Shown here: piece by piece, positions 1 to 64,000 of the stretch | Layout: each line of letters begins with the position of its first letter | Numbering within the stretch: position 1 is the stretch's first letter | Assembly: GCF_016722785.1 (NCBI RefSeq) | Contig: NZ_JAEQNE010000003.1 | Span: 1-64,000 of the forward strand | Reading direction: 5' to 3' | DNA length: 64,000 bases | Origin: Ramlibacter monticola | Lineage (GTDB): Bacteria > Pseudomonadota > Gammaproteobacteria > Burkholderiales > Burkholderiaceae_C | Program-made: the position numbers and the translations under genes | The notes under the pieces: model-generated | Told to the model about the DNA's origin: nothing | The model's database searches: none | Seen by the model: the letters and a program-made list of their open reading frames with translations, nothing else

Positions 1-70
1 GAGGTCAGTTCACGTCCTGTCCAAAGGGGGCCGGCGGCGCCGGCCTACTACCCTCTCCCGATCAATTCAG

Positions 71-116
71 GTGGAGGAGTTTGAGGTGGCCACGGGTGGG
101 GGATTTTGGGTGGCCA
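71..116. repeat. Degenerate direct repeat resembling an IS21-family terminus
   Basis: Two copies of a roughly 21-22 bp unit occur at 71-92 and 96-116. Each starts GTGG(A/G)GGA, has a T-rich centre and ends GGTGGCCA. Multiple terminal repeats of this G-rich style are typical of the ends of IS21-family elements, where transposase binds. No istA or istB coding sequence is visible in the window, so this would be only the tip of an element lying to the left, or a relic. The family assignment is from memory of such ends, not from a search. Confidence 0.35.
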
Positions 117-199
117 TCCGGGATGTCAGGTCAACATTCTCCGTCGTCCTGCTTCGGCACAACAAATTCATTCCGCCACTGGCGGCATCAGGAACGTGT

Positions 200-456
200 G
201 GCCAACCTGGCCAAAGGCCGGCGTGGAGGGTACGCAGAAGTTGAAGATCCACACGCCGCTGATCCGCCTGACCAAGGCGCAGATCATCCGGCAAGGCCTC
301 CAGTTGGGAGTCGACTACGCTCTCACCAGCAGTTGTTATGACCCCGACCCCGAGGGTCGTCCTTACGGGGAGTGCGACTCCTATCTGCTGCGCGCGAAGG
401 GGTTCGCCGAGGCTGGCGTCAAGGATCCCCTCTATGTTCGGTTCGAGATGGTCTGA
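200..456 (+). pseudogene. queC 3' fragment (partial duplication)
   Basis: This stretch copies the last third of the intact queC downstream (2909-3167). The encoded peptide matches QueC from [17 protein letters not shown] to the stop. A 2-base deletion near 210 shifts the reading frame at the left end, and there is no PP-loop domain or start. Two of the four zinc-binding cysteines are lost: the CGECDSC motif of the intact copy reads YGECDSY here. Similarity continues about 40 bp past the stop, to about 497. It is therefore a non-functional segmental duplicate, next to an IS-like end. Confidence 0.85.
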
Positions 457-475
457 TCAGGACAGTCAAGCCCCT

Positions 476-994
476 CTACGCGGCTGCGACCGGTTTCGAA
501 TCTGCACGCCGCGTGGTTATCCCGCCCAATCGACCCTTCAACATGCCATCGGACGCCTGGGCGCTCTTAGCAGCGGACGGCGAATTGCCGATCACGGGCC
601 GCGTGATGTTGCGCACGGATCGAGCCCTGCATTCTCTGAATTGCGGCTGGCGAGCCATCGCGTCAAGTTTCCACCACCCGGCCAGTTGCACCGCAGCGAG
701 CGCCTTCTCGAGCGCGCGCAGGTCACGCACGCTCGCGGCCCGGATCTGGGCGATGGCCGCGGCGGGATTGCGGGCGCGCAGGAGCGCGATGATCTTGTCG
801 GGCCAGGGGGCGGAGCGGGCTAAGGGGGATTCCTTGGGGAAGTGCTTCAGGACGCGATTGTCCGCTGCGGCGGCGGAGCAGGCGACTGACCGCAACGCAT
901 CCGAAAGGCCAAGCGGATGGTTGGGCTGGGCGCCCAGGCGCGGGCAGGCATCTGGCGGCGCTGGCCCAGTCCCCATGAAATTCGAAACCATCAC
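476..994 (-). CDS. Possible small hypothetical gene or remnant
   Basis: An open frame of 172 codons runs leftward in a stretch with no other gene candidate. The middle part reads like a real helical protein (WPDKIIALLRARNPAAAIAQI, then SVRDLRALEKALAAVQLAG), and the end is arginine-rich and uninformative. The first ATG lies inside the inverted repeat upstream of the ATPase gene, so the true start would be further in (no good ribosome site seen). It may be a decayed small gene or simply an open frame in GC-rich DNA. No function is proposed. Confidence 0.22.
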   Translation of the reverse strand: MMVSNFMGTGPAPPDACPRLGAQPNHPLGLSDALRSVACSAAAADNRVLKHFPKESPLARSAPWPDKIIALLRARNPAAAIAQIRAASVRDLRALEKALAAVQLAGWWKLDAMARQPQFRECRARSVRNITRPVIGNSPSAAKSAQASDGMLKGRLGGITTRRADSKPVAAA

Positions 995-1009
995 TTTCGA
1001 ATTTCATGG
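973..1009. promoter_or_regulatory. Perfect 15-bp inverted repeat upstream of the DUF4143 ATPase
   Basis: The arms CCATGAAATTCGAAA (973-987) and TTTCGAATTTCATGG (995-1009) are perfect reverse complements, separated by 7 bp. The structure ends 21 bp before the ATPase start codon. It could be an operator, a transcript hairpin, or an insertion site. The A/T-rich core contrasts with the surrounding GC-rich DNA. Confidence 0.6.
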
Positions 1010-1030
1010 CGCCTGGGCTATGATGTACGC

Positions 1031-2215
1031 ATGCTCCCTCGTACCGCCCTGGAGAGCTCCGTGCGCCGCGCCCTCGCGCGCTCCAGGGGCGTCGTGCTTG
1101 CCGGCCCCAGGCAATCGGGCAAGAGCACCCTCGCCCAGCGGTTCGTCCCCCGCGATTCCTTTCACTACTTCGACCTGGAGTACCCGCCCCACGCGCAGCG
1201 GCTCTCCGAGCCCGCGCAGGTGCTCGAGCGCCTGCAGGGGCTGGTCGTCATCGACGAGGTGCAGCGCCGTCCGGACCTGTTTCCCCTGCTGCGCGTGTTG
1301 ATGGACCGGTCCGACGCGCCGGGCCAGTACCTCCTGCTCGGAAGCGCGTCGCCGAACCTGGCGAGGCAGGCAGGTGAGTCGCTGCTGGGTCGGGTCGAGG
1401 TGGTCGAGGTCGCAGGATTCGACGTGCAGGAGGTGCATCCCGCCGGTGGCCCATGGGACGACGCTGCCGTTGACCGACTCTGGCTGCGCGGCGGCTTTCC
1501 CCGCTCCTGGCTCGCCGACACCGACGAGGACAGCTACGCCTGGCGGCACGGCGCGATCGCGCAGCACGTTCAGGCCGATCTGCCCCAGTTCGGGTTGGGC
1601 GTCCCGGCTCCGGCCATGCTGCGCTTCTGGACCATGCTGGCGCACTGCCATGGCCAGGTCTGGTCGGCAGCGGATCCCGCCCGCTCGATGGCCGTGTCGG
1701 AACCGACGATCCGGCGCTACCTGGACATCCTGACGCAGACCATGATGGTGCGGCAGCTGCAGCCCTGGCACGAGAACCTCGGCAAGCGGCAGGTGAAGTC
1801 CCCGAAAATCTATTTCCGCGACACGGGCCTGCTGCACGCGCTGATGGACGTGCGCACGCTGCCGCAGCTGCTGACGCACCCACGTGCGGGCGCCAGCTGG
1901 GAAGGCTTCGCGCTCGAACAGGTGCTGCGGCTGGCCAAGCCCGACCAGGCCTGGTTCTGGGCCACGCACCAGGGCGCCGAGCTGGACCTGCTGATGCTGC
2001 GGGGCAGCCGCCGCATCGGCGTGGAGTTCAAGCGCGCGGATGCGCCCAGGGTGACGCCGTCGATGCGCATCGCGATCGACGACCTGAAACTGGACTCCCT
2101 CTATGTCGTGTACCCCGGTGCGCAGCGATTCCAGATGGCGGGGGGCGTCGAGGCCGTACCGTTGTGGGCCTTGCTGCCGGTCGCTGATGACCGGCCGGTC
2201 GCACGACCTCGTTGA
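1031..2215 (+). CDS. Solitary AAA ATPase with DUF4143 domain
   Basis: A 394-residue P-loop ATPase. The Walker A motif [10 protein letters not shown] lies near residue 22, followed by the Walker B-like [13 protein letters not shown], the sensor-like [12 protein letters not shown], and a C-terminal DUF4143 domain ending in a PD-(D/E)XK-like stretch ([22 protein letters not shown]). Members are widespread, usually stand alone and are of unknown role; some are suspected to act in toxin-antitoxin-like or defence functions. The ATG at 1031 is preferred over an upstream start because the conserved N-terminus begins there. A perfect inverted repeat sits immediately upstream. The neighbours (queC fragment, IS-like end) suggest an acquired region. 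Confidence 0.85.
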
Positions 2216-2459
2216 CATCGACCACGGCGGCAGTTTCCACACTGCACTCGACGGCAGGAACGCGGTAGCTGACGTTCGCGTACGTCGAGAAGATTGGCTT
2301 TCCTGTGCCGAGTGCAGAAAGGGAAGCGAAAGGCGCGGGTATGCCTCAGTGGTGAGCCATCCATCGCCGTTGCTATCAAATCGAAGAAGTGGCAACCTCG
2401 AATTGGGATGTCAATCGGCTCCACATCGCCCCCATCCAGATCCTCGCGAAGAAACTCCA

Positions 2460-3167
2460 ATGACCCCTTCCAAGCCCGCCGCCGTTGTCCTGCTAAGCGG
2501 AGGCCTCGACTCCACCACCGCCCTCGCCATTGCGCAGGCGCATGGGTTCGAGATATTCGCCCTCAGCTTTCGCTATGGCCAACGCCACGTCCATGAGCTG
2601 GTTGCCGCCGAGTCCATCGCTCGCCAGCTCGCGGTCGCAAAGCATGTCGTCGCTCAGATCGACCTGCGCGAGTTCGGTGGATCGGCGCTGACGGCCGACA
2701 TCGAGGTACCCAAGGGGCGCTCGACGGCTCACATGTCACAGGGCATCCCGGTCACCTACGTTCCAGCCCGCAACACGGTTTTCCTGAGCTTTGCCCTGGC
2801 CTGGGCCGAGACGCTCGGCTCGTCCGACATCTTCATCGGTGTCAACGCACTTGACTACTCCGGCTACCCCGACTGCCGTCCGGAGTACATCGCCGCTTAC
2901 GAGGCCATGGCCAACCTTGCCACCAAGGCCGGCGTGGAGGGCACGCAGAAGCTCAAGATCCACACGCCGCTGATCAGCCTGACCAAGGCGCAGATCATCC
3001 AGCAAGGGCTCGAGCTGGGAGTCGACTACTCTCTCACCAGCAGTTGTTATGACCCCGGCCCCGACGGCCGGCCTTGCGGGGAGTGCGACTCCTGTCTGCT
3101 GCGCGCGAAGGGGTTCGCCGAGGCCGGCGTCAAGGATCCCCTCTACCTTCGTTTCGGGATGGCCTGA
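2460..3167 (+). CDS. queC: 7-cyano-7-deazaguanine (preQ0) synthase QueC
   Basis: A full-length 235-residue QueC. It converts 7-carboxy-7-deazaguanine to preQ0 with ATP and ammonia, in queuosine biosynthesis. The PP-loop SGGLDSTT is at residues 13-20. The zinc site is C196, C206, C209 and C212 (SSC...CGECDSC). The substrate region [10 protein letters not shown] and [14 protein letters not shown] are intact. No other queuosine gene is adjacent. The ribosome site is weak. About 300 bp at its 3' end, including some 40 bp past the stop, is duplicated at 200-497, where the copy has decayed. Confidence 0.97.
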
Positions 3168-3226
3168 TCCTGACGGTCAGGACCCGGTACGCGGCCGCAG
3201 CCGGTTTCCACTGCCCTCTATCTTTC

Positions 3227-3240
3227 TTGAGCACCATCAA
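3227..3240 (+). promoter_or_regulatory. FNR-like dyad upstream of hemerythrin gene 1
   Basis: TTGAGCACCATCAA matches the FNR/Anr consensus TTGAT-N4-ATCAA with one mismatch. A -10-like CATGCT is centred 32 bp downstream (3263-3268), which fits a class II activated promoter with the site near -41.5. The same arrangement occurs upstream of the paralogue at 8856. No experimental support is available. Confidence 0.5.
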
Positions 3241-3296
3241 GCCTCCCATCCTTCTCGGGGCGCATGCTGGCCCTTGTCCCGCGCCCAGGAGGCCCC

Positions 3297-3911
3297 ATGA
3301 ACCCCATCAAGGCATGGCTCGAGGAGCACGCCTATTTCGACCGCCTGCTGACCGTGCTGCTGGAGGAGGCCGACGCCCTGAACGCAGGGGACATGCCCAG
3401 CTACGAGCTGTTGCTCGACGTCATCTCGTACCTGCGCGACTACAGCGACCAGGTGCACCACCCGCGCGAAGACGAGGCCTTCAGGCGGCTGGCGTCCCAC
3501 AGCCCTGAATTGCGCCCGACGCTCGCGCGCCTGCACCAGGAGCACCGCGTGATCGCCGAGTCCGGCGAGCGCCTGCGCGAACGGGTGGAGGAAGCGGCGG
3601 CCGGCGCGGTGATGCCGCGTGCAGCCATCCAGTCGGCCGCGGCCACCTTCGTCGTCTACTACCGCAATCACATCGCGACAGAGGAGAACGAGGTCCTCCC
3701 CGCGGCCGCGCGCGAGTTGAGCGAGGAGGACTGGGCCGCCGCGAGGAACGCAGCGCCTTCGCTCGGGAATCCGCTGGTCGGGGAGAGTGCGAACGAGCGG
3801 TTCAGGAATTTGCGCAGGAGGATCGCGGCTGAGGCGGTGTCGGTGCCGCGGACGCACCAGGGTTCCCCGGCCACGTCGCGCGGACTGAGCTGGCGGCCTG
3901 ACGGCTCCTGA
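3297..3911 (+). CDS. Hemerythrin HHE domain protein (copy 1)
   Basis: A 204-residue cytoplasmic four-helix protein with hemerythrin-type iron ligands: HAYFDRLL near the N-terminus, DQVHHPREDEAF in the second helix, HQEHRVI in the third and HIATEENEVL in the fourth. Such proteins bind a di-iron centre and are tied to oxygen, nitric oxide or redox sensing. The start at 3297 follows AGGAGG-like sequence. A second copy of the same length lies at 8856-9470, and both share an FNR-like upstream dyad. The conserved C-terminal tail RGLSWRPDG is also shared. The exact ligand is unknown. Confidence 0.9.
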   Translation: MNPIKAWLEEHAYFDRLLTVLLEEADALNAGDMPSYELLLDVISYLRDYSDQVHHPREDEAFRRLASHSPELRPTLARLHQEHRVIAESGERLRERVEEAAAGAVMPRAAIQSAAATFVVYYRNHIATEENEVLPAAARELSEEDWAAARNAAPSLGNPLVGESANERFRNLRRRIAAEAVSVPRTHQGSPATSRGLSWRPDGS

Positions 3912-4171
3912 GGGCTTCTCCCACCGAGCTCCCTCACCCAAGCCTGGGTCCGCCCCCACCGAACCTGGGGCCCCTCGCCGGGCCGGCCCGCCCGCGAGTC
4001 CGTCACCCGCGCTCCGCCCGACAATTGCCGAGCGCGTTGGCCCACAGCCAGCCGCGCAGCGGCCCCCCATCCCTGGCCCAGCCCTTGCAGCGAGCCTCCT
4101 CACACCCGGGCCGACACGGACCCGGGGACAGCATCGGGTGGCGCTGAGGAGCGCCGAGGAGAAGAGGGATC

Positions 4172-5422
4172 ATGGTCCAGGCAACTGACGCTGGTTGTGG
4201 GCACGCGTGCGGGTTCGAATCCGCGAGCCGGAGCCGTCCGCGACGATGCCGTTCAGCGCGCCCCGCGGTACTCACCTGTTCCCTCCTGCTGGCTGCGCTG
4301 CCCGGACTGGCGAATGCGCATGTCCGCTGGTTCACCCACGCCGCCGAAGACAGCGCGATGCCGGAGTCGCTCACCGCGCTGATGGCCACGCCGGTGTTCG
4401 TCATCCTGCTGCTGCTGGCGCTGGCGGTGATCGGCTGGGTGTGCCGGGTCGACGCGCGCCTCGCCGGGAACAACCGGGAGATCATGCACCTGCAGCGGCG
4501 CATCGACAGGCGCATGACGCAGTTCGCCGCGCCGGTCCTGCGCTACGGCCTCGCGCTGTTCTTCGCCTCGGTCGCGCTCTATTTCAGGAACGAGCCGATC
4601 ACGCTGACCCCGGAGCTGAAATCGCCGGCAGCCTGGGTGGTGCCGCTGCAGCTGGCGATCGCCGGCGGCCTGCTCTTTCGTGCGGGGGTGGTCCCGGCGT
4701 GCGCAGGCATGGTGCTGCTGTTTCTCTACTCCGTCCACCTGTACGGGGCCGTGCACATGCTGGACTACCACCTGTTCTTCGGCGTCTGCGTATTCCTGGC
4801 GCTGGACCGTTTCTCGGAGCGGCAAGGCGCGGCCACGGGGCTGCTGGTGCTGCGGCTGCTGGTGTCCACCAGCTTCCTGTGGGTCGGTATCGAGAAGTGG
4901 CTCTACGCCGAATGGACTTGCGACATCCTGGAGCACCAGCTGCCGGTCCTGACCATGGGTCTGGATCCGGACTTCTGGACCATGGCGGCCGGCTACGTCG
5001 AGGTGGCACTCGCATTCCTGATGCTGTTCGGCGGTGCGTCGTCGCAAGTGGCGGCACTCCTCCTGCTGGCGCTGATGGGCGCCGCGATCCCGCTGGTGGG
5101 CCTGGTGGACGCGATCGGCCACCTGCCGATGCTGTTCGCGCTGTTCGTACTGGCGACCACGCGCAACCGGCTGCCGCGCCGCCTGCGCGAGCATGCGACG
5201 TGGCAGCCGGCGAACCTGTGCAGCGTGTTCCTGCTCGCGTCGACGGGGCTCACCGGCCTCTACTACCTGGTGCACGAGTTCGCCCCGGCGACGAACGCGC
5301 GGCTCGCGGAGGTCTGGCCGGACGCCCTGCTGGCCGCGCTGGCGAGCAGCGCGCTGGCCGCCTGGGTGGCGCGGACGATCCTGCGCAACCGGGGCGCGCC
5401 CACCGTCCGCGAGGTCCGGTAG
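4172..5422 (+). CDS. DoxX-like integral membrane protein
   Basis: A 416-residue membrane protein. A long basic N-terminus is followed by a hydrophobic stretch and an Ala-X-Ala type site (LANA), after which the mature chain would start HVRWF. At least eight further hydrophobic segments follow, and LRLLVSTSFLWVGIEKW resembles DoxX-family helices. AGGAGA lies about 9 bases before the ATG, which supports this start. The exposed N-terminal histidine recalls copper-binding periplasmic proteins, but that is inference. The gene stands alone between a hemerythrin gene and the putrescine genes. The function is not known. Confidence 0.7.
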   Translation: MVQATDAGCGHACGFESASRSRPRRCRSARPAVLTCSLLLAALPGLANAHVRWFTHAAEDSAMPESLTALMATPVFVILLLLALAVIGWVCRVDARLAGNNREIMHLQRRIDRRMTQFAAPVLRYGLALFFASVALYFRNEPITLTPELKSPAAWVVPLQLAIAGGLLFRAGVVPACAGMVLLFLYSVHLYGAVHMLDYHLFFGVCVFLALDRFSERQGAATGLLVLRLLVSTSFLWVGIEKWLYAEWTCDILEHQLPVLTMGLDPDFWTMAAGYVEVALAFLMLFGGASSQVAALLLLALMGAAIPLVGLVDAIGHLPMLFALFVLATTRNRLPRRLREHATWQPANLCSVFLLASTGLTGLYYLVHEFAPATNARLAEVWPDALLAALASSALAAWVARTILRNRGAPTVREVR

Positions 5423-5926
5423 TGCACCCCTTCGCAGATCCGCCCGTTGATCACTTCCGCCACAGCTTCTCGCACGAGCGCGTCACCTCCGGCGGGGCTG
5501 ACCAGCGTTTCCGCGGAGGGCAGTAGGGCGGCGAGCGGGGACGGGTTTCCAGTCCCTGCGCGATGGAATCGCCATTTCGGGAGGTCCGAGTCCGCCGCCG
5601 AGGGGCCTGGCTGCGGATCGGCCCGCGATTGCGGTTGCGCTCATCCTGAACCCGGCAGGGAGTTCCGGGCGGCGCCGCAACACCGCTCAGCTTCCTCCGG
5701 TTCCTGCCCCTCGTCGAGACGCGTTTTCCCGCAACCTGAGCGCCTGCGCCCGGCCTAGGATGGCTCTGTGGCCGCCAGCGACCTTGATCCGCCGCGGCGC
5801 GAGAAACGCTCCCGCCGCCGCTACCGAACGCCCCCCGCCCCAGCGAATTCCGTCGCGTGGCGGCACGCCTTGCCGTCCGCCACCGCCACACCTGCCCGCT
5901 CTCCGACCCCATCGAACGAACGCACC
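5423..5926. other. 504-bp gap without a convincing gene
   Basis: Open frames here lack coding character. A GGCGGC run near 5528 and a complementary GCCGCC run near 5592 could pair around a short GGGAC/GTCCC hairpin (5556-5575 area), but no tRNA cloverleaf or terminator T-run could be built. The right part presumably holds the promoter of the glutamine-synthetase-like gene; no convincing -35/-10 pair was found. Confidence 0.5.
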
Positions 5927-7294
5927 ATGCAAGACCGCCGGCAATTCCAGTTCGCCGAGCTCGACAACTGGCTCAACCAGAACCGTGTCACCGAAGTCGA
6001 GTGCCTCGTCCCCGACCTCACCGGCGTGGCCCGCGGCAAGATCCTGCCGCGCGAGAAGTTCACCGAAGACCGTGGAATGCGGCTGCCCGAAGTCGTCGTG
6101 GCCATGAGCGTCACGGGCGAGTACCCGGAGGAGGGCCCCTACTTCGACGTGGTGAGCCGCACCGACACCGACATGCACCTCGTGGCCGATCCCACCACGG
6201 TGCGGATCGTCCCCTGGGCCGCCGACCCGACGGCGCAGGTGATCCACGACTGCTACGACCGCCACGGCCAGCTCGTGCCGTTCGCCCCGCGCGCCGTGCT
6301 CCGCCGCGTCTGCGAGCTGTTCGACCGCAAGGGCTGGGTCCCGGTGGTCGCGCCCGAGCTGGAGTTCTACCTGGTGGCGCGCAACACCGACCCGGACCAG
6401 CCGCTGAAGGCGCCCATCGGGCGCAGCGGCCGCGCCGAAACCTCCCGCCAGGCCTACTCCATCGACGCCGTCAACGAATTCGATCCGCTGTTCGAGGACG
6501 TGTACGACTACTGCGAGAAGATGGAGCTGAACGTCGACACGCTGATCCACGAGGTGGGCGCCGGGCAGATGGAGATCAACTTCTTCCACGCCGCGCCGCT
6601 GGCGCTGGCCGACGAGGTCTTCCTCTTCAAGCGCACCGTGCGCGAGGCCGCGCTGAGGCACGACATGTACGCCACCTTCATGGCCAAGCCGGTCGCGGGC
6701 GAGCCGGGCAGCGCCATGCACGTGCACCAGAGCCTCGTCAGCCGCGAAGGCGAACACAACCTGTTCAGCAACGAGGACGGCACGCCCAGCCGGGAGTTCT
6801 ACTGGTACATCGGCGGCTTGCAGAAGTACATCCCCGCCGCCATGGCGCTGTTCGCGCCCTACGTGAACAGCTACCGGCGCCTGGCGCGCTTCACCGCCGC
6901 GCCCATCAACATCCAGTGGGGCGTCGACAACCGCACGGTGGGCATCCGCTCGCCGGTGTCCACGCCGCAGGCGCGCCGGGTGGAGAACCGGGTGATCGGC
7001 GCCGACGCCAACCCCTACGTCGCGCTGGCGGCCACGCTGGCCTGCGGCTACCTGGGGATCGAGCAGCGCATCGAGCCCACGCAGGAATGCAAGGGCAACG
7101 CGTACCACAGCGCGTTCGAGCTCCCGCGCGGCCTCGGCGAGGCCGTGCAGCTGCTGCGCGGCGAACCGGACCTGGCCGAGGTCCTGGGCAAGGAATTCCT
7201 GACCGTGTACGCGGAGATCAAGGACCTCGAGCACGAGGAATTCATGCGGGTGATCTCGCCCTGGGAACGCGAGCACCTGCTGCTGCACGTCTGA
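5927..7294 (+). CDS. Glutamine synthetase family ligase, probable gamma-glutamylputrescine synthetase
   Basis: A 455-residue GS-type ligase, close to the usual length of PuuA-like enzymes. Visible family blocks are the ELEFYLV glutamate-binding strand, the metal and ATP region EINFFHAAPLALADEVFLFKR, the AMHVHQSL loop, and INIQWGVDNRTVGIRSP near the active site. PuuA-like enzymes join glutamate to putrescine as the first step of the gamma-glutamylated putrescine pathway. The gene is followed after 13 bp by a polyamine-type aminotransferase, which supports a polyamine role. Other amine substrates are possible. The start was chosen because the conserved N-terminus begins there; upstream residues look non-coding. 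Confidence 0.85.
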   Translation: MQDRRQFQFAELDNWLNQNRVTEVECLVPDLTGVARGKILPREKFTEDRGMRLPEVVVAMSVTGEYPEEGPYFDVVSRTDTDMHLVADPTTVRIVPWAADPTAQVIHDCYDRHGQLVPFAPRAVLRRVCELFDRKGWVPVVAPELEFYLVARNTDPDQPLKAPIGRSGRAETSRQAYSIDAVNEFDPLFEDVYDYCEKMELNVDTLIHEVGAGQMEINFFHAAPLALADEVFLFKRTVREAALRHDMYATFMAKPVAGEPGSAMHVHQSLVSREGEHNLFSNEDGTPSREFYWYIGGLQKYIPAAMALFAPYVNSYRRLARFTAAPINIQWGVDNRTVGIRSPVSTPQARRVENRVIGADANPYVALAATLACGYLGIEQRIEPTQECKGNAYHSAFELPRGLGEAVQLLRGEPDLAEVLGKEFLTVYAEIKDLEHEEFMRVISPWEREHLLLHV

Positions 7295-7307
7295 CGGAAG
7301 ACTCATC

Positions 7308-8744
7308 ATGAGCGCCGACTCGCCCCCACTGCGCACCGAGCAGCCGCCGTTCACCGGGCGCACCACCAAGGAGTGGCAGGCCGCCGACGCAGCCCATTTC
7401 CTCCATCCGTTCACCGACCACCAGGCGCTGGCCACCAAAGGCGTGCGCGTGATCACGCGCGGCGAGGGCGTGTACGTGTGGGACAGCGACGGCCAGCGCA
7501 TCCTGGACGCGATGTCGGGCCTGTGGTGCGTCAACGTGGGCTACGGGCAGGAAGCCCTGATCGAGGCGGCCACGCAGCAGATGCGCACGCTGCCCTACTA
7601 CAACGCCTTCTTCCAGACCACGACGCCGGCGGCCACCGCCCTGGCGGAGCGGCTCGCCGCGCGCACGCCGGCGCAGTTCCGCCACGTGTTCTTCTGCGGT
7701 TCCGGCTCCGAAGCCAACGACACCGTGATCCGCCTGGTGCGCCGCTACTGGGACGTGATGGGCCAGGCGCAGCGCAAGGTGATCGTCTCCCGGCTGAACG
7801 CGTACCACGGCTCGACGATGGCAGCGGCCTCGCTCGGCGGCATGGCCGCCATGCACGCCCAGGGCGACCTGCCCATTCCCGGCATCGTCCACATCGACCA
7901 GCCGCATTACTGGGCGCATCGCGAGGGCGCGGCCAAGGACTTGGGACGCGAGGAGTTCGGCCTGCTCGCCGCCCATTGGCTGGAGGAGAAGATCCTCGCC
8001 ATCGGCGCCGACAAGGTCGCCGCCTTCATCGGCGAGCCGGTGCAGGGCGCGGGCGGGGTGATCGTGCCGCCCTCCACCTACTGGCCGGAGATCCAGCGCA
8101 TCTGCGACCGTCACGGCATCCTGCTGGTGAGCGACGAGGTCGTCTGCGGCTTCGGGCGCACGGGCCGGTGGTGGGGCTGCGAGGCCTTCGGCTCGAAGCC
8201 GGATCTGATCACCTTCGCCAAGGGCGTGACCAGCGGGTACGTGCCGCTGGGCGGCGTGATGGTGGGCGAGCGCATGGCGCGCGTGCTGATCGAGCAGGGC
8301 GGCGAGTTCGAGCACGGCTACACGTATTCGGGCCATCCCGTGGCCTGCGCCGTCGGGCTCGCCAACCTGGACGTGATCGAACGGCAGGACCTGGTCACGC
8401 GCGTGCGCGAGGACACCGGGCCCTACCTGGCGCAGCAGCTCGCGCAGCTGATGGAGCACCCGATGGTCGGCGAGGTCCAGAGCTGCGGGCTGATGGCGGC
8501 CGTGCAGCTGTGCCGCAACGTGCCGCTGCGCGAGGCCTTCGCCCCGGAGATCGCCATCGGCATGGTGTGCCGCAAGCACTGCTTCGACAACGGCCTGGTG
8601 ATGCGGGCCGTGGGCGACCGGATGATCGTCGCGCCGCCGCTGGTGATCACCCGCGCGCAGATCGACGAGATGTTCGGCCTGGTGCGGCAGGCGCTGGATC
8701 GCACGCACGCGGAGGCCCACGCCGCGGGTTGGTTGGCGCGGTAG
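7308..8744 (+). CDS. Class-III PLP aminotransferase, probable putrescine/polyamine-pyruvate transaminase
   Basis: A 478-residue fold-type I aminotransferase. The cofactor lysine is K305 in LITFAKGVTSGYVPLGG. Other landmarks are GSGSEANDT (phosphate binding), NAYHGST, and VSDEVVCGFGRTGRWWG with the PLP-ring aspartate. Closest in style are SpuC-like putrescine-pyruvate and beta-alanine-pyruvate aminotransferases. It lies 13 bp after the glutamine-synthetase-like gene and is presumably co-transcribed, giving a two-gene polyamine-use unit. Substrate specificity cannot be read from the sequence. Confidence 0.9.
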   Translation: MSADSPPLRTEQPPFTGRTTKEWQAADAAHFLHPFTDHQALATKGVRVITRGEGVYVWDSDGQRILDAMSGLWCVNVGYGQEALIEAATQQMRTLPYYNAFFQTTTPAATALAERLAARTPAQFRHVFFCGSGSEANDTVIRLVRRYWDVMGQAQRKVIVSRLNAYHGSTMAAASLGGMAAMHAQGDLPIPGIVHIDQPHYWAHREGAAKDLGREEFGLLAAHWLEEKILAIGADKVAAFIGEPVQGAGGVIVPPSTYWPEIQRICDRHGILLVSDEVVCGFGRTGRWWGCEAFGSKPDLITFAKGVTSGYVPLGGVMVGERMARVLIEQGGEFEHGYTYSGHPVACAVGLANLDVIERQDLVTRVREDTGPYLAQQLAQLMEHPMVGEVQSCGLMAAVQLCRNVPLREAFAPEIAIGMVCRKHCFDNGLVMRAVGDRMIVAPPLVITRAQIDEMFGLVRQALDRTHAEAHAAGWLAR

Positions 8745-8786
8745 CGCAGGTGGGCCGACGGCGGGAAGGGCGCAGTCCCGTATTCC

Positions 8787-8800
8787 TTGAGCGCTGTCAA
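8787..8800 (+). promoter_or_regulatory. FNR-like dyad upstream of hemerythrin gene 2
   Basis: TTGAGCGCTGTCAA keeps the TTGA-N6-TCAA core of FNR/Dnr-type sites. CATGCT at 8823-8828 is centred 32 bp downstream, the same spacing as in hemerythrin copy 1. The conserved geometry in a diverged upstream region argues that the site is used. Confidence 0.5.
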
Positions 8801-8855
8801 ACCCTCTCCCGGGCGGAGGGCGCATGCTGGGATTTCTCTCGCCCGAGGAGGCCGC

Positions 8856-9470
8856 ATGGATCCCGTCAAGGCATGGCATGAGGAGCACGCCTACTTCAAC
8901 CGGCTGCTGAACCTGCTCCAGGAGGAGGTCGACACGCTGTACACGGGGCAGGTGCCCAACTACGAGCTCCTGCTCGACATCGTCGCCTACCTGCGCGACT
9001 ACAGCGACCAGGTGCACCATCCGCGCGAGGACGAAGCCTTCCGGCGGCTGGGGCGCCTCAGCCCGGAGCTGAAGCCCGTCATCGCCCGCCTGCAGCAGGA
9101 GCACCGCGTGATCGGCCAGGCCGGGGACCGCCTGCGCGAACTGGTGGAGGAAGCGGCTGCCGACGCGGTGGTGCCACGCGCGGAGATCGAGGCGGCTGCC
9201 TCGACCTACATCGTCTACTACCGGGGGCACATCGCGACCGAGGAGAACGAGATCCTTCCCGTCGCGGCGCGGGAGTTGACCGACGTGGACTGGAGCGCGG
9301 CCCGCGCCGCGGCGCCGTCGCACGGGAATCCGCTGGCCGAGGAGGGAGCGGGCGGGCGGTTCAGGAACCTGCGACGGAGGATCGCGTCCGAGTCGGGGTC
9401 CGCACCGCGCACGCTCCAGTGTTCGCCGGCGGCCCTGCGCGGACTGAGCTGGCGGCCCGACGGCACCTGA
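8856..9470 (+). CDS. Hemerythrin HHE domain protein (copy 2)
   Basis: A 204-residue paralogue of the protein at 3297, of identical length and aligned end to end. The di-iron ligand blocks are the same: HAYFNRLL, DQVHHPREDEAFRRL, QQEHRVIGQ and HIATEENEIL. Both copies keep the tail LRGLSWRPDG. The pair flanks the membrane protein and polyamine genes as 0.68-kb direct repeats about 5.6 kb apart, so recombination could delete or amplify the interval. A perfect 7-bp hairpin (9474-9489) sits between this stop and the convergent gene at 9495. Confidence 0.9.
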   Translation: MDPVKAWHEEHAYFNRLLNLLQEEVDTLYTGQVPNYELLLDIVAYLRDYSDQVHHPREDEAFRRLGRLSPELKPVIARLQQEHRVIGQAGDRLRELVEEAAADAVVPRAEIEAAASTYIVYYRGHIATEENEILPVAARELTDVDWSAARAAAPSHGNPLAEEGAGGRFRNLRRRIASESGSAPRTLQCSPAALRGLSWRPDGT

Positions 9471-9494
9471 GGCGGCGCGCAGGCGCGCCTGGTT

Positions 9495-9794
9495 CTAGGC
9501 AGTGACGGCACGCAAGGCCGGCTGCATCCGTCCGACGGCATGCAGCAGGCCGAGCACGTCCATCAGTTTCTCCCGCGCGGCATGGCGCAGGCACGCCGCT
9601 TCGCGCAGGAGCTCCTTCGACGGGGCAGCGCCGACCCCGCGTTCATACCGGCGCCAGGTTTCCTTCACCTCCCGCTCGATGGCACGGGCCGCGGCGTCCG
9701 CGTCCTTCCAGCCGTCGTAGGCGTCGACCATCGGTGCCATCCCGCGGATCCCGCCGGCGCTGGCCGCCGGCTCCGTCATCTCGCTGCGCCACAT
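9495..9794 (-). CDS. Small hypothetical protein
   Basis: A 99-residue, charged, helical protein with no signal peptide or membrane segment. The central part (YDGWKDADAAARAIEREVKETWRRYERGV) is amphipathic and may form a coiled coil; it is followed by LLREAACLRHAAREKLMDVLGLL. The start at 9794 is supported by AGGAG about 10 bases upstream; an internal ATG six codons in is the alternative. It is convergent with hemerythrin copy 2 and lies on the same strand as, and downstream of, the receiver-domain gene. I do not recognise the family. Confidence 0.6.
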   Translation of the reverse strand: MWRSEMTEPAASAGGIRGMAPMVDAYDGWKDADAAARAIEREVKETWRRYERGVGAAPSKELLREAACLRHAAREKLMDVLGLLHAVGRMQPALRAVTA

Positions 9795-9975
9795 AATCAG
9801 CTCGCTCCTTGTCTGTCCTGAAGGGGAATGCAAGGCTCGGGCCTGCCCGGAACCGGGGGTTTGCTGTCGTTCCTGCCTGCTTTTCGGACAAAACGTGGGG
9901 AGTGCCACGCGGAGTTTGGGGAAGGAGCCCCATTGATGGTGGGGAGCGGCGCGACCTCTCCCGCCCGGCGGCGGG

Positions 9976-10347
9976 TCAATGAGCGCCCTGGTCCGACAGC
10001 CAGCGGAGGAACTCGCCCGTCTCCGACTTGTTGAACACCACGTCCGCGCCCAGGCCGAGGCAATGCCGCGCCACCGCCGGACTCGCATAGGCGCTGAACA
10101 CGACCACCTTTCCCTGCAGGTGCAGTTCCCGGGCGCGGCGCACCACCCCCATCCCCGAGCCCTGTTCGAGCACGAGATCGACGATCGCGATGTCCCACTG
10201 GTTGGGGTGCTCCAGCAGCCAGAGCTTGGCTTCCGCTTCCGTGTCCGCCTCGCCCACCAGTTCGAAGCCGCCGAGCGCCACGAAGACATCCTCCAGCAAC
10301 TTCTGCATCGACAGCCGGTCCTCGACGAGAAACAGCCGCACTTCCAT
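9976..10347 (-). CDS. Stand-alone response regulator receiver domain
   Basis: A 123-residue CheY-like protein made only of a REC domain. The acidic pair E9-D10, the phospho-acceptor D57 (IAIVDLVLEQGSG), the VVFSAYA switch serine region and the VVFNKSE lysine are all present, so it should be phosphorylatable. No output domain follows, so it would act through a protein partner or in a phosphorelay. The divergent neighbour at 10540 looks like a histidine-kinase fragment without the catalytic histidine and may be its partner. Confidence 0.9.
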   Translation of the reverse strand: MEVRLFLVEDRLSMQKLLEDVFVALGGFELVGEADTEAEAKLWLLEHPNQWDIAIVDLVLEQGSGMGVVRRARELHLQGKVVVFSAYASPAVARHCLGLGADVVFNKSETGEFLRWLSDQGAH

Positions 10348-10539
10348 GCTCCGTCTCCAGGTCGCAACATTGGTGCGAACTCCTTGTGCAATCCATTACC
10401 CCGGCCACGCTGCCCCAGCCATTCCATTTGCGCACATCGCCTACACAGGTGTGTAGTCCTTCGCGGACCGGGTGAGTTCTTGCGTCCGGCGGGAACCCCC
10501 GTGCCTTCCCGGTCCTCCGACGGGCGTGGAGGAGTTGGA

Positions 10540-11226
10540 ATGACGCCGTCCGAGACCCTGCCTTCCGCGACGGTGCACGTCGGCGACACGGCGAAGCTCA
10601 TGCTGCTGCAGCGCGTGGGAGGCCCGGTCGCGGACGACCTGCAGAGTCACCTGCAGCCGATGCTGCTGCTGGACGAACTGCTGCGCGTCACGCTCGCGAG
10701 GCCGGACCTGGATGCGCAGGCCCTGCCAAAGTACACGGAATGGATCCGGCCCGCGGTGCAGGGCGCGATGAAGGCCTGTGCCGCGGCGGCCGAATGGTTG
10801 CTCCCCCTGCCCGGCGCGAGCACGCCGTCCGCGCAACTCGCCGCGGAATGCGCCGCCCTGCTGCGGCCGGAGTTCGAGCTGTGCGGACTGCGCATCGAGC
10901 TCGAATGCGAAGGGGAGGCACTGGCGCTGGGCCGGGACCCGGGGCGCACGATGCTCTGTGCCGTGCTCGCGCATGCGGGCGACCACGCCGAGGGGCCGGA
11001 ACGGATCGTCATGCAACTGAAGCACCGCGAAGGTCTTTGCGAGGTGCGTGTCTCCCGCCGACCCGCCACCGGCGCCGTGGCGACGGATTTCCTCCGTCCG
11101 GGGCAGGCGCCGCTCGCGTGGGGCGACCTGCTCGCACTCGCAGCCCGCGAAGGGGTGCCGCTGCGGCGGGAGAGCGACGGCACGCTGGTGCTCGAACTCG
11201 CTGCCGCGCCAGGCGCCGCGAGCTAG
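10540..11226 (+). CDS. Hypothetical protein resembling a degenerate histidine kinase core
   Basis: A 228-residue soluble protein starting after a good GGAGG site. The first half (RVGGPVADDLQSHLQPMLLLDELL) is helical, like a dimerisation helix but with no H-box histidine. The second half (GLRIELECEGEALALGRDPGRTMLCAVLAHAGDHAEGPERIVMQLKHREGLCEVRVSR) has the strand-helix rhythm of a HATPase domain but lacks clear N, G1 and G2 boxes. It is divergent from the lone receiver gene, sharing a 190-bp intergenic region. This could be a pseudo-kinase or phosphotransfer-like partner; that is inference. Confidence 0.55.
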   Translation: MTPSETLPSATVHVGDTAKLMLLQRVGGPVADDLQSHLQPMLLLDELLRVTLARPDLDAQALPKYTEWIRPAVQGAMKACAAAAEWLLPLPGASTPSAQLAAECAALLRPEFELCGLRIELECEGEALALGRDPGRTMLCAVLAHAGDHAEGPERIVMQLKHREGLCEVRVSRRPATGAVATDFLRPGQAPLAWGDLLALAAREGVPLRRESDGTLVLELAAAPGAAS

Positions 11227-11227
11227 C

Positions 11228-11719
11228 TCACAGCTTCAGGTCGCTCAGGCCCGGATGTTCGTCCGGGCGCCGCCCCAGCGGCCACCGGAACAGCCGCTCC
11301 GCCTCCCGGATCGGCAGGTCGTTGATGCTCGCGAACCGCCTCTGCATCAAGCCCTGCGCGGTGAACTCCCAGTTCTCGTTGCCATAGCTGCGGAACCACT
11401 GCCCCGAGTCGTCGTGCCACTCGTACGCGAAGCGCACGGCCAGGCGCTCGCCCGCGAAGGCCCACAGTTCCTTGATCAGCCGGTAGTCCAGCTCGCGCGC
11501 CCACTTGCGCTGCAGGAACGCGCGCACCTGGTCGCGGCCCACGGGGAACTCGGCGCGGTTGCGCCACTGCGTGTCGGGCGTGTAGACCTGCACGACGCGG
11601 TCCGGGTCGCGCGTGTTCCAGGCATCCTCCGCCATGCGGACCTTCTGCGTGGCGGTTTCCCGCGTGAACGGCGGCACCGGCGGGCGGGTCGCATCGGAGC
11701 TGGGCTGGGGCGTCGACAT
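11228..11719 (-). CDS. NTF2-like/SnoaL-fold protein (DUF1348 type)
   Basis: A 163-residue protein with the signature of the DUF1348 group of nuclear-transport-factor-2-like proteins: [50 protein letters not shown], and [25 protein letters not shown]. Members are small alpha-beta barrel proteins of unknown substrate. The start at 11719 is backed by GGAGG six bases upstream; a longer frame to 11767 exists but lacks this. It is divergent from the kinase gene at 11860 and its stop lies 2 bp from the stop of the gene at 10540. Confidence 0.85.
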
Positions 11720-11859
11720 GGGGACCTCCGGGGGACGAATGATGCGGATTGGCGCGGGCAAGGGCAAGCGCAGCCAGCTCTTCCGTGTGCACGGCGGCCT
11801 TTACAAGTCGGACGATGCGCTGCGGTGCCAAGCCCATGCCGAAGTGGCATAGTGCCCGG

Positions 11860-12993
11860 ATGGACCGATCGATGACGTCCAGAGAATACCGGCTGCTCGT
11901 CGAGCACTCCCCGGTAATGATCTGGCGCGCGGGACTCGACGCCAAGTGCGACTACTTCAACGAGACCTGGCTCGCGTTCACCGGGCGCACCATGGCGCAG
12001 GAGATGGGCGACGGCTGGGCCGAGGGCGTCCACCCGGAAGACTTCGAGCGCTGCGTGAAGCACTACCTCGATCACTTCCGGCGCCGCGAGGCGTTCGAGA
12101 TGGAGTACCGGCTGCGCCGCGGCGACGGCGTGTTCCGCTGGATCTTCGACCGCGGCGTGCCCTACACGGACGACGGCGGCGCGTTCGCCGGCTTCATCGG
12201 CAGCTGCATCGACATCGACGAGCGCCGGACCGCCGAGGACGCGCAGCAGGAGCACACCCGGGAGCAGCTGGCGCTGGCACGCGACTTCGAGAAGTGGATC
12301 CTGGCGATCGTGAGCCACGACATCCGCGATCCCCTGAACGCGATCCAGCTGGCCGCCCACGTGCTGGCCCGGACGTCCGAGCCGGCCTCGCCCGCCAGGA
12401 AGCAGGCGGACGTGGTCACGCGGGCCGTGGGCCGCATCCAGCACATCGTCGGGGACCTGCTCGACCTGTCGCGCGAGCGCGAGGGTGCGGGCATCGCCGT
12501 CGACCCGAAGCCGATCGACCTGCGCGCGATGTGCCAGCACATCATCGAGGAAGTCCGGTCCATCGCCACGGACCGGCAGATCACCTTCGACTGCGAAGCC
12601 GACGGCAACGGCGCCTGGGACGAGCATCGCCTCCTGCAGGCGATCTCCAACCTCACGTCCAACGCCGTCCAGCACGGCACGCCCGGCTCGCCGGTGCGCC
12701 TGCGCCTGACCGGCGATGCGCAGCGCGTCGCGGTCGAGGTGCACAACGAAGGCGCCATTCCCGGGGAGGTCCTGCCGCGGATCTTCGAACCCTTCCGCTC
12801 CGGGCGGCACCACGGCCGCCGCGGCGAAGGGCTCGGACTGGGGCTGTTCATCGCCAAGGCGATCGCCGTGGCGCACGGCGGCGGGCTCGAAGCCGCTACC
12901 GCGGAGGGGCGCACGACCTTCCGCATGGTCCTGCCGCGCATTACCGCGGTGGCGCCGCCCCCTGCGACCGGCGACCCCGGCCGCAGGGCCTAG
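11860..12993 (+). CDS. PAS domain sensor histidine kinase
   Basis: A 377-residue soluble kinase. The PAS/PAC sensor covers about residues 8-125 (LLVEHSPVMIWRAG to GSCIDIDERR), HisKA has the phospho-accepting H153 (VSHDIRDPLNAI), and the HATPase carries the N-box NLTSNAVQHG and G2 RGEGLGLGLFIAK. The G1 box is the VHNEGAIP variant. There are no membrane segments, so it senses a cytoplasmic or diffusible signal. No response regulator is adjacent downstream; the nearest is the lone receiver at 9976. The start could be 11860 or 11872. Its stop shares the CTAG at 12990-12993 with the convergent aroQ stop. Confidence 0.92.
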   Translation: MDRSMTSREYRLLVEHSPVMIWRAGLDAKCDYFNETWLAFTGRTMAQEMGDGWAEGVHPEDFERCVKHYLDHFRRREAFEMEYRLRRGDGVFRWIFDRGVPYTDDGGAFAGFIGSCIDIDERRTAEDAQQEHTREQLALARDFEKWILAIVSHDIRDPLNAIQLAAHVLARTSEPASPARKQADVVTRAVGRIQHIVGDLLDLSREREGAGIAVDPKPIDLRAMCQHIIEEVRSIATDRQITFDCEADGNGAWDEHRLLQAISNLTSNAVQHGTPGSPVRLRLTGDAQRVAVEVHNEGAIPGEVLPRIFEPFRSGRHHGRRGEGLGLGLFIAKAIAVAHGGGLEAATAEGRTTFRMVLPRITAVAPPPATGDPGRRA

Positions 12994-13439
12994 CCTTCCC
13001 GAACGATCTCCACCAGTGCCCGCAGGGCCGCCGTGTACGAGCGCCAGCCCAGGCCCTGCACCGTGGCCTTCACCGCCGGCGAGATGATCGAATGCGTGCG
13101 CCACTCCTCGCGCGCGGCGATGTTGGACATGTGCACCTCGATCACCGGGAAAGGCATCGCCTTGATGGCGTCGTGCAGGGAGACGCCGTGCTGCGTGAGC
13201 CCCGCGGGGTTCAGCAGCGCGCCGGCGGCGATGTCGATGTTCTCGTGGAACTTGTCCACCAGCGCGCCCTCGTGGTTCGACTGGAAGGTCTCGAGCTGCA
13301 CGCCCAGTTCCGCGGCCAGCAGGCCCAGCCGCTCGTCGATCTGCGCGAGCGTGGTCGTGCCGTAGATGTGCGGTTCGCGCCGGCCGAACAGGTTGAGGTT
13401 CGGCCCGTGCAGCACCAGGATCTTCAGGTCCCGGCTCAT
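12990..13439 (-). CDS. aroQ: Type II 3-dehydroquinate dehydratase
   Basis: A 149-residue type II dehydroquinase, the normal size. Visible motifs are ILVLHGPNLNLFGRREPHIYG (active-site Arg and Tyr), FQSNHEGALVDKFHE, LNPAGLTQHGVSLHDAI, and EVHMSNIAAREEWR. It dehydrates 3-dehydroquinate in the shikimate pathway or in quinate/shikimate catabolism. Its ATG overlaps the stop of dctP (ATGA), so the two are translationally coupled. That pairing with an uptake protein, next to an IclR regulator, suggests a catabolic rather than housekeeping role. Confidence 0.95.
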   Translation of the reverse strand: MSRDLKILVLHGPNLNLFGRREPHIYGTTTLAQIDERLGLLAAELGVQLETFQSNHEGALVDKFHENIDIAAGALLNPAGLTQHGVSLHDAIKAMPFPVIEVHMSNIAAREEWRTHSIISPAVKATVQGLGWRSYTAALRALVEIVREG

Positions 13440-14449
13440 TGCTTGCGCGCCTTCGCGAGTTCGGTTTCGTACAGCTTCACGATCGCCGGGTCGTAGCTGG
13501 CGGCGAACTTCGCCAGCACGGGCTTCACGATCTCGCGCATGCGGGCCTGTTCCCCGGGCTTGAGTTCGTTGTACTTCATGCCCCGGGCCTGCAGGTCGCC
13601 CACGGCCTTCTGCGCCGCGGCCCGGCTCACGGTCCGCTGGTAGTTGCGGGCCTCGTCGGCGGCCTCGCGCAGGATCTTCTGCTCGGTGGGGGAGAGGCGG
13701 TCCCAGAACTTCTTCGACACCAGGATGATGTTCGCGGCGTAGACGTGGTTGGTGGCGCTCACGAAGCTGTTCACCTCGTAGAACTTGTTCGAGAGGATCA
13801 CCGCGAAGGGGTTTTCCTGGCCGTCCACCGCCTTGGACTCCAGCGCGCCATACAGCTCGGCGAAGGGCATCGGCACCGGGTTGGCCTTGAAGGCCTTGAA
13901 GGTTTCCAGGAACACGGGATTCGGGATCACGCGCAGCTTGAGGCCCTCGAGGTCCCCGGACTGCGTGATCGGGCGCTTGCTGTTGGTGACGTTGCGGAAA
14001 CCGAGGTCCCAGTAGCCGAGCGAGACCAGCCCCTTCTCCGGCAGCTTCGCCAGCAGTGCCTGGCCGAAGGGCCCGTCCAGCAGCGCATCGGCCTGCGCGA
14101 AGCTGGCCACCGAGAACGGGAAGTCGACCAGGCCGAACTCCTTCACGATGCCGGCCAGCGAGGTCGTGGCCGGTGCGCTCAGTTCCTGCACGCCGCCCTG
14201 CAGGGCCGACTGCTGCTGCAGTTCGTTGCCCAGTTGCGAAGCCGGGAATTCCTGCACCTTGAGCTTGCCGCCGCTCTTCGCGGCGACGAGTTCCGCGAAG
14301 CGCTTGACGCCGAAGCTCACCGGATGGTCGGCATTGTTCAAGTGGCCGAACTTGAGGGTCCGCTCCTGGATGTCCTGCGCGGCCGCGAGCCACGCCGAAC
14401 AGGCCAAAAGGACGCCGAAGAGGGCGCGGAAGGATGATTTCAAGGGCAT
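13436..14449 (-). CDS. TRAP transporter substrate-binding protein, DctP family
   Basis: A 337-residue periplasmic binding protein. The signal peptide ends near AWLAAAQD. The mature chain has the DctP pattern: LKFGHLNNADHPVSFGVKRFAELV, NELQQQSALQGGVQEL, GLKLRVIPNPVFLETFKAFKANPVPMPFAELYGALESKAVDGQENP (arginine and substrate-binding region), and NHVYAANIILVSKKFWDRLSP. GGAG lies just before the ATG. No DctQ or DctM membrane subunits are in the window, so it is an orphan here. It overlaps aroQ by four bases, and a divergent IclR gene lies 78 bp upstream. Confidence 0.93.
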   Translation of the reverse strand: MPLKSSFRALFGVLLACSAWLAAAQDIQERTLKFGHLNNADHPVSFGVKRFAELVAAKSGGKLKVQEFPASQLGNELQQQSALQGGVQELSAPATTSLAGIVKEFGLVDFPFSVASFAQADALLDGPFGQALLAKLPEKGLVSLGYWDLGFRNVTNSKRPITQSGDLEGLKLRVIPNPVFLETFKAFKANPVPMPFAELYGALESKAVDGQENPFAVILSNKFYEVNSFVSATNHVYAANIILVSKKFWDRLSPTEQKILREAADEARNYQRTVSRAAAQKAVGDLQARGMKYNELKPGEQARMREIVKPVLAKFAASYDPAIVKLYETELAKARKQ

Positions 14450-14527
14450 GTCTCCTGCACTTCGAATGGGTGCGGCATGATCGGGGACCCGCAGGAACCC
14501 CGTTCCGGCCCGGAATTCCGTTTCACC

Positions 14528-15361
14528 ATGTCGAACGCCCTCCCCGCCAGCACCGCCGAACGCGTCATGCGCGTGATCGAGACCCTCGCCGAGCAACCGG
14601 AGGGGATGTCGCTCGCGGAGTTGTCCGCGGAGCTGGAACTTCCGCGCAGCGGCTGCCACCGCCTGCTCGCCGACCTGCAGCGCTGCGGCTATGTCCGCCA
14701 GCTGGGCGAGCGCGGCGACTACGCGCTGACGACCAAGCTGCCCGCGCTGGGGCTCAGCTTCTTCGGCGGCACGGGCATCGTCGACATCGCCACCCCGGTC
14801 ATCGAGCGCCTGGCCGAGGTCTCGGGCGAACTGGTGCGGCTCGCGCTGGTGGACGGCGATCGCCTCACCTTCGTCGCGAAGGCGCAGGGCGCGCGCGCGG
14901 GCCTGCGCTACGACCCCGACATGGGGATCGACGTCCGCCTGTCCTGCAGCGCGGGCGGCCACGCCTGGCTGATGACCGTCTCCGAGGAGCGCGCGACGGA
15001 GCTGGTGGCCAGGCAGGGCTTCGGATCGACGCGCGAATTCGGTCCCAATGCGCCCACGACCTTCAAGGCGCTGATGAGCCTGCTGGAGGAGGACCGCCGG
15101 CGCGGCTTCTCCATGATCGTGGAGCAGTACGCGCCGGGCATGGCGGCGATAGCGGCGCCGGTGCGGCGCCGGGGCGGAGAAACCATCGGGGTCATCACCG
15201 TGGCCGGCCCCCTGATGCGGCTGACGCCCCAGCGCATGCAGGAACTCGGCGACAGCCTGCGCGCCGCGGCGGCCGAACTGGAGATGGTCGGCGCCACGCT
15301 GCCTTTCTTTGCGCGGCGGGCGCTGCACCAGCCCGGATTCGCCACCGCCGCGGCCACCTGA
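14528..15361 (+). CDS. IclR family transcriptional regulator
   Basis: A 277-residue regulator. The N-terminal winged helix (ERVMRVIETLAEQPEGMSLAELSAELELPRSGCHRLLADLQRCGYV) is followed by an effector domain with the IclR C-terminal pattern (DIATPVIERLAEVSGE, LSCSAGGHAWLMTVSEE, RGFSMIVEQYAPGMAAIAAPV, GVITVAGPLMRLT). IclR proteins often control aromatic and hydroaromatic catabolism. Divergence from dctP-aroQ makes that operon the obvious target. The ATG at 14528 is chosen because the conserved region begins shortly after; 14477 is a possible longer start. Confidence 0.93.
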   Translation: MSNALPASTAERVMRVIETLAEQPEGMSLAELSAELELPRSGCHRLLADLQRCGYVRQLGERGDYALTTKLPALGLSFFGGTGIVDIATPVIERLAEVSGELVRLALVDGDRLTFVAKAQGARAGLRYDPDMGIDVRLSCSAGGHAWLMTVSEERATELVARQGFGSTREFGPNAPTTFKALMSLLEEDRRRGFSMIVEQYAPGMAAIAAPVRRRGGETIGVITVAGPLMRLTPQRMQELGDSLRAAAAELEMVGATLPFFARRALHQPGFATAAAT

Positions 15362-15514
15362 CTGATTCATGCAACGCGGGCGGTACGCATCCATGACCCA
15401 ACTCAACGTTCCGCGCCCGCCAGCGCCACATTCCGGCGCACGTGACGCTCGTCAAGTGCTGCGGGGGCTTCGCCGCCGCAGACTGCATTGCATCGCTTCG
15501 TAGGGAAAAACGTC

Positions 15515-15757
15515 ATGTACTTCCTCGTGCTCTTCGCCGGCGTCATGTTCCTGCTGTTCTTCCTGGCATGGAAACTCCCCCTGCCCGCCGGGTTCGCGTT
15601 CGAACCGCTGCTTCCCGCGCGCGCCCCGGGCCAGGGCACCGCACCTGCCAGCTTCGCCGCCCGCTTCTTCGGCTCCCACAAGGAGGACGAGCCCTGCCTG
15701 ACGCCGGTCGACTGCGTACAGAAGGGCCGCTGCGCCGGCCACTGCGGCTGGCACTGA
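15515..15757 (+). CDS. Small membrane-anchored hypothetical protein
   Basis: An 80-residue protein with one N-terminal membrane segment (YFLVLFAGVMFLLFFLAW) and a short polar tail. The tail carries four cysteines in CLTPVDCVQKGRCAGHC, ending in a histidine. The cysteine pattern might bind metal or form disulfides outside the membrane. AGGGA lies about 9 bases before this ATG; an ATG at 15488 in the same frame is the alternative. A strong terminator follows at 15926-15956. Confidence 0.5.
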   Translation: MYFLVLFAGVMFLLFFLAWKLPLPAGFAFEPLLPARAPGQGTAPASFAARFFGSHKEDEPCLTPVDCVQKGRCAGHCGWH

Positions 15758-15925
15758 CGCGCACGTCGGAGAAGCCTGCGGAGCGCCTTTGCGCGCCTTG
15801 AACGCAGGCCGGCCCGGCAGGACAGCCAACTGACAGCGCAGCGTGCGACATTTGCGACCACGCAGCCGCGCCCGTTCCACGGGCCCTCCAAGGGTTGTCT
15901 CCTCAGTCCTCACGGACTGATTCGC

Positions 15926-15956
15926 GCCGTGCCACTCCCGTGGCACGGCGGTTTTT
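15926..15956 (+). terminator. Rho-independent terminator
   Basis: The stem GCCGTGCCAC / GTGGCACGGC is a perfect 10-bp pair around a TCCC loop, followed after GG by TTTTT. It ends transcription entering from the left, and lies only about 30 bp before the polyphosphate kinase start. That argues that the kinase begins at the GTG at 15985 and not further upstream. Confidence 0.8.
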
Positions 15957-15984
15957 CCCGCCTCCGCGGCCCTACACTGGGCCT

Positions 15985-16845
15985 GTGGCAAACAAGGACA
16001 AGCGCGGACGGGAAGCCAAGGGCTCCGGGCAGGATGCCTGGCACCGCTGGCGGCTGGCCGCACCGGACCCTTCGTTCACGCTCGCTTCGCTGGACCCGGG
16101 CGAGAAGCCCTTTTCCGGCGGCGACAAGGCCGCCGACCGCGCCCGCGTGGATGCGCTGGCGCTGGAACTCGACGCCCTGCAGAACCTGTTCTACGCCGAC
16201 CGCCGCTACAAGCTGCTGGTCGTGCTGCAGGGCATCGACACCAGCGGCAAGGATGGCACCCTGCGCGCCGTGTTCGGCCGCATGAGCCCGATCGGCCTGC
16301 GCACGGTCGCCTGGCGCGCACCGAGCGAATCGGAACTCGCCCGCGACTTCCTGTGGCGCATCCACTGGCAGGTGCCCGCGGCCGGCGAGATCGTCTGCTT
16401 CAACCGCAGCCACTACGAGGACGTGCTGGTGCCGGTGGCCAACGGCGCCATCACCGCGGAAGAGACCGGCCGCCGCTACGCCCACATCAACGCCTTCGAG
16501 CGCCTGCTGGCCGAAACCGGCACGGTGGTGCTGAAGTTCCTGCTGCACATCTCGCGCGACGAGCAGCGCAAGCGGCTGCAGCAGCGCATCGACGATCCCG
16601 AGAAGCGCTGGAAATTCCAGCGTGGCGACCTCGAGGTGCGCAAGCAGTGGGACGCCTACCAGGACGCCTACGGACGCGCGATCGCCGCGACGGCCACGCC
16701 GTGGGCGCCCTGGACCATCGTGCCGTCCGATTCCAAGACGCACCGCAGCCTGATGATCGCGCTGGCGGTGCGCGATGCGCTGCGCGCGCTCGACCTGCGC
16801 TATCCCGACCCGGATCCGACGCTGCGCGACGTGAAGGTGGACTGA
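15985..16845 (+). CDS. ppk2: Polyphosphate kinase 2 family protein
   Basis: A 286-residue PPK2. Walker A GIDTSGKDG is at residues 83-91, CFNRSHYEDVLVPVA holds the Walker B/lid region, then KFLLHISRDEQRKRLQQRIDDPEKRWKF and the C-terminal AWTIVPSD-like end (APWTIVPSDSKTHRS). PPK2 enzymes transfer phosphate between polyphosphate and nucleoside di- or monophosphates. The GTG start at 15985 is chosen because the upstream in-frame ATG (15895) would place a terminator inside the gene. A TACACT box lies 12 bp before the GTG, so the transcript may be nearly leaderless. It begins a block of polyphosphate genes. Confidence 0.9.
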   Translation: MANKDKRGREAKGSGQDAWHRWRLAAPDPSFTLASLDPGEKPFSGGDKAADRARVDALALELDALQNLFYADRRYKLLVVLQGIDTSGKDGTLRAVFGRMSPIGLRTVAWRAPSESELARDFLWRIHWQVPAAGEIVCFNRSHYEDVLVPVANGAITAEETGRRYAHINAFERLLAETGTVVLKFLLHISRDEQRKRLQQRIDDPEKRWKFQRGDLEVRKQWDAYQDAYGRAIAATATPWAPWTIVPSDSKTHRSLMIALAVRDALRALDLRYPDPDPTLRDVKVD

Positions 16846-16943
16846 AGGCCGGCTCCCGACCGGTGGTCGCCATGGCCGCGCTGTCGTTAAGCCGTGCATA
16901 AGCTTGCGGCCGGAGACTTCCCTCTCGTTCAGGGCAAGGGAGC

Positions 16944-17495
16944 GTGCCGGTGTCGATCGCGTCGATCAGGGCGGCAGCGTGCGGCTGGGGGCTGGCGCTT
17001 CTCGCCTTGCCCGTCCCGGCGCAGGTCACCGCCACCCCGGATCCGGTGGGCGACGCGCTGCGCTACCTGCTGCCGCTCGGCGCACTGGGCATCGCCGCCT
17101 ACCGCGACGACATGGAAGGCGTCAAGCAGATGGCGCTGTCGCTGGTCGTGGCGCAGGGCACGACGACCGTCCTGAAGCATGCGGTGAACTCGCCCCGCCC
17201 CGACGGCACCGGGCAGGGCTTTCCTTCCGGGCACACCTCCGCCGCCTTCACGTCCGCCGGCTTCATGCACGAGCGCTACGGGCTCGGCCAGGCCGTTCCC
17301 TTCTACGTGCTCGCCACGGTCACGGCGTGGGAGCGCGTGCACCACGATCATCATTTCACGAAGGACGTGATCGGCGGCGCCGCCATCGGGCTGGGGTCGT
17401 CCTTCTCGTTCACCAGCCCGCTGGCTCCGCAGGACGCGGTGGCCGTGCGCATCCGCAAGGACGGGCTCCGGATCTCCTACTCGCACCCCTGGTGA
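16944..17495 (+). CDS. PAP2-family phosphatase, exported
   Basis: A 183-residue phosphatase of the PAP2/vanadium-haloperoxidase fold. The three active-site motifs are visible as KHAVNSPRPDG, FPSGHTSAAF and ERVHHDHHFTKDVIGG, giving the Lys-Arg, Ser-Gly-His and Arg-His-Asp sets. The N-terminus (GWGLALLALPVPAQ) is a signal peptide or anchor, so it acts on the outer face, probably on lipid or other phosphate esters. The start is a GTG at 16944. It lies between ppk2 and ppx, in the polyphosphate block. Confidence 0.85.
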   Translation: MPVSIASIRAAACGWGLALLALPVPAQVTATPDPVGDALRYLLPLGALGIAAYRDDMEGVKQMALSLVVAQGTTTVLKHAVNSPRPDGTGQGFPSGHTSAAFTSAGFMHERYGLGQAVPFYVLATVTAWERVHHDHHFTKDVIGGAAIGLGSSFSFTSPLAPQDAVAVRIRKDGLRISYSHPW

Positions 17496-17564
17496 ACCGG
17501 GCGCCGGCGCCCCAGGCCGAGCAGCGCGGGTGCTATGCTGCACCGCGTCGTCATCGCCTCGCCC

Positions 17565-19049
17565 ATGGACAACGGGACCCTGCTAGCCTCCATCGACCTG
17601 GGCTCCAACAGCTATCGGCTGGAGATCGGCCGCCTCGAGCACGGGCAGATCCAGCGCGTCGAGTACCTGAAGGAGACCGTGCGCCAGGGCAACGGCCTGG
17701 ACGAGGACGGCAAGCTCACGCCCGCGGCGATGGAACGGGGCTGGCAGTGCCTGGCCCGCTTCGCCGAGCGGCTCGCCGGCTTCCGCCCGCGGCACGTGCG
17801 CGCCGTCGCCACGCAGACCCTGCGTGAAGCCCGCAACCGCAACGAATTCCTGCTGCGCGCCCGCACCCTCCTGGGCTTTCCCATCGACGTGATCGCGGGC
17901 CGCGAGGAAGCGCGCCTGATCTACCAGGGCGTGGTGCACCTGCTGCCGCACTCGGACGAACGCCGGCTGGTGATCGACATCGGCGGCCGCTCCACCGAGA
18001 TGATCCTCGGCCGCCACTTCGAGGGCCAGGTGATGGAAAGCTACCGCGTGGGCAGCGTCGCCTGGTCCGCGCTGTACTTCCCCGAAGGCCAGTTCACCGC
18101 CTCCGCCTTCGACCGCGCGGAGATCGCCGCGCAGGCGGTGCTGGAAGAGGCGCTCGTCCCCTACGCACCGGGCAACTGGGACGTGGCCTACGGCTCCTCC
18201 GGAACGATCGGGGCGGTGTGCGACATCCTCGAGGCCAGCGGCCACCCGCCCGGCGTGCTCACGCGCCGCGGCCTGCAGTGGCTCAAGGAGCAGATGCTGG
18301 ACGCGCGCAGCGCCGACCGCGTGCGGCTGCCCGGCCTGAAGGAGGACCGGCGCCCGGTGATCGGGGGCGGGCTCAGCGTGCTGAACGCCGTGTTCGACCT
18401 GCTGCGCATCGATCGCATGGAGCGCTCGCGCGGCGCGCTGCGTCACGGCGTGCTGTACGACATGCTCGATCGCGAGCACCTCGCCACCGACGTGCGCAAC
18501 GCCACCGTGCAGCGGCTCGCGCTGAAGCTCGGCGTGGACGCGGCGCAGGCCCAGCGCGTGGCGGGTGCGGCGACGCACTTCCTGCGGCAGCTGTGCGGCG
18601 GGGAGCCGCCCAAGCTGCTGGAGCGGCACGTGGCCAAGCTCGAATGGGCGGCGCGGCTGCACGAGATCGGCACCGCGATCTCGCACAGCGACTACCACAA
18701 GCACGGCGCCTACATCATCGACAACGCGGATGCGCCCGGCTTCGCCGAGCCCGAACTGCACCGACTGGGCGTGATGGTGCTGGGGCAGCGCGGCAAGCTG
18801 CGCAAGCTCGAGTCCGAGCTGGGCGACGGGCAGCTGGTGCAGCACCTCCTCTGCCTGCGGCTGGCGGTGATCCTCTGCCACGCGCGCCGCGACCCGCAGC
18901 TCGATGGACTGCGGCTGACGGCGCGCGGCCGCGGCTTCCGCCTCGAAGTGCCGCGGGCCTGGGCCGCGGCCTTTCCGCAATCGACCTGGCTGCTGCGCGA
19001 GGAAGAGGCGGCCTGGCAGAAGACGGACTGGAGCTTCACGCTGGCGTGA
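17565..19049 (+). CDS. ppx: Exopolyphosphatase / Ppx-GppA family phosphatase
   Basis: A 494-residue two-part protein. The sugar-kinase-fold phosphatase (ASIDLGSNSYRLEIG phosphate loop; VIDIGGRSTEMILG; YGSSGTIGAVCDIL) is followed by an HD-like helical C-terminus (WAARLHEIGTAISHSDYHKHGAYIIDNAD). The length fits Ppx, which removes terminal phosphate from polyphosphate; GppA activity on pppGpp cannot be excluded. An upstream ATG at 17535 is possible but the conserved region starts after 17565. Neighbouring PPK1 and PPK2 make the polyphosphate role most likely. Confidence 0.93.
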   Translation: MDNGTLLASIDLGSNSYRLEIGRLEHGQIQRVEYLKETVRQGNGLDEDGKLTPAAMERGWQCLARFAERLAGFRPRHVRAVATQTLREARNRNEFLLRARTLLGFPIDVIAGREEARLIYQGVVHLLPHSDERRLVIDIGGRSTEMILGRHFEGQVMESYRVGSVAWSALYFPEGQFTASAFDRAEIAAQAVLEEALVPYAPGNWDVAYGSSGTIGAVCDILEASGHPPGVLTRRGLQWLKEQMLDARSADRVRLPGLKEDRRPVIGGGLSVLNAVFDLLRIDRMERSRGALRHGVLYDMLDREHLATDVRNATVQRLALKLGVDAAQAQRVAGAATHFLRQLCGGEPPKLLERHVAKLEWAARLHEIGTAISHSDYHKHGAYIIDNADAPGFAEPELHRLGVMVLGQRGKLRKLESELGDGQLVQHLLCLRLAVILCHARRDPQLDGLRLTARGRGFRLEVPRAWAAAFPQSTWLLREEEAAWQKTDWSFTLA

Positions 19050-19117
19050 GCCCGGGCCCTTGCCGGAAACGGTATGCGCTGTTTAAACTGATTCCCTGTC
19101 CACGGAGGGTCTCGTCC

Positions 19118-19516
19118 ATGCCAGCAGCGAAGAAGGCCGCCTTCAAGCGGGTGGTGGCGAAGCGCGCGGCCGCGCCTGTCGCCCGTGCACCCAAGGCTCC
19201 GGCGGCGAAAACCGCGCCCGCCGCCGAGGCGATCGCGACGGCGAAGGTGCCGGAAGCGGCGAAGCCCGCAAGGCCCGGGAAGTCCGAGAAGCCGAAGAAG
19301 CTCAAGCTCGTTCGCGACAGCTTCACCATTCCGAAGGCGGAATACGCGGCGCTCGACGAACTGAAGCTGCGCTCCGAGAAGCTGGGGCAGCCGGCGAAGA
19401 AGAGCGAAGTCCTGCGCGCGGGCATCATGGCGCTCGCGGCGATGAAGGATGAAGCGCTGCTCGCCAGCCTGTCGGCCGTGCCGCGGATGAAGACCGGCAG
19501 GCCGGCGAAGGCTTAG
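19118..19516 (+). CDS. Histone-H1-like tail plus ribbon-helix-helix-like protein
   Basis: A 132-residue basic protein. Residues 1-65 are Lys/Ala/Pro repeats of histone-H1 type (AAKKAAFKRVVAKRAAAPVARAPKAP). Residues 66-115 (RDSFTIPKAEYAALDELKLRSEKLGQPAKKSEVLRAGIMALAAM) have the strand-helix-helix pattern of a ribbon-helix-helix DNA-binding unit. The end is RMKTGRPAKA. It probably binds DNA, or polyphosphate through its lysines. A hairpin (19514-19531) joins its stop codon to the stop of the convergent sixA gene. Confidence 0.75.
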   Translation: MPAAKKAAFKRVVAKRAAAPVARAPKAPAAKTAPAAEAIATAKVPEAAKPARPGKSEKPKKLKLVRDSFTIPKAEYAALDELKLRSEKLGQPAKKSEVLRAGIMALAAMKDEALLASLSAVPRMKTGRPAKA

Positions 19517-19531
19517 GAGCCTGGGCTCCTA
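19514..19531. other. Hairpin joining two convergent stop codons
   Basis: TAGGAGCC and GGCTCCTA form a perfect 8-bp stem with a 2-base loop. The left arm begins with the TAG stop of the RHH-like gene, and the right arm ends with the CTA that is the sixA stop on the other strand. It has no T-run, so termination is uncertain. Confidence 0.5.
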
Positions 19532-19993
19532 GGAGGCGAGCTCGGGCGGAAGCATCGCCCACACCACGATCTCCTGCCCGTCCTCGCGCTCGCGCGCGCG
19601 CAGCCACCACACGCCTGCCTTGCGCAGCGCGCACTCGCCGCTTTCCATGCGCAGCAGCCGCGCGACGACCTGCCCCAGCACCGGCTGGTGCCCGACGATC
19701 ATCACCGGCTGCTTCGCCGACGGCCACTGCGCGGCGTCCAGCAGGTCCTGCGCCTTCGCACCGGGCTGCAGCGCCTCGCGGACCTGGTACTTGCGGCCCA
19801 GGGCGTCCGCGGTCTGCACGCAGCGCACCGCGGGGCTGGACAGGACCAGCGTGTCATCCGGCAGCTCGCGCTTCAGGCAGGCGCCGACCTTCGCCGCCTG
19901 CTTCTCGCCGCGCTTCGTCAGTGCGCGCTTCAGGTCCGGCAGGCCGTCGCGTTCGTCTTCGGCTTCGGCGTGCCGCCAGAGGATCAGGTCCAT
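19529..19993 (-). CDS. sixA: Phosphohistidine phosphatase SixA
   Basis: A 154-residue histidine-phosphatase superfamily protein. The RHG-like catalytic motif is LILWRHAEAEDERDGLPDLKRALTKRG, and the second active-site histidine is in MIVGHQPVLGQVV. SixA removes phosphate from phosphohistidine, for example on phosphotransfer domains. Its ATG overlaps the end of ppk1 by 10 bases, so the two are co-translated. PPK1 works through a phosphohistidine intermediate, which makes the pairing notable, but a direct functional link is only inference. Confidence 0.93.
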   Translation of the reverse strand: MDLILWRHAEAEDERDGLPDLKRALTKRGEKQAAKVGACLKRELPDDTLVLSSPAVRCVQTADALGRKYQVREALQPGAKAQDLLDAAQWPSAKQPVMIVGHQPVLGQVVARLLRMESGECALRKAGVWWLRAREREDGQEIVVWAMLPPELAS

Positions 19994-22077
19994 GTGCGCA
20001 CCTCCTGTTCGTTCACCGCACCGAAGCGCTCCATGAGCACGGCCTGGGCGCCGCGAAGTTTCGGATCCTCGGCGCCCTTGACTCGCCGGTAGCTTCCATC
20101 CGGCTGCAGGTCCCAGGCATCGCGGTGGTCCTCGAGGTAGATCTCGAGACACTCCTCCACGATGCGCTTGCGCAGCGCCGGGTCCTTCACGGGCCAGGCG
20201 AGCTCGACCCGCCGCAGCATGTTGCGGTTCATCCAGTCGGCGCTGGAGAGATACAGCTCCTCCTCGTCGCCGGCGCGGAAGTAGAACACGCGCGAGTGCT
20301 CGAGGAAGCGGCCGACGACGGAGCGCACGCGGATGTTGTCCGTCAGGCCCGGCACCTGCGCCGGCAGCATGCAGGCGCCTCGCACGATGAGGTCGATCTT
20401 CGCGCCCCGCCGGCCGGCCTTCACCAGCGCGCCGATCAGCGGCTCGTCGGTCAGCGCGTTCATCTTCAGCTGGATGCGTGCGGGCAGCCCCGCACCCGCG
20501 GCGGCCGCGACGGTCTCCACCTGCTCGACCAGCTTCTTCTGCAGCTGGAAGGGCGCCAGCCAGACGTGGTTCAGCTTCGGCAGCTTGCTCTGCGCCGCGA
20601 GGTGGACGAACACCTGCTCCACATCCGAGGTCAGCAGGGGATCGGCCGTCAGGTGGCTCAGGTCCGTGTACACGCGCGCCGTGCGCGGGTTGTAGTTGCC
20701 CGTGGACAGGTGCGCATAGCGGACCAGCGCGCCGTTCTCGCGCCGGGTGACCAGCAGCATCTTGGCGTGCGTCTTCAGGCCGACCACGCCGTACACCACC
20801 TGGGCGCCGACCGCCTCCAGCCCCTCCGCCCAGTTGATGTTGGCCTCCTCGTCGAAGCGCGCCTTGAGCTCCACCACGGCCGTGACTTCCTTGCCGCGCC
20901 GCACCGCTTCGCGCAGCAGGTCCAGCATCTCGTCGTCGGCGCCGGTGCGGTACATGGTCTGCTTGATGGCCAGCACCTGCGGGTCGAGCACGCTCGCGCG
21001 CAGGAAGTCGAGCACGCCGTCGAAGCTCTCGAAGGGCTGGTGGATCAGGACGTCCTGCTTCTGCAACTGCTCGAAGACCGGGCGGCCGGGGACCAGCTGG
21101 CGCGGGTAGGAGGGCCGGTAGGCCGGGAACAGCAGCTGCGGCGCATCGACCAGGTCGATCATCTGCTGCAGGCGCACCAGGTTCACCGGGCCGTGCACGC
21201 GGTACAGCGCCTGCTCCGGCAGGCCGAACTGCTTGACCAGGAAGTTCGAGAGGTATTCCGAGCACCCGGCCGAGACCTCCAGCCGCACGGCCTGGCCGTA
21301 ATGCCGCTGCTGCAGGCCGAGGCGCAGCGAGGTGCGCAGGTTGCGCACTTCCTCCTCTCCGACGGCGAGGTCCGAGTGCCGCGTCACGCGGAACTGGGAG
21401 AACTGACCCACCTCGCGGCCGGGAAAGAGCAGGTCGAGATGGGCCCGGATCACGCTCGACAGCGACACCAGCAGCCTGCGCTTGCCCGCCACCTTGGCCG
21501 GCATCGGGATCAGGCGGGGCAGCACGCGCGGCACCTTGACGATGCCGATCTCGTTCTCGCGCCCGAAGGCGTCCTGCCCGCCCAGGCGAACGATGAAGTT
21601 GAGCGACTTGTTGGCGACCTGCGGGAAGGGATGCGCCGGGTCCAGCCCCACCGGCACCAGCAGTGGCCGCACCTCGCGCTCGAAGTACTCGTGCACCCAC
21701 TCCTTCTGCGCCGCGTTGCGGTCGCCGTGGGACACGATCTCGATGCCTTCGCGGGCGAAGGCGGGCATCAGGTCGTCGTTGTAGAGGGCGTACTGGCGCT
21801 CCACCAGGCGGTGCGCGGCGAGCGAGATCTGTTCGAAGCTGCGCGCCGTGTAGAGGCCCTCGTGCTCGCCGGCGAGCGCCGCGCTCACGTGCTCGGCCAC
21901 GCGCACCTCGAAGAACTCGTCGAGGTTGGAGGAAACGATGGTGAGAAAGCGCAGGCGCTCCAGCAGCGGCACGGAGCTGCGCTGGGCCCAGTCCAGCACC
22001 CGCTCGTTGAAGGCCAGGATGCTGTGGTCACGGTCGAGGAAACGGAGTTCCGTCACGTCGGCGGCGGCGTCGCACAT
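19984..22077 (-). CDS. ppk1: Polyphosphate kinase PPK1
   Basis: A 697-residue PPK1, close to the usual ~690. It opens with FLDRDHSILAFNERVLDWAQ. KTHAKMLLVTRRENG and RYAHLSTGNYNPRTARVYTDL contain the catalytic histidine region, and QLKMNALTDEPLIGALVKAGRRGAKIDLIVRGACML lies in the C-terminal PLD-like domains. It makes polyphosphate from ATP. The start at 22077 is an ATG; a longer frame to 22134 would need a TTG. A Pho-box-like repeat lies about 50 bp upstream. It forms an operon with sixA. Confidence 0.96.
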   Translation of the reverse strand: MCDAAADVTELRFLDRDHSILAFNERVLDWAQRSSVPLLERLRFLTIVSSNLDEFFEVRVAEHVSAALAGEHEGLYTARSFEQISLAAHRLVERQYALYNDDLMPAFAREGIEIVSHGDRNAAQKEWVHEYFEREVRPLLVPVGLDPAHPFPQVANKSLNFIVRLGGQDAFGRENEIGIVKVPRVLPRLIPMPAKVAGKRRLLVSLSSVIRAHLDLLFPGREVGQFSQFRVTRHSDLAVGEEEVRNLRTSLRLGLQQRHYGQAVRLEVSAGCSEYLSNFLVKQFGLPEQALYRVHGPVNLVRLQQMIDLVDAPQLLFPAYRPSYPRQLVPGRPVFEQLQKQDVLIHQPFESFDGVLDFLRASVLDPQVLAIKQTMYRTGADDEMLDLLREAVRRGKEVTAVVELKARFDEEANINWAEGLEAVGAQVVYGVVGLKTHAKMLLVTRRENGALVRYAHLSTGNYNPRTARVYTDLSHLTADPLLTSDVEQVFVHLAAQSKLPKLNHVWLAPFQLQKKLVEQVETVAAAAGAGLPARIQLKMNALTDEPLIGALVKAGRRGAKIDLIVRGACMLPAQVPGLTDNIRVRSVVGRFLEHSRVFYFRAGDEEELYLSSADWMNRNMLRRVELAWPVKDPALRKRIVEECLEIYLEDHRDAWDLQPDGSYRRVKGAEDPKLRGAQAVLMERFGAVNEQEVRTWT

Positions 22078-22127
22078 GGTTTCGATGTCGGAATGATGAC
22101 GCGAGCGTGGCAGTGTCGGGGACTCTT

Positions 22128-22145
22128 GTGACAATGGCGTGACGG
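22128..22145 (-). promoter_or_regulatory. Candidate Pho box between ppk1 and the CYTH-CHAD gene
   Basis: On the minus strand the sequence reads CCGTCAC-GCCA-TTGTCAC, two 7-mers with an 11-bp period. PhoB sites are two CTGTCAT/C-like 7-mers separated by 4 bp. It sits in the divergent intergenic region, about 50 bp upstream of the ppk1 ATG and 85 bp before the CYTH-CHAD gene. PhoB control of ppk1 is known in other bacteria. The match is good but short. Confidence 0.45.
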
Positions 22146-22229
22146 GCCCGCCGAACGGCTGGGCGCAGGAGCCGTGCAGCGCCTGGCTCCCTGGCTTAAG
22201 CTGCGGGCCCCCATCGCGGAAATGCGCGC

Positions 22230-23696
22230 ATGCCGGAATTCGAGTTGAAGTTCCAGGTGCCCTCCGGGCGTGTCGATGCGGTCGCCGCCGCCGTCCGGCG
22301 CGGCGCCGTGGAAGAGCAGCGCCTGCAGGCGCGCTATTTCGACACCGGCGAGCAGGCGCTGGCCGCGAAGCGCATCGCCTTGCGCCTGCGCAAGGAAGGC
22401 CGGCGGTGGGTGCAGACCGCGAAGGCGCCCGGCGCGCACGCCTTCGAACGGCTGGAACACGAAGTCCCGCTTCCGACCGGCGCGGCGCCGCAGCTCGATC
22501 TCGCGCGCCACGCGGGCGAGCCGGTGGGCGACTGCCTGCGCGAAGCGCTGGGGGACGACCCGGCCGTGCTCGAGTGCTATCTCGAAACCGACATCACGCG
22601 CCTGTCGCGGACTGTCACCGCGGGGGGCAGCTCGGTCGAGATCGCGCTGGACCGGGGCGAGCTGCGCGCGCATGGCCGCGTGCAGCGGGTGCAGGAGATC
22701 GAGTTCGAGCTGAAGGAGGGCAGCGCAGCCGCCCTGGTGGAACTCGCCGGGCGCTGGTGCGAGAAGCACGGCCTGTGGCTGGATCCCCTGTCCAAGTCCG
22801 ACGCGGGGCGGCGGCTGGCGCAAGGCGAGACGCAGCCGCCTGCGGTCCGCCCGGAACCGCCGAAGTTGCAGCAGCGCACGGGAACCGGCTTCGCCGGCGC
22901 GCTGTTGCGCGCCGGCTTGCAGCAGGCGCTGGGCAACGCGCGCGAGTTCGGCGCCGGCGCCGGGTCCGACGAGCACGTCCACCAGTTGCGCGTGGGCCTG
23001 CGCCGGGTGCGCACGGTGCTGCGCGAGCTCGACGCACTCGGCGACCTGGCGAGCGTGCAGGAACAGGTGGGTCCGGCGCTCGACGCGCTATTCCAGGTGC
23101 TGGGGCAGCATCGCGACCGCGCGACGCTGGTGCCCGCGCTGGAGCGCGAAGTGCTGGCCGCGGGCGGTCCGCCGCTCGCCTGGCGGCCCGCGCTGCCCGA
23201 CCTCGGGGCCGCGGTGCGGGCCGCGCCGGTGCAGGCGGCCTGGCTGCAGCTGCTGGCGGCGGCGCACCGCCTCGAACAGGCGCCGCAAGAGGGCGCCCCG
23301 CCGCTCGCGACCACGCGCCGGCTGGTGCGCAAGCGCCTGCGCAAGCTGCACGCGCGCGTGCTGCAGGAGGGCGTCCGCTTCGAGACGCTGGACGAGCCCG
23401 CGCGGCACTCGGTCCGCAAGCGCCTCAAGCGGCTGCGTTACCTCGCCGAGCTGTCGCAGGCGCTGTTCCCCGATCGTGCCGTCGACTCTTTCGTGGGCGA
23501 GCTCAAGGCGCTGCAGGATGCGTTGGGGCTCTACCAGGACGAAGTCGTCGGCGGCGAGCTGATGCGCGAGCACGCGGCCGAGGAGCCGGCCGCGTGGTTC
23601 GCGGTCGGCTGGCTCGCGGGGCGCGAGCCCCTGCTCGCGAAGCAGTGCGCGCGGGCCTGCCGCCGCCTGAAGAAGGTGGACGTGTTCTGGGACTAG
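22230..23696 (+). CDS. CYTH-CHAD domain protein (inorganic triphosphatase-like)
   Basis: A 488-residue fusion. The CYTH domain (about 1-200) starts MPEFELKF with the ExExK motif at residues 3-7 and continues with basic and acidic tunnel residues (RIALRLRKEGRRWVQTAKAPG, DPAVLECYLETDITR, VEIALDRGELRAHG, EIEFELKEG). The CHAD domain (about 225-488) is rich in His, Arg and Lys (DEHVHQLRVGLRRVRTVLREL, RKRLKRLRYLAELSQALFP). CYTH enzymes cleave tripolyphosphate; CHAD domains bind polyphosphate. It is divergent from ppk1. The stop shares CTAG with the convergent HD gene. Confidence 0.92.
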   Translation: MPEFELKFQVPSGRVDAVAAAVRRGAVEEQRLQARYFDTGEQALAAKRIALRLRKEGRRWVQTAKAPGAHAFERLEHEVPLPTGAAPQLDLARHAGEPVGDCLREALGDDPAVLECYLETDITRLSRTVTAGGSSVEIALDRGELRAHGRVQRVQEIEFELKEGSAAALVELAGRWCEKHGLWLDPLSKSDAGRRLAQGETQPPAVRPEPPKLQQRTGTGFAGALLRAGLQQALGNAREFGAGAGSDEHVHQLRVGLRRVRTVLRELDALGDLASVQEQVGPALDALFQVLGQHRDRATLVPALEREVLAAGGPPLAWRPALPDLGAAVRAAPVQAAWLQLLAAAHRLEQAPQEGAPPLATTRRLVRKRLRKLHARVLQEGVRFETLDEPARHSVRKRLKRLRYLAELSQALFPDRAVDSFVGELKALQDALGLYQDEVVGGELMREHAAEEPAAWFAVGWLAGREPLLAKQCARACRRLKKVDVFWD

Positions 23697-24256
23697 GCGG
23701 CCAGCACTTCGGGTTCGTACACCGCCACGCGCTGCAGCACCCGCCGGTAGTGGTCCCATCCCGGCGTGCGCCGCGTCGGGCTCCTGGCCTGGTCGTCCCA
23801 TTGCCGCAGCGCCACCGCGTCCATCGCATGCGGCTCGCGCAGGAACAGCTCGATCTCGCGCGTCCGCAGCGGCCCGCCCTGCAGTTCGAGGCTGCGCTTC
23901 GAGGCCGATGAAAGCCGGTCCCAGTAGCTCGCGCTGAGGGCGCACAGGTAGCGCTTGGCCCTCACGTGCAGCAGGATCGGATCGAGCACGGCCCGCGGGA
24001 ACACGTTGCGCAGGAACGGCTGCACCCGGAATTCGTGCAGGTCGTCGAAGGCAGCCTCGTCCCGGGCAGCCGGCTGCAGCAGGTGGCCGAGATCGTGCAA
24101 TAGCGCCGCCGCCACGAGTTGCGGCCCGGCGCCTGCCTGCTCGGCCAGCTGCGCGCACTGCAGCGCATGCTGCTCCTGGCTGATGTTCTTGATGCCGTCG
24201 CGGACGGCACCTTCGGTGCGGTAGAGGCGGATGATCTGGTCGACCGTGAGAGGCAT
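23693..24256 (-). CDS. HD domain phosphohydrolase-like protein
   Basis: A 187-residue HD-superfamily protein. Metal ligands are H30 (QEQHALQCAQLAEQ), H54-D55 (AAALLHDLGHLL) and a downstream HVRAKRYLCALS stretch with the third-histidine pattern. It resembles HD proteins found in phosphonate-degradation operons (PhnZ-like), though the only nearby phosphorus genes here are for polyphosphate. It may be an oxygenase or phosphohydrolase; the sequence alone does not decide. Its stop codon overlaps that of CYTH-CHAD in a shared CTAG. Confidence 0.8.
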   Translation of the reverse strand: MPLTVDQIIRLYRTEGAVRDGIKNISQEQHALQCAQLAEQAGAGPQLVAAALLHDLGHLLQPAARDEAAFDDLHEFRVQPFLRNVFPRAVLDPILLHVRAKRYLCALSASYWDRLSSASKRSLELQGGPLRTREIELFLREPHAMDAVALRQWDDQARSPTRRTPGWDHYRRVLQRVAVYEPEVLAA

Positions 24257-24433
24257 GAGAGGCTTCCTGGACTTTGCCTGCCATGGTGCAACGCGAGTGT
24301 GACGGGACGATGGCAGGGCACGCCCGGGCGAACTTCGGTTTTTCCTGAGTGATCTGCAGCAACACGCTGCTTTTTTCTTTGGTCCCGCGCGCGTATCTTG
24401 GGCCTCCTGACTCATTGCCACAAGGAGACACAC

Positions 24434-25393
24434 ATGAGAAAGACCCTGGCTCTCTTCGCCATCGTCCTCAGCCTGGGGATGACGCTGGCCCTCGACGCCG
24501 AGGCGAAGCGCCTGGGCGGCGGCCGCTCGGCGGGCATGCAGCGGCAAGGCGTGACCGCGCCCGCCAACAACGCCACTCCCGCGACCACGCCGGGCGCCCC
24601 CGGCCAGGCCGCGCCGGTCGCCGGCGCGCCCGCGGCGGCGGCCATGCCCGGTGCGGCTGCGGCAGCGACCGCGAAGCGCAGCTGGCTCGGACCGGTGGCG
24701 GGTCTCGCGGCCGGCCTCGGCATCGCTGCGCTGGCCTCGCACTTCGGCTTCGGCGAGGGGCTGGCCAACATGCTCACCATTGCGCTGCTGGTGATGGCAG
24801 TGGTGTTCGTCTTCCGGTTCGTGATGCGCAAGCGCGCGGCCAGCCAGGGCGGGGCCCTCGCCGGCGCCGGCGCGACCGGCAACAGCGGTGGCGTGTTCCG
24901 GCAGCCGCAGGCCCAGGATGTCGCCTACCGCAACGTCCAGGCGGCGACGCAGCGTCCGGGCGGTTCGCTGATCGGCTCCAGCCTCGCCGGGGCGGCTGCG
25001 ACGACGGGCGTCGGCAACATCCCCGCCGGCTTCGACGTCGCGGCGTTCGAGCGTACCGCGCGTGACCAGTTCACGGCGCTGCAAGCCGCCAACGACGCGA
25101 AGGACCTGGACCGCCTGCGCGACTACCTGTCGCCGGAGATGTTCGACGTGGTGCGCTCCGAGATCGCCGAGCGCGGCGATGCGCCGCAGAAGACCGAGGT
25201 GTTCGGCCTGAACGCGCAGGTGCTCGACGTGGCGGAGGACGCCGATCGCTACGTGGTCAGCGTGCGCTTCACCGGCAGCGTGCGCGAGCAGGCCGGCGCG
25301 GTGCCCGAGGATCTCGACGAGGTCTGGCACCTGACGAAGCCGAAGGCGGGCTTCGGCGGCTGGATGATCGCGGGGATCCAGCAGGCCGCGTAG
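24434..25393 (+). CDS. Tim44-like domain protein, membrane anchored
   Basis: A 319-residue protein with a signal peptide (KTLALFAIVLSLGMTLALDAEA), then a low-complexity Ala/Pro linker. Next come two hydrophobic segments (WLGPVAGLAAGLGIAALASHFGFG and MLTIALLVMAVVFVFRFVM) and a C-terminal Tim44-like/NTF2-fold domain (FERTARDQFTALQAANDAKDLDRLRDYLSPEMFDVVRSEI to the end). This layout is common in Burkholderiales; the role is unclear, perhaps protein binding at the inner membrane. AAGGAG precedes the start. Confidence 0.85.
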   Translation: MRKTLALFAIVLSLGMTLALDAEAKRLGGGRSAGMQRQGVTAPANNATPATTPGAPGQAAPVAGAPAAAAMPGAAAAATAKRSWLGPVAGLAAGLGIAALASHFGFGEGLANMLTIALLVMAVVFVFRFVMRKRAASQGGALAGAGATGNSGGVFRQPQAQDVAYRNVQAATQRPGGSLIGSSLAGAAATTGVGNIPAGFDVAAFERTARDQFTALQAANDAKDLDRLRDYLSPEMFDVVRSEIAERGDAPQKTEVFGLNAQVLDVAEDADRYVVSVRFTGSVREQAGAVPEDLDEVWHLTKPKAGFGGWMIAGIQQAA

Positions 25394-25440
25394 GAAACGG
25401 CCGAAAATGGGGGGAGGGGCGACGCACGAGGAGAAATTCC

Positions 25441-26469
25441 ATGATGACCGCCACTCCCACCATGTGGGCGCTCTTTGCCGCGTTCGTCGTTGCGGCACTC
25501 GTGGTCGACTTCCTGACGCTCTCGCGGCAGGGCGCGCACGAGGTGTCGATGCGCGAGGCCGCAACCTGGTCCGCGGTGTGGGTGCTGGTGTCGCTCGTCT
25601 TCGTCGGCTGGCTGTGGTGGTACCTCGGTGGCACCTCGGGCGACGCCGCCCGCCAGGAGCTGGCCGCCGACAAGTCCTTCGAATTCATCACCGGCTACCT
25701 GGTGGAGAAGGCGCTGGCGGTGGACAACATCTTCGTCTTCCTGATGCTGTTCACCTACTTCAGCGTGCCGCCGGCCTACCAGAAGCGCGTGCTGATGATC
25801 GGCATCCTCGGCGCGCTGGTGTTGCGCGCGGCCATGATCTTCCTCGGCACCTGGCTGATCGAGCAGTTCCACTGGGTGCTGTACCTCTTCGGCGCCTTCC
25901 TCGTCTTCACCGGCCTCAAGATGTGGTGGGCGGCAGGGCAGGAGCCCGACCTCGACGCCAACCCGCTGCTGCGCTGGGTCAAGCAGCACCTGAAGGTCGC
26001 GCCCGGCTTCGACGGCGAGCGCCTGTTCACGCACGTGGACGGCGTGAGGATGGCGACGCCGCTGCTGGTGGTGGTGCTGCTGATCGGCGTGGTGGACGTG
26101 ATCTTCGCCGTCGACTCCATCCCCGCCATCTTCGCGATCACGACCGACCCGTTCATCGTGCTGACCTCGAACGTGTTCGCCATCCTCGGCCTGCGGGCGA
26201 TGTACTTCCTGCTCGCGGGCATGCACGAGCGCTTCCACCTGCTGTCCTACGGACTGGCCATCGTACTGGTGCTGGTCGGAGCCAAGATGCTGCTGGCGGA
26301 CGTGGTCAAGGTGCCGGTGGGATGGTCCCTGGGCGCGACCTTCGCGGTGCTGGCGGCCACCATCTTCCTGTCGCTGAAGATCCCGCCGCGCAAGGAGGCG
26401 CCGCAGGGCGCCTATCCGTTCGCGGCCAAGCGCAGGGAGAAACCGAAGCCGGTGGTCACCCGCGGGTGA
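25441..26469 (+). CDS. TerC/Alx family integral membrane protein
   Basis: A 342-residue TerC-type protein with about nine membrane helices. Conserved blocks include FITGYLVEKALAVDNIFVFLMLF and GVVDVIFAVDSIPAIFAITTDPFIVLTSNVFAILGLRAMYFLL, with the membrane-embedded Glu and Asp residues of the family. Alx/TerC proteins are linked to manganese export, metallation of exported proteins and tellurite resistance. It follows the Tim44-like gene by 47 bp with GAGGAG before the ATG, so the two may be co-transcribed. I see no yybP-ykoY riboswitch. Confidence 0.93.
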   Translation: MMTATPTMWALFAAFVVAALVVDFLTLSRQGAHEVSMREAATWSAVWVLVSLVFVGWLWWYLGGTSGDAARQELAADKSFEFITGYLVEKALAVDNIFVFLMLFTYFSVPPAYQKRVLMIGILGALVLRAAMIFLGTWLIEQFHWVLYLFGAFLVFTGLKMWWAAGQEPDLDANPLLRWVKQHLKVAPGFDGERLFTHVDGVRMATPLLVVVLLIGVVDVIFAVDSIPAIFAITTDPFIVLTSNVFAILGLRAMYFLLAGMHERFHLLSYGLAIVLVLVGAKMLLADVVKVPVGWSLGATFAVLAATIFLSLKIPPRKEAPQGAYPFAAKRREKPKPVVTRG

Positions 26470-26472
26470 GCC

Positions 26473-27381
26473 TCACTTGGCGGGCGAGGCCGGCGCGCCG
26501 CGGGCAGAGGAGAGGAGTTGCTGCACCAGCGGGTGGTGGATGCGACGCTCGGCGGAGATGAGGTGGAAGTGCTCCAGCACCTCGGGCGTGTCGCCGAGGA
26601 GGCGCATGCGCCGGTCCTGCAGCAGTTCCTCGTGCGACCAGCGCGAGGCGGGAAAGGCGCCCATGCCGCTGCGGCCGAAGGCGGCGAGCAGGGCGCTGTC
26701 CTCGAATTCGCCGGCGATGCGCGGGCGCAGGCCCTGGCGCTCGAACCACTGGTCCAGCCGCGCGCGCACGGCGGCATGGTGCGTGGGCAGCAGCAGCGGC
26801 AGTTCGCCCAGGCAGGCCGGGAAAGGCAGCTTGCACTTGCGCGCCACGTCGGCCGGCGCGAACCACGCCATGGAGGCCTCGCCCAGCGCGTGCCCGTAGA
26901 GCCGCAGGTTGGGATTGGGCGGGGCGGGGCGGTCGGACAGGACCGCATCGAGCTTGTGCAGTGCCAGGTCCGCCAGCAGCCGGTCGAATTCGTCCTCGTG
27001 GCATAGCAGGCGCACCCGCGGATCGTGCAGCACGGGCTGCAGCAGGTGCTTCACCACCAGCTTGGGCAGGCCGTCCGACATGCCCACGGCGAGCCGCAGC
27101 CCCTGGCCCGTCGCCGCGTCGCGCACTGCGGCCGGCAACTGCTCGCCGATCTGGAAGATCTGGTCGGCCTGCGTCATCGCGGCCACGCCGGCATCGGTGA
27201 GCGCGATCCCGCGTCCGGCCGGCTTGAACAGCGCATACCCCAGCGACTGCTCCAGCGCGCGCACCTGCGCGCTGACCGTCTGCACCGCCATGTCGAGGCG
27301 CTCGGCGGCGCGCGCCATGCCGCCTTCCTTGGCGACGACCCAGAAGTAGTACAGGTGGCGGTAGTTCAACGGCGTGGACAT
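26473..27381 (-). CDS. LysR-type regulator, NhaR-like
   Basis: A 302-residue LysR protein starting STPLNYRHLYYFWVVAKEGGMARAAERLDMAVQTVSAQVRALEQ, a close match to the NhaR N-terminus. The C-terminal effector domain is typical in length. NhaR activates Na+/H+ antiporter genes in response to sodium. No antiporter gene is in the window; the divergent gene encodes an MFS transporter, which may be its target here. Its stop lies 3 bp from the terC stop. Confidence 0.88.
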   Translation of the reverse strand: MSTPLNYRHLYYFWVVAKEGGMARAAERLDMAVQTVSAQVRALEQSLGYALFKPAGRGIALTDAGVAAMTQADQIFQIGEQLPAAVRDAATGQGLRLAVGMSDGLPKLVVKHLLQPVLHDPRVRLLCHEDEFDRLLADLALHKLDAVLSDRPAPPNPNLRLYGHALGEASMAWFAPADVARKCKLPFPACLGELPLLLPTHHAAVRARLDQWFERQGLRPRIAGEFEDSALLAAFGRSGMGAFPASRWSHEELLQDRRMRLLGDTPEVLEHFHLISAERRIHHPLVQQLLSSARGAPASPAK

Positions 27382-27478
27382 GGGCGCGAGTGTGCCTCCA
27401 CCGGCAACCGGCCCACGGGATCCCCGTGGCGAGTCCGGGACAGGCCGGCAGCCGACTCGCCGCTATGCTGTCCACTGC

Positions 27479-28678
27479 ATGGCCCGGTCGACCCATTTCC
27501 CCGCAGCCCCGCGCGGCAATTCGCTCTGGTCCGTCTTCCTTCCCCTGCTGCCCTTCATGCTGTCGGTGTTCGACGGCTTCCTGGCCATGGGCATGGCGCT
27601 GCCGGTGGTGCCCCGGCACCTGCACGACGCGCTGGGGCAGGGCACCGTGATGATCGGCGTCGTGATGGGCTGCCAGTACCTGTCCTCGATCTTCGGGCGG
27701 ATGTGGGCCGGCGGGCTGTCGGATGCGCGCGGGCCGCGCCGGGCCGCGCTGCTGGGGCTGGCAGCCGCCTGCGGCGTCGGGGGGCTCTATCTCGCGTCGG
27801 CGTCGTTCCTGGAATCCTCGCCCTCCCTCTCGCTGGGCCTCGTGATGGCCGGCCGCCTGCTCACCGGCATCGCGGAGAGCTTCCTGATCACGGGCACCAT
27901 GGCCTGGGCGCTGTCGCGCGTTAGCACGGCGCATGCCGGCAAGGTGTTCGGCTGGATCGGGGTGGCCCTGTTCGGCGGGCTCGCCGCCGGGGCGCCGCTC
28001 GGCACGGCCTTGCAGGCGGCGTTCGGTTTCGCGGGCGTGGGCTGCGCCGTGCTGCTCGCGGGCACGATCGGACTGGTGGGCACGAGCTTCATCGTCGGCG
28101 CCCCGCCCAGCCTTCACGCGCGGCTGCCCTTCTTCGACGTCGTGAACGCGTTGAAGCTGCCGGGGCTCGGCCTCACGCTGTGCTGCGTGGGCTACGCGAT
28201 GATCAACACCTTCGCCGTGCTGCTGTTCGTGCAGCGCGGATGGGAAGGCGGCGCGCTGGCGCTCACCAGCATGGGATCGGGCTTCATCCTGGCGCGGCTG
28301 CTGGTGGGCCACCTGCCGGACCTGGTCGGCGGCGCCCGCGTGGCCTTGTACTGCGTGCTGGCGGAGGCCCTCGGCCTGGCCCTGATCTGGGCCGCTCCGC
28401 ATCCGGCGATCGCGTGGCTGGGCGCGGCGCTCACCGGCGCGGGCTACGGCATCGGCTTCCAGGGCTTCGGGGTCGAAGCGGTGAAGCGTTCGCCCCCGCA
28501 GAGCCGCGGCGCGGCCATGGGGGCCTACGTGATGTTCCAGGACGTGACCATGGGGCTGGCGCCGCCGCTCAACGGCATGCTGGCCAAGGTCGCGGGGCTG
28601 GATGCCGTGTTCCTCGGCGGTGCCGTCGGCGCGCTCGGTGCCGCGCTCGTCGCCTGGACCATCCTGCGCCAGGACTAG
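27479..28678 (+). CDS. MFS transporter
   Basis: A 399-residue permease with 12 predicted helices, beginning FLPLLPFMLSVFDGFLAMGMALPVVPRHLHDAL. The cytoplasmic loop motif between helices 2 and 3 reads GRMWAGGLSDARGPRRAALLG, the usual MFS signature. It looks like small-molecule or drug transporters of the YhhS kind; the substrate is unknown. The ATG at 27479 is used because upstream residues lack hydrophobic character; a TATGCT box lies about 15 bp before it. Divergent from nhaR-like. Confidence 0.9.
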   Translation: MARSTHFPAAPRGNSLWSVFLPLLPFMLSVFDGFLAMGMALPVVPRHLHDALGQGTVMIGVVMGCQYLSSIFGRMWAGGLSDARGPRRAALLGLAAACGVGGLYLASASFLESSPSLSLGLVMAGRLLTGIAESFLITGTMAWALSRVSTAHAGKVFGWIGVALFGGLAAGAPLGTALQAAFGFAGVGCAVLLAGTIGLVGTSFIVGAPPSLHARLPFFDVVNALKLPGLGLTLCCVGYAMINTFAVLLFVQRGWEGGALALTSMGSGFILARLLVGHLPDLVGGARVALYCVLAEALGLALIWAAPHPAIAWLGAALTGAGYGIGFQGFGVEAVKRSPPQSRGAAMGAYVMFQDVTMGLAPPLNGMLAKVAGLDAVFLGGAVGALGAALVAWTILRQD

Positions 28679-28750
28679 CCGCGCGAACCGGGCGGTCGCG
28701 CAGGGACTCTCTTTCGAAGTGTTACGTCGGCCGGCGGTCGCCGCGGGCCG

Positions 28751-28945
28751 TCACTTGACCGGCGCCTGCTGCAGCGCCGCGACCGGCTTCTTCGCATCGG
28801 CTGCCGGCACGACCTTGGCGAGCACGAACACGACCCCGATCACCGCCGCCAGGGCCAGCGCGATCCACCGGGCCCCGAGGCCCCGCGGCTCCGGCGGCAC
28901 GAAACCGCGCGTGCGGTCTTCCTGGTCTTCGCCTGCGTCCTTCAT
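28751..28945 (-). CDS. Small single-span membrane protein
   Basis: A 64-residue protein with a charged N-terminus (DAGEDQEDRTRGFVPPEPRG), one membrane span (WIALALAAVIGVVFVLAKVV) and a short tail. GGAGGG lies before the ATG at 28945. I do not recognise a family. It is convergent with the MFS gene and borders the origin-like region. Confidence 0.65.
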   Translation of the reverse strand: MKDAGEDQEDRTRGFVPPEPRGLGARWIALALAAVIGVVFVLAKVVPAADAKKPVAALQQAPVK

Positions 28946-29391
28946 GCCTGCCCTCCCTCGACTTCCTTGGGGCGGATTATGGGGAGGCGGCACGCCCGGA
29001 ATGCAAGTGCGGGGCCTCGCCGCGTCGTCTCGCCGCCACACGAAAGGGCGCAGGAAAATTTTTTTTGGGCCGAAAAGCCTGTGGACCGATCCGGCACAAC
29101 CTCAGCGTTATCCACACCGGCGGACCGAACCGGCAGGTTGTCCAAGTTCGCGGTACAGGTCGGAAGCAGGGGTGCCCACAGTCCTCTCCCGTTCGCAGGT
29201 CCTTGTCGGAGAAAGGGAAAAAGACGGTTGTCCACAGCGGGGCGGGGGCCTTATCTACTACGACTACCTTTGAGCAATGGATTCAATAGAAGTCCGGGGG
29301 AACCGCAAGGCAGTACCGGCGACCGGGGGGCTTGAGTCCTTGCCCGCATGGCGTAGAGTCCGCCCCTTCACGTTGGACGGAGGGGTGGTCG
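28946..29391. other. 446-bp gene-free interval
   Basis: No frame in this interval has protein-like character. Most of it is taken up by the origin-like cluster (29053-29270). At its right end, TTGAGT (29332-29337) and TAGAGT (29354-29359), spaced 16 bp apart, could serve as the promoter of the NnrU-like gene. Confidence 0.6.
29053..29270. other. oriC: Candidate replication origin (DnaA boxes plus DnaA-trio-like repeat)
   Basis: A gene-free stretch carries a perfect DnaA box TTATCCACA (29108-29116), a one-mismatch box TTGTCCACA (29228-29236), and weaker boxes at 29080-29088, 29138-29146 and 29172-29180. An A4T8 tract is at about 29056-29067. The 29228 box is followed by a GC-rich spacer and then CTACTACGACTA (29255-29266), a triplet repeat in the orientation of the DnaA-trio of basal origin unwinding systems. 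dnaA is not adjacent. The partition genes and parS sites lie about 23-28 kb to the right, as expected near an origin. Confidence 0.5.
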
Positions 29392-29976
29392 ATGCTCACG
29401 CTGGTTGCGGGATTGGTGCTGTTTCTCGGCGCCCATTCGGTGCGCGTGTTCGCGGACGGCTGGCGTACGTCGACCATTGCCAGGGTGGGCGAGAAACCCT
29501 GGAAGGGCGTGTACTCGCTGGTCTCGCTCGCCGGCTTCGTGCTGCTGGTCGTCGGCTACGGGCTGGCCCGCCAGCAACCGGTCGTCCTGTGGAGCCCGCC
29601 GCCCGTGGGGCTGCGGCACCTGGCTTCGCTGCTGACGCTGGTCGCGTTCGTGCTGGTGGTGGCCGCCTACCTTCCCGGCAATCAGCTGAAGGCGAAGCTG
29701 CACCACCCGATGATCCTCGGCGTGAAGGCCTGGGCGCTGGCGCACCTGCTGGCCAACAACATGCTCGCCGACCTGGTGCTGTTCGGATCCTTCCTCGCGT
29801 GGGCGGTGCTGGACTACCGGGCGGCGCGCCAGCGCGATCGCCAGCGGGGCACAGTCTATCCGCCGGGGACGGCGTCCCGCACCGCGCTCACGGTGGTGGC
29901 AGGCGTCGTGGCGTGGGCGGCGTTCGCGTTCTGGGCGCACCGGGTGCTGATCGGGGTGAGTCCGATGGGGGTTTGA
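29392..29976 (+). CDS. NnrU family membrane protein
   Basis: A 194-residue membrane protein with about five to six helices. The family blocks are LVLFLGAHSVRVFADGWR, GEKPWKGVYSLVSLAGFVLLVVGYG, and LKAKLHHPMILGVKAWALAHLLANNMLADLVLFGSFLAW. NnrU proteins were first linked to nitric-oxide/nitrite metabolism and resemble isoprenoid-type methyltransferase-fold membrane proteins; the true reaction is not settled. A -35/-10 pair lies about 35-60 bp upstream. It stands next to the origin-like region. Confidence 0.88.
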   Translation: MLTLVAGLVLFLGAHSVRVFADGWRTSTIARVGEKPWKGVYSLVSLAGFVLLVVGYGLARQQPVVLWSPPPVGLRHLASLLTLVAFVLVVAAYLPGNQLKAKLHHPMILGVKAWALAHLLANNMLADLVLFGSFLAWAVLDYRAARQRDRQRGTVYPPGTASRTALTVVAGVVAWAAFAFWAHRVLIGVSPMGV

Positions 29977-30024
29977 GCGGCGCATAATCCAGTCCCCGGG
30001 GCCTATCGCCCCCGACATCGACCC

Positions 30025-30420
30025 ATGCAGCAGCAGCCCGCCCTTTCCCACGTCTCCATCGGCACCAACGATTTCCCGCGCGCCAAGGCCTTCTACGACG
30101 CCGTGCTGGCCACGCTGCAGATCCAGTGCCTGATGGACGCCGAGGACGGTTCCGGCTACGGGCGACGCTTTCCGGAGTTCTGGGTCGGGTTTCCGTTCGA
30201 CGGCGACGAGGCCGCGCCGGGCAACGGCGTGCACGTTTGCTTCAACGCGAACTCGATGGAAGAGGTCCGGGCTTTCCACGCCAAGGCCCTGGAGCTGGGC
30301 GGGCAGGACGAAGGCAAGCCGGGCCTGCGCCGGGAGTACGCGGACAACTACTACGCGGCTTTCGTGCGCGATCTCGATGGCAACAAGATCGAGGCGGTGT
30401 TCTTCCTGAAGGAGGAGTGA
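30025..30420 (+). CDS. VOC family (glyoxalase/bleomycin-resistance fold) protein
   Basis: A 131-residue single-module VOC protein. SHVSIGTNDFPRAKAFYDAVLATL starts the first beta-alpha-beta unit with the metal-ligand histidine position, and NYYAAFVRDLDGNKIEAVFF closes the second with the glutamate ligand. Such proteins act as metal-dependent lyases, dioxygenases or binding proteins; the substrate is unknown. It follows the NnrU-like gene by 48 bp, perhaps in one transcript. A G/C-rich palindrome (30449-30470) follows. Confidence 0.88.
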   Translation: MQQQPALSHVSIGTNDFPRAKAFYDAVLATLQIQCLMDAEDGSGYGRRFPEFWVGFPFDGDEAAPGNGVHVCFNANSMEEVRAFHAKALELGGQDEGKPGLRREYADNYYAAFVRDLDGNKIEAVFFLKEE

Positions 30421-30448
30421 GCGCCGCACGGCCGCCCGAAGGCGCTCG

Positions 30449-30470
30449 CCCCCTCCGCCTGCGGAGGGGG
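30449..30470. repeat. GC-rich palindromic repeat
   Basis: CCCCCTCCGC and GCGGAGGGGG form a perfect 10-bp stem around CT. No T-run follows. Similar Pu/Py-rich palindromes occur at 34108-34122 (inside minC), 53926-54021 and about 57676-57716, so this looks like a dispersed REP-like element. Confidence 0.5.
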
Positions 30471-30634
30471 GAGGCGGAGCACGCAGTGCGGAGCCTGGGG
30501 GAGGCACCCAGTGACCCCGCACGGCCGAGGCACCCCGGCATCCCCTAGAAACAAGCACGCCGGGCGCCGGACCTGTCCGACATGGAGGACGCCCGGCCGT
30601 TCCCAGAATGGGTTCATCCACGGAGGATGAACGC

Positions 30635-31423
30635 ATGGATGAACCAAGGGCGCCACGGCCGCTGGCCGTGGTGACGGGAGCTTCGTCGGGAATCGGCTAC
30701 CACCTCGCACGCTGCGCGGCGCAGCACGGTTACGACCTCATCGTCGCGGCCGACACGCCCCTGGCCGACGCCGTGCACGATTTCGAATCGCTCGGGGCGG
30801 ACGTGCAAGCCGTGTAGGCCGACCTGGCCAGCGTCGAAGGCGTGCTGCACCTGATCCAGGCCATCGGCGAGCGCGAAGTCGATGCGCTCATGGCCAACGC
30901 GGGGCATGGACTCGGCGGCTCGTTCCTGGCGCAGGACTTCGACGAGATCCTGCACGTGATCAACACCAACATCGTGGGGACGGTCCATCTCGTCCAGCAC
31001 GTCGCCCGCGGCATGGTGGCCCGGGCGCGGGGCCGGATCCTCGTCACGGGATCGGTGGCCGGTTTCATCCCGGGCAGCTTCCAGGCGGTCTACAACGGCA
31101 CCAAGGCCTTCATCGATTCATTCTCCATCGCCCTGCGCAACGAGCTGAAGGGCACGGACGTGACCATCAGCTGCCTGATGCCGGGCCCCACGGAGACCGA
31201 CTTCTTCGAGCGGGCCGACATGGTGGCCACGCGCGTCGGCCAGGCCCCGAAGGCGGATCCGGCCGACGTGGCCCGGATCGGCTTCGAGGCGATGCTGAAG
31301 GGCGAAGCCGACGTCGTCGCCGGCCTGAAGAACAAGCTGGAGGTGGCGCTCAGCAAGGTGATGCCGTCGCAGGCCGTGGCGCAGAGGCACCGGCGGCTGG
31401 CCGAGCCGCGGGGCCAGAAGTGA
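30635..31423 (+). pseudogene. Short-chain dehydrogenase gene interrupted by one amber codon
   Basis: A single frame from ATG 30635 to the stop at 31421-31423 encodes a full SDR: cofactor motif VVTGASSGIGYHLA, NAG motif, and catalytic Ser and Tyr-X3-Lys (TGSVAGF, YNGTKAF). It is interrupted only by TAG at 30815-30817 (codon 61). The context reads VQAV-stop-ADLASVEGV, where family members commonly have Gln, so one C-to-T change (CAG to TAG) explains it. GGAGG precedes the start. The rest shows no other damage, so the event is recent, a sequencing error, or suppressed. Confidence 0.8.
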
Positions 31424-31455
31424 GCCCCGGCAGGAATTTCCAAAGGAGCAGCGCA

Positions 31456-31695
31456 ATGACCCACAAGTACATGCGTCCCGAGCAGGACAAGCAGGCCGGG
31501 GCGTCCGGCAAGGTCGAAAACGACCGCAACAAGCAGGGCAAGGGGCAGGCGAGCCAGACCAACGAAGGCCGCCGGACGCCGCAGAGCCGGCACGACCGGG
31601 AAGACCACATCGGGAACAACCAGGGCAAGATGCGGGGCGGCTCGCCGCAGGGGAGCAACGCCTCGTCGCCGCCGAAGAGCGGCCGGCGGGGCTGA
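31456..31695 (+). CDS. Small hydrophilic, probably disordered protein
   Basis: A 79-residue protein very rich in Gln, Gly, Asn, Lys, Arg and Ser (RPEQDKQAGASGKVENDRNK and SRHDREDHIGNNQGKMRG) with almost no hydrophobic residues. The composition resembles small stress or desiccation-related hydrophilins. AGGAG lies before the ATG. It follows the broken SDR gene by 32 bp. No family is recognised. Confidence 0.6.
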   Translation: MTHKYMRPEQDKQAGASGKVENDRNKQGKGQASQTNEGRRTPQSRHDREDHIGNNQGKMRGGSPQGSNASSPPKSGRRG

Positions 31696-31700
31696 GTGCC

Positions 31701-31949
31701 CTAGTCGTTGGCCGCGCGGGCCAGGCCCCGCGCGACGGGGGCCAGCAGTTCACTGAACTCGAAACACTGGCACAGACCGAGCTGGCAACCCTGAGGATGC
31801 CAGCGGCCGTCCGCCAGCTTCACGAAGAACTGCTGCCCGGCGAGCAGGGGACGCAGCACCGGATCGAAAGCTTCCAGCGTTTCGCGCGCGAGCTTCGCGG
31901 CGACGACGCTGCCGGTGGTGAAGGTGTCCGTGGCAATCGCAGAGGGCAT
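31701..31949 (-). CDS. Small hypothetical protein with a cysteine cluster
   Basis: An 82-residue protein starting MPSAIATDTFTTGSVVAAKLA and containing LLAGQQFFVKLADGRWHPQG followed by CQLGLCQC. GAGGAG lies about 11 bases upstream of the ATG at 31949. The three closely spaced cysteines could bind metal. A longer frame to 32153 exists but its N-terminal part looks non-coding. It is convergent with the hydrophilic protein gene. Confidence 0.5.
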   Translation of the reverse strand: MPSAIATDTFTTGSVVAAKLARETLEAFDPVLRPLLAGQQFFVKLADGRWHPQGCQLGLCQCFEFSELLAPVARGLARAAND

Positions 31950-32086
31950 GACGAGGATTCTCCTCACTGCCTCAACGAATGCGAAGCCTGATAGTTGACA
32001 GTGGTGCCCCCACGCAACGTTTTCGTGAGGTAAAGACGGAGTCAGGGCCTTGCAAGCCTGGCGTGCGGCATCGCTGCCGCCGCCGC

Positions 32087-32572
32087 TCAGAGCTGCACGC
32101 CGATGCGGCGCGGGAACAGCTCGCGTTCCAGCATCTTCAGCATGCCCGTCCACTCCCTGCGGGTCGAATCCTGGAGGGCGAAGGCGTGGCGACTGTCTCC
32201 CAGTTCGTGCTTCACCACTACTTCACAGGTCTGCGCCGTGCTGGCAACGATGTCCACCGTGACGCGGGTGTTTTCGTCCGGGAAGGACAGCACGCCGACA
32301 TCGAAGACCAGGCGGCTGGGGCGGGTGATCTCCACGTAGCGGCCGCTGTGGACCACGTTGAAGACGCTTTCGTCGCCTTCGGCGGCGTTGCGCCGCTCGA
32401 CCACCGTGAAGGCGCCGCCCACCTCGGGCTGCAGCTCGCACTGCATGACGATGCCCGCCCGGCTGCGGAACAGGAATCGGGAAGCCTGCCAGGGCGTGAG
32501 CCACGCATCGAACACCCTTTCGGCAGGGGCGCAATAGCGATGTGTGACGCTGACGACGACCGGACTGCTCAT
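32087..32572 (-). CDS. SRPBCC/AHSA1-type START-like protein
   Basis: A 161-residue activator-of-Hsp90-like domain protein. Family pattern: VSVTHRYCAPAERVFDAWLTPWQASRFLF, PEVGGAFTVVERR, HSGRYVEITRPSRLVFDV, and a C-terminal helix EWTGMLKMLERELF. These helix-grip folds bind hydrophobic ligands and are often paired with ArsR or TetR regulators; none is adjacent. The ATG at 32572 is used; 32617 is possible. An array of TGTCA/TGACA half-sites (32586-32634) lies just upstream. Confidence 0.85.
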   Translation of the reverse strand: MSSPVVVSVTHRYCAPAERVFDAWLTPWQASRFLFRSRAGIVMQCELQPEVGGAFTVVERRNAAEGDESVFNVVHSGRYVEITRPSRLVFDVGVLSFPDENTRVTVDIVASTAQTCEVVVKHELGDSRHAFALQDSTRREWTGMLKMLERELFPRRIGVQL

Positions 32573-32585
32573 CCGTTCTTTATCT

Positions 32586-32634
32586 CTTGACAGGCGTCTC
32601 GCTGTCAAGCCTGTCAATCATGACAGGAGTGTCA
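32586..32634. promoter_or_regulatory. Array of TGTCA/TGACA palindromes upstream of the SRPBCC gene
   Basis: Three interlocking dyads are visible: CTTGACAG-N8-CTGTCAAG (32586-32609), CTGTCA-N4-TGACAG (32611-32626) and TGACA-GGAG-TGTCA (32621-32634). TGACA-N4-TGTCA is a common TetR-family operator layout. The array lies between the minE stop and the SRPBCC start. The cognate regulator is not in the window. Confidence 0.5.
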
Positions 32635-32898
32635 GCGTGTGACTTCCGGCAGCTCGATCTTCACCTCCAGCACCTCGAGGTTGTCCGTGCGTTCCACGTT
32701 GACCTTGAGGTGGTTGGGGTCGATCTTCACGTACTTGCTGATCACCGCGACCAGATCGCGCTGCAGGGCCGGCAGGTAGTCGGGGGAGCCCCCCGGATTG
32801 CGGCCGCTGCGCTCGTGCGCCAGGATGATCTGCAGGCGCTCCTTGGCGACGCTGGCCGAGCGCTTCTTCTCCCCGAGCAGGAAGGACAGCAGGCTCAT
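32632..32898 (-). CDS. minE: Cell division topological specificity factor MinE
   Basis: An 88-residue MinE of normal length: membrane-targeting and anti-MinCD N-terminus ([31 protein letters not shown]), followed by the dimerisation domain ([44 protein letters not shown]). It drives pole-to-pole oscillation of MinD. Its ATG overlaps the minD stop (ATGA). Confidence 0.98.
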
Positions 32899-33716
32899 GC
32901 CTTCCTCCCGCCGAACAGGCGCTTCAGGAAGCCCGCCTTCTCGGGGTCGACGAAGCGCAGCGGCCGGTCCTCGCCCTGGAAGCGGGCGACGACGTCGAGG
33001 TAGGCCTCGCTGACGTCCGTGCCCTTCAGGTGGACGGCCGGGGTGCCCTGGTTGCTGGCCTGCAGCACCGATTCGGATTCCGGGATCACGCCGATGAGCG
33101 GGATGCGCAGGATGTCCTGGATGTCCTCCAGCGACAGCATGTGGCCGGCGTCCACGCGGTTCGGGTTGTAGCGGGTGATCAGCAGGTGTTCCTTGACCGG
33201 CTCCTTGCCCTCGATCGCGCGGCGGGTCTTGCTGGCCAGCATGCCGAGGATGCGGTCGGAGTCGCGCACCGAGGAGACCTCGGGGTTGGTCACCACCAAG
33301 GCCTCGTCGGCGAAGTGCATGGCCATCAGGGCACCGGTCTCGATGCCGGCGGGCGAGTCGCAGACGATGTACTCGAAGCCCATGCCGCCCAGGTCGTGCA
33401 GCACCTTCTCGACGCCTTCGCGGGTCAGGGCTTCCTTGTCGCGGGTCTGGCTGGCGGCCAGCACCGAGAGGTTGTCGTTGTGCTTGTCCTTGATCAGGGC
33501 CTGGTTGAGGGTGGCCTCGCCGTGGATCACGTTGACGAAGTCGTAGACCACGCGCCGCTCGCAGCCCATGATCAGGTCCAGGTTGCGCAGGCCGACGTCG
33601 AAGTCGATGACGGCGGTCTTGTGGCCGCGCAGGGCCAGGCCGCTGGCGAAGCTGGCGCTGGTGGTGGTCTTGCCGACCCCACCCTTGCCGGATGTGACGA
33701 CGATGATCTTTGCCAT
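32895..33716 (-). CDS. minD: Septum site-determining ATPase MinD
   Basis: A 273-residue ParA/MinD-type ATPase. The deviant Walker [11 protein letters not shown] is at residues 9-18, switch regions [16 protein letters not shown] and [14 protein letters not shown] follow, and the C-terminal amphipathic membrane-binding helix is [11 protein letters not shown]. It recruits MinC to the membrane to block off-centre division. It lies 11 bp after minC and overlaps minE by four bases. Confidence 0.98.
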
Positions 33717-33727
33717 TGGGGAGTCCT

Positions 33728-34462
33728 TTACGGGTTCAGCGGCTGCATGACCAGCTTCTCGCCCTCGAGGCGGATCTGGGCCGGCTTGCCGCGCAGTGTG
33801 TCGGGCAGCGGGTGTTCGCTGGTGCGGTACACGCCGGCGATGGAGACCAGCTCGGGCTCCAGGCACAGCGTCAGGATGCGGGCTTCCGCATCGCCGCGTG
33901 CGCCGGCAATGGCTTTGCCGCGCAGCGGTGCATAGACGTGGATGTGGCCATCGGCGATGACCTCCGCGCCGGGATTGACCATTGCGAGCACCACGACGTC
34001 GCGCCCGCGGGCGTAGACCTGCTGGCCGGAGCGCAGGGGTTTGTCGATGATGAGTGCACTCGTGGGGACTTGCGGCGCCGCGACGGGCACGGGGGCCACC
34101 GGCTGTTCCTCCCTCTGGGAGGGGGCCGGGGTGAGGGCAGCATCCTGCGCACCGGCCAGACCGGCTTGCAGCGCGGCCTCCATCTGCGCCTGCGTCCCCC
34201 CTTTCACCGCCACCGGCACGACGCGATAGCGCCTCAGCAGCGCAATCAGCCGCCCGAAGTCGATCTCCCCCTCGCCCACGGGCGCCAGGTCGATCACCAT
34301 CGGATCGTTGTCGAAGAACTCCGGGATCTCCCCGAACCGGCCTTCCAGTTCCTGTTCCAGCGATTGGAGGTCGGAAGACTTCAGCAGCAGCGCGACGAGG
34401 GGAAGGTTCGCGCTCTTGATCTCGAACGTGGCAGGAGTGCGTCCTGCGAGGGCAACAGTCAT
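33728..34462 (-). CDS. minC: Septum site-determining inhibitor MinC
   Basis: A 244-residue MinC with the N-terminal FtsZ-inhibitory domain ([19 protein letters not shown] to [13 protein letters not shown]) and the C-terminal beta-helix ([57 protein letters not shown]). The linker contains [10 protein letters not shown], encoded by a palindromic repeat (34108-34140 region) of the type that elsewhere lies between genes. The repeat seems to have inserted in frame in the linker without harming either domain. Confidence 0.97.
34108..34139. repeat. Palindromic repeat inserted in the minC linker
   Basis: CCTCCC-TCT-GGGAGG followed by GGGCCGGGGTGAGGG. This is the well-known style of intergenic repeat in GC-rich proteobacteria, whose translation reads LTPAPSQRE-like. 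It lies in the variable linker between the two MinC domains. Confidence 0.5.
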
Positions 34463-34629
34463 TCGATACGGCGGGGGAAATGCGCGCGCAGTTTAGCAGC
34501 GAGCGGTGACTGTGCCTCTGCCAATCGACGAGCGTGCGTTCCGTCCTACGCAGGCTGGTGCCTGGCTCGGGTCGAAGCGGCGGCACGAGAGGCCCACACT
34601 GGAGCCGTCCGCTCTCGGAAGGAGCTCCC

Positions 34630-35037
34630 ATGCAATCGCACCATCACCACTGGCTCGGCGTCGCCGCCATCCTGCTGCTGGCCCTGCTGGCCTTCGAAGC
34701 CTATGGCCAGCCGCCCAACCACGAGTTGAGTCCGAACGCGGGTGCGGTCTTCCAGGGCCGTCCGGCCATGGCGGGTGCGCAGGCCGGACTGGGCGCCCAG
34801 GCCGGGCCGCCGCAAGGCGGCATGGGCCTGCAGGGCTCCGACGGCGCCGGGCTGAACCTGCGGCGGCCGCACGTGATCGAGCAGCAGATGAACCCGCTGC
34901 CACCGGTGGCCTGCGCCGACCTGCCGCGCGAGTCAGCGACGGAACAGCCTCTGTGCCTGCCGCAGATCCGCGACGAACGCTTCGAACGCCGGCTCGCGCT
35001 CCTCGGGATCTCCGCGGAGCAGCGCGGACGGATGTAG
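34630..35037 (+). CDS. Hypothetical exported or anchored protein
   Basis: A 135-residue protein with an N-terminal HHHH run and a hydrophobic segment (WLGVAAILLLALLAFEAYG) acting as signal or anchor, followed by a Gly/Gln/Ala-rich region (GAQAGLGAQAGPPQGGMGLQG). GGAG precedes the ATG. The last 34 codons overlap, on the opposite strand, the 3' end of the udgX gene, so the original stop may have been lost. No family is recognised. Confidence 0.5.
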   Translation: MQSHHHHWLGVAAILLLALLAFEAYGQPPNHELSPNAGAVFQGRPAMAGAQAGLGAQAGPPQGGMGLQGSDGAGLNLRRPHVIEQQMNPLPPVACADLPRESATEQPLCLPQIRDERFERRLALLGISAEQRGRM

Positions 35038-35544
35038 GGTCACCAGCACCTCCAGCCCGTCGGGCCGAGGCAGCCACTGCCCGCGGTTCGCGAGCACCGG
35101 CACGGCGCGCCCCAGCAGCGAGCGCGCCGCGCTCGCGCCCAGGGCCACCAGCGCGCCCGGTCGCACCAGCGCGATCTCGTCTTCCAGCCAGTGGTGGCAG
35201 GCTCCGATCTCCTTCTGCGTCGGGCTCTTGTGGATGCGCCGCTTGCCGCGCAACTCGAACTTGAAGTGCTTGACGGCGTTGGAGACGAAGGTCTGCTCGC
35301 GCGGGATGCCCGCCGTTTCCAGCGCGCGCGCCAGCAGCTTGCCGGCGGGGCCGACGAAGGGGTGGCCCTGCAGGTCTTCCTGGTCGCCGGGCTGCTCGCC
35401 CACCAGCATCAGCCGGGCCTTGAGCTTGCCTTCTCCGATCACCGACTGGCTGGCGATCTCGCCGATCGGGCACTCGCGGCACGCCATGGTGGCGGTCTTG
35501 AGCTGCTCGAGCGACTGGATCCGCGGGTCGGGGCGCTCAGGCAT
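34933..35544 (-). CDS. udgX: UdgX-family uracil-DNA-binding glycosylase
   Basis: A 203-residue member of the UdgX branch of family-4-like uracil-DNA glycosylases. Motif A GEQPGDQED is at residues 49-57. The hallmark KRRIH loop ends in H105 (ELRGKRRIHKSP), the residue that in UdgX bonds covalently to uracil-site DNA. Motif B is LHPSALLRG. Iron-sulfur-type cysteines C22 and C25 (CRECP) and C116 are visible. Its ATG overlaps the stop of the TIGR03915-like gene by 8 bases. These two form a DNA-repair pair. Confidence 0.92.
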   Translation of the reverse strand: MPERPDPRIQSLEQLKTATMACRECPIGEIASQSVIGEGKLKARLMLVGEQPGDQEDLQGHPFVGPAGKLLARALETAGIPREQTFVSNAVKHFKFELRGKRRIHKSPTQKEIGACHHWLEDEIALVRPGALVALGASAARSLLGRAVPVLANRGQWLPRPDGLEVLVTLHPSALLRGDPEEREPAFEAFVADLRQAQRLFRR

Positions 35545-36235
35545 CGGCGGCGGACTTGTCGTGCGGTGCGAACACGCGCTCGTAGCAGGCCAGCCATTGC
35601 GACTCCGTGCCGTCGTTGCCGGGCAGTTCGGCCACGGGAACACCCGGGCCGAAGTGCAGCCGGCCGCCCTCGCAGCGCACGCTGCGCTCGGGGGTGAAGA
35701 TGGCCCAGCGCGGCGCCTCGATCCGCTTGGCGAACCAGGGCGCGATCGCCTCCACCACGTGGTGGGCCGGCTCGTAGCCGCCGACCTCCAGCGCCTCGCC
35801 TTGGGCGTCGCGCAGCGCGTGCCGGCGCAGGTTGGCCTTCATCTTGTGGATGTCGCGGCGCACCGCATGCGCCATGTGCTGCGCCTGCAGCATGTCGGCG
35901 TCGAGCGGGTCGTTGCGCAGGTTGGGCTCGTGGACCAGGCGCCAGAGCAGCCGGTACAGCAGCGAGAAGCGCTCGGGATCGCGGTGCAGCACCACGAACT
36001 CGCACAGGCGCGTGAACGAGGCGGGCACGATGGCGGTGGCGGCGCGGGCCACGTTTTTCGGCCGGCTGGCCTGTGCGGGGCCGGGATCCGCGAAGGGGTC
36101 GGCCGACGCCTCCATCCCCCACTCGACCTCCTCGGGCGGCACCTGATGGGCAAGCAGTTGCCTCGCCTCGGAGCGGAAGCCCGCGAGGTCCGTCTGCCCG
36201 GCCAGTTTGATCTGCATCTCCGCAGTCGTGTGCAT
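35537..36235 (-). CDS. TIGR03915/DUF4130-like putative DNA repair protein
   Basis: A 232-residue protein. VPASFTRLCEFVVLHRDPERFSLLYRLLWRLVHEP, LQAQHMAHAVRRDIHKMKANLRRHAL and EPAHHVVEAIAPWFAKRIEAPRWAIFTPERSVRCEGGRL match my recollection of the TIGR03915 (DUF4130) family, whose members occur with a radical-SAM repair protein or fused to UdgX. Here it directly precedes and overlaps udgX, which agrees with that link. No radical-SAM partner is in the window. The biochemical activity is unknown. Confidence 0.85.
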   Translation of the reverse strand: MHTTAEMQIKLAGQTDLAGFRSEARQLLAHQVPPEEVEWGMEASADPFADPGPAQASRPKNVARAATAIVPASFTRLCEFVVLHRDPERFSLLYRLLWRLVHEPNLRNDPLDADMLQAQHMAHAVRRDIHKMKANLRRHALRDAQGEALEVGGYEPAHHVVEAIAPWFAKRIEAPRWAIFTPERSVRCEGGRLHFGPGVPVAELPGNDGTESQWLACYERVFAPHDKSAADA

Positions 36236-36238
36236 GGA

Positions 36239-36622
36239 TCAGCCCCGCGTTCGCGACTTCTTCGCGGGCGCGCGGCGCCTTGGCTTGCGGGCGTCCGCGG
36301 CGCGCGGGCGGGCCTCCCCTTCGTCATTCGTGCGGCGCCGGGACGCCTGGGTTCCCAGCTCGCGCGCGTCGCGCGCCTTCGGGGTCCCCGCCGGCGCGAG
36401 GATGACGGAGGCGGGGACATCGATGGCATCGACCGAACGCGCCACCTCGTTGACCGCCGCGGCTGGGCTCTCCAGCCCCGGCCACACCGTCGCCAGTTCC
36501 AGCCATTGTTGCCAGCCACGGGTCATCCATTCGAACGCCATGGCGTTCCAGCGGGCCGCGGCTTCCCAGTTGCCCAGCGGATTCAGCCAGCCGAAGCTGT
36601 CGATGCGTGTCATTGCGGCCAT
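36239..36622 (-). CDS. Hypothetical phasin-like small protein with an embedded repeat
   Basis: A 127-residue protein with a strong AGGAGG eight bases before the start. The first 65 residues are Trp-rich and helical (FGWLNPLGNWEAAARWNAMAFEWMTRGWQQWLELA), recalling short phasin-like proteins. Residues about 72-100 are encoded by an 86-bp palindromic repeat (36322-36407). The tail is strongly basic (RKPRRRAPAKKSRTRG). It lies just upstream of the TIGR03915-like gene and ends 3 bp before it. The family is uncertain. Confidence 0.55.
   Translation of the reverse strand: MAAMTRIDSFGWLNPLGNWEAAARWNAMAFEWMTRGWQQWLELATVWPGLESPAAAVNEVARSVDAIDVPASVILAPAGTPKARDARELGTQASRRRTNDEGEARPRAADARKPRRRAPAKKSRTRG
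36322..36407. repeat. 86-bp inverted-repeat element with CGTCAT/ATGACG ends
   Basis: The element starts CGTCATTCGTGCGGCG and ends CGCCGGCGCGAGGATGACG, with an internal GGGTTCCC and GGTCCCCGCC. The layout is that of the abundant proteobacterial repeat with ends resembling CGTCATTCCCGCG. It is read through in frame inside the 127-residue protein gene. Confidence 0.55.
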
Positions 36623-36668
36623 TCTCGGTACCTCCTGGTTACTCGGGTTCTCAAGGTATGCAATTGCT

Positions 36669-37607
36669 TCATGCGTGGACCTCCCGTTTGCGGGTGCGCA
36701 TCTCCACCTTCAGGTACAGCAGGGCGCCCGCGAGCAGCGGTGTCAGGTAGAAGATCGCGCGGTAGGCGAGCAGGGCGCCCAGCAGCTGGTGCTCCGGGAT
36801 CCGGTGCGACAGCAGGGCGATGAAGACCGCTTCGGTCACGCCCAGGCCCGCCGGGACGTGCAGCAGCACGCCCGCGATCGCCGCGATCAGCAGCACGGCC
36901 AGCGCCGTCGGATAGTCCACCTGCCCTTGCAGGAGCATCCACGGCACCGCTGCCATGGTCATCCAGTGGGTGCAGGAGATACCCAGCTGCGCGACCGCCA
37001 TGCGGAATGTGGGCAGGTCGATGTCCTGCCCGCGGACCGTCCAGCAGCGCACGCGCGAGAACGCGCACAGCCCCAGGTATGCGATCGCGAAGGCGAGCAG
37101 CCCCACGCCCAGCAGCCGCAACTCCTCGCCGTCGATGCCCCACGCGGGCGGCAGCTGCAGCGGGAACATCGTGAACACCAGGCCGGCCAGCAGGATGTAG
37201 CCGATCCAGTTGGTGATCATCGACAGCGTGATGATGCGCGTGATGTTGCCGTAGCGCAGCCCGAGGCGCGAATAGAGCCGGTAGCGCAGGCCGATGCCGC
37301 CGACGAGCGAGCCGAGGTTCAGGTTGAAGGCGTAGCAGATGAAACTCACCTGCATGACCTTGCGCTTGGCCATGCGATGGCCGGTGTAGTGCCGGCCGAC
37401 CAGGTCCATCAGGCTGTAGACCAGGTGGCTGATGGCCGCGAGGCCCAGGGCCTTCAGCAGCACGTCGCGCGGCAGCTCCTGGACACTGGCACGGACCTGG
37501 TCCCAGTCCACGGTGCGCGCGTAGCGCACCAGCAGGAAGGCGACGACGGCGAGGAAGCCCACCCCGAGCGCGCGCTTGACCCAGGGCCAGGACCAGTGGT
37601 GGCGCAT
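36669..37607 (-). CDS. ybhN: YbhN-like (UPF0104/LPG-synthase TM region) membrane protein
   Basis: A 312-residue polytopic protein with about eight helices. Conserved family stretches are FICYAFNLNLGSLVGGIGLRYRLYSRLGL and LLHVPAGLGVTEAVFIALLSHRIPEHQLLGALLAYRAIFYLTPLL. Relatives include the flippase-like part of lysylphosphatidylglycerol synthases. Its start overlaps the clsB stop (TGATG). The order ybhP-clsB-ybhN is the same as in E. coli, which supports a joint role in envelope phospholipid handling. Confidence 0.92.
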   Translation of the reverse strand: MRHHWSWPWVKRALGVGFLAVVAFLLVRYARTVDWDQVRASVQELPRDVLLKALGLAAISHLVYSLMDLVGRHYTGHRMAKRKVMQVSFICYAFNLNLGSLVGGIGLRYRLYSRLGLRYGNITRIITLSMITNWIGYILLAGLVFTMFPLQLPPAWGIDGEELRLLGVGLLAFAIAYLGLCAFSRVRCWTVRGQDIDLPTFRMAVAQLGISCTHWMTMAAVPWMLLQGQVDYPTALAVLLIAAIAGVLLHVPAGLGVTEAVFIALLSHRIPEHQLLGALLAYRAIFYLTPLLAGALLYLKVEMRTRKREVHA

Positions 37608-38860
37608 CAGCCCTTCTCCTTGAGTCCGACGAAGGCGGGCGCCAGCGGCTTGCCCTGGGTGGGGGCCGTGGGCAGCAGGCGCGGGACGTGCCGGGGCAGC
37701 CACGAGGCCCAGCGCGAGTAGCGCCGGGCGAAGTGGTAGGCGAGGAAGCTCTGCACCAGCGACCAACCCTCCAGCTTGCCCAGGCTCTTCGTGGTGATCT
37801 CGTTGCACGCGTGGCACATCAGCTTGTCGAGGTTGGCCGAGAGCACCTGCGTGAAATCGTGGTCGCGAATGATCACGTTGGCCTCCAGGTTGAACAGGAG
37901 GCTCATCGGGTCGAGGTTGCTGGAGCCCACGGTGCACCACTCGTCGTCCATCACCGCCACCTTGCCGTGCAGCGGCCGCTCGCAGTATTCGTAGATGCGC
38001 ACGCCGGCGCGCAGCAGGTAGTGGTACAGCATGCTGGAGGCCGTCTTCACCCACGGCATGTCGGGTTCGCCCTGCAGGATCAGCCGCACGTCCACGCCGC
38101 GCCGCGCCGCCCGCTTGAGTTCGCGGATGAAACGGTAGCCGGGGAAGAAGTAGGCATTGGCGATCACGATGCGCTTCTTCGCGGCGCGGATCGCGATGCG
38201 GTAGTGCCGCTCGATGTCGTCCATGTGGAGGCGGTTGTCGCGCACCACGAACATCGCGTCGGCCGTGCCGGCGGGCGGCAGCTGCTCCGGCGGCACGCGC
38301 ATCTGCTTGCGCCAGCGCCACCACTGGCGACGCCTGCGCTGGTGGCGCAGGCCTTCGGCGAGGGCCGTGTGGCAGAAGCGGTGGATCTCGGCCACCAGCG
38401 GGCCGTGGATCTCCACCGCGTAATCCTGCTTGGCCTCGGGGCCGAAGTCCAGAAGGTGGTCCGCCGAGTAGTTGATGCCGCCGACGAAGGCCACTTCGCG
38501 GTCCACCACCACGATCTTGCGGTGCATGCGGCGCAGCAGGTGCGGCCGCCAGCCGAAGGGTCGCGGTCCCGGGTTGAAGGAGTGGATCCGCACGCCCGCC
38601 TCGCGCAGCGCGGCGAGATACTGCGCCGACAGGTCCGGCGAGCCCCAGTCGTCGATCGTGATGTCCACCTGCGCGCCGCGCCGGGCGGCGGCGATCAGCG
38701 CCTCCTGCAGCTGCAGGCCCACCTTGTCCTCGAACAGGATGAAGGTCTCGACGATCACCTCCCGCCGCGCGTTCGCGATGCAGGCGAACACGCGCGGGAA
38801 GAACTCCTCGCCGTTCTCCAGCAGCGAGAAGTGGTTGCCCGGGATCCAGCGGCGTTCCAT
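37607..38860 (-). CDS. clsB: Cardiolipin synthase B
   Basis: A 417-residue phospholipase-D-type enzyme with two HKD motifs: HRKIVVVDREVAFVGGINYS (first) and HGKVAVMDDEWCTVGSSNLDPMSLLFNLEAN (second). A basic tract (RHQRRRRQWWRWRKQMR) in the middle probably meets the membrane surface. ClsB makes cardiolipin at the inner membrane. Starts at the ATG at 38860; a GTG four codons earlier is possible. Coupled to ybhN by overlapping stop and start. Confidence 0.95.
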   Translation of the reverse strand: MERRWIPGNHFSLLENGEEFFPRVFACIANARREVIVETFILFEDKVGLQLQEALIAAARRGAQVDITIDDWGSPDLSAQYLAALREAGVRIHSFNPGPRPFGWRPHLLRRMHRKIVVVDREVAFVGGINYSADHLLDFGPEAKQDYAVEIHGPLVAEIHRFCHTALAEGLRHQRRRRQWWRWRKQMRVPPEQLPPAGTADAMFVVRDNRLHMDDIERHYRIAIRAAKKRIVIANAYFFPGYRFIRELKRAARRGVDVRLILQGEPDMPWVKTASSMLYHYLLRAGVRIYEYCERPLHGKVAVMDDEWCTVGSSNLDPMSLLFNLEANVIIRDHDFTQVLSANLDKLMCHACNEITTKSLGKLEGWSLVQSFLAYHFARRYSRWASWLPRHVPRLLPTAPTQGKPLAPAFVGLKEKG

Positions 38861-38868
38861 GGTGTCCT

Positions 38869-39648
38869 TCACAGGTGGATCTCGGCCACCAGGGGAGCGT
38901 GGTCCGAGAGGTGCGCCCAGGGCCGGCGCGGCAGCACCACGGGCAAGTGCACCGAGCAGTTGCGCACGTAGATGCGGTCCAGGGCCAGCACCGGGAAGAT
39001 GGCCGGGAAGGTCTTGGCCGGCTCGCCGTAGGCGTTGACGAAGATCTCCCGCAGCCCGGCCTCGGTCCACAGGATGTCGTTGGCGCGCCGGCGCCAGTCG
39101 TTGAAGTCGCCGGCCACGATCAGTGGCGCGTCGGCTGGCATCTCGGTGTGCGTGATCTGGCACAGGAGGTCCAGCTGCTGCTGGCGATGCGCCTCCGCCA
39201 GGCCCAGGTGCACGCAGATCACGTGCACCTGTTTCTCGTAGCCGGGTACCTGCAGCACGCAGTGCAGCAGGCCGCGCTTCTCGGGTCCGGCGATCGAGAC
39301 GTCGTGGTTCTGGTAGTGCACGATCGGGAACTTGGACATCACCGCGTTGCCGTGGTGGCCCTTGGGATAGACCATGTTGCGGCCGTAGGCGTGCTGCGGC
39401 CAGATCTCGTCGGCGAGGAATTCGTAGGGCGGCGCTTCCGGCCACTCGGCGATCCGCCGGCTGTGGTCCTCGTGCGTGCCCAGCACCTCCTGCATGAACA
39501 CCACGTCGGCGCCGACCTTGCGGATGGCGTCGCGCAGCTCCGGCAGGATGAATTTGCGGTTGAAGGTGGTGAAGCCCTTGTGGATGTTGACGGTCATCAC
39601 GGTCAACTGCGGAGGCCTCGGCTCCTGCGGCAGGTCGCTCATGTCCAT
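38869..39648 (-). CDS. ybhP: Endonuclease/exonuclease/phosphatase family protein, YbhP-like
   Basis: A 259-residue EEP-fold hydrolase: [12 protein letters not shown] (first metal-site Asn), [10 protein letters not shown] (Glu), HVICVHLGL (catalytic His), [10 protein letters not shown] (Asp-Asn) and [11 protein letters not shown] (final Asp-His). Such enzymes cleave phosphodiesters in DNA, inositides or lipids. It precedes clsB by 8 bp, as ybhP does in E. coli, so a lipid-related substrate is plausible but unproven. Confidence 0.92.
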
Positions 39649-39935
39649 GGGGGCTCGTTGGGTCTTGTTGTGGAGAGACTTTTGTAAGTGCCCAGCTGGA
39701 GCGCAGTCGTAGGACGGAAGGCCAAGTCTTTGTGGCGACTGGCGGCTCGGCGTGTGGCGCGCGGCCGATGCAGGAGGCCGGCGACTTTCCGGGTCCAGCG
39801 TGTAGGAACGCTGCCCAGGCGCGTGCCGGCCGGCGACGCACGCCGCGGTCGGACGATTCCACTTTTTCATGCGCTCGCGCGGCCGTGCGGCAGAGCCACG
39901 CGCCCTTCGCGCGCGCGGCGGATGAAACTGCGGCC

Positions 39936-40490
39936 ATGCAAACAATTACAACGATGCTGACCCTGGGTGCGGTCCTGCTGGCCAGCGCCGGAGCGGCACG
40001 CGCGATCGACTTCGGGCCCGACGGTGCCTCCGTGGAAGCGGGATTCGGCACCCGGGGCACCTACATGGCGGGCGTGGGCCTGGTCTGGGACTGGGACTTC
40101 GAACGCATGCGGCGCAAGGCGGAGCTGACCGCCCACACCGAAGTGCTGGTGAACCGGTGGCGCTTCGACGCCGTGGGCGGCGGCAACGACGAGCTCACGC
40201 AGTTCGTGGTGCTGCCGTCCCTGCGCATGCGGCTGGAGCGCGGCCGCTCGCCCTGGTTCATCGAGCTGGGGATCGGTGCGAGCTGGATGGACAAGACCTT
40301 CGAGACTCCGCGCAAGGTCTTCAGCACGCGCTGGAATTTCTACGACGTGCTGGGCTTCGGCCGGACGTTCAACGGCGGGAGCGAGCAGCACGAGCTCGCG
40401 CTGCGCTGGACCCACATCTCCAATGCCGGGATCGAGAACCCCAACCCGGGCCAGGATTTCCTGCAACTGCGCTACGTGCGTCGCTTCTGA
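39936..40490 (+). CDS. pagL: Lipid A 3-O-deacylase (PagL-like acyloxyacyl hydrolase)
   Basis: A 184-residue outer-membrane beta-barrel. The signal peptide ends near AGAARAIDF. The active-site H-X-S-N motif is in [31 protein letters not shown], and the chain ends with an aromatic residue as outer-membrane barrels do. PagL removes the 3-O-linked acyl chain of lipid A and is often linked to stress and antimicrobial-peptide adaptation. It stands alone between the divergent ybhP operon and a secreted protein gene. Confidence 0.9.
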
Positions 40491-40644
40491 GACTTCGTTC
40501 CGCCCGTCCAACGGTCGGCGCGGCACGTCCTACGACCGCTGTCACGCCGGTCCGATACGGCCGGGGTGGGGCCGCTCCAAACTGTTTCTCACGCACCCGG
40601 CGCCATGCCGGGCATTCACTCACTGATCAGTACGGAGCATTTCA

Positions 40645-41229
40645 ATGAAAAAGACCTCTCTGACGCGAGCCCTGTTCGTCGCCGGCGTGATGGCCGTTGC
40701 GGGCGGCATGGCGCAGGCGGACGCGATCTTCTATCCGGACGGCACGCACGTGGAACTGGGCGGCAGCAACCTGGTCCTCTCGAGCGACGACACGATGGAC
40801 ACCACCGTGCTGGGCGCCGGCCCGGCCCCGCGCACCACCTACACGACGGTCACGACCACCACCCCGGTGTACGTGTTCCCGAACATCAACTGGGACCGCG
40901 CCACGGTGCTGTCGTCCCCGCACCCGATGATGTCGAGCGTGCGTTCGCTCGAGATGGACCGCACCGCGGCGGCGACCTTCGACGTGCCGAGCCGCGCGGG
41001 TGAAGCGAGCACCATGACGAGCGGGGCGCCCAACCTGGTGACGACCAACGAGAGCGTGGCGTCGCTGCCGCCCCCGGTGCTGATCCCCGAGACGTCCGTG
41101 GCGATCATCCCGCCCGCGGTGGTGATCCCCGAAACGACCAGCCTCGGCGCCGGCCCGAGTTTCTTGAGCGGCAATGCCGATGCGGGCACCTGCGGTACCA
41201 GCATGCCTTGCACGTACCTGCCTGACTGA
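40645..41229 (+). CDS. Secreted hypothetical protein with LGAGP motifs
   Basis: A 194-residue exported protein (signal KKTSLTRALFVAGVMAVAGGMAQA). The mature chain starts DAIFYPDGTHVELGGSNLVLSSDD and has Thr- and Pro-rich stretches. It contains two LGAGP motifs (TVLGAGPAPRTTYTTV and TSLGAGPSFLSG), and ends in a short cysteine pair (CGTSMPC). The 42063 gene product shares the LGAGPA motif. A strong bidirectional terminator follows. The function is unknown. Confidence 0.65.
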   Translation: MKKTSLTRALFVAGVMAVAGGMAQADAIFYPDGTHVELGGSNLVLSSDDTMDTTVLGAGPAPRTTYTTVTTTTPVYVFPNINWDRATVLSSPHPMMSSVRSLEMDRTAAATFDVPSRAGEASTMTSGAPNLVTTNESVASLPPPVLIPETSVAIIPPAVVIPETTSLGAGPSFLSGNADAGTCGTSMPCTYLPD

Positions 41230-41246
41230 GGCCGACGCGGCCCATG

Positions 41247-41273
41247 AAAAAGCCCGGCCTCGGCCGGGCTTTT
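41247..41273. terminator. Bidirectional rho-independent terminator
   Basis: AGCCCGGCC and GGCCGGGCT form a perfect 9-bp stem around TC, flanked by AAAA on the left and TTT on the right. It serves the secreted-protein gene on the plus strand and the Spy-like gene ending at 41296 on the minus strand. Confidence 0.85.
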
Positions 41274-41295
41274 CCTTGTGCGCGGAGGTCGCGGA

Positions 41296-41814
41296 TCAGC
41301 CGTGGTGGTGATGGCCGTGGCCCCGCTTGCCGAAGCCGCGCGCGAAGCGCAGGCCTTCCTGGTCGAAGACCTTCTGCTGCTCGCCGTTGAGCTGGGCGTA
41401 GAAGGTCTTGGTGGCGTCGAGGCGCTTGTCCATTTCGGCGTTGCGCTGGGCGCGCACGGCCTTCATGCGGTCGATCCGCTCGGGCGTGTTCATGCGCTCG
41501 AAGGCGGCGCGGTCCGGACGCTGGAACGGAGCGGGCTTGAGCGCGGCGGTCCAGCTCTCCCAGGCGCCTTCCTGGCCGCGCGCGATCTGCAGCTTCTGCT
41601 TCAGTTCGCCCAGGCGGCGGGCGATGCGCTCTTCCATCCGGGCGCGAATGCTTTCCATGCGGGCGGGGTCCATTTGGCCATGGTCGCCGTGCATCGCGCG
41701 CGGGGCCGCCGGTGCCACGGGCGGGGCGGGCGGGGTTTGCGTCTGCGCGACGGCAGCCAGGCCGAGGCTGGCCAGCAGGCCGGCGGTCAGCAGGTGTCGG
41801 TGCAGGGATTTCAT
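41296..41814 (-). CDS. Spy/CpxP-like periplasmic protein
   Basis: A 172-residue exported protein (signal KSLHRHLLTAGLLASLGLAAVAQ). The mature part has a Pro/Ala linker and then helical LTXXQ-type repeats (RMEERIARRLGELKQKLQIARGQEGAWESWTAAL, RMKAVRAQRNAEMDKRLDATKTFYAQLNGEQQKVFDQEGLRF), the pattern of Spy/CpxP chaperones. The C-terminus HGHHHHG and an internal HGDHG could bind metal, which fits the copper genes 1 kb away. Confidence 0.8.
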   Translation of the reverse strand: MKSLHRHLLTAGLLASLGLAAVAQTQTPPAPPVAPAAPRAMHGDHGQMDPARMESIRARMEERIARRLGELKQKLQIARGQEGAWESWTAALKPAPFQRPDRAAFERMNTPERIDRMKAVRAQRNAEMDKRLDATKTFYAQLNGEQQKVFDQEGLRFARGFGKRGHGHHHHG

Positions 41815-42062
41815 GAAGGGGTCCTTTCGTTCATCGGTGCCGGGCCCGGTGGCCCGATGCCCTGCAGTCTGAGCAGTGGATGTAACCCTGCCATCGCGCC
41901 GGGGTTGCGGCTGTGTAAAGACCGGTCCATGCTGGCGGAATCTGGCGTGTACAGGCAGGGTCGAACCGGTCCTACGGGAAGCGTCCGCACTCAGTGACGC
42001 CAGCAATGGCCGGGCACGTTGACAGTCACTGCAACCCGATTCGCTTTCAAAGGAGTAACAGC

Positions 42063-42413
42063 ATGAAGTACCAGGCTTTCGTGCGAACGGTGGCCGGAAT
42101 GCTGGCTACCGCTCTTCTCGGCACCGGCGCGGTGCTGGCGCAGACGATGCAGCCGCAACCGCAGGTGATGACCGATGCCGCACCGCTCCCCGCGGCGGAA
42201 CGGGCCAGCTCGGGCGCGGTGATCATGATGGACCAGCCGGTGCTGGCGCAGCGCGAAGCGATGCTCGCCGCGCAGGAGCGCTCGCCCGTCGACACGCGCG
42301 CCCTCGGCGCCGGCCCGGCGCGCATCGTCCGTGACGTGCAGACGCGGGAAGACCTCGAACTGCAACGCGCGCTGGACGAGGCGCTGCGGCGGGACCTGGC
42401 CACGCCGAAGTAG
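42063..42413 (+). CDS. Small secreted protein with LGAGPA motif
   Basis: A 116-residue exported protein (signal FVRTVAGMLATALLGTGAVLAQ). The mature chain has AAPLPAAERASSGAVIMMDQP, DTRALGAGPARIVRDVQTRED and a charged helical C-terminus. The LGAGPA motif is shared with the protein at 40645. AAAGGAG precedes the ATG. It is divergent from the Spy-like gene and convergent with cueR. No known family. Confidence 0.65.
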   Translation: MKYQAFVRTVAGMLATALLGTGAVLAQTMQPQPQVMTDAAPLPAAERASSGAVIMMDQPVLAQREAMLAAQERSPVDTRALGAGPARIVRDVQTREDLELQRALDEALRRDLATPK

Positions 42414-42419
42414 CGGCGG

Positions 42420-42821
42420 CTACTTCGCCAATTCCTCCAGGATCGGGCACTCCGGCCTCTCGTCCCCGTGGCAGCAGTGGATCAGGTGCTGCAGCGTCTG
42501 CTGCATCTCCTGCATCTGCGCGATGCGCTGCGCCAGCTCCTCCGCGTGCTTCTGCGCGATGCGCCGCACGCTGGCGCTCGCGCGGCGCCGGTTCTGCCAC
42601 AGGCCCACGAGTTCCCCGATCTCCTCCATGGAGAAGCCGAGGTCGCGCGCCCGCTTGATGAAGCGCAGCGTGTGCACGTCGGTCTCGCCGTACTGCCGGT
42701 AGCCGCTGTCGGTGCGGGCCACGCGCGGCAGCAGCCCCAGGCCTTCGTAGTGCCGCACCATCTTGGCCGACACGCCCGACAAGCGGGCGGCCTCGCCGAT
42801 GTTCACCGGCCAAAGCTTCAC
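42420..42821 (-). CDS. cueR: Copper-responsive MerR-family regulator CueR
   Basis: A 133-residue MerR-type activator. The N-terminal helix-turn-helix (VNIGEAARLSGVSAKMVRHYEGLGLLPR) is followed by a coiled coil and a C-terminal copper loop with C117 and C125 (CHGDERPECPI), the C-X7-C signature of CueR. The GTG at 42821 overlaps the copZ stop (GTGA); a GTG at 42806 is the alternative. It should activate copZ and copA through the two operators at 43044 and 43107. Confidence 0.93.
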   Translation of the reverse strand: MKLWPVNIGEAARLSGVSAKMVRHYEGLGLLPRVARTDSGYRQYGETDVHTLRFIKRARDLGFSMEEIGELVGLWQNRRRASASVRRIAQKHAEELAQRIAQMQEMQQTLQHLIHCCHGDERPECPILEELAK

Positions 42822-43015
42822 GCTGCGACCTTGTAGCCCTCTTCCTCGATGGCACGGGCGATGGCGGCGCGGTCCCCGCCGGACTGGACTTCCACCTTGC
42901 CGGTGGTGAGGTCGATCTGGACCTCGGCCTGCGGATCGACGGACTTCACCGCCTCCGTGACGGCGCCGACGCAGTGGCTGCAGCTCATGCCTTGGACCTG
43001 GAATGTCTGGTTCAT
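42818..43015 (-). CDS. copZ: Copper chaperone CopZ (heavy-metal-associated domain)
   Basis: A 65-residue single HMA domain: MNQTFQVQGMSCSHC with metal ligands C12 and C15, then VTEAVKSVDPQAEVQIDLTTGKVEVQS and EEEGYKVAA. It carries Cu(I) to CopA. It is translated with cueR (overlapping stop and start) and divergent from copA, with a CueR-type promoter upstream. Confidence 0.94.
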   Translation of the reverse strand: MNQTFQVQGMSCSHCVGAVTEAVKSVDPQAEVQIDLTTGKVEVQSGGDRAAIARAIEEEGYKVAA

Positions 43016-43043
43016 GGTTTTCCTTTCGTGGGCGGGAGATTGC

Positions 43044-43064
43044 ACCTTGCCACCATGGTAAGGT
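43044..43064 (-). promoter_or_regulatory. CueR operator and promoter of copZ-cueR
   Basis: On the minus strand, ACCTTACCATGGTGGCAAGGT is a CueR-type dyad. It lies between a -35 TTGACC (complement of 43062-43067) and a -10 CAATCT (43042-43037), with the 19-bp spacer that is the hallmark of MerR-family activated promoters. Confidence 0.75.
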
Positions 43065-43086
43065 CAATCCCTGGCCCGCGGCCGGC

Positions 43087-43100
43087 TTGACCGGCGTCAA
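43087..43100. promoter_or_regulatory. FNR/Dnr-like dyad in the copper divergon
   Basis: TTGACCGGCGTCAA fits TTGAC-N4-GTCAA. It sits between the two CueR operators. No -10 box at the expected distance was found in either direction, so it may be fortuitous or act on the CueR promoters as a modulator. Confidence 0.3.
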
Positions 43101-43106
43101 GGCTTG

Positions 43107-43127
43107 ACCTTCCCATCATGGCAAGGT
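43107..43127 (+). promoter_or_regulatory. CueR operator and promoter of copA
   Basis: ACCTTCCCATCATGGCAAGGT is a CueR dyad. The -35 is TTGACC (43104-43109) and the -10 is CATGCT (43129-43134), 19 bp apart. The -10 lies only 6 bp before the copA ATG, so the transcript would be leaderless or nearly so. Confidence 0.8.
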
Positions 43128-43140
43128 CCATGCTCTCTCC

Positions 43141-45330
43141 ATGGACAGTTCCACCTCCACCCTGGACCTCGGCGTCGCCGGCATGACCTGCGCCTCCTGC
43201 GTGGCGCGGGTCGAGCGCGCCCTCAAGAAGGTGCCGGGCGTCACCGACGCCAGCGTCAACCTCGCCACCGAATCCGCCCGCGTCACCTACGCGCCTTCCG
43301 AGCAGATGGAGGCGCAGATCCGCCGTGCCGTGCGCAACGCCGGCTACGAGCCCCGGGCGCTGGCGGAGCAGGAGGCCGAGGACCTGTCGCCCTGGGCCGG
43401 ATTCGCACCGGTGGCGCTCGGCCTGCTGCTGTCCCTGCCCCTCGTGCTGCCGATGGCGACGGAACTGGCCGGAGCGCACTGGATGCTGCCGGCCTGGCTG
43501 CAGTTCATGCTGGCCACGCCCGTGCAGTTCGTGCTGGGGGCGCGCTTCTACCGCGCCGGCTGGCACGCCCTGAAGGCCGGCTCCGGCAACATGGACCTGC
43601 TGGTGGCGATCGGCACGAGCGCCGGCTGGGGCCTGTCGACGTGGCTGTGGCTGGTGCGGGGGCAGGAGCACCTCTACTTCGAGGCCTCCGCCGTCGTGGT
43701 GACGCTGGTGCTGCTCGGGAAATGGCTCGAGGCGCGCGCCAAGCGCCAGACCACCGCCGCCATCCGCGCCTTGCAGGCGTTGCGCCCCGAGACCGCGCAC
43801 GTGCTCGTGAAGGGCGGCAGCGAAGCCGAACTGCCGCTGGCCGAAGTCATGGCCGGCGACCGGCTGGTGGTGCGCCCCGGCGAGCGCGTGCCGGCCGACG
43901 GCGTGCTGGAGCAGGGCGAGACCCAGGTCGACGAATCCATGCTGACCGGCGAGCCGCTGCCGGTGGCCAAGGCCGTGGGCGAGCGGGTGACCGGCGGCAG
44001 CATCAACGGCGAGGGCCGTTTCGTGATGCGCGCGACGGCGGTCGGCAGCGAAAGCGTGCTGGCCCACATCATCCGGCTGGTCGAGGATGCGCAGGCCGGC
44101 AAGGCGCCGATCCAGCGCATGGTGGACCGCGTCTCGGCCGTCTTCGTGCCGGTGGTGCTGCTGATCGCCGGCGTGACGCTGGCGGGCTGGCTGCTGGCCG
44201 GCGGCAGCATGGAGCAGGCGCTGATCCACGCGGTGGCGGTGCTGGTGATCGCCTGCCCCTGTGCGCTGGGGCTGGCCACGCCGGCGGCCATCATGGCCGG
44301 CACCGGGGTCGCCGCGCGCCAGGGCATCCTGATCAAGGACGCGCAGGCGCTGGAGCTGGCGCACCGGGTCGACACGGTGGCCTTCGACAAGACCGGCACC
44401 CTGACGCTCGGCAGGCCGCGGCTGGTCGCCTTCGTGGCGGCGCCTGGGGCCGACGAGGCGCGGCAACTGGAGGCCGCCGCCAGCCTGCAAGGCGGCAGCG
44501 AGCATCCGCTGGCGCGCGCGGTGGTGGCGGCAGCGCGCGAGCGCGGGCTGGCCCCGCAGGCGCCCGACGCGGTGCGCGCCGTGGCCGGCCGCGGCACCGA
44601 AGGCGAGGTCGCGGGCCGCAGCTTCCTGATCGGCAGCCTGCGCTGGCTGGAGGAACTGCAGGTGCCCCTGGGCGCGCTGGACGCCGAGGCGCGCCGGCTG
44701 CAGGGCGAGGGCGCGACGCTGTCGGCCCTGGTGGAGCGCAGCGGGGAGGGCCTGACCCTGCGCGCCCTGATGGCCTTCGCCGACGAACCCAAGCCGCATG
44801 CGGCCGAAGCGCTGGAAGCCCTGCGCCGGCGGGGCCTGCGCCTGGCGATGATCTCCGGCGACAACCGCGCCGCGGCCCTGGCGATGGCGCGCCGGCTCGG
44901 CCTGCGCGAGGACGAAGTCCAGGCCGAAGTGCTGCCGGGCGACAAGGCGGCGCGGGTGGTGGCGCTGCGCGCGGGCGGGCACGTCGTGGCCATGGTCGGC
45001 GACGGCGTCAACGATGCACCCGCGCTGGCCGCGGCCGATGTGGGGGTGGCCATGGGCACGGGCACCGACGTGGCCATGCATGCCGCCGGCGTGACGCTGA
45101 TGCGCGGCGACGTCGGCCTGGTGGCCGGCGCGCTGGACATCTCGCACCGCACGGTGCGCAAGATCCGCCAGAACCTGTTCTGGGCGTTTGCCTACAACGT
45201 CGCCGGAATCCCCCTGGCCGCGCTCGGCTACCTGAGCCCGGTGGTGGCGGGTGCGGCGATGGCGCTCTCCAGCGTAAGCGTGCTCTCTAACGCGCTGCTG
45301 CTCAAACGCTGGCGGCAGCGGGCGGATTGA
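43141..45330 (+). CDS. copA: Copper-exporting P1B-type ATPase CopA
   Basis: A 729-residue heavy-metal ATPase. One N-terminal HMA domain has C17-A-S-C20 (GMTCASC). Membrane helices follow, then the actuator motif TGEP, the transmembrane CPC motif at 372-374, the phosphorylation site D416-K-T-G, the HP motif SEHPLARA, and the [10 protein letters not shown] hinge. CPC identifies it as a Cu(I) exporter. It is divergent from copZ-cueR and driven by a CueR promoter. Its TGA stop lies within the FNR-like dyad of the next gene. Confidence 0.97.
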
Positions 45331-45340
45331 CGTGGATCAA
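45327..45340 (+). promoter_or_regulatory. FNR-like dyad upstream of hemerythrin gene 3
   Basis: TTGACGTGGATCAA matches TTGAT-N4-ATCAA with one change and overlaps the copA stop codon. It lies 51 bp before the hemerythrin ATG at 45391. A weak -10 candidate (CATGCG, 45358-45363) is centred 27 bp downstream, closer than in the other two hemerythrin genes. Confidence 0.45.
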
Positions 45341-45390
45341 CGGACTCCCGTACCCCCCATGCGAACCTGACCGCAGGAGAGTTTGCGCCC

Positions 45391-45975
45391 ATGTCCCGAC
45401 CGGCCCTTCAAATCATCCGCGACGAGCACGCTGCCGTCTCGGCCGTCCTGCGTTCGCTGCTGCAGATGATCGAGTGCGTGCCGGACGACGAGCCGGAACG
45501 CTTCTTCGACGTGATGCGTGCGATGCTGTTCTACATCGACGAATTCCCGGAACGGCACCACCACCCGAAGGAATCGGATCTGCTGTTCCCCAAGGTCGCG
45601 CGCACGGCTCCGCAACTGATGCCCGTGATCCGCCGGCTGGAGGACGACCACCTGCAGGGGGAGGCGCGCGTGCGCGAACTGCAGCACCTGCTGCTCGCGT
45701 GGGAGCTGCTGGGCGACAGCCGCCGAGAAGCCTTCCAGAAGGCGGTGCGCGGGTACGTGGAGTTCTACCTGTCCCACATGCGCACCGAGGAGACGGAGAT
45801 CATTCCGCTGGCGATCAAGACCCTGTCGGACGCGGACTGGGCGGAGCTGGATGCGGCCTTCCTGCAGCACCAGGACCCGCTGGTCACGGGCAGCCACGAC
45901 CCGGTCTACGACCGCCTGTTCACGCGCATCGTGATGAAGACGCCGGCGCCCATCGGCGTCGGCCCCTCCTTCTAG
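45391..45975 (+). CDS. Hemerythrin HHE domain protein (copy 3, divergent)
   Basis: A 194-residue hemerythrin-like protein. Di-iron ligand blocks: IIRDEHAAVSAVL, FPERHHHPKESDLLFPKV, LEDDHLQGE and YLSHMRTEETEIIPLA. It is only distantly like the two copies at 3297 and 8856. AGGAGAG lies upstream. It follows copA by 60 bp with its own FNR-like dyad. It is convergent with gstA, 6 bp apart. Confidence 0.9.
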   Translation: MSRPALQIIRDEHAAVSAVLRSLLQMIECVPDDEPERFFDVMRAMLFYIDEFPERHHHPKESDLLFPKVARTAPQLMPVIRRLEDDHLQGEARVRELQHLLLAWELLGDSRREAFQKAVRGYVEFYLSHMRTEETEIIPLAIKTLSDADWAELDAAFLQHQDPLVTGSHDPVYDRLFTRIVMKTPAPIGVGPSF

Positions 45976-45981
45976 GCTCGG

Positions 45982-46587
45982 TTACACCAGCTTCTCGACC
46001 TTCAGTGCCTCCTGCACCGCCGGGCGCGCATCGATGCGCGCGTTGTGCGCCGTGAGGTTCTTGAAGCGCGAGATGTCGATGTTCATCGGCTTGGTCCAGC
46101 GCGTGACCACGTACAGGTAGGCATCGGCCACGCTGAAGTGCTCGCCCATCACGTATTCCCTGCCTTCGAGCTGCTTGTCGACGAACTCGAAGCGGCTGGC
46201 CAGCTTGTCGCGGAACTGGTTCTTGGCGTCCTCGGGCGTGGCGGGGTTGAACAGCGGCGAGAAGGTCTTGTGGATCTCGGTGCCGATGAAAGTCAGCCAC
46301 TCCTGCAGGCGGTAGCGGGGCAGGGTGCCGTTGGCCGGCGCGAGGTTCTTGTTCGGGACCTGGTCGGCCACGTACTGCACGATCGCCGGGCCTTCGCGCA
46401 GGCGGGTGCCGTCGTCCAGCTCCAGCATCGGGACGTAACCCAGGGGATTGATGCCGTAGTAGTCGGTGCCGTCCTGCAGCTTGTGCGTCTTGGTCGAAGC
46501 CAGCACGGGCTCGAAGGCGAGGCCCGCCTCGCGCAGCACAATGTGGGGGGACAGGGAGCAGGCGCCGGGGGAGTAGTAGAGCTTCAT
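45982..46587 (-). CDS. gstA: Glutathione S-transferase, beta class
   Basis: A 201-residue GST beginning MKLYYSPGACSLSPHIVLREAGL, with the beta-class cysteine C10. Glutathione-site residues are in YVPMLELDDGTRLREGPAIVQYVAD. The C-terminal helical domain contains MGEHFSVADAYLYVVTRW. Such enzymes conjugate or bind glutathione and protect against electrophiles and oxidants. A longer frame to 46665 starts in non-coding sequence; the ATG at 46587 is the family start. Confidence 0.96.
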   Translation of the reverse strand: MKLYYSPGACSLSPHIVLREAGLAFEPVLASTKTHKLQDGTDYYGINPLGYVPMLELDDGTRLREGPAIVQYVADQVPNKNLAPANGTLPRYRLQEWLTFIGTEIHKTFSPLFNPATPEDAKNQFRDKLASRFEFVDKQLEGREYVMGEHFSVADAYLYVVTRWTKPMNIDISRFKNLTAHNARIDARPAVQEALKVEKLV

Positions 46588-46703
46588 GTCGCGTTTCTTC
46601 CTTTCCTCGAGGGGATGACGATTCGTGAAGAATTTCATCCTAGCCAGAATGGGGAACACCTGCACGCCTTGGGGCCGGGCGCCGGCATGGCCACAATTCG
46701 CGG

Positions 46704-47975
46704 ATGAGCAAGTTCCTGAAATGGGCGGCGATCCTGGGCGCCGCCTTCGCCCTGCTGGTGATCGGTGTCGCCATCGCGCTGCAGCAGTGGCTCCGCACCG
46801 ACGACTTCCGCCAGCGCGTGGAGCAGCAGGCCAGCGCCGCGCTGGGCGTGCCGCTGCGGCTGGGCCGGCTGTCTATCGACCTGTGGCCGCTCCCCGCGGT
46901 GGCCGCCGACAACGTGCAGCTGCAAACCCGACCGGCGCTGAGCGTCGGCCGCATCGAGGCCCGCCCGGTCTGGAGCGCGCTGCTGCTGCGCCGGCGGCTG
47001 GAGATCGCCACCCTGGTGGTGCGCAAGGCCGTGCTGCCGCAGGCGGGCATCGCGGCGCTCGGCGCCGCCATGCAGAAGAGGGACAAGGCGGGGCCCAGGC
47101 CGGTGCGGAGCGAGCCGGCCGAAGGCTCGGTGGTGGTGATGCCGCGCAGCGCCGTGCTGGACGACATCACCTGGATCGACGAGAAGGGCCAGCGCCTGAC
47201 CCTGCACGCCGAGGCCGACCTCGGCGGCGACGGCCTGCTGGAGCGCGCCTCCTTCCAGATCGTGCAGGGGCGCTTCGCCGGCACGCAGGGCGCGATCGAG
47301 CGCAAGCCCGACCACTGGCCGCTGCAGGTGGACATCGGCGGCGGCCGCATCGTCGGCAAGCTGCAGCTCACGGCGGGCAAGTCAGGCGCGCAGGTGCTGC
47401 AGGGCCACTTCAACACCGACAACGTGGAAGTCTCGGCGCTCACCGCGCCCACCCGGGTGCTGACGGGCAAGCTGCAGGCGCAGACCAGCCTGCGCTCCGA
47501 ATTCCGCGAGCTCGGCACCGTAGCCGACCGGATGACGACCGATACCCGCTTCACCGTGCGCGACGCGGTGGTGGAGGGCATCGACCTGGCGAAGGCGGTG
47601 CAGACCGTGGGCCTCAGCCGCGGGGGAATCACGCAGCTGGACACGCTGGCTGGGCAGGTCACCACGCAGGGCAAGGCGGTGCACCTGAGCAACCTGGTGG
47701 CAAACTCGGGCGTCCTGAGCGCCAGCGGCAACGTCTCCATCGCCCCGAGCAAGGCGCTGAGCGGGCACGTGAACGTGGATCTGGCGAGCACCGGCGGCAC
47801 CATCGGCGTGCCGCTGGCGGTCGGCGGCACGGTGGACGAGCCCAGCGTGATGGTCACGCGCGCGGCGCTGGTGGGCGCGGCCCTGGGGACCCTGGTCGTG
47901 CCCGGCGCGGGCACCGCCGCGGGCGCGACCGCCGGCGACAAGATCGGCGAAACGCTGAAGGGTCTCTTCAAGTAG
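46704..47975 (+). CDS. AsmA family protein
   Basis: A 423-residue inner-membrane-anchored protein: N-terminal span (FLKWAAILGAAFALLVIGVAIALQQW), then the AsmA pattern VEQQASAALGVPLRLGRLSIDLWPLPAVAADNVQLQT, and a periplasmic beta-rich region ending in a Gly/Ala-rich tail (VPGAGTAAGATAGDKIGETLKGLFK). AsmA-like proteins are thought to help phospholipid transport to, or assembly of, the outer membrane. It is shorter than E. coli AsmA. Divergent from gstA. Confidence 0.87.
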   Translation: MSKFLKWAAILGAAFALLVIGVAIALQQWLRTDDFRQRVEQQASAALGVPLRLGRLSIDLWPLPAVAADNVQLQTRPALSVGRIEARPVWSALLLRRRLEIATLVVRKAVLPQAGIAALGAAMQKRDKAGPRPVRSEPAEGSVVVMPRSAVLDDITWIDEKGQRLTLHAEADLGGDGLLERASFQIVQGRFAGTQGAIERKPDHWPLQVDIGGGRIVGKLQLTAGKSGAQVLQGHFNTDNVEVSALTAPTRVLTGKLQAQTSLRSEFRELGTVADRMTTDTRFTVRDAVVEGIDLAKAVQTVGLSRGGITQLDTLAGQVTTQGKAVHLSNLVANSGVLSASGNVSIAPSKALSGHVNVDLASTGGTIGVPLAVGGTVDEPSVMVTRAALVGAALGTLVVPGAGTAAGATAGDKIGETLKGLFK

Positions 47976-48105
47976 GCGGCGGCGGATCGTAACGCCAAGC
48001 TTCCGCTGGGGCGCTGCGTCCTACACCACGCCCCGCCCGCAGCCGATCCATTGCGGGCGCCGCGGTCTTTAGCATCAAGGACCACAGCTCGTCCCGGCCC
48101 ACCGC

Positions 48106-48966
48106 ATGCACCTGTCCACGGTCGAAACGGTCCTCGAATACCACGTCCTTTCGCCCACGCACTTCTGCTTCAACATCGAGGCGGCCCACTGGCCGACGCA
48201 GAAGATCGTGAGCGAGCGCCTCGCCATCTCCGCCGGCAGCGCGCTCCGCAGCTCCGTCGACCGCGCCAGCGGCAACCGCTACATCCGCTTCGATGCCCAG
48301 CCGGGGCCGCTGAAGGTGAACTACAAGGCCGAAGTGGAGGTGGAAGTGGACACGCCCGAATCGGGCGCGGGCCTGCATGAAACGCCGGTGGGCGAAGTGC
48401 CCGACCAGATCTTTCCCTACCTGCTGGCCACGCGCTACTGCGAGTCGGACGTGCTGTGCGCAGAGGTAGGGCGCATGTTCGGCGCGCTGCCGCCCGGCAT
48501 CGGCCGGGTGCAGGCGATTGTCGACTGGATCCGTGCCCACATCCGCTACCAGCCGGGCAGCACGCAGTCCACCACCACGGCCCACGAGGCCTTCGAGCAG
48601 CGCGCCGGCGTCTGCCGCGACTTCGCGCACCTGGGCATCACCTTCTGCCGCGCGCTGAACATCCCGGCGCGCATCGTGGTGGGCTACGTCTGGTTCGACG
48701 AGCCGCCGCAGGACTTTCATGCGGTGTTCGAGGCGTGGCTCGATGGCCGTTGGGTGCTGTTCGACCCGACCGGCATGGCGCCGGTGGACCGCCTGGTGCG
48801 CATCGGCACCGGGCGCGACGCCAAGGACGTGGCTTTCGCGACCCTGTTCGGGCAGGTCCGGATGACGCGCAAGGAAGTGATGGTGCTCGAGCACGACCCG
48901 CGGCCCGTGCGGGTGCTGTCGCCCGTCACTCAGGCGCCGGCGGCAGGGGTCATCCTTCCCGCGTAG
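48106..48966 (+). CDS. Transglutaminase-like cysteine peptidase family protein
   Basis: A 286-residue cytoplasmic protein. The N-terminal beta domain (VETVLEYHVLSPTHFCFNIEAA) is followed by a transglutaminase-fold core with the triad C170 (RAGVCRDFAHLG), H205 (DFHAVFEAWLDGRWVLFDPT) and D220. Bacterial members are putative amidases or proteases; the substrate is unknown. An ATG with a weak ribosome site. It follows the AsmA gene by 130 bp. Convergent with the YkgJ-like gene. Confidence 0.9.
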   Translation: MHLSTVETVLEYHVLSPTHFCFNIEAAHWPTQKIVSERLAISAGSALRSSVDRASGNRYIRFDAQPGPLKVNYKAEVEVEVDTPESGAGLHETPVGEVPDQIFPYLLATRYCESDVLCAEVGRMFGALPPGIGRVQAIVDWIRAHIRYQPGSTQSTTTAHEAFEQRAGVCRDFAHLGITFCRALNIPARIVVGYVWFDEPPQDFHAVFEAWLDGRWVLFDPTGMAPVDRLVRIGTGRDAKDVAFATLFGQVRMTRKEVMVLEHDPRPVRVLSPVTQAPAAGVILPA

Positions 48967-48972
48967 CGGCCG

Positions 48973-49227
48973 TCACGGGCGAGTGGCTTGCTCGAGCCGC
49001 GTCAGCCAGAGCAGGGCGTGCTCGCGGGAGCTGCCGCACATCTCTGCCGAGGGCTGGAGCCCGCCGCAGAACGCGGGCCGCTCCGGGCGGCCGAAGAGCC
49101 GGCAGCGGTTGGACGGGTCGAGCTGCACGCAGCGCACTCCGGCCGGCTTGCCTTCGGGCATCCCTGGCAGGGGGCTGGTGATGGACGGTGCGATGCAGCA
49201 GGCGCCGCACTCGGATCTGCACTTCAT
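48973..49227 (-). CDS. YkgJ family cysteine-cluster protein
   Basis: An 84-residue protein with the family pattern [39 protein letters not shown] and [20 protein letters not shown]. Eight cysteines suggest a metal (zinc or iron) cluster. The role is unknown; members are widespread in proteobacteria. Its stop lies 6 bp from the stop of the transglutaminase gene. Confidence 0.93.
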
Positions 49228-49587
49228 GGTCGGCGGAGGATCTAGTGCAAGTCGGGAATCGGGAGCTTCCGTGGGACGAGAGGATCACGCTCCGGTGCGC
49301 GCTGCCTTCCGGCAAGGTGACGCGTTTTCCGACCTTGGATTGTGACTTGCTTGGGGAGGTTCTTTTCCAGCCCGGTGTTCCTGGCGGGCTTGAACTCGAG
49401 CAAGCTGGCGTTCTTCTTCCCCTTCGAGACCGGCTTCGGGCTTCGTCGGCCGGGCGCCCGCATGGATGTCACTTGACCCCCTTGCAGTTCAGGCAGCAAG
49501 ATCGGCTCCCTCCAAACCCAGCCAGCCTTGAGGCGCGAGTGGCTCAAGAGAGCGGGGGCAGTCATGCTCTCATGGGGAACTGCATCG
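49228..49587. other. 360-bp gap with an unusual Lys-rich antisense frame
   Basis: No convincing gene. On the minus strand a frame through about 49250-49480 reads RRSPKPVSKGKKNASLLEFK and KNLPKQVTIQGRKTR, richer in Lys and Asn than its surroundings. It lacks a clear start and ribosome site. It could be the remnant of a short acquired gene. The right end should hold the permease promoter. Confidence 0.4.
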
Positions 49588-50997
49588 ATGAGCCTTTTGC
49601 GCACCAAGAACATCGACGCCATGCTCGCCGTGGCGCGCGAGGACGGCCTGAAGAAGGTGCTGGGCCCCGTGGACCTCGTGTTGATGGGCATTGGCGCCAT
49701 CATCGGCACCGGCATTTTCGTGCTCACCGGCACTGGGGCGCTGACGGCGGGGCCGGCGCTGACCTTGTCCTTCGTCATTTCCGCCGTGGCTTGCGGGCTC
49801 GCTGCACTTTGCTACGCGGAGTTCGCGTCTGCGATACCGGTGTCCGGATCGATCTACACCTATAGCTACGCGACCTTGGGGGAGATCGTGGCCTGGATGA
49901 TCGGCTGGGATCTGATCCTCGAGTACGGGCTCGGCATGTCGGCCGTCTCGGTGGGCTGGTCGGCCTACTCCCAATCGCTGCTGGCCGGCTTCGGCTGGAG
50001 CCTGCCGGCAGCGCTGACCGCTGCGCCGGGCTCGGTGCCGGGCGTGGCTTCCGTCCTGAACCTGCCGGCCATGGTGATCCTGCTGCTCATCACGTGGCTG
50101 GTTTCGTACGGCGTTCGCGAGTCGGCGCGCGTCAACAACCTGTTGGTGTTCATCAAGACCGCCGTGGTGCTGCTCTTCATTGGCGTTGGCGCCTGGCATG
50201 TGAAGCCGGCCAACTGGCAACCCTTCGCCCCCTTCGGCGCTGCAGGCATCTTCAATGCCGCCGCACTGGTCTTCTTTGCCTTCATCGGCTTCGACGCGGT
50301 GACCTCGGCGGCCGAGGAAGTGCGCAATCCGCGCCGTGATCTGCCGATCGGCATCATCGGTTCGCTGGCGATCTGCACCGTGCTGTACGTGACCGTCGCC
50401 GCGATCATGACCGGCATCGTGCCGTACGCCCAGTTCGCGGGCGTGGACCATCCGGTGTCGCTGGCCCTTCAGGTGGCGGGGCAGAACTGGGTGGCCGGCT
50501 TCGTCGATCTCGGCGCCATCCTCGGCATCACCACGGTGATCCTCGTGCTGACCTTCGGCCAGACACGCATCGTCTTCGCCATGTCGCGCGACGGTTTGCT
50601 GCCCGCGTGGCTGTCCAGCGTGCACCCCCGGCACGCCACGCCCCATGTGGCGACCTGGACCGTGGGCCTCGTGTTCGCCGCCATCGCGGGTTTCGTGCCC
50701 TTGAGCGTCCTTGCCGAGTTGATCAACATCGGCACGCTGGCGGCCTTCGCGCTCATCTCCGTCGCGGTGCCGGTGCTGCGTCGCACGCGCCCCGACCTGC
50801 CGCGCGCCTTCCGCTGTCCCGGCGTGCCGGTGCTGCCGCTGCTCTCCGCCGCGTTCTGCTTGTTCCTGATGGCGAACCTCAAGCGGACGACCTGGCTCGC
50901 CTTCGCGATCTGGCTGGCGATGGGCTTGGCGATCTACTTCCTCTATTCGCGGCGCAATGCCGTGCTGCATAACTCCGGCGGCGAAGCATCGGACTGA
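49588..50997 (+). CDS. APC superfamily amino acid permease
   Basis: A 469-residue, 12-helix transporter of the cationic amino acid/YfnA-like group: SLLRTKNIDAMLAVAREDGLKKVLGPVDLVLMGIGAIIGTGIFVLTG, CYAEFASAIPVSGSIYTYSYATLGE, FFAFIGFDAVTSAAEEVRNPRRDLPIGI, and FGQTRIVFAMSRDGLLPAWL. It imports amino acids by proton symport or exchange. The ATG at 49588 matches the family start; two earlier in-frame starts exist. Confidence 0.93.
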   Translation: MSLLRTKNIDAMLAVAREDGLKKVLGPVDLVLMGIGAIIGTGIFVLTGTGALTAGPALTLSFVISAVACGLAALCYAEFASAIPVSGSIYTYSYATLGEIVAWMIGWDLILEYGLGMSAVSVGWSAYSQSLLAGFGWSLPAALTAAPGSVPGVASVLNLPAMVILLLITWLVSYGVRESARVNNLLVFIKTAVVLLFIGVGAWHVKPANWQPFAPFGAAGIFNAAALVFFAFIGFDAVTSAAEEVRNPRRDLPIGIIGSLAICTVLYVTVAAIMTGIVPYAQFAGVDHPVSLALQVAGQNWVAGFVDLGAILGITTVILVLTFGQTRIVFAMSRDGLLPAWLSSVHPRHATPHVATWTVGLVFAAIAGFVPLSVLAELINIGTLAAFALISVAVPVLRRTRPDLPRAFRCPGVPVLPLLSAAFCLFLMANLKRTTWLAFAIWLAMGLAIYFLYSRRNAVLHNSGGEASD

Positions 50998-51010
50998 GTG
51001 GTTGCCAGAC

Positions 51011-51048
51011 GGTCTCCGGGGGCGGCGAAGGTCTCCGGGGGCGGCGAA
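51011..51048. repeat. 19-bp perfect tandem duplication
   Basis: GGTCTCCGGGGGCGGCGAA occurs twice head to tail, directly after the permease stop. A related CTCCGGCGGCGAA lies just before, inside the permease 3' end, suggesting slippage from that seed. Confidence 0.7.
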
Positions 51049-51142
51049 GCTCGCGGCAGGACGGCACTGACCGCTGCAGGTCCAGCGGGACCGCCCCGCC
51101 GTCGCGGGCGGGCTCGCGCGGCAGCGCGGATGCCGCCGGCGG

Positions 51143-51682
51143 CTAGCCGCCGGACACGTCGCGCCCGCCGAGCGCCTTCCACTGCATCTCGATGGCACGG
51201 GCGTCCTCTTCCGAGCGGGGTTCCACCATCATCAGGATCCCGCCTTCGCGGATGCCGGATTCGTACTGGCGAACCCGCTTCTCGGGAATGCCCCAGTCGG
51301 CCAGCGCGCCGACCAGCCCGGACGCCAGGCCGGCGGCGCCTGCGGCTCCCAACGCGGCGGCGAGCGGGCCGGCGGCGACGAATCCCAGGGCCGGCACGAC
51401 CAGGGCCGCCGTTACCGCGGCTGCGACCGTGACCAGGATTTCGACCCGGCCGCCGGTCGGGCCGCCCAGCTCTCCGCCCTCGGCCTTCCTCTGGGCCAGC
51501 AGCGTGGTGATGTCGCTGTCGTCGGCGAAGCAGCGCTGGCGCGTGGCTTCGGACATGACGGCGTTCACGTCGCCGATCTCGTAGCCGCGTTCCACGCACG
51601 CCTGGTAGGCGCGTGCCGCGCGTTCGCCGGTATCGAACAGGCCCGTGATCATTCGGCGCTTGCCGCCAGGTGCTGCAGTCAT
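51143..51682 (-). CDS. Glycine-zipper/general-stress-17M-like protein
   Basis: A 179-residue protein. The N-terminal ferredoxin-like part ([38 protein letters not shown]) is followed by a central Gly/Ala-rich membrane-active stretch ([42 protein letters not shown]) and a tail that repeats the fold ([30 protein letters not shown]). This architecture is common in stress-induced proteins of soil proteobacteria. GGAG precedes the ATG at 51682; starts at 51697 and 51652 are alternatives. Confidence 0.75.
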
Positions 51683-51951
51683 CGTCACGCTCTCCATGCT
51701 GGGTTGCGCGCCCGGCGCGGGCAGGGCTGCGCCGACCGGAGCGACCGCACCACACTACCTCCGCTCCGACGGCCTGCCGGCAGGCCCTTCGAATGAGGGC
51801 GTGTACTTACTTGTCCGACAAGCCCAGGCATGCGCACCCGCCGTCCCGGGCTCATTTCGCCCGCCCGCGGCGCTGCCTCCCCGCCGCCCGTAAAATCTCC
51901 CCCTTCCTCCATTGGCCCTCGTGCCCCTGCGCCCGGATCGGCGCCCCTCCC

Positions 51952-53904
51952 ATGCTTTACCCCGAAGAATTCGACGTCACCGTCGTCGGTGGCGGTCACG
52001 CCGGCACCGAAGCGGCCCTCGCCTCCGCGCGCATGGGCTGCAGGACCCTGCTGCTCACCCACAACATCGAGACGCTCGGCCACATGAGCTGCAACCCGTC
52101 GATCGGCGGGATCGGCAAGGGCCACCTGGTCAAGGAAGTCGACGCACTGGGCGGCGCGATGGCGATCGCCACCGACGAGGCGGGCATCCAGTTCCGCATC
52201 CTCAACTCGAGCAAGGGCCCGGCCGTGCGCGCGACCCGGGCCCAGGCCGACCGCGTCCTGTACAAGGCGGCGATCCGCGGCCGGCTGGAGAACCAGCCGA
52301 ACCTGACGCTGTTCCAGCAGGCCGTCGACGACCTGATGGTGGAAGGCGATCGCGTGGTGGGGGCGGTGACGCAGATCGGGATCCGCTTCCGCGGCCGCGC
52401 CGTGGTGCTGACCGCAGGCACCTTCCTGGACGGAAAGATCCACGTCGGGCTGGAGAACTACGCTGCCGGCCGGGCAGGGGATCCGCCGGCCGTGTCGCTG
52501 TCCGCGCGCCTCAAGGAGCTGAAGCTGCCGCAGGGCCGCCTGAAGACCGGAACCCCGCCGCGGATCGACGGTCGGTCGATCGACTTCAGCCGTTGCGAGG
52601 AGCAGCCGGGCGACCTGGATCCGGTGCCGGTGTTCAGCTTCATGGGCCGGGCCGCTATGCATCCCCGCCAGGTGCCCTGCTGGATCACCCACACCAACGA
52701 GCGCACCCACGCGATCATCCGTTCCGGCTTCGACCGCAGTCCGATGTTCACCGGGCGGATCGAGGGCGTCGGCCCGCGCTACTGCCCCAGCGTCGAGGAC
52801 AAGATCAACCGGTTCAAGGACAAGGACAGCCACCAGGTCTTCCTGGAGCCGGAGGGCCTGACGACCAACGAGTTCTATCCCAACGGGATCTCGACCAGCC
52901 TGCCGTTCGACATCCAGCTCGGGCTGGTGCGCACGCTGCCGGGCCTGGAGAACGCGCACATCCTGCGACCCGGCTACGCCATCGAGTACGACTACTTCGA
53001 TCCGCGCGGCCTGAAGTCCTCGTTCGAGACTCGCGCCATCGCCGGCCTCTTCTTCGCCGGGCAGATCAACGGCACCACCGGCTATGAGGAGGCGGCAGCG
53101 CAAGGCCTGTTCGCCGGGATCAACGCCGCGCTGCAGGTCAAGGGCGAGGGCGCCTGGGTGCCGTCGCGTGACCAGGCCTACCTCGGCGTGCTGGTGGACG
53201 ATCTCATCACCAAGGGCGTGACCGAGCCGTATCGGATGTTCACCAGCCGGGCGGAGTACCGGCTGCAGCTCCGGGAGGACAACGCCGATCTGCGGCTGAC
53301 CGAGGACGGCCGGCGGATGGGCCTGGTGGGTGATGCCCAATGGGACGCGTTCTGCCGCAAGCGCGATGCTGTTTCACGTGAAACAGAGCGGCTGAAGTCG
53401 ACCTGGGTGAACCCCCGGATCCTGTCGGCCGCCGAGGCGCAGCGCGTGCTGGGGACGGGGATCGACCACGAGTACAACCTGGGGGATTTGCTGCGTCGGC
53501 CCGACGTGGGCTACGAAGCGCTGATGGGCATGGAGGGCGGCCGTTGGAGCGGCGATGCTGTTTCACGTGAAACACTGGGCGAGCTCTATGCGCCGGTGGT
53601 GGAGCAGATCGAGATCGGCGCCAAGTACGCCGGCTACATCGAGCGGCAGAAGGACGAAGTCGAGCGGGCGGCGTACTACGAGAACCTCAAGCTGCCGGCC
53701 GACCTGGATTACATGCAGGTGGCCGCGCTGAGCATCGAGGTGCGGCAGAAGCTGAGCAAGCACCGGCCGGAAACGCTGGGGCTGGCCTCGCGAATCTCGG
53801 GCGTGACGCCGGCGGCGATCTCGCTGCTGCTGGTTCACCTGAAGAAGAACAAATTCAAGGGCTTCGTGGACGCCGCGAACCAAGCCGGGCAGGCGGCCGC
53901 ATGA
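51952..53904 (+). CDS. mnmG: tRNA uridine 5-carboxymethylaminomethyl modification enzyme MnmG (GidA)
   Basis: A 650-residue FAD enzyme. The dinucleotide-binding motif [12 protein letters not shown] is at residues 10-21, and family signatures [22 protein letters not shown] and [16 protein letters not shown] are present. With MnmE it modifies the wobble uridine of several tRNAs. Two perfect parS sites lie inside the gene (53370-53385, 53559-53574). Both are read in the same frame, so the protein contains DAVSRET twice. First gene of the mnmG-rsmG-lysE-parA-parB cluster. Confidence 0.98.
53370..53385. other. parS: parS site 1 (inside mnmG)
   Basis: TGTTTCACGTGAAACA is an exact 16-bp match to the consensus chromosomal parS bound by ParB. 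It lies within mnmG, about 3.4 kb upstream of parB, and is translated as part of DAVSRET. Confidence 0.93.
53559..53574. other. parS: parS site 2 (inside mnmG)
   Basis: A second exact TGTTTCACGTGAAACA, 189 bp after the first and in the same reading frame, again preceded by GATGC and encoding DAVSRET. Two consensus sites in one coding sequence indicate selection for ParB binding. Confidence 0.93.
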
Positions 53905-53925
53905 GGACTCCCTTTCCGTCTCCCT

Positions 53926-54021
53926 CCCCCTTGAGGGGAAGGGTCGGGGCGGGCACGCTCCCCGCCTCGACCGATCGCGGTGCCTGCCTCACTCCAGCCC
54001 TCTCCCGGGAAGGGGAGGGGG
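53926..54021. repeat. Pair of Pu/Py-rich palindromic repeats between mnmG and rsmG
   Basis: A CCCC-TTGA-GGGG palindrome with flanking GGGTCGGGGCGGG, then a partner CCCTCTCCCGGGAAGGGGAGGGGG about 70 bp on. The same style of repeat appears at 30449 and inside minC. Possible REP-like element; a terminator function is not evident. Confidence 0.5.
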
Positions 54022-54028
54022 TCAAACC

Positions 54029-54709
54029 ATGAGCACATCGCAACAGGAAGGTCGGCTGCGCTCTGCCGTGGAGGCCCTAGCTCTCCAGGTGGACGCGGCC
54101 CGACAAGCCAAGCTCCTCACCTACCTCGACCTGCTGGCCAAGTGGAACAAGGTCTACAACCTCACGGCCGTGCGCGACGCGGACGAAATGCTGGTGCAGC
54201 ACCTCTTCGACAGTCTGGCCGTGCTCCAGCCGCTGCGCGCCCAGACGCAGGGCAGGCCGGTGCGCCTGCTCGATGTCGGCTCGGGTGCCGGATTGCCGGG
54301 TGTCGTGATCGCGGTCTGCTGCCCGGAGATCCAGGTGGAATGCGTGGACACGGTCGGCAAGAAGGCCGCCTTCATCCAGCAGGCGGCCGCCCAACTGCAG
54401 TTGCCCAACCTTCGCGGCGTGCACGACCGGGTCGAGCACCTGTCCGGCCAGTACGACGTGATCAGTTCCCGCGCCTTCGCTTCGCTGCCGGATTTCGTCG
54501 CGTGGTCCGAGCACGCGCTGACGCAGAAGGGGGTCTGGATGGCGATGAAGGGCAAGCGCCCGGATGCCGAAGCCGCGGAGCTCCCGCCTGGGGCGGAAGT
54601 GTTCCACGTGGAACAGTTGCAGGTTCCCGAACTCGCCGCGGAGCGCTGCATCGTGTGGATGCGCAAGCGTCCGCGTGAGGAAAGCACTACAGGTCCCACC
54701 GGGGCCTGA
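54029..54709 (+). CDS. rsmG: 16S rRNA (guanine(527)-N7)-methyltransferase RsmG
   Basis: A 226-residue Rossmann methyltransferase. Key blocks: LLAKWNKVYNLTAVRD, HLFDSLAVL, SAM site LLDVGSGAGLPGVVIAV, VDTVGKKAAFIQQAA, and SRAFASLPDFV. It makes m7G527 in 16S rRNA. A parS-like variant (54600-54615) lies near its 3' end and encodes EVFHVEQL. It follows mnmG, the usual order near betaproteobacterial partition genes. Confidence 0.97.
   Translation: MSTSQQEGRLRSAVEALALQVDAARQAKLLTYLDLLAKWNKVYNLTAVRDADEMLVQHLFDSLAVLQPLRAQTQGRPVRLLDVGSGAGLPGVVIAVCCPEIQVECVDTVGKKAAFIQQAAAQLQLPNLRGVHDRVEHLSGQYDVISSRAFASLPDFVAWSEHALTQKGVWMAMKGKRPDAEAAELPPGAEVFHVEQLQVPELAAERCIVWMRKRPREESTTGPTGA
54600..54615. other. parS-like site (inside rsmG)
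   Basis: TGTTCCACGTGGAACA is a perfect 16-bp palindrome that differs from consensus parS at two symmetrical bases. It fits the looser pattern GTTNCACGTGNAAC seen for Burkholderiales ParB sites. It lies 1.0 kb after parS site 2 and 0.75 kb before parA. Confidence 0.7.
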
Positions 54710-54739
54710 CGTTACACTCATCGCTCTTCTGGAGGGGCC

Positions 54740-55354
54740 ATGCTCGGCGTTGCAGACTACGGCGCGTTCGTCGCCGCGATCCTGGTTTTCCTGGCCATCC
54801 CCGGCCCGGGAAACCTCGCGCTGATCACTTCGACCAGCAAAGGCGGAATCGCCGGCGGCCTGGGCGCCACGCTCGGCATCATCGTCGGCGACCAGGTGCT
54901 CATGTGGGCTGCCGTCGCTGGCGTGGCCGCGCTGCTGCTGGCTTCGCCCGCCGCCTTTGGTATTGTCCAGTGGGCGGGCGCCGCCTACCTCGCCTGGCTG
55001 GGCCTGCGCATGCTCATCGCCAAGCCCGGCGCCAAGCCCATCCTGAACATCGAGCCGCGCCACTATTTCCGGCAGGCGGCCTTCATCACCCTCTTGAATC
55101 CCAAGGCCATCGTCTTCTACATGGCCTTCTTCCCGCTGTTCGTCGACCCGGCGCGTCACCAGGGCCTGCTGACCTTCGGCGTGATGGCCGCGACCATCGC
55201 GGTGCTGACCTTCGCGTACGGCCTGGGTGCGGTGCTGCTCACGCACTTCTTGGCCGAGCGCATGCGCGCCAACCCGGCGATCGGGCGCGTGCTGGAGAAG
55301 TTTGCCGGTTGCTGTCTGATCGGCTTCGGGGTGAAGCTGGCGGTGTCTCGCTGA
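54740..55354 (+). CDS. LysE/RhtB family amino acid exporter
   Basis: A 204-residue, six-helix exporter: FLAIPGPGNLALITSTSKGGIAGGLGATLGIIVGD is the LysE signature, and FITLLNPKAIVFYMAFFPLFV is the second conserved block. It exports amino acids or derivatives. It sits between rsmG and parA, with 30 bp and 11 bp spacings, and is presumably co-transcribed with them. Confidence 0.93.
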   Translation: MLGVADYGAFVAAILVFLAIPGPGNLALITSTSKGGIAGGLGATLGIIVGDQVLMWAAVAGVAALLLASPAAFGIVQWAGAAYLAWLGLRMLIAKPGAKPILNIEPRHYFRQAAFITLLNPKAIVFYMAFFPLFVDPARHQGLLTFGVMAATIAVLTFAYGLGAVLLTHFLAERMRANPAIGRVLEKFAGCCLIGFGVKLAVSR

Positions 55355-55365
55355 ATACAAGAACG

Positions 55366-56175
55366 ATGGCCAAGATCTTTTGCGTCGCCAACCAGAAGGG
55401 CGGGGTTGGCAAGACGACCACGACGGTGAATCTATCGGCAGGCCTGGCCAAGGTGGGCCAGCGCGTGCTGATGGTGGACCTGGACCCGCAGGGCAATGCC
55501 ACGATGGGCTCGGGTGTCGACAAGCGCCGGCTGGAGCTCTCGGTCTACGACGTGCTGCTGGAGTCCGCCTCCATCGCCGAGGCGAAGGTGCGCAGCGAGC
55601 GCCTCGTCGCGGCGGGCTGCGCCTACGACGTCCTCGGCGCCAACCGCGACCTCGCCGGCGCCGAGGTGGAACTGGTCAACCAGGAGCGGCGCGAGCGCCG
55701 GCTCAAGGAAGCCCTGGCCAGCGTCACGGGCGACTACGACTTCGTGCTGATCGACTGCCCGCCGTCGCTGTCGATGCTCACCCTCAACGGCCTGTGCGCC
55801 GCGCACGGCGTGATCGTGCCGATGCAGTGCGAGTACTTCGCGCTGGAGGGCCTGTCCGACCTGGTCAACACGATCAAGCAGGTGCACGCCAACCTGAACA
55901 AGGACCTGGAGATCATCGGCCTGCTGCGCGTGATGTTCGACCCGCGCATCACCTTGCAGCAGCAGGTGAGCGACCAGCTCAAGGCGCATTTCGGCGAGAA
56001 GGTGTTCGACACGGTGATCCCGCGCAACGTGCGCCTGGCGGAGGCCCCCAGCTACGGGCTGCCCGGCGTGGCCTTCGATCCCTCCGCGCGCGGCAGCCAC
56101 GCCTTCGTCGACTTCGCCCACGAAATGGTCACGCGCCTCGGCGGCATGAGGCCCGCGGTGCCGCATGTTGCTTGA
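55366..56175 (+). CDS. parA: Chromosome partitioning ATPase ParA (Soj)
   Basis: A 269-residue ParA. Walker [11 protein letters not shown] is at residues 10-19, the Walker A' LMVDLDPQGNATMGSG and Walker B-type FVLIDCPPSLSMLTLN follow, and PRNVRLAEAPSYGLP is near the end. It has no N-terminal HTH, so it is a chromosomal type Ib-like ParA. It works with ParB and parS to segregate origins. A small hydrolase gene separates it from parB, a conserved order in this bacterial group. Confidence 0.97.
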   Translation: MAKIFCVANQKGGVGKTTTTVNLSAGLAKVGQRVLMVDLDPQGNATMGSGVDKRRLELSVYDVLLESASIAEAKVRSERLVAAGCAYDVLGANRDLAGAEVELVNQERRERRLKEALASVTGDYDFVLIDCPPSLSMLTLNGLCAAHGVIVPMQCEYFALEGLSDLVNTIKQVHANLNKDLEIIGLLRVMFDPRITLQQQVSDQLKAHFGEKVFDTVIPRNVRLAEAPSYGLPGVAFDPSARGSHAFVDFAHEMVTRLGGMRPAVPHVA

Positions 56176-56201
56176 ACAATCTGCTCTGGAATAGATAGCA
56201 C

Positions 56202-56741
56202 GTGAAGGCGCGCAACGTCCTGGTGCTGCCCGGCTGGGAAGGAAGCGGCCCCAGGCACTGGCAGACCCTGTGGGAAGAGCGCCATGGCTACCGGCGCGTC
56301 GAGCAGCACGACTGGCTGCGGCCGCTGCGCGGCGACTGGGTCGCGCGGCTGGAGGACGTGGTCCTGTCCTGCGGCGAACCCGCGGTGCTGGTGGCGCACA
56401 GCCTGGGCTGCATCCTGGTGGCGGCCTGGGCCGCGCATTCGCGCAACACGCATCGCGTGAAGGGGGCGCTGCTGGTGGCGCCCGGCGACGTCGAGCGCAC
56501 CGAGGTGCGCGAGCTGCTGCCCTCGTGGTCGCCCATCGAGCTGCGCGCGCTTCCGTTCCCCAGCGTGCTGCTCGCCAGCCGCGACGATCCCTACTGCGCC
56601 TTCGAGCGCGCGCGCCTGTTCGCGCACGCGTGGAACGCGCAGTTCATGGACTACGGCGACTGCGGGCACATCAACGCGGACTCGGGGCTGGCGAGCTGGC
56701 CCGAAGGACACGTCCTGCTGCAGGACCTGATGAAAGACTGA
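56202..56741 (+). CDS. RBBP9/YdeN family alpha/beta hydrolase
   Basis: A 179-residue serine hydrolase: LPGWEGSGPRHWQTLWEERHG (family start), VAHSLGCILVAAWAA with the nucleophile serine, ASRDDPYC aspartate, and DCGHINADSG histidine. The substrate is unknown. It starts with GTG at 56202. It lies between parA and parB and is translated with them (parB ATG is 2 bp after its stop). Confidence 0.92.
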   Translation: MKARNVLVLPGWEGSGPRHWQTLWEERHGYRRVEQHDWLRPLRGDWVARLEDVVLSCGEPAVLVAHSLGCILVAAWAAHSRNTHRVKGALLVAPGDVERTEVRELLPSWSPIELRALPFPSVLLASRDDPYCAFERARLFAHAWNAQFMDYGDCGHINADSGLASWPEGHVLLQDLMKD

Positions 56742-56743
56742 AG

Positions 56744-57676
56744 ATGGTGACGAAGAAACCCAAGGGCCTCGGCCGCGGCCTCGAGGCGCTGCTCGGGCCC
56801 AAGGTGGCGGAAGAGGGCGCGACGCCTCCCGGCGGCGACACGACCGGCAGCAACGTCGGCACGCCGATGTCGATGCGGCTCGAGGACATGGTGCCCGGCA
56901 TGTACCAGCCGCGCACGCGCATGGACGAGGGCGCCTTGTACGAGCTCGCCGAGTCGATCAAGGCGCAGGGCATCATGCAGCCGATCCTCGTGCGCCGGCT
57001 CACCGACGGCGAAAACACCGGCAGGTACGAGATCATCGCCGGCGAGCGCCGCTTCCGCGCGGCGCGGCTCGCCGGGCTGGACAGCGTGCCGGTGCTGGTG
57101 CGCGACGTGCCCAACGAGGCCGCCGCGGCGATGGCGCTGATCGAGAACATCCAGCGCGAGGACCTCAACCCGCTGGAGGAGGCGCAGGGCCTGCAGCGCC
57201 TGATCAAGGACTTCGGCCTCACGCACGAACAGGCGGCCCAGGCCGTAGGTCGTTCGCGCAGCGCCGCGTCCAACCTGCTGCGCCTGCTCAACCTGGCCGA
57301 CCCGGTGCAGACGATGCTGATGGCGGGCGATATCGACATGGGCCACGCGCGCGCACTGCTCGCGCTGGAACGCGCGGCGCAGATCACCGCGGCCAACCAG
57401 ATCGCGCAGCGCAAGCTGTCGGTGCGCGAGGCCGAGAGCCTGGTCAAGAGGATCGGCGCCGAGTTCAGCCTGGTCTCGCCCAAGCCGAAGAAGGAGAAGT
57501 CGCGCGACCTGCGGCGCGTCGAGGAGGAGCTCTCCGACCTGCTTACGGCCGAGGTGGAAGTGCGCGTGAAGAAACGCGTGAAGCGGCACGGCCGCATCGA
57601 GGAGATGGGTGAGATCTCGATCTCCTTCGGTTCGCTCGACGAGCTCAACGGGCTGATCGACCGCCTGCGCGCCTGA
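56744..57676 (+). CDS. parB: Chromosome partitioning protein ParB
   Basis: A 310-residue ParB. N-terminal ParA-interacting start KKPKGLGRGLEALLG; CTPase/ParB box with the ERRFRA motif (IIAGERRFRAARLAGL); helix-turn-helix LTHEQAAQAVGRSRSAASNLLRLLNL; and C-terminal dimerisation region. ParB binds parS and spreads as a CTP-dependent clamp. Cognate parS sites lie in mnmG upstream. A GC-rich palindromic repeat follows the stop. Confidence 0.97.
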   Translation: MVTKKPKGLGRGLEALLGPKVAEEGATPPGGDTTGSNVGTPMSMRLEDMVPGMYQPRTRMDEGALYELAESIKAQGIMQPILVRRLTDGENTGRYEIIAGERRFRAARLAGLDSVPVLVRDVPNEAAAAMALIENIQREDLNPLEEAQGLQRLIKDFGLTHEQAAQAVGRSRSAASNLLRLLNLADPVQTMLMAGDIDMGHARALLALERAAQITAANQIAQRKLSVREAESLVKRIGAEFSLVSPKPKKEKSRDLRRVEEELSDLLTAEVEVRVKKRVKRHGRIEEMGEISISFGSLDELNGLIDRLRA

Positions 57677-57728
57677 CCCTCCTGACTCCTCTGCGGGAGG
57701 AGGGGAGGGGGAGGGCGCGCAACGAACG

Positions 57729-57742
57729 TTGACGCACGTCAT
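57729..57742 (+). promoter_or_regulatory. FNR-like dyad upstream of the cytochrome c gene
   Basis: TTGACGCACGTCAT has the TTGA-N6-TCA core of FNR-type sites. A -10-like TAGATT (57765-57770) is centred 32 bp downstream, the same spacing as at the two paralogous hemerythrin genes. The right half-site is weak (GTCAT). Confidence 0.4.
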
Positions 57743-57811
57743 TTCTCTTTTGCCACGCACTGCCTAGATTCACTACCTGGGGGGCTTCCCTTGGTGCGAC
57801 AAGGAGCAGTG

Positions 57812-58555
57812 ATGGCCACGACAACAGCAACATCCGCCATGCGGGCCGGCGTGCCCGCGATCCTGGTGCTTTCAGCCTTCGCGTTCGGCACGCCCGCGAT
57901 GGGCGCGCAGAACATGCGCGAAGGCAAGCAGGTGGTCGACACGGTCTGCGCGGCCTGCCACGCGGAAGGCAAGGACGGCGCGCCCAGGATCGGCGACCGC
58001 GTGGCGTGGACGCCGCGCCTCGCCAAGGGTCTCGACGTGCTGGTCGATGCGGCGGTGAACGGCCACGGGGGCATGCCCTCGCGCGGAGGCGTGTCGCAGC
58101 TGGAGCGCGAGGAACTGCGCTCCGCCGTCCTCTACATGTTCAATTACGGCCTGCCGCCGGTGGCCCCGCCGCCGGAGGTCGCCAAGGCCGATCCGCGGCA
58201 CAAGATGGTTGCGGGCACCGACATCTACTTCGGCGCGATGCCGGCCGAGTCGCTGCGCGCGAACGCCGCGACGAAGGCGAGCGTGCCTTCCGGCAAGGGC
58301 TACTACCACCTGAACATTTCGCTGGCGGACCAGCGCACGGGTGCACAGGTGAACGATGCGAAGGTGACGCTGCGCGTGTCCGACGGCATGTCGGTGCAGA
58401 CCAGCGCGCTGTCGCCGGTGAGGGCGAACAACGCGGTGAGCTACGGCGAGTTCTTCAAGCTGACGAGCGGCGGCGCCTACAACATCCAGGCCGAAGTGAC
58501 GCGACCCGGGGCGCAGCGGCCCATCGTGACGAACTTCGAGTTCAGGGCGCCTTAG
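57812..58555 (+). CDS. Periplasmic c-type cytochrome with C-terminal beta domain
   Basis: A 247-residue exported protein. The signal peptide ends near TPAMGA. Heme-binding C46-A-A-C49-H50 is in VVDTVCAACHAEGKDGAP, followed by GGMPSRGGVSQLEREELRSAVLYMFNYG, a cytochrome c5-like fold with the axial-methionine region. Residues about 125-247 form a beta-rich domain (YYHLNISLADQRTGAQVNDAKVTLRV) like metal- or ligand-binding extracytoplasmic domains. AAGGAG precedes the ATG. An FNR-like dyad lies upstream; a terminator follows. Confidence 0.88.
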   Translation: MATTTATSAMRAGVPAILVLSAFAFGTPAMGAQNMREGKQVVDTVCAACHAEGKDGAPRIGDRVAWTPRLAKGLDVLVDAAVNGHGGMPSRGGVSQLEREELRSAVLYMFNYGLPPVAPPPEVAKADPRHKMVAGTDIYFGAMPAESLRANAATKASVPSGKGYYHLNISLADQRTGAQVNDAKVTLRVSDGMSVQTSALSPVRANNAVSYGEFFKLTSGGAYNIQAEVTRPGAQRPIVTNFEFRAP

Positions 58556-58579
58556 CGGGGGGTGAATGGGGGGAAGGGT

Positions 58580-58608
58580 GAAACCGCGCTTCGGCGCGGT
58601 TTCTTTTT
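58580..58608 (+). terminator. Rho-independent terminator after the cytochrome gene
   Basis: GAAACCGCGC and GCGCGGTTTC pair over 10 bp around a TTCG tetraloop, followed by TTTTT. It also separates the convergent MmgE/PrpD gene, whose stop is at 58619. Confidence 0.9.
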
Positions 58609-58618
58609 GGGGCGTCGG

Positions 58619-59989
58619 TCAGGGACGCGCCAGCGCGGCCAGCGCGCGCACGTCCTGCGCCTGCCCCAGCCCCCAGCACGCCTCGATCAGCTGCTGCGTC
58701 TTCGCCGCGCCGATCACCGGCTCGGACAGCTGCGCGAACTTCGCCTCCAGCATCTTGTCGGTCATCGGGCGCTGCAGCGAGCCGATCGCATGTTCCACGA
58801 ACACGTGGACCTTGCGGCCGTCCGTGAGGTGCGCGGTGACGTCGGCGCTGGCCTCGTCGATGCTGTTGTCCACCGTGGCGACCACCTTGCGGCGCAGGGC
58901 CACCATGTCGGGGCGGTTCACGATCGCGTCGTCGTATTCCGACTCGCCCGCGCGGCCGAAGATCAGGCCCGCGGCGCAGCCGTGGTACACGCTGAACTTG
59001 CCCTGCAGGCCGTCGGCCGGTTCCTTCTTGCCCGTGAGTTCCAGCACCAGCGAGTGCACGCGCAGCTCGATGCGCTCGACCTGCTCCGCGCGCACGCCCT
59101 GCTCGCGCAGCTGCACGCAGGCATCGATGCTCGGATGGATCACGATGCCGCAGGCGAAGGGCTTGTAGCTGTTGAAAGAGATCTCGAAGCGCTGGCCCAG
59201 TTCGTCGGTCGCTTCGTTCCACGCGGTCTTGGTGGACACCACCTGCGCCCAGCCGCGGGGCGCTTCCAGCGCGCGCGGGCTCGCGGTGAAACCCTTGGCG
59301 GCCAGCAGCGCGGAAGTGAGGCCCGCCCGCGCGGCACCGCCCGGGTGGAAGGGCTTGGTCATGGTGCCGAACTGCTCGCGCAGGCCGATCGGCTGCGAGG
59401 CCGCGATGCCCAGCGCCATCTGCGTCTGCTGCGCATCCAGCTTCAGCAGGCGGGCGCAGCCGGCCGCGGCACCCAGCATGCCGGTGGTGCCGGTGATGTG
59501 CCAGCCGCGGTCGTAGTGCTCGGGATAGACCAGGTTGCCGAGGCGGCAGGCCACGTCGATGCCCAGCACCAGCGCGTCGGTCACCTCGCGGCCGCTCATG
59601 CCCTTGTGCTCGGCGAGCGCCAGCAGGGCGGAGGCGACGGGCCCCGCGGGATGGATGATCGTCTTCAGGTGCGTGTCGTCGAAGTCGAAGGTGTGCGAGG
59701 TGATGCCGTTGACCAGCGCGGCGCTCGCCATGTCGACCTTCTCGCTGCGGCCCGCGACCGTCGCCTGCGGCGCGGGCTGCAGTTCGGCGACGGCGGCCAG
59801 GGCCGCGTCGGCCGCTTCGTGCTTCGCCGCGCCCACGGCGCAACCGAGCCAGTTGAGGAAGGTGCGGTGCGCTTCGTGGTCGACCGTGTCGTTCCACCCG
59901 CGCGAGGGATGCGAGGCAACGTACTCGGCGAGGATCTTCGTGATGGGAGGCGCGTTGTGGTCGGCCGGGACCTGGGTGTTGCGGGCCAT
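58619..59989 (-). CDS. MmgE/PrpD family protein
   Basis: A 456-residue protein of the 2-methylcitrate dehydratase/cis-aconitate decarboxylase superfamily. Family regions: FLNWLGCAVGAAKHEAADAAL, NGITSHTFDFDDTHLKTIIHPAG, GIAASQPIGLREQFGTMTKPFHPGGAARAG, and YKPFACGIVIHPSIDAC. Substrates of close relatives include 2-methylcitrate and other tricarboxylates. It follows a Bug-type receptor gene by 8 bp and a GntR gene, so it is probably the catabolic enzyme of that operon. Confidence 0.92.
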   Translation of the reverse strand: MARNTQVPADHNAPPITKILAEYVASHPSRGWNDTVDHEAHRTFLNWLGCAVGAAKHEAADAALAAVAELQPAPQATVAGRSEKVDMASAALVNGITSHTFDFDDTHLKTIIHPAGPVASALLALAEHKGMSGREVTDALVLGIDVACRLGNLVYPEHYDRGWHITGTTGMLGAAAGCARLLKLDAQQTQMALGIAASQPIGLREQFGTMTKPFHPGGAARAGLTSALLAAKGFTASPRALEAPRGWAQVVSTKTAWNEATDELGQRFEISFNSYKPFACGIVIHPSIDACVQLREQGVRAEQVERIELRVHSLVLELTGKKEPADGLQGKFSVYHGCAAGLIFGRAGESEYDDAIVNRPDMVALRRKVVATVDNSIDEASADVTAHLTDGRKVHVFVEHAIGSLQRPMTDKMLEAKFAQLSEPVIGAAKTQQLIEACWGLGQAQDVRALAALARP

Positions 59990-59997
59990 GTTCTTTC

Positions 59998-60969
59998 TTA
60001 TCCTTCGATGTGGAGGTTCTGCGCCTTGACCAGGGCGGTCCAGCGCGCGATGTCGGCCTGGATGTACTTGCCGAACGCTTCGGGGCTCATGGCCTGCGGT
60101 TCCACCGCCTCGCCGGCGAGCTTCTCGCGCAGGTCCGGTGCCGACAGCACCTGGGCCAGGCTGATGTTGAGCCGGCTCACCACCTCGTGCGGCATGCCGG
60201 CCGGACCGACGACGCCGTACCACTGCACGGCGTCGAAGTTCTTGAGGCCCAGTTCCTCCAGGGTCGGCACGTCCTTGATCTGCTCGGCGCGCCGCTTGCC
60301 GGTGAGCGCCAGCGGACGCAGCCGGCCCGAGCGGATGTGCTGGAGCGCCGCCGCGAGGCCCGGGAACATGGCCTGCGTCTGGCCGCCGATCACGTCGGTG
60401 ATGGCCGGCGCGATGCCGCGGTAGGGAATGTGCACCATCGGCACCTTCAGCTGCTGCTTGAGCAGCTCCATGGTCAGGTGCGTCAGCGAGCCCGGACCGG
60501 CGGAGCCGTAGCTCACCTTGCCCTTGTTGGCGTTCAGCCAGGCCACGAACTCCTTGAAGTTCTTCACCGGCAGGTTGGCGTCGACCACCAGCACGTTGGG
60601 CGTGGCGCCGATCATGCCGATCGGGGTGAAGTCCTTGACGGGGTCGTAAGGCAGCTTGCGCGTGGCCGGGCTGGTGCCGTGGGTGGCCACGTAGCCCTGC
60701 ATCAGCGTATAGCCGTCGGGCGCGGCGCGCGTCGTCTGCTGGGCCGCCACCACGCCGCCGCCGCCGCTTTGGTTGTCGACGATGAAGGTCGTGGCGAGGG
60801 CCTTGGCCCAGCGGTCGCAAACGGTGCGGCCGACCAGGTCGCTGCCGCCGCCGGCGGCGACGGGAACGATGTAGCGGATCGGCTTGTCGGGGAAGCCCTG
60901 GGCGCGGGCGGCGGTCCAAGGCGCCAGCGCGAGCAGGGGCGCGGCTTGGAGGAGGGAACGGCGTTTCAC
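59998..60969 (-). CDS. Bug/TctC-type tripartite tricarboxylate transporter receptor
   Basis: A 323-residue periplasmic binding protein. Signal peptide RRSLLQAAPLLALAPWTAARAQ; mature start FPDKPIRYIVPVAAGGGSDLVGR; then DYDPVKDF-like PYDPVKDFTPIGMIG, GSAGPGSLTHLTMELL, HIPYRGIAPAITDVIGGQTQAMF and GPAGMPHEVVSRLN, all canonical for the family. It binds carboxylated ligands. The start is a GTG at 60969. No TctA/TctB membrane genes are nearby, as is common for Bug proteins in Burkholderiales. Confidence 0.95.
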   Translation of the reverse strand: MKRRSLLQAAPLLALAPWTAARAQGFPDKPIRYIVPVAAGGGSDLVGRTVCDRWAKALATTFIVDNQSGGGGVVAAQQTTRAAPDGYTLMQGYVATHGTSPATRKLPYDPVKDFTPIGMIGATPNVLVVDANLPVKNFKEFVAWLNANKGKVSYGSAGPGSLTHLTMELLKQQLKVPMVHIPYRGIAPAITDVIGGQTQAMFPGLAAALQHIRSGRLRPLALTGKRRAEQIKDVPTLEELGLKNFDAVQWYGVVGPAGMPHEVVSRLNISLAQVLSAPDLREKLAGEAVEPQAMSPEAFGKYIQADIARWTALVKAQNLHIEG

Positions 60970-60973
60970 TACT

Positions 60974-61687
60974 TCAGTCTCCTTGTTGGATCTCTTGCGC
61001 GGCAGCCAGGCGCTGGTGGGCCCGCTCCACGTGGTCGGCCACCAGCTGCTCGGACCGGACGGCATCGCCGGCGCGCACCGCTGCCGCGATGGCGCGGTGG
61101 TCCGCCACCGACGCGGCCATGCCCATGCCGTGCGCCAAGTTGGTTAAGCGCGACAAATGCAGCTTCTGGACGAGGTTGCGATAGGTCTCCGCGATCGCGG
61201 CGTTGCCCGTGGCTTCCACCATGATCCAGTGGAAGCGCAGGTTCTCGCTGTAGTAGGCGCTCACGTTGTGGGAGTGAGCGGCGTCTTCCATCCGACCAAC
61301 GGAGCTGTCCAGGGCATCCGCCAGGCCTGCGCGATCCTCCGCGGCCAGCTGCGCGGCGCGGCGCCCGGCGAAGCCGTCGAGCACGGCCCGCAGCTCGTAC
61401 AAGCCGCGCACTTCCTCGGCGCCGAGCTTGCGCACGAAGACGCCGGAATGCTTGCGCGCCTCCACCAGCCCGGAGCTCTCCAGCTCGCGCAGCGCCTCGC
61501 GCACCGGGACGCGCGACACGCCCAGCCGGCTGGCGACATCCGGCTCGTTGATGCGCTGGCCGGCCTTCAGCTCGCCGCGCAGGATCATGCCCAGCACGTC
61601 GTCGCGCACCAGCTTGCCGAGAGAGGTGGCGCGGACCTGGGCGGCCAGGGCCTGGTCGGGTTCGGAAGGGGGGTCCCACGGCAGCAT
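60974..61687 (-). CDS. GntR-type regulator, FCD subfamily
   Basis: A 237-residue regulator. The N-terminal winged helix (GKLVRDDVLGMILRGELKAGQRINEPDVASRLGVSRVPVREALRELESSGLVEARKHSGVFV) is followed by an all-helical FCD effector domain with metal-ligand residues (ELRAVLDGFAGRRAA, FHWIMVEATGN, DHRAIAAAVRAGD, DHVERAH). It is the first gene of an operon with the Bug receptor and MmgE/PrpD genes and probably represses it in the absence of the carboxylate. An operator-like palindrome lies just upstream. Confidence 0.94.
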   Translation of the reverse strand: MLPWDPPSEPDQALAAQVRATSLGKLVRDDVLGMILRGELKAGQRINEPDVASRLGVSRVPVREALRELESSGLVEARKHSGVFVRKLGAEEVRGLYELRAVLDGFAGRRAAQLAAEDRAGLADALDSSVGRMEDAAHSHNVSAYYSENLRFHWIMVEATGNAAIAETYRNLVQKLHLSRLTNLAHGMGMAASVADHRAIAAAVRAGDAVRSEQLVADHVERAHQRLAAAQEIQQGD

Positions 61688-61696
61688 ATCCGAAAT

Positions 61697-61708
61697 ATTG
61701 TATACGAT
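61697..61708. promoter_or_regulatory. GntR (FCD) operator-like palindrome
   Basis: ATTGTATACGAT is a 12-bp palindrome with one mismatched pair around GTATAC. This is the usual core of FadR/FCD-family operators. It lies 10 bp upstream of the regulator's start codon, in an A/T-rich pocket, which suggests autoregulation of the operon. Confidence 0.65.
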
Positions 61709-61779
61709 TACGCTTTGCTTCAGATCAAGGTCGGAAGCCCTGCCTAGGATGAGCTCGTGTGCTTGACCGGGGAGACCGG

Positions 61780-62613
61780 ATGAACATGCAGCTGTACGAA
61801 GGCGGGCTGGCCGTGGTGCTGGCCCTCGGAGCGATGACCCACCCTGCGCGCGCGGAGACTTTCCGCTGCCAGCTGGCCGATCGCGTGGTGAGCTACCAGC
61901 AGACGCCCTGCGCGGTGCCGGACTTCCCGGCGCCGCCGTCCCGGGCTGAACCCGCGCCCAGGCCGGCACCGTCGCCGGCCGGACCGCCGGCAGCGACGCG
62001 CAACGCCGACGAACCCTTCGCCCTGCTCACCCGGCGCCAGCGCGAGGTGCTGGACCTCACCGCCCGGCTGGAGCGCTGCCGGGCCGACGTTCCCGGCTTC
62101 GCCGAGAAGTCCAACGAGCTGGCGCGGGCCTGGCGCGCCCGTCATGCCGCCACCTTGTCCGGCCACAGCCGTTTCCTCGGCATGAAGGTGCGCGCCTTCC
62201 CGCGCGGCGACGCCGCCTCCTGCAGCGACGACTGGCTGCGCGAGCTGGAGCCGCTGGCCCGCCTGCCGGACCCGCGCTATGGCAGCGCCGAGAAGACCTG
62301 GGAGCTCTTCGTGCGCGGCCTGCAGGCCGCGGACCGGGCGGCCGTCATGGCCTGCGTCACCGGACCGATCGCGCGCGCGATGCGGGAGCGGCTGGAGCGG
62401 CTGGGCGATGCCGACCTGCGCCGCATGGCCGCCAACATCCGCGCCCTCAAGGTGCAGTGGGGCGACGACTACACGCGCGAGGGGCTGGTGCTGCACGGCG
62501 ACCGCGTGGACGCGATCGCCTTCACCAACGTCAACGAGGAATGGAAGATCCGCGAGCTTTTGCCGCGCGGCAACCTGCCGGTCACGCCGAGAAGGTCTTC
62601 CCCGGACTCGTGA
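61780..62613 (+). CDS. Secreted hypothetical protein with DUF4124-like start
   Basis: A 277-residue exported protein. The signal peptide (GGLAVVLALGAMTHPARA) leads to ETFRCQLADRVVSYQQTPC, like the DUF4124 pattern in which two cysteines likely form a disulfide. A Pro/Ala linker and a mostly helical C-terminal domain follow (QREVLDLTARLERCRADVPGFAEKSNELARAWRARH, TWELFVRGLQAADRAAVMACVTGPIARAMRERLERLG). GGAG precedes the ATG. It is divergent from the GntR gene. Function unknown. Confidence 0.7.
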   Translation: MNMQLYEGGLAVVLALGAMTHPARAETFRCQLADRVVSYQQTPCAVPDFPAPPSRAEPAPRPAPSPAGPPAATRNADEPFALLTRRQREVLDLTARLERCRADVPGFAEKSNELARAWRARHAATLSGHSRFLGMKVRAFPRGDAASCSDDWLRELEPLARLPDPRYGSAEKTWELFVRGLQAADRAAVMACVTGPIARAMRERLERLGDADLRRMAANIRALKVQWGDDYTREGLVLHGDRVDAIAFTNVNEEWKIRELLPRGNLPVTPRRSSPDS

Positions 62614-62636
62614 TGTCGGGCGCGTCTTCCGTCGGC

Positions 62637-64000
62637 TCAGTGCCGGCTCGAGCGCCAGATCGAGACGATGATCCAGACGCTGTTGACGAACGCCATCAGG
62701 AAGCCGAGCCCTCCCAGCACCGTGAAGATCGGAATCCCGAACAGTTGCGGACCGGAGGTGACCGTCATCACGATCGAAGAACCGATCACGACCGAGGCGG
62801 TCATGATGCCGAGCGTGATGCGGTCGATGGTCCTGTCGAGCCTGCGGCCGAAGTTGTCGAGCCGCTTCAGGTCGAGATCGATGCGCAGGCCGTTGCGGCG
62901 CGCATCCTTCACCAGCCGCGTCAAGCCGCGCGGCATGGAGGCGAGCATGGCGACGAGGTGGGCCAGGCCCGCGCTCCCGCGGCGCCCTACCTCGGCCGGC
63001 GAGTAGCGTTCCGCGAGCGCTCGGTCCACGAAGGGCTTGAGCCGGTCCACCAGCCGGAACTCCGGGTCGTACTTGCGCGCCGATCCTTCGAGGGTGATCA
63101 GCGCCTTGAACATCAGCGTCAGGTCGGTCGGCAGCACGATGCCGTGGTCGCGCACGATCCCGGTGACGCGCCCGAGCAGGGCACCGACCCGGATCTCCTT
63201 CAGCGGCAGGTCGGCGAAATCGGTCACGAGTTCGTCGACATCGGCGGCGAGCCGCTCCTCGTCGACCGGATCCCCGCCGGCCCAGTCGAGCAGCACCTCG
63301 AGAATGGGCTCGTGGTCGCGGCGCGCGATGCCGGACACCACGTCGATGACCTGGTTCCGGCGGGTGGTCGACAGCCGGCCCGTCATCCCCAGGTCGATGA
63401 TGGCGAGCCGGTTGCCGGGCAGGTAGATCACGTTGCCCGGGTGCGGGTCGGCCTGGAAGAAGCCGTCCACCAGGATCATCTTGAGCACGGCTTCGGCGCC
63501 CCGGTGCGCCAGCAGCTTCGGATCGAGCCCCGCACGCGCGAGGGCCGCGTGGTCCTCGCCGCCGAAGCCGTCGATGTGCTCCTGCACGTTCATCGCGCTG
63601 CTGGTCCACTCCATGAAGACCTGCGGGATCAGGACGTGGGGCTCGTCGCGGAAGTTGCGCGCGAAACGCTCGATGTTGCGACCCTCGTTCGCGAGATCGA
63701 GTTCGCGCATCAGGGAGCGGCGAAACTCCTCCACCACGCGGGTCGGGTGGTAGCGGCGCGCCTCGGGCATTTCGTTCTCGATCACCCGCGCCAGGTGCCC
63801 GAGCAGGCGCATGTCGGCCTCGATCGTGGCCTGGATGCCGGGACGGCGGACCTTCAGCACGACCCCGCGGCCGTCGTGCAGCCGGGCCCGGTGCACCTGC
63901 GCGATCGATGCGGACCCGATGGGTTCGCGCTGGAGGTCGACGAAGACCTCGGAGGCCGGCTGGCCGAGCGCGTCTTCGACGACCGCGAGGAGCGCTTCGA
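62637..64000 (-). CDS. UbiB/AarF/ABC1 family atypical kinase (5' end beyond window)
   Basis: Only the C-terminal part (about 454 residues) is in the window. IGSASIAQVHRARL is the family's atypical nucleotide loop (reading from the right edge), VVLKVRRPG holds the lysine, QADPHPGNVIYL is the catalytic loop, and AIIDLGMTGRL is the metal site. Two helices close the protein (IMTASVVIGSSIVMTVTSG, GGLGFLMAFVNSVWIIVSIW). Members act in ubiquinone biosynthesis or lipid homeostasis. No other ubi genes are adjacent, so it may be an AarF-like paralogue rather than UbiB itself. Confidence 0.92.
   Translation of the reverse strand, partial: EALLAVVEDALGQPASEVFVDLQREPIGSASIAQVHRARLHDGRGVVLKVRRPGIQATIEADMRLLGHLARVIENEMPEARRYHPTRVVEEFRRSLMRELDLANEGRNIERFARNFRDEPHVLIPQVFMEWTSSAMNVQEHIDGFGGEDHAALARAGLDPKLLAHRGAEAVLKMILVDGFFQADPHPGNVIYLPGNRLAIIDLGMTGRLSTTRRNQVIDVVSGIARRDHEPILEVLLDWAGGDPVDEERLAADVDELVTDFADLPLKEIRVGALLGRVTGIVRDHGIVLPTDLTLMFKALITLEGSARKYDPEFRLVDRLKPFVDRALAERYSPAEVGRRGSAGLAHLVAMLASMPRGLTRLVKDARRNGLRIDLDLKRLDNFGRRLDRTIDRITLGIMTASVVIGSSIVMTVTSGPQLFGIPIFTVLGGLGFLMAFVNSVWIIVSIWRSSRH

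Follow-up and report, generated by a model that had tools for sequence, protein, structure and literature searches.

A DnaA-box module between an MFS transporter gene and nnrU

The window analyzed here opens a 644-kb contig (C13), covering its first 64 kb, in a draft Ramlibacter assembly of 19 contigs and 6.14 Mb. At 29055–29270 on the plus strand it contains a candidate displaced oriC module, whose conserved core occupies 195 positions (29075–29270). The module is intergenic, between a small minus-strand ORF (28751–28948; no Pfam match) and nnrU on its right (29392–29976, plus strand; Pfam NnrU); past the small ORF, the left neighbor is an MFS transporter gene (27374–28678, plus strand; Pfam MFS_1). 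The first-pass annotation had remarked on nearby min and par genes, and of these we recognized minC by Pfam and minD by eye (32895–34462, minus strand; 3.6–5.2 kb from the module), as well as parS and parAB (24–28 kb from the module). The three parS sites (53370, 53559, and 54600; 53370–54615) are perfect matches 24–25 kb to the right of the module, and a genome search allowing one mismatch detected no other parS. Directly past them, at 54904–57676 on the plus strand, are the ORFs that hold parA (domain in 54904–56175; Pfam AAA_31) and parB (56270–57676; Pfam ParB families). gidA/mnmG (51946–53904, plus strand; Pfam GIDA) is the far boundary of the interval that holds most of the displaced modules examined.

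We found no dnaA or dnaN near the module, in line with what had been noted before: dnaA-dnaN-gyrB occupy a stretch 6–12 kb into a different contig (C19), with rpmH, identified by eye, on the other side. Provided that the contigs are correct, the module is at least 38 kb from dnaN (at least 29 kb on C13 plus at least 9 kb on C19). Synteny with three relatives (G025, G027, and G029) suggests that the starts of C13 and C19 adjoin. The rpmH-dnaA gap of the same genome (L004:12065–12123) holds two DnaA boxes, TTATCCACA and TAATCCACA, which probably serve dnaA autoregulation. Much of the DNA from gyrB to the module is unmatched between species (L004:1–6000 and the dnaN-module intervals of G025, G027, and G029), as in an insertion hotspot, and in the window's genome this interval includes a 909-aa ORF with a P-loop-like motif seen by eye. 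Further along C13 (164001–184000; L216), 20 kb have a GC content of 39% versus about 65–72% in other stretches, a probable foreign island.

We described the parts of the module by sequence and by their conservation (modal fraction) across 18 displaced modules. An A/T tract at the 5′ edge (29055–29066), defined by sequence and alignment, is shared by the displaced modules of the window's clade (modal fraction 0.68 over 29053–29074). A weak inverted DnaA box (29080–29088, minus strand; 2 mismatches) follows within the block AAGCCTGTGGAgCGtTCCGGCAC; the modal fraction of block 29075–29097 is 0.94. The remaining boxes are all on the plus strand. The perfect DnaA box TTATCCACA (29108–29116), where the consensus is TTaTCCACA, is surrounded by a segment (29098–29120) of mean modal fraction 0.74, and two weak boxes with two mismatches each come after it, TTGTCCAAG (29138–29146; GTTGTCC conserved) and GTGCCCACA (29172–29180; CACAG conserved). 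The plus-strand segment CGCAaGTgCtTGa...AAA (29186–29227; mean modal fraction 0.70) aligns with the dnaN-proximal segment of dnaA-dnaN origins and is possibly a copied dnaN promoter; a sigma-70 consensus was sought there and none was found. The last box, TTGTCCACA (29228–29236; modal fraction 0.98), adjoins the predicted unwinding region; a plus-strand GC-rich spacer of 18 nt, GCGGGGCGGGGGCCTTAT (29237–29254), leads to the first CTA of a DnaA-trio-like repeat, CTACTACGACTA (29255–29266, plus strand; modal fraction 0.94), read as CTA CTA CGA CTA. CGA is the most frequent third triplet among the 18 displaced modules, and the 18-nt spacing is found again in many relatives (34-nt pattern matches). 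The inverted block, the last box, and the triplets thus reach modal fractions of 0.94–0.98 versus 0.55 in the flanks, i.e., the displaced module is conserved where its flanks vary. All features listed in the first-pass annotation (the perfect box, a further box, weaker boxes, the A/T tract, and CTA triplets after the last box across a GC-rich spacer) are present where it had put them.

An Rfam search over 28600–29500 returned no match. We also considered the A/T tract as an intrinsic terminator, which is unsupported in the window's genome (fold z 0.02; zero hits in a terminator scan). Among three relatives folded, L016 has a T run at the module's 5′ edge (~1480–1505) directly after a GC-rich hairpin, resembling an intrinsic terminator, L011 folded otherwise, and the L008 stretch excluded the T run.

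Chance does not account for the module. TTRTCCACA occurs at 19 sites in 6.14 Mb (11 for a reversed control pattern), and the two zero-mismatch boxes of the module, 120 bp apart, are the sole pair within 250 bp among the matches listed. Sixty first-order Markov simulations of the window produced neither box pairs within 250 bp nor box-plus-trio modules. The box/GC-rich/CTA-triplet pattern has a single match genome-wide (none for a control pattern), and no second module was found in this genome by pattern or homology search. The module is well beyond chance expectation, and it has the form expected of an oriC, an intergenic DnaA-box cluster adjoining a candidate melting region.

The order DnaA box, GC-rich DNA, CTA triplets is also that of the basal unwinding system (BUS) of Bacillus subtilis and other bacteria, a likeness already pointed out in the first-pass annotation. 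The BUS search rules, as excerpted from their source (PMC8287927), ask for a box with at most two mismatches no more than 16 nt from the first trio and, on the bound strand, for an unbroken run of three or more NAN trios. By these excerpted rules the module, with 18 nt from TTGTCCACA to the first CTA and three of four trios fitting, two of them consecutive (the third, CGA, fails), keeps the order and misses two numeric limits of the search program; four consecutive fitting triplets are found in several relatives (e.g., L012, L022, and L027). By analogy, the module would work like the BUS, yet it is not classed as one by the published rules.

Homologous elements at the dnaA-dnaN gap and elsewhere

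To compare this interval with relatives, as had been proposed, we searched 61 genomes with the module DNA and obtained matches in 30: the genome itself, 29 of the 36 other Ramlibacter, and none of the 24 from other families of the order; one of the 29 (G028/L034) is not the module. The dnaA-dnaN gap was readable in 46 of 60 genus genomes (dnaN was below threshold in 10 and partial in 4, which were excluded), and in 22 of the 46 it holds the same 195-position element, downstream of dnaA and ahead of the dnaN start. Conservation is strong, and the core matches positions 1–195 of a profile at 154.3 bits, the profile having been built from 56 modules that include the window's own. The module is homologous over its full 195 positions to the dnaA-dnaN element of relatives, and these elements we infer to be active origins.

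We scored a copy as intact when it reached at least 90 bits and spanned at least 180 model positions, thresholds set for this analysis. The model had been trained on most of the modules scored; its training set excluded G016, G069, the remnants, and the second copy of G082. Intact copies are in the gap only in 21 of the 46 genomes, displaced only in 22, in both places in one (G082), and scored in neither place in two (G074, with no displaced module found, and G076, with a displaced pattern match), a near-complete complementarity. For the 21 gap-only genomes, the lack of a displaced copy is defined by a strict pattern that misses some variants, including the gap copies of G006, G028, G069, and G080.

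The gaps of the 22 displaced-only genomes retain graded remnants of the element: 42.8 bits in G007, 41.5 in G063, 38.5 in G024, 33.8 in G009, 32.7 in G018, 24.6 in G034, 13.8 in G061, and 13.0 in the window's genome, with less than 10 bits in eight others and no match in six. The remnant in the window's genome is weak taken alone (E = 0.04). The stronger remnants span model positions within about 90–189, on the dnaN side, which would fit a retained dnaN leader or promoter. Because the genome's own gap holds only a weak remnant and the module is conserved over its full length, the site beside dnaN, not the module, reads as the relic.

Displaced copies occupy several sites. In 15 genomes with the module and dnaN on one contig, the displaced element is 4.3–78 kb from dnaN. 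It is near nnrU in the window's clade, G025, G027, G029, G008, and G007. In G063 and G075 it separates minC from the gene next to it, both orientations being represented, and it lies 0.7–2.2 kb upstream of gidA in G009, G024, and the second copy of G082. The G018 module lies between gyrB and a Tim44-like gene, and that of G081 beside the lysR 3′ end. The genome of G082, complete on a single contig, has two full modules (C1:2357459–2357651 and 2386131–2386327; L297 and L299) 28.5 kb apart, one at dnaA-dnaN and the other 1.5 kb upstream of gidA. Tandem copies are present in G002, G024, and G061. In G064 and G030 a spacer separates a full module from dnaN, and in G064 a decayed 3′ piece lies beside dnaN.

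Beyond the genus, we surveyed 300 genomes of the family that are at least 95% complete, a set drawn from more. The strict pattern is present in 112 of the 300 and a reversed control pattern in at least 13, and chance may account for a few of the strict matches. We examined 80 of the 112 among the matches listed, a set that is biased by its selection by pattern. Where dnaN was on the same contig (51 of the 80), six modules were within 600 bp of dnaN and 45 were displaced, at a median of 57 kb (range 6–260 kb); where gidA was on that contig too (43), the module lay between dnaN and gidA in 33 and outside in 10. Of 113 named-record stretches, likewise selected by pattern and not an unbiased sample, 98 have a full module and 15 do not, some being cut at a contig end. 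Of the 98, 35 are at dnaA/dnaN. A further 21 have min within 3 kb, 16 have nnrU within that distance, and three are near both, which leaves 23 elsewhere. G087 (C1:40085, 49285, and 69353) and other family genomes show two or three box-plus-triplet modules per region, and 23 of the 80 examined genomes have more than one module start; origins with several modules may be frequent across the family. The gidA matches of G239, G366, G284, and G304 have in-frame stop codons, which may reflect either true damage or errors in the sequencing.

Strand asymmetry around the module

We first considered raw GC skew, which changes sign in the window near 21 kb, 8 kb left of the module. In stretches from nine genomes, the cumulative skew minimum is 16–46 kb left of dnaN in six, which include both origin types and some minima at the stretch edge, and in the dnaN-module interval in three. 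As an origin test, raw skew is uninformative: it has no clean switch and tracks gene orientation, because, on either arm, third positions of the coding strand are rich in C.

We replaced it with an orientation-corrected third-position strand component, with genes picked by a crude ORF rule. This component is +0.048 (95% CI 0.033–0.061) over the 40 kb to the right of the displaced module and −0.008 (−0.032 to 0.015) between dnaN and the module. Left of dnaA it is +0.006, about zero and not negative (+0.052 in G029). The right side exceeds the middle in all six displaced genomes, which are related to one another (G025 is the sister of the window's genome) and among which the window's own row uses the assumed C13–C19 join; the difference is narrow in G081 (0.031 versus 0.021). 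Three genomes with the gap position have +0.017 on the right and +0.016 on the left, with no step in any of the three. The far arms carry almost no signal. The corrected asymmetry favors the displaced module, rather than dnaA, as the switch point. Where the first-pass annotation had set a skew origin elsewhere, together with missing conservation, against an origin at this site, we found strong conservation, an uninformative raw skew, and a corrected asymmetry that rises at the module.

Gene direction counts against the module. Genes from dnaN to the module, dnaN and gyrB included, are mostly on the plus strand (75 kb versus 38 kb); with the origin at the module, most of them would run counter to the fork. 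In G081, the strand carrying KOPS-like octamers switches between samples at 2.0 and 2.3 Mb of 4.07 Mb, a polarity that an origin near position 0 would predict. On C19, there are seven on the plus and 16 on the minus strand, opposite to the prediction from the assumed contig order. We rejected KOPS polarity as a fine locator, given this result and that points 20 kb apart are inseparable by it.

Probable origin identity and proposed history of relocation

We suggest that the module is very probably the active chromosomal oriC of this Ramlibacter. A displaced origin, a relic, and a titration site had all been entertained from the outset, and homology, conservation, and the remnant in the genome's own gap best support the first. 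The parS sites 24–25 kb away, the corrected asymmetry, and the KOPS polarity of G081 also count in its favor. By analogy with the published basal unwinding system, from which the biochemical steps are taken, DnaA would bind the TTATCCACA and TTGTCCACA boxes, helped by the weaker boxes; a DnaA filament would then span the GC-rich spacer, reach the strand with the CTA triplets, and melt it, and the helicase would be loaded at the melted strand.

The origin likely moved by duplication, after which the old copy decayed. Ancestrally in the genus, it would have been in the dnaA-dnaN gap, from which the element would have been copied into the dnaN-gidA interval, in the window's genome between the MFS gene and nnrU; both copies would have coexisted for a time before the old one decayed, save for a fragment beside dnaN. 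Homology, placement, remnants, one dual-copy genome, and the complementarity of intact copies are seen in the sequences, and for each lineage we infer duplication before loss.

How often this happened was approached with a dnaA+dnaN tree of 54 rows. Basal lineages of the genus, like the outgroup, have the gap position; the outgroup is no test of polarity because its rows were picked for having the gap position, whereas the remnants do test it. The window's genome falls in a 15-row clade (100/100), all displaced. The best tree requires at least six state changes (bootstrap range 5–6), with G074, where no module was found anywhere, counted as displaced. A module tree (193 columns) is weakly resolved and gives at least three changes. 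We rejected a single relocation event on the count from the gene tree, though only two changes, as a minimum, are forced by well-supported branches. We lean towards a history in which the origin changed its address several times within the genus, the whole module being copied within the dnaN-nnrU-min-gidA interval, passing through a two-origin stage, and the old copy then decaying.

The strongest competitor also takes the module to be the origin, but as an old displaced position kept beside the gap copy in a dual-origin ancestor, with lineage-specific losses instead of repeated moves. G082, with both copies intact, fits this history, as do the wide occurrence of displaced modules in the family and the displaced modules of G007 and G034, which the module tree joins to those of the window's clade (98/93) although both genomes fall outside it in the gene tree. 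Against it, displaced copies sit at several non-homologous places (nnrU, minC in both orientations, gidA, gyrB/Tim44-like, and lysR), and basal lineages of the genus have the dnaA-dnaN copy. We regard it as possible but the less likely account, and several independent moves as modestly preferable to one dual-origin ancestor with losses.

The datA and DARS loci of E. coli are DnaA-box clusters that titrate or reactivate DnaA without initiation. The module, a DnaA-box cluster away from dnaA, could be such a titration or timing site, with the true origin elsewhere, for instance still beside dnaA, and the two boxes in the rpmH-dnaA gap mean that DnaA may bind near dnaA too. Such a site would need neither the triplet repeat nor its spacing from the box, yet both are conserved; the module is the full-length counterpart of the relatives' dnaA-dnaN element, with intact copies replacing each other, and the genome's own gap has only a weak fragment, so we consider a titration site improbable. 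That the module is itself a decayed relic from which the origin has moved on, as its off-pattern third trio and over-long spacer might imply, is more improbable still, given that the same CGA and 18-nt spacing recur among relatives and that pattern and homology searches of the genome turned up no other module.

An active displaced origin at the module has a partial parallel in E. coli, where oriC is about 40 kb from dnaA: both are DnaA-box origins tens of kilobases from dnaA, in a dnaA-parAB-gidA region. In E. coli and other gammaproteobacteria oriC lies between gidA/mnmG and mioC, according to the excerpted source (PMC10225481), and the modules of G009, G024, and the second G082 copy are also upstream of gidA. 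The window's module differs in adjoining nnrU, in its homology to the dnaA-dnaN element that sister species carry, and in that several species keep remnants at the old site. Bacterial origins away from dnaA are already known, as excerpts of earlier reports state (PMC10225481, PMC6323995, PMC9584773, and PMC4403523), and one of these (PMC4403523) describes, in the part available, putative double or bipartite origins. The two modules of G082 and the tandem copies in G002, G024, and G061 resemble the latter as excerpted; unlike them, 43 of the 46 genus genomes scored have an intact module at just one of the two places, which points to transition states.

Our literature search found no paper on a Ramlibacter origin and, among the papers listed on Comamonadaceae origins and on origin relocation, no description of this case; DoriC may list individual displaced origins of the family. 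What is new is a natural series of origin states in one genus that includes remnants and an intermediate with two origins. To our knowledge, mainly end states have been available for learning how bacterial origins part from dnaA. In Ramlibacter, sister species have the origin at the old site or at one of several new ones, the remnants are graded, and one complete genome has both copies. If our reading is right, this is the same step that separated dnaA from oriC in other bacteria, with its intermediates visible, and species such as G082 are predicted to fire from two origins. Soil bacteria, some already in culture, here allow tests of the order of events, of how well two origins are tolerated, and of the apparent restriction to the dnaN-gidA/parABS zone. 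For the family, origin finders could put oriC in the wrong place if they depend on raw GC skew or on a neighboring dnaA.
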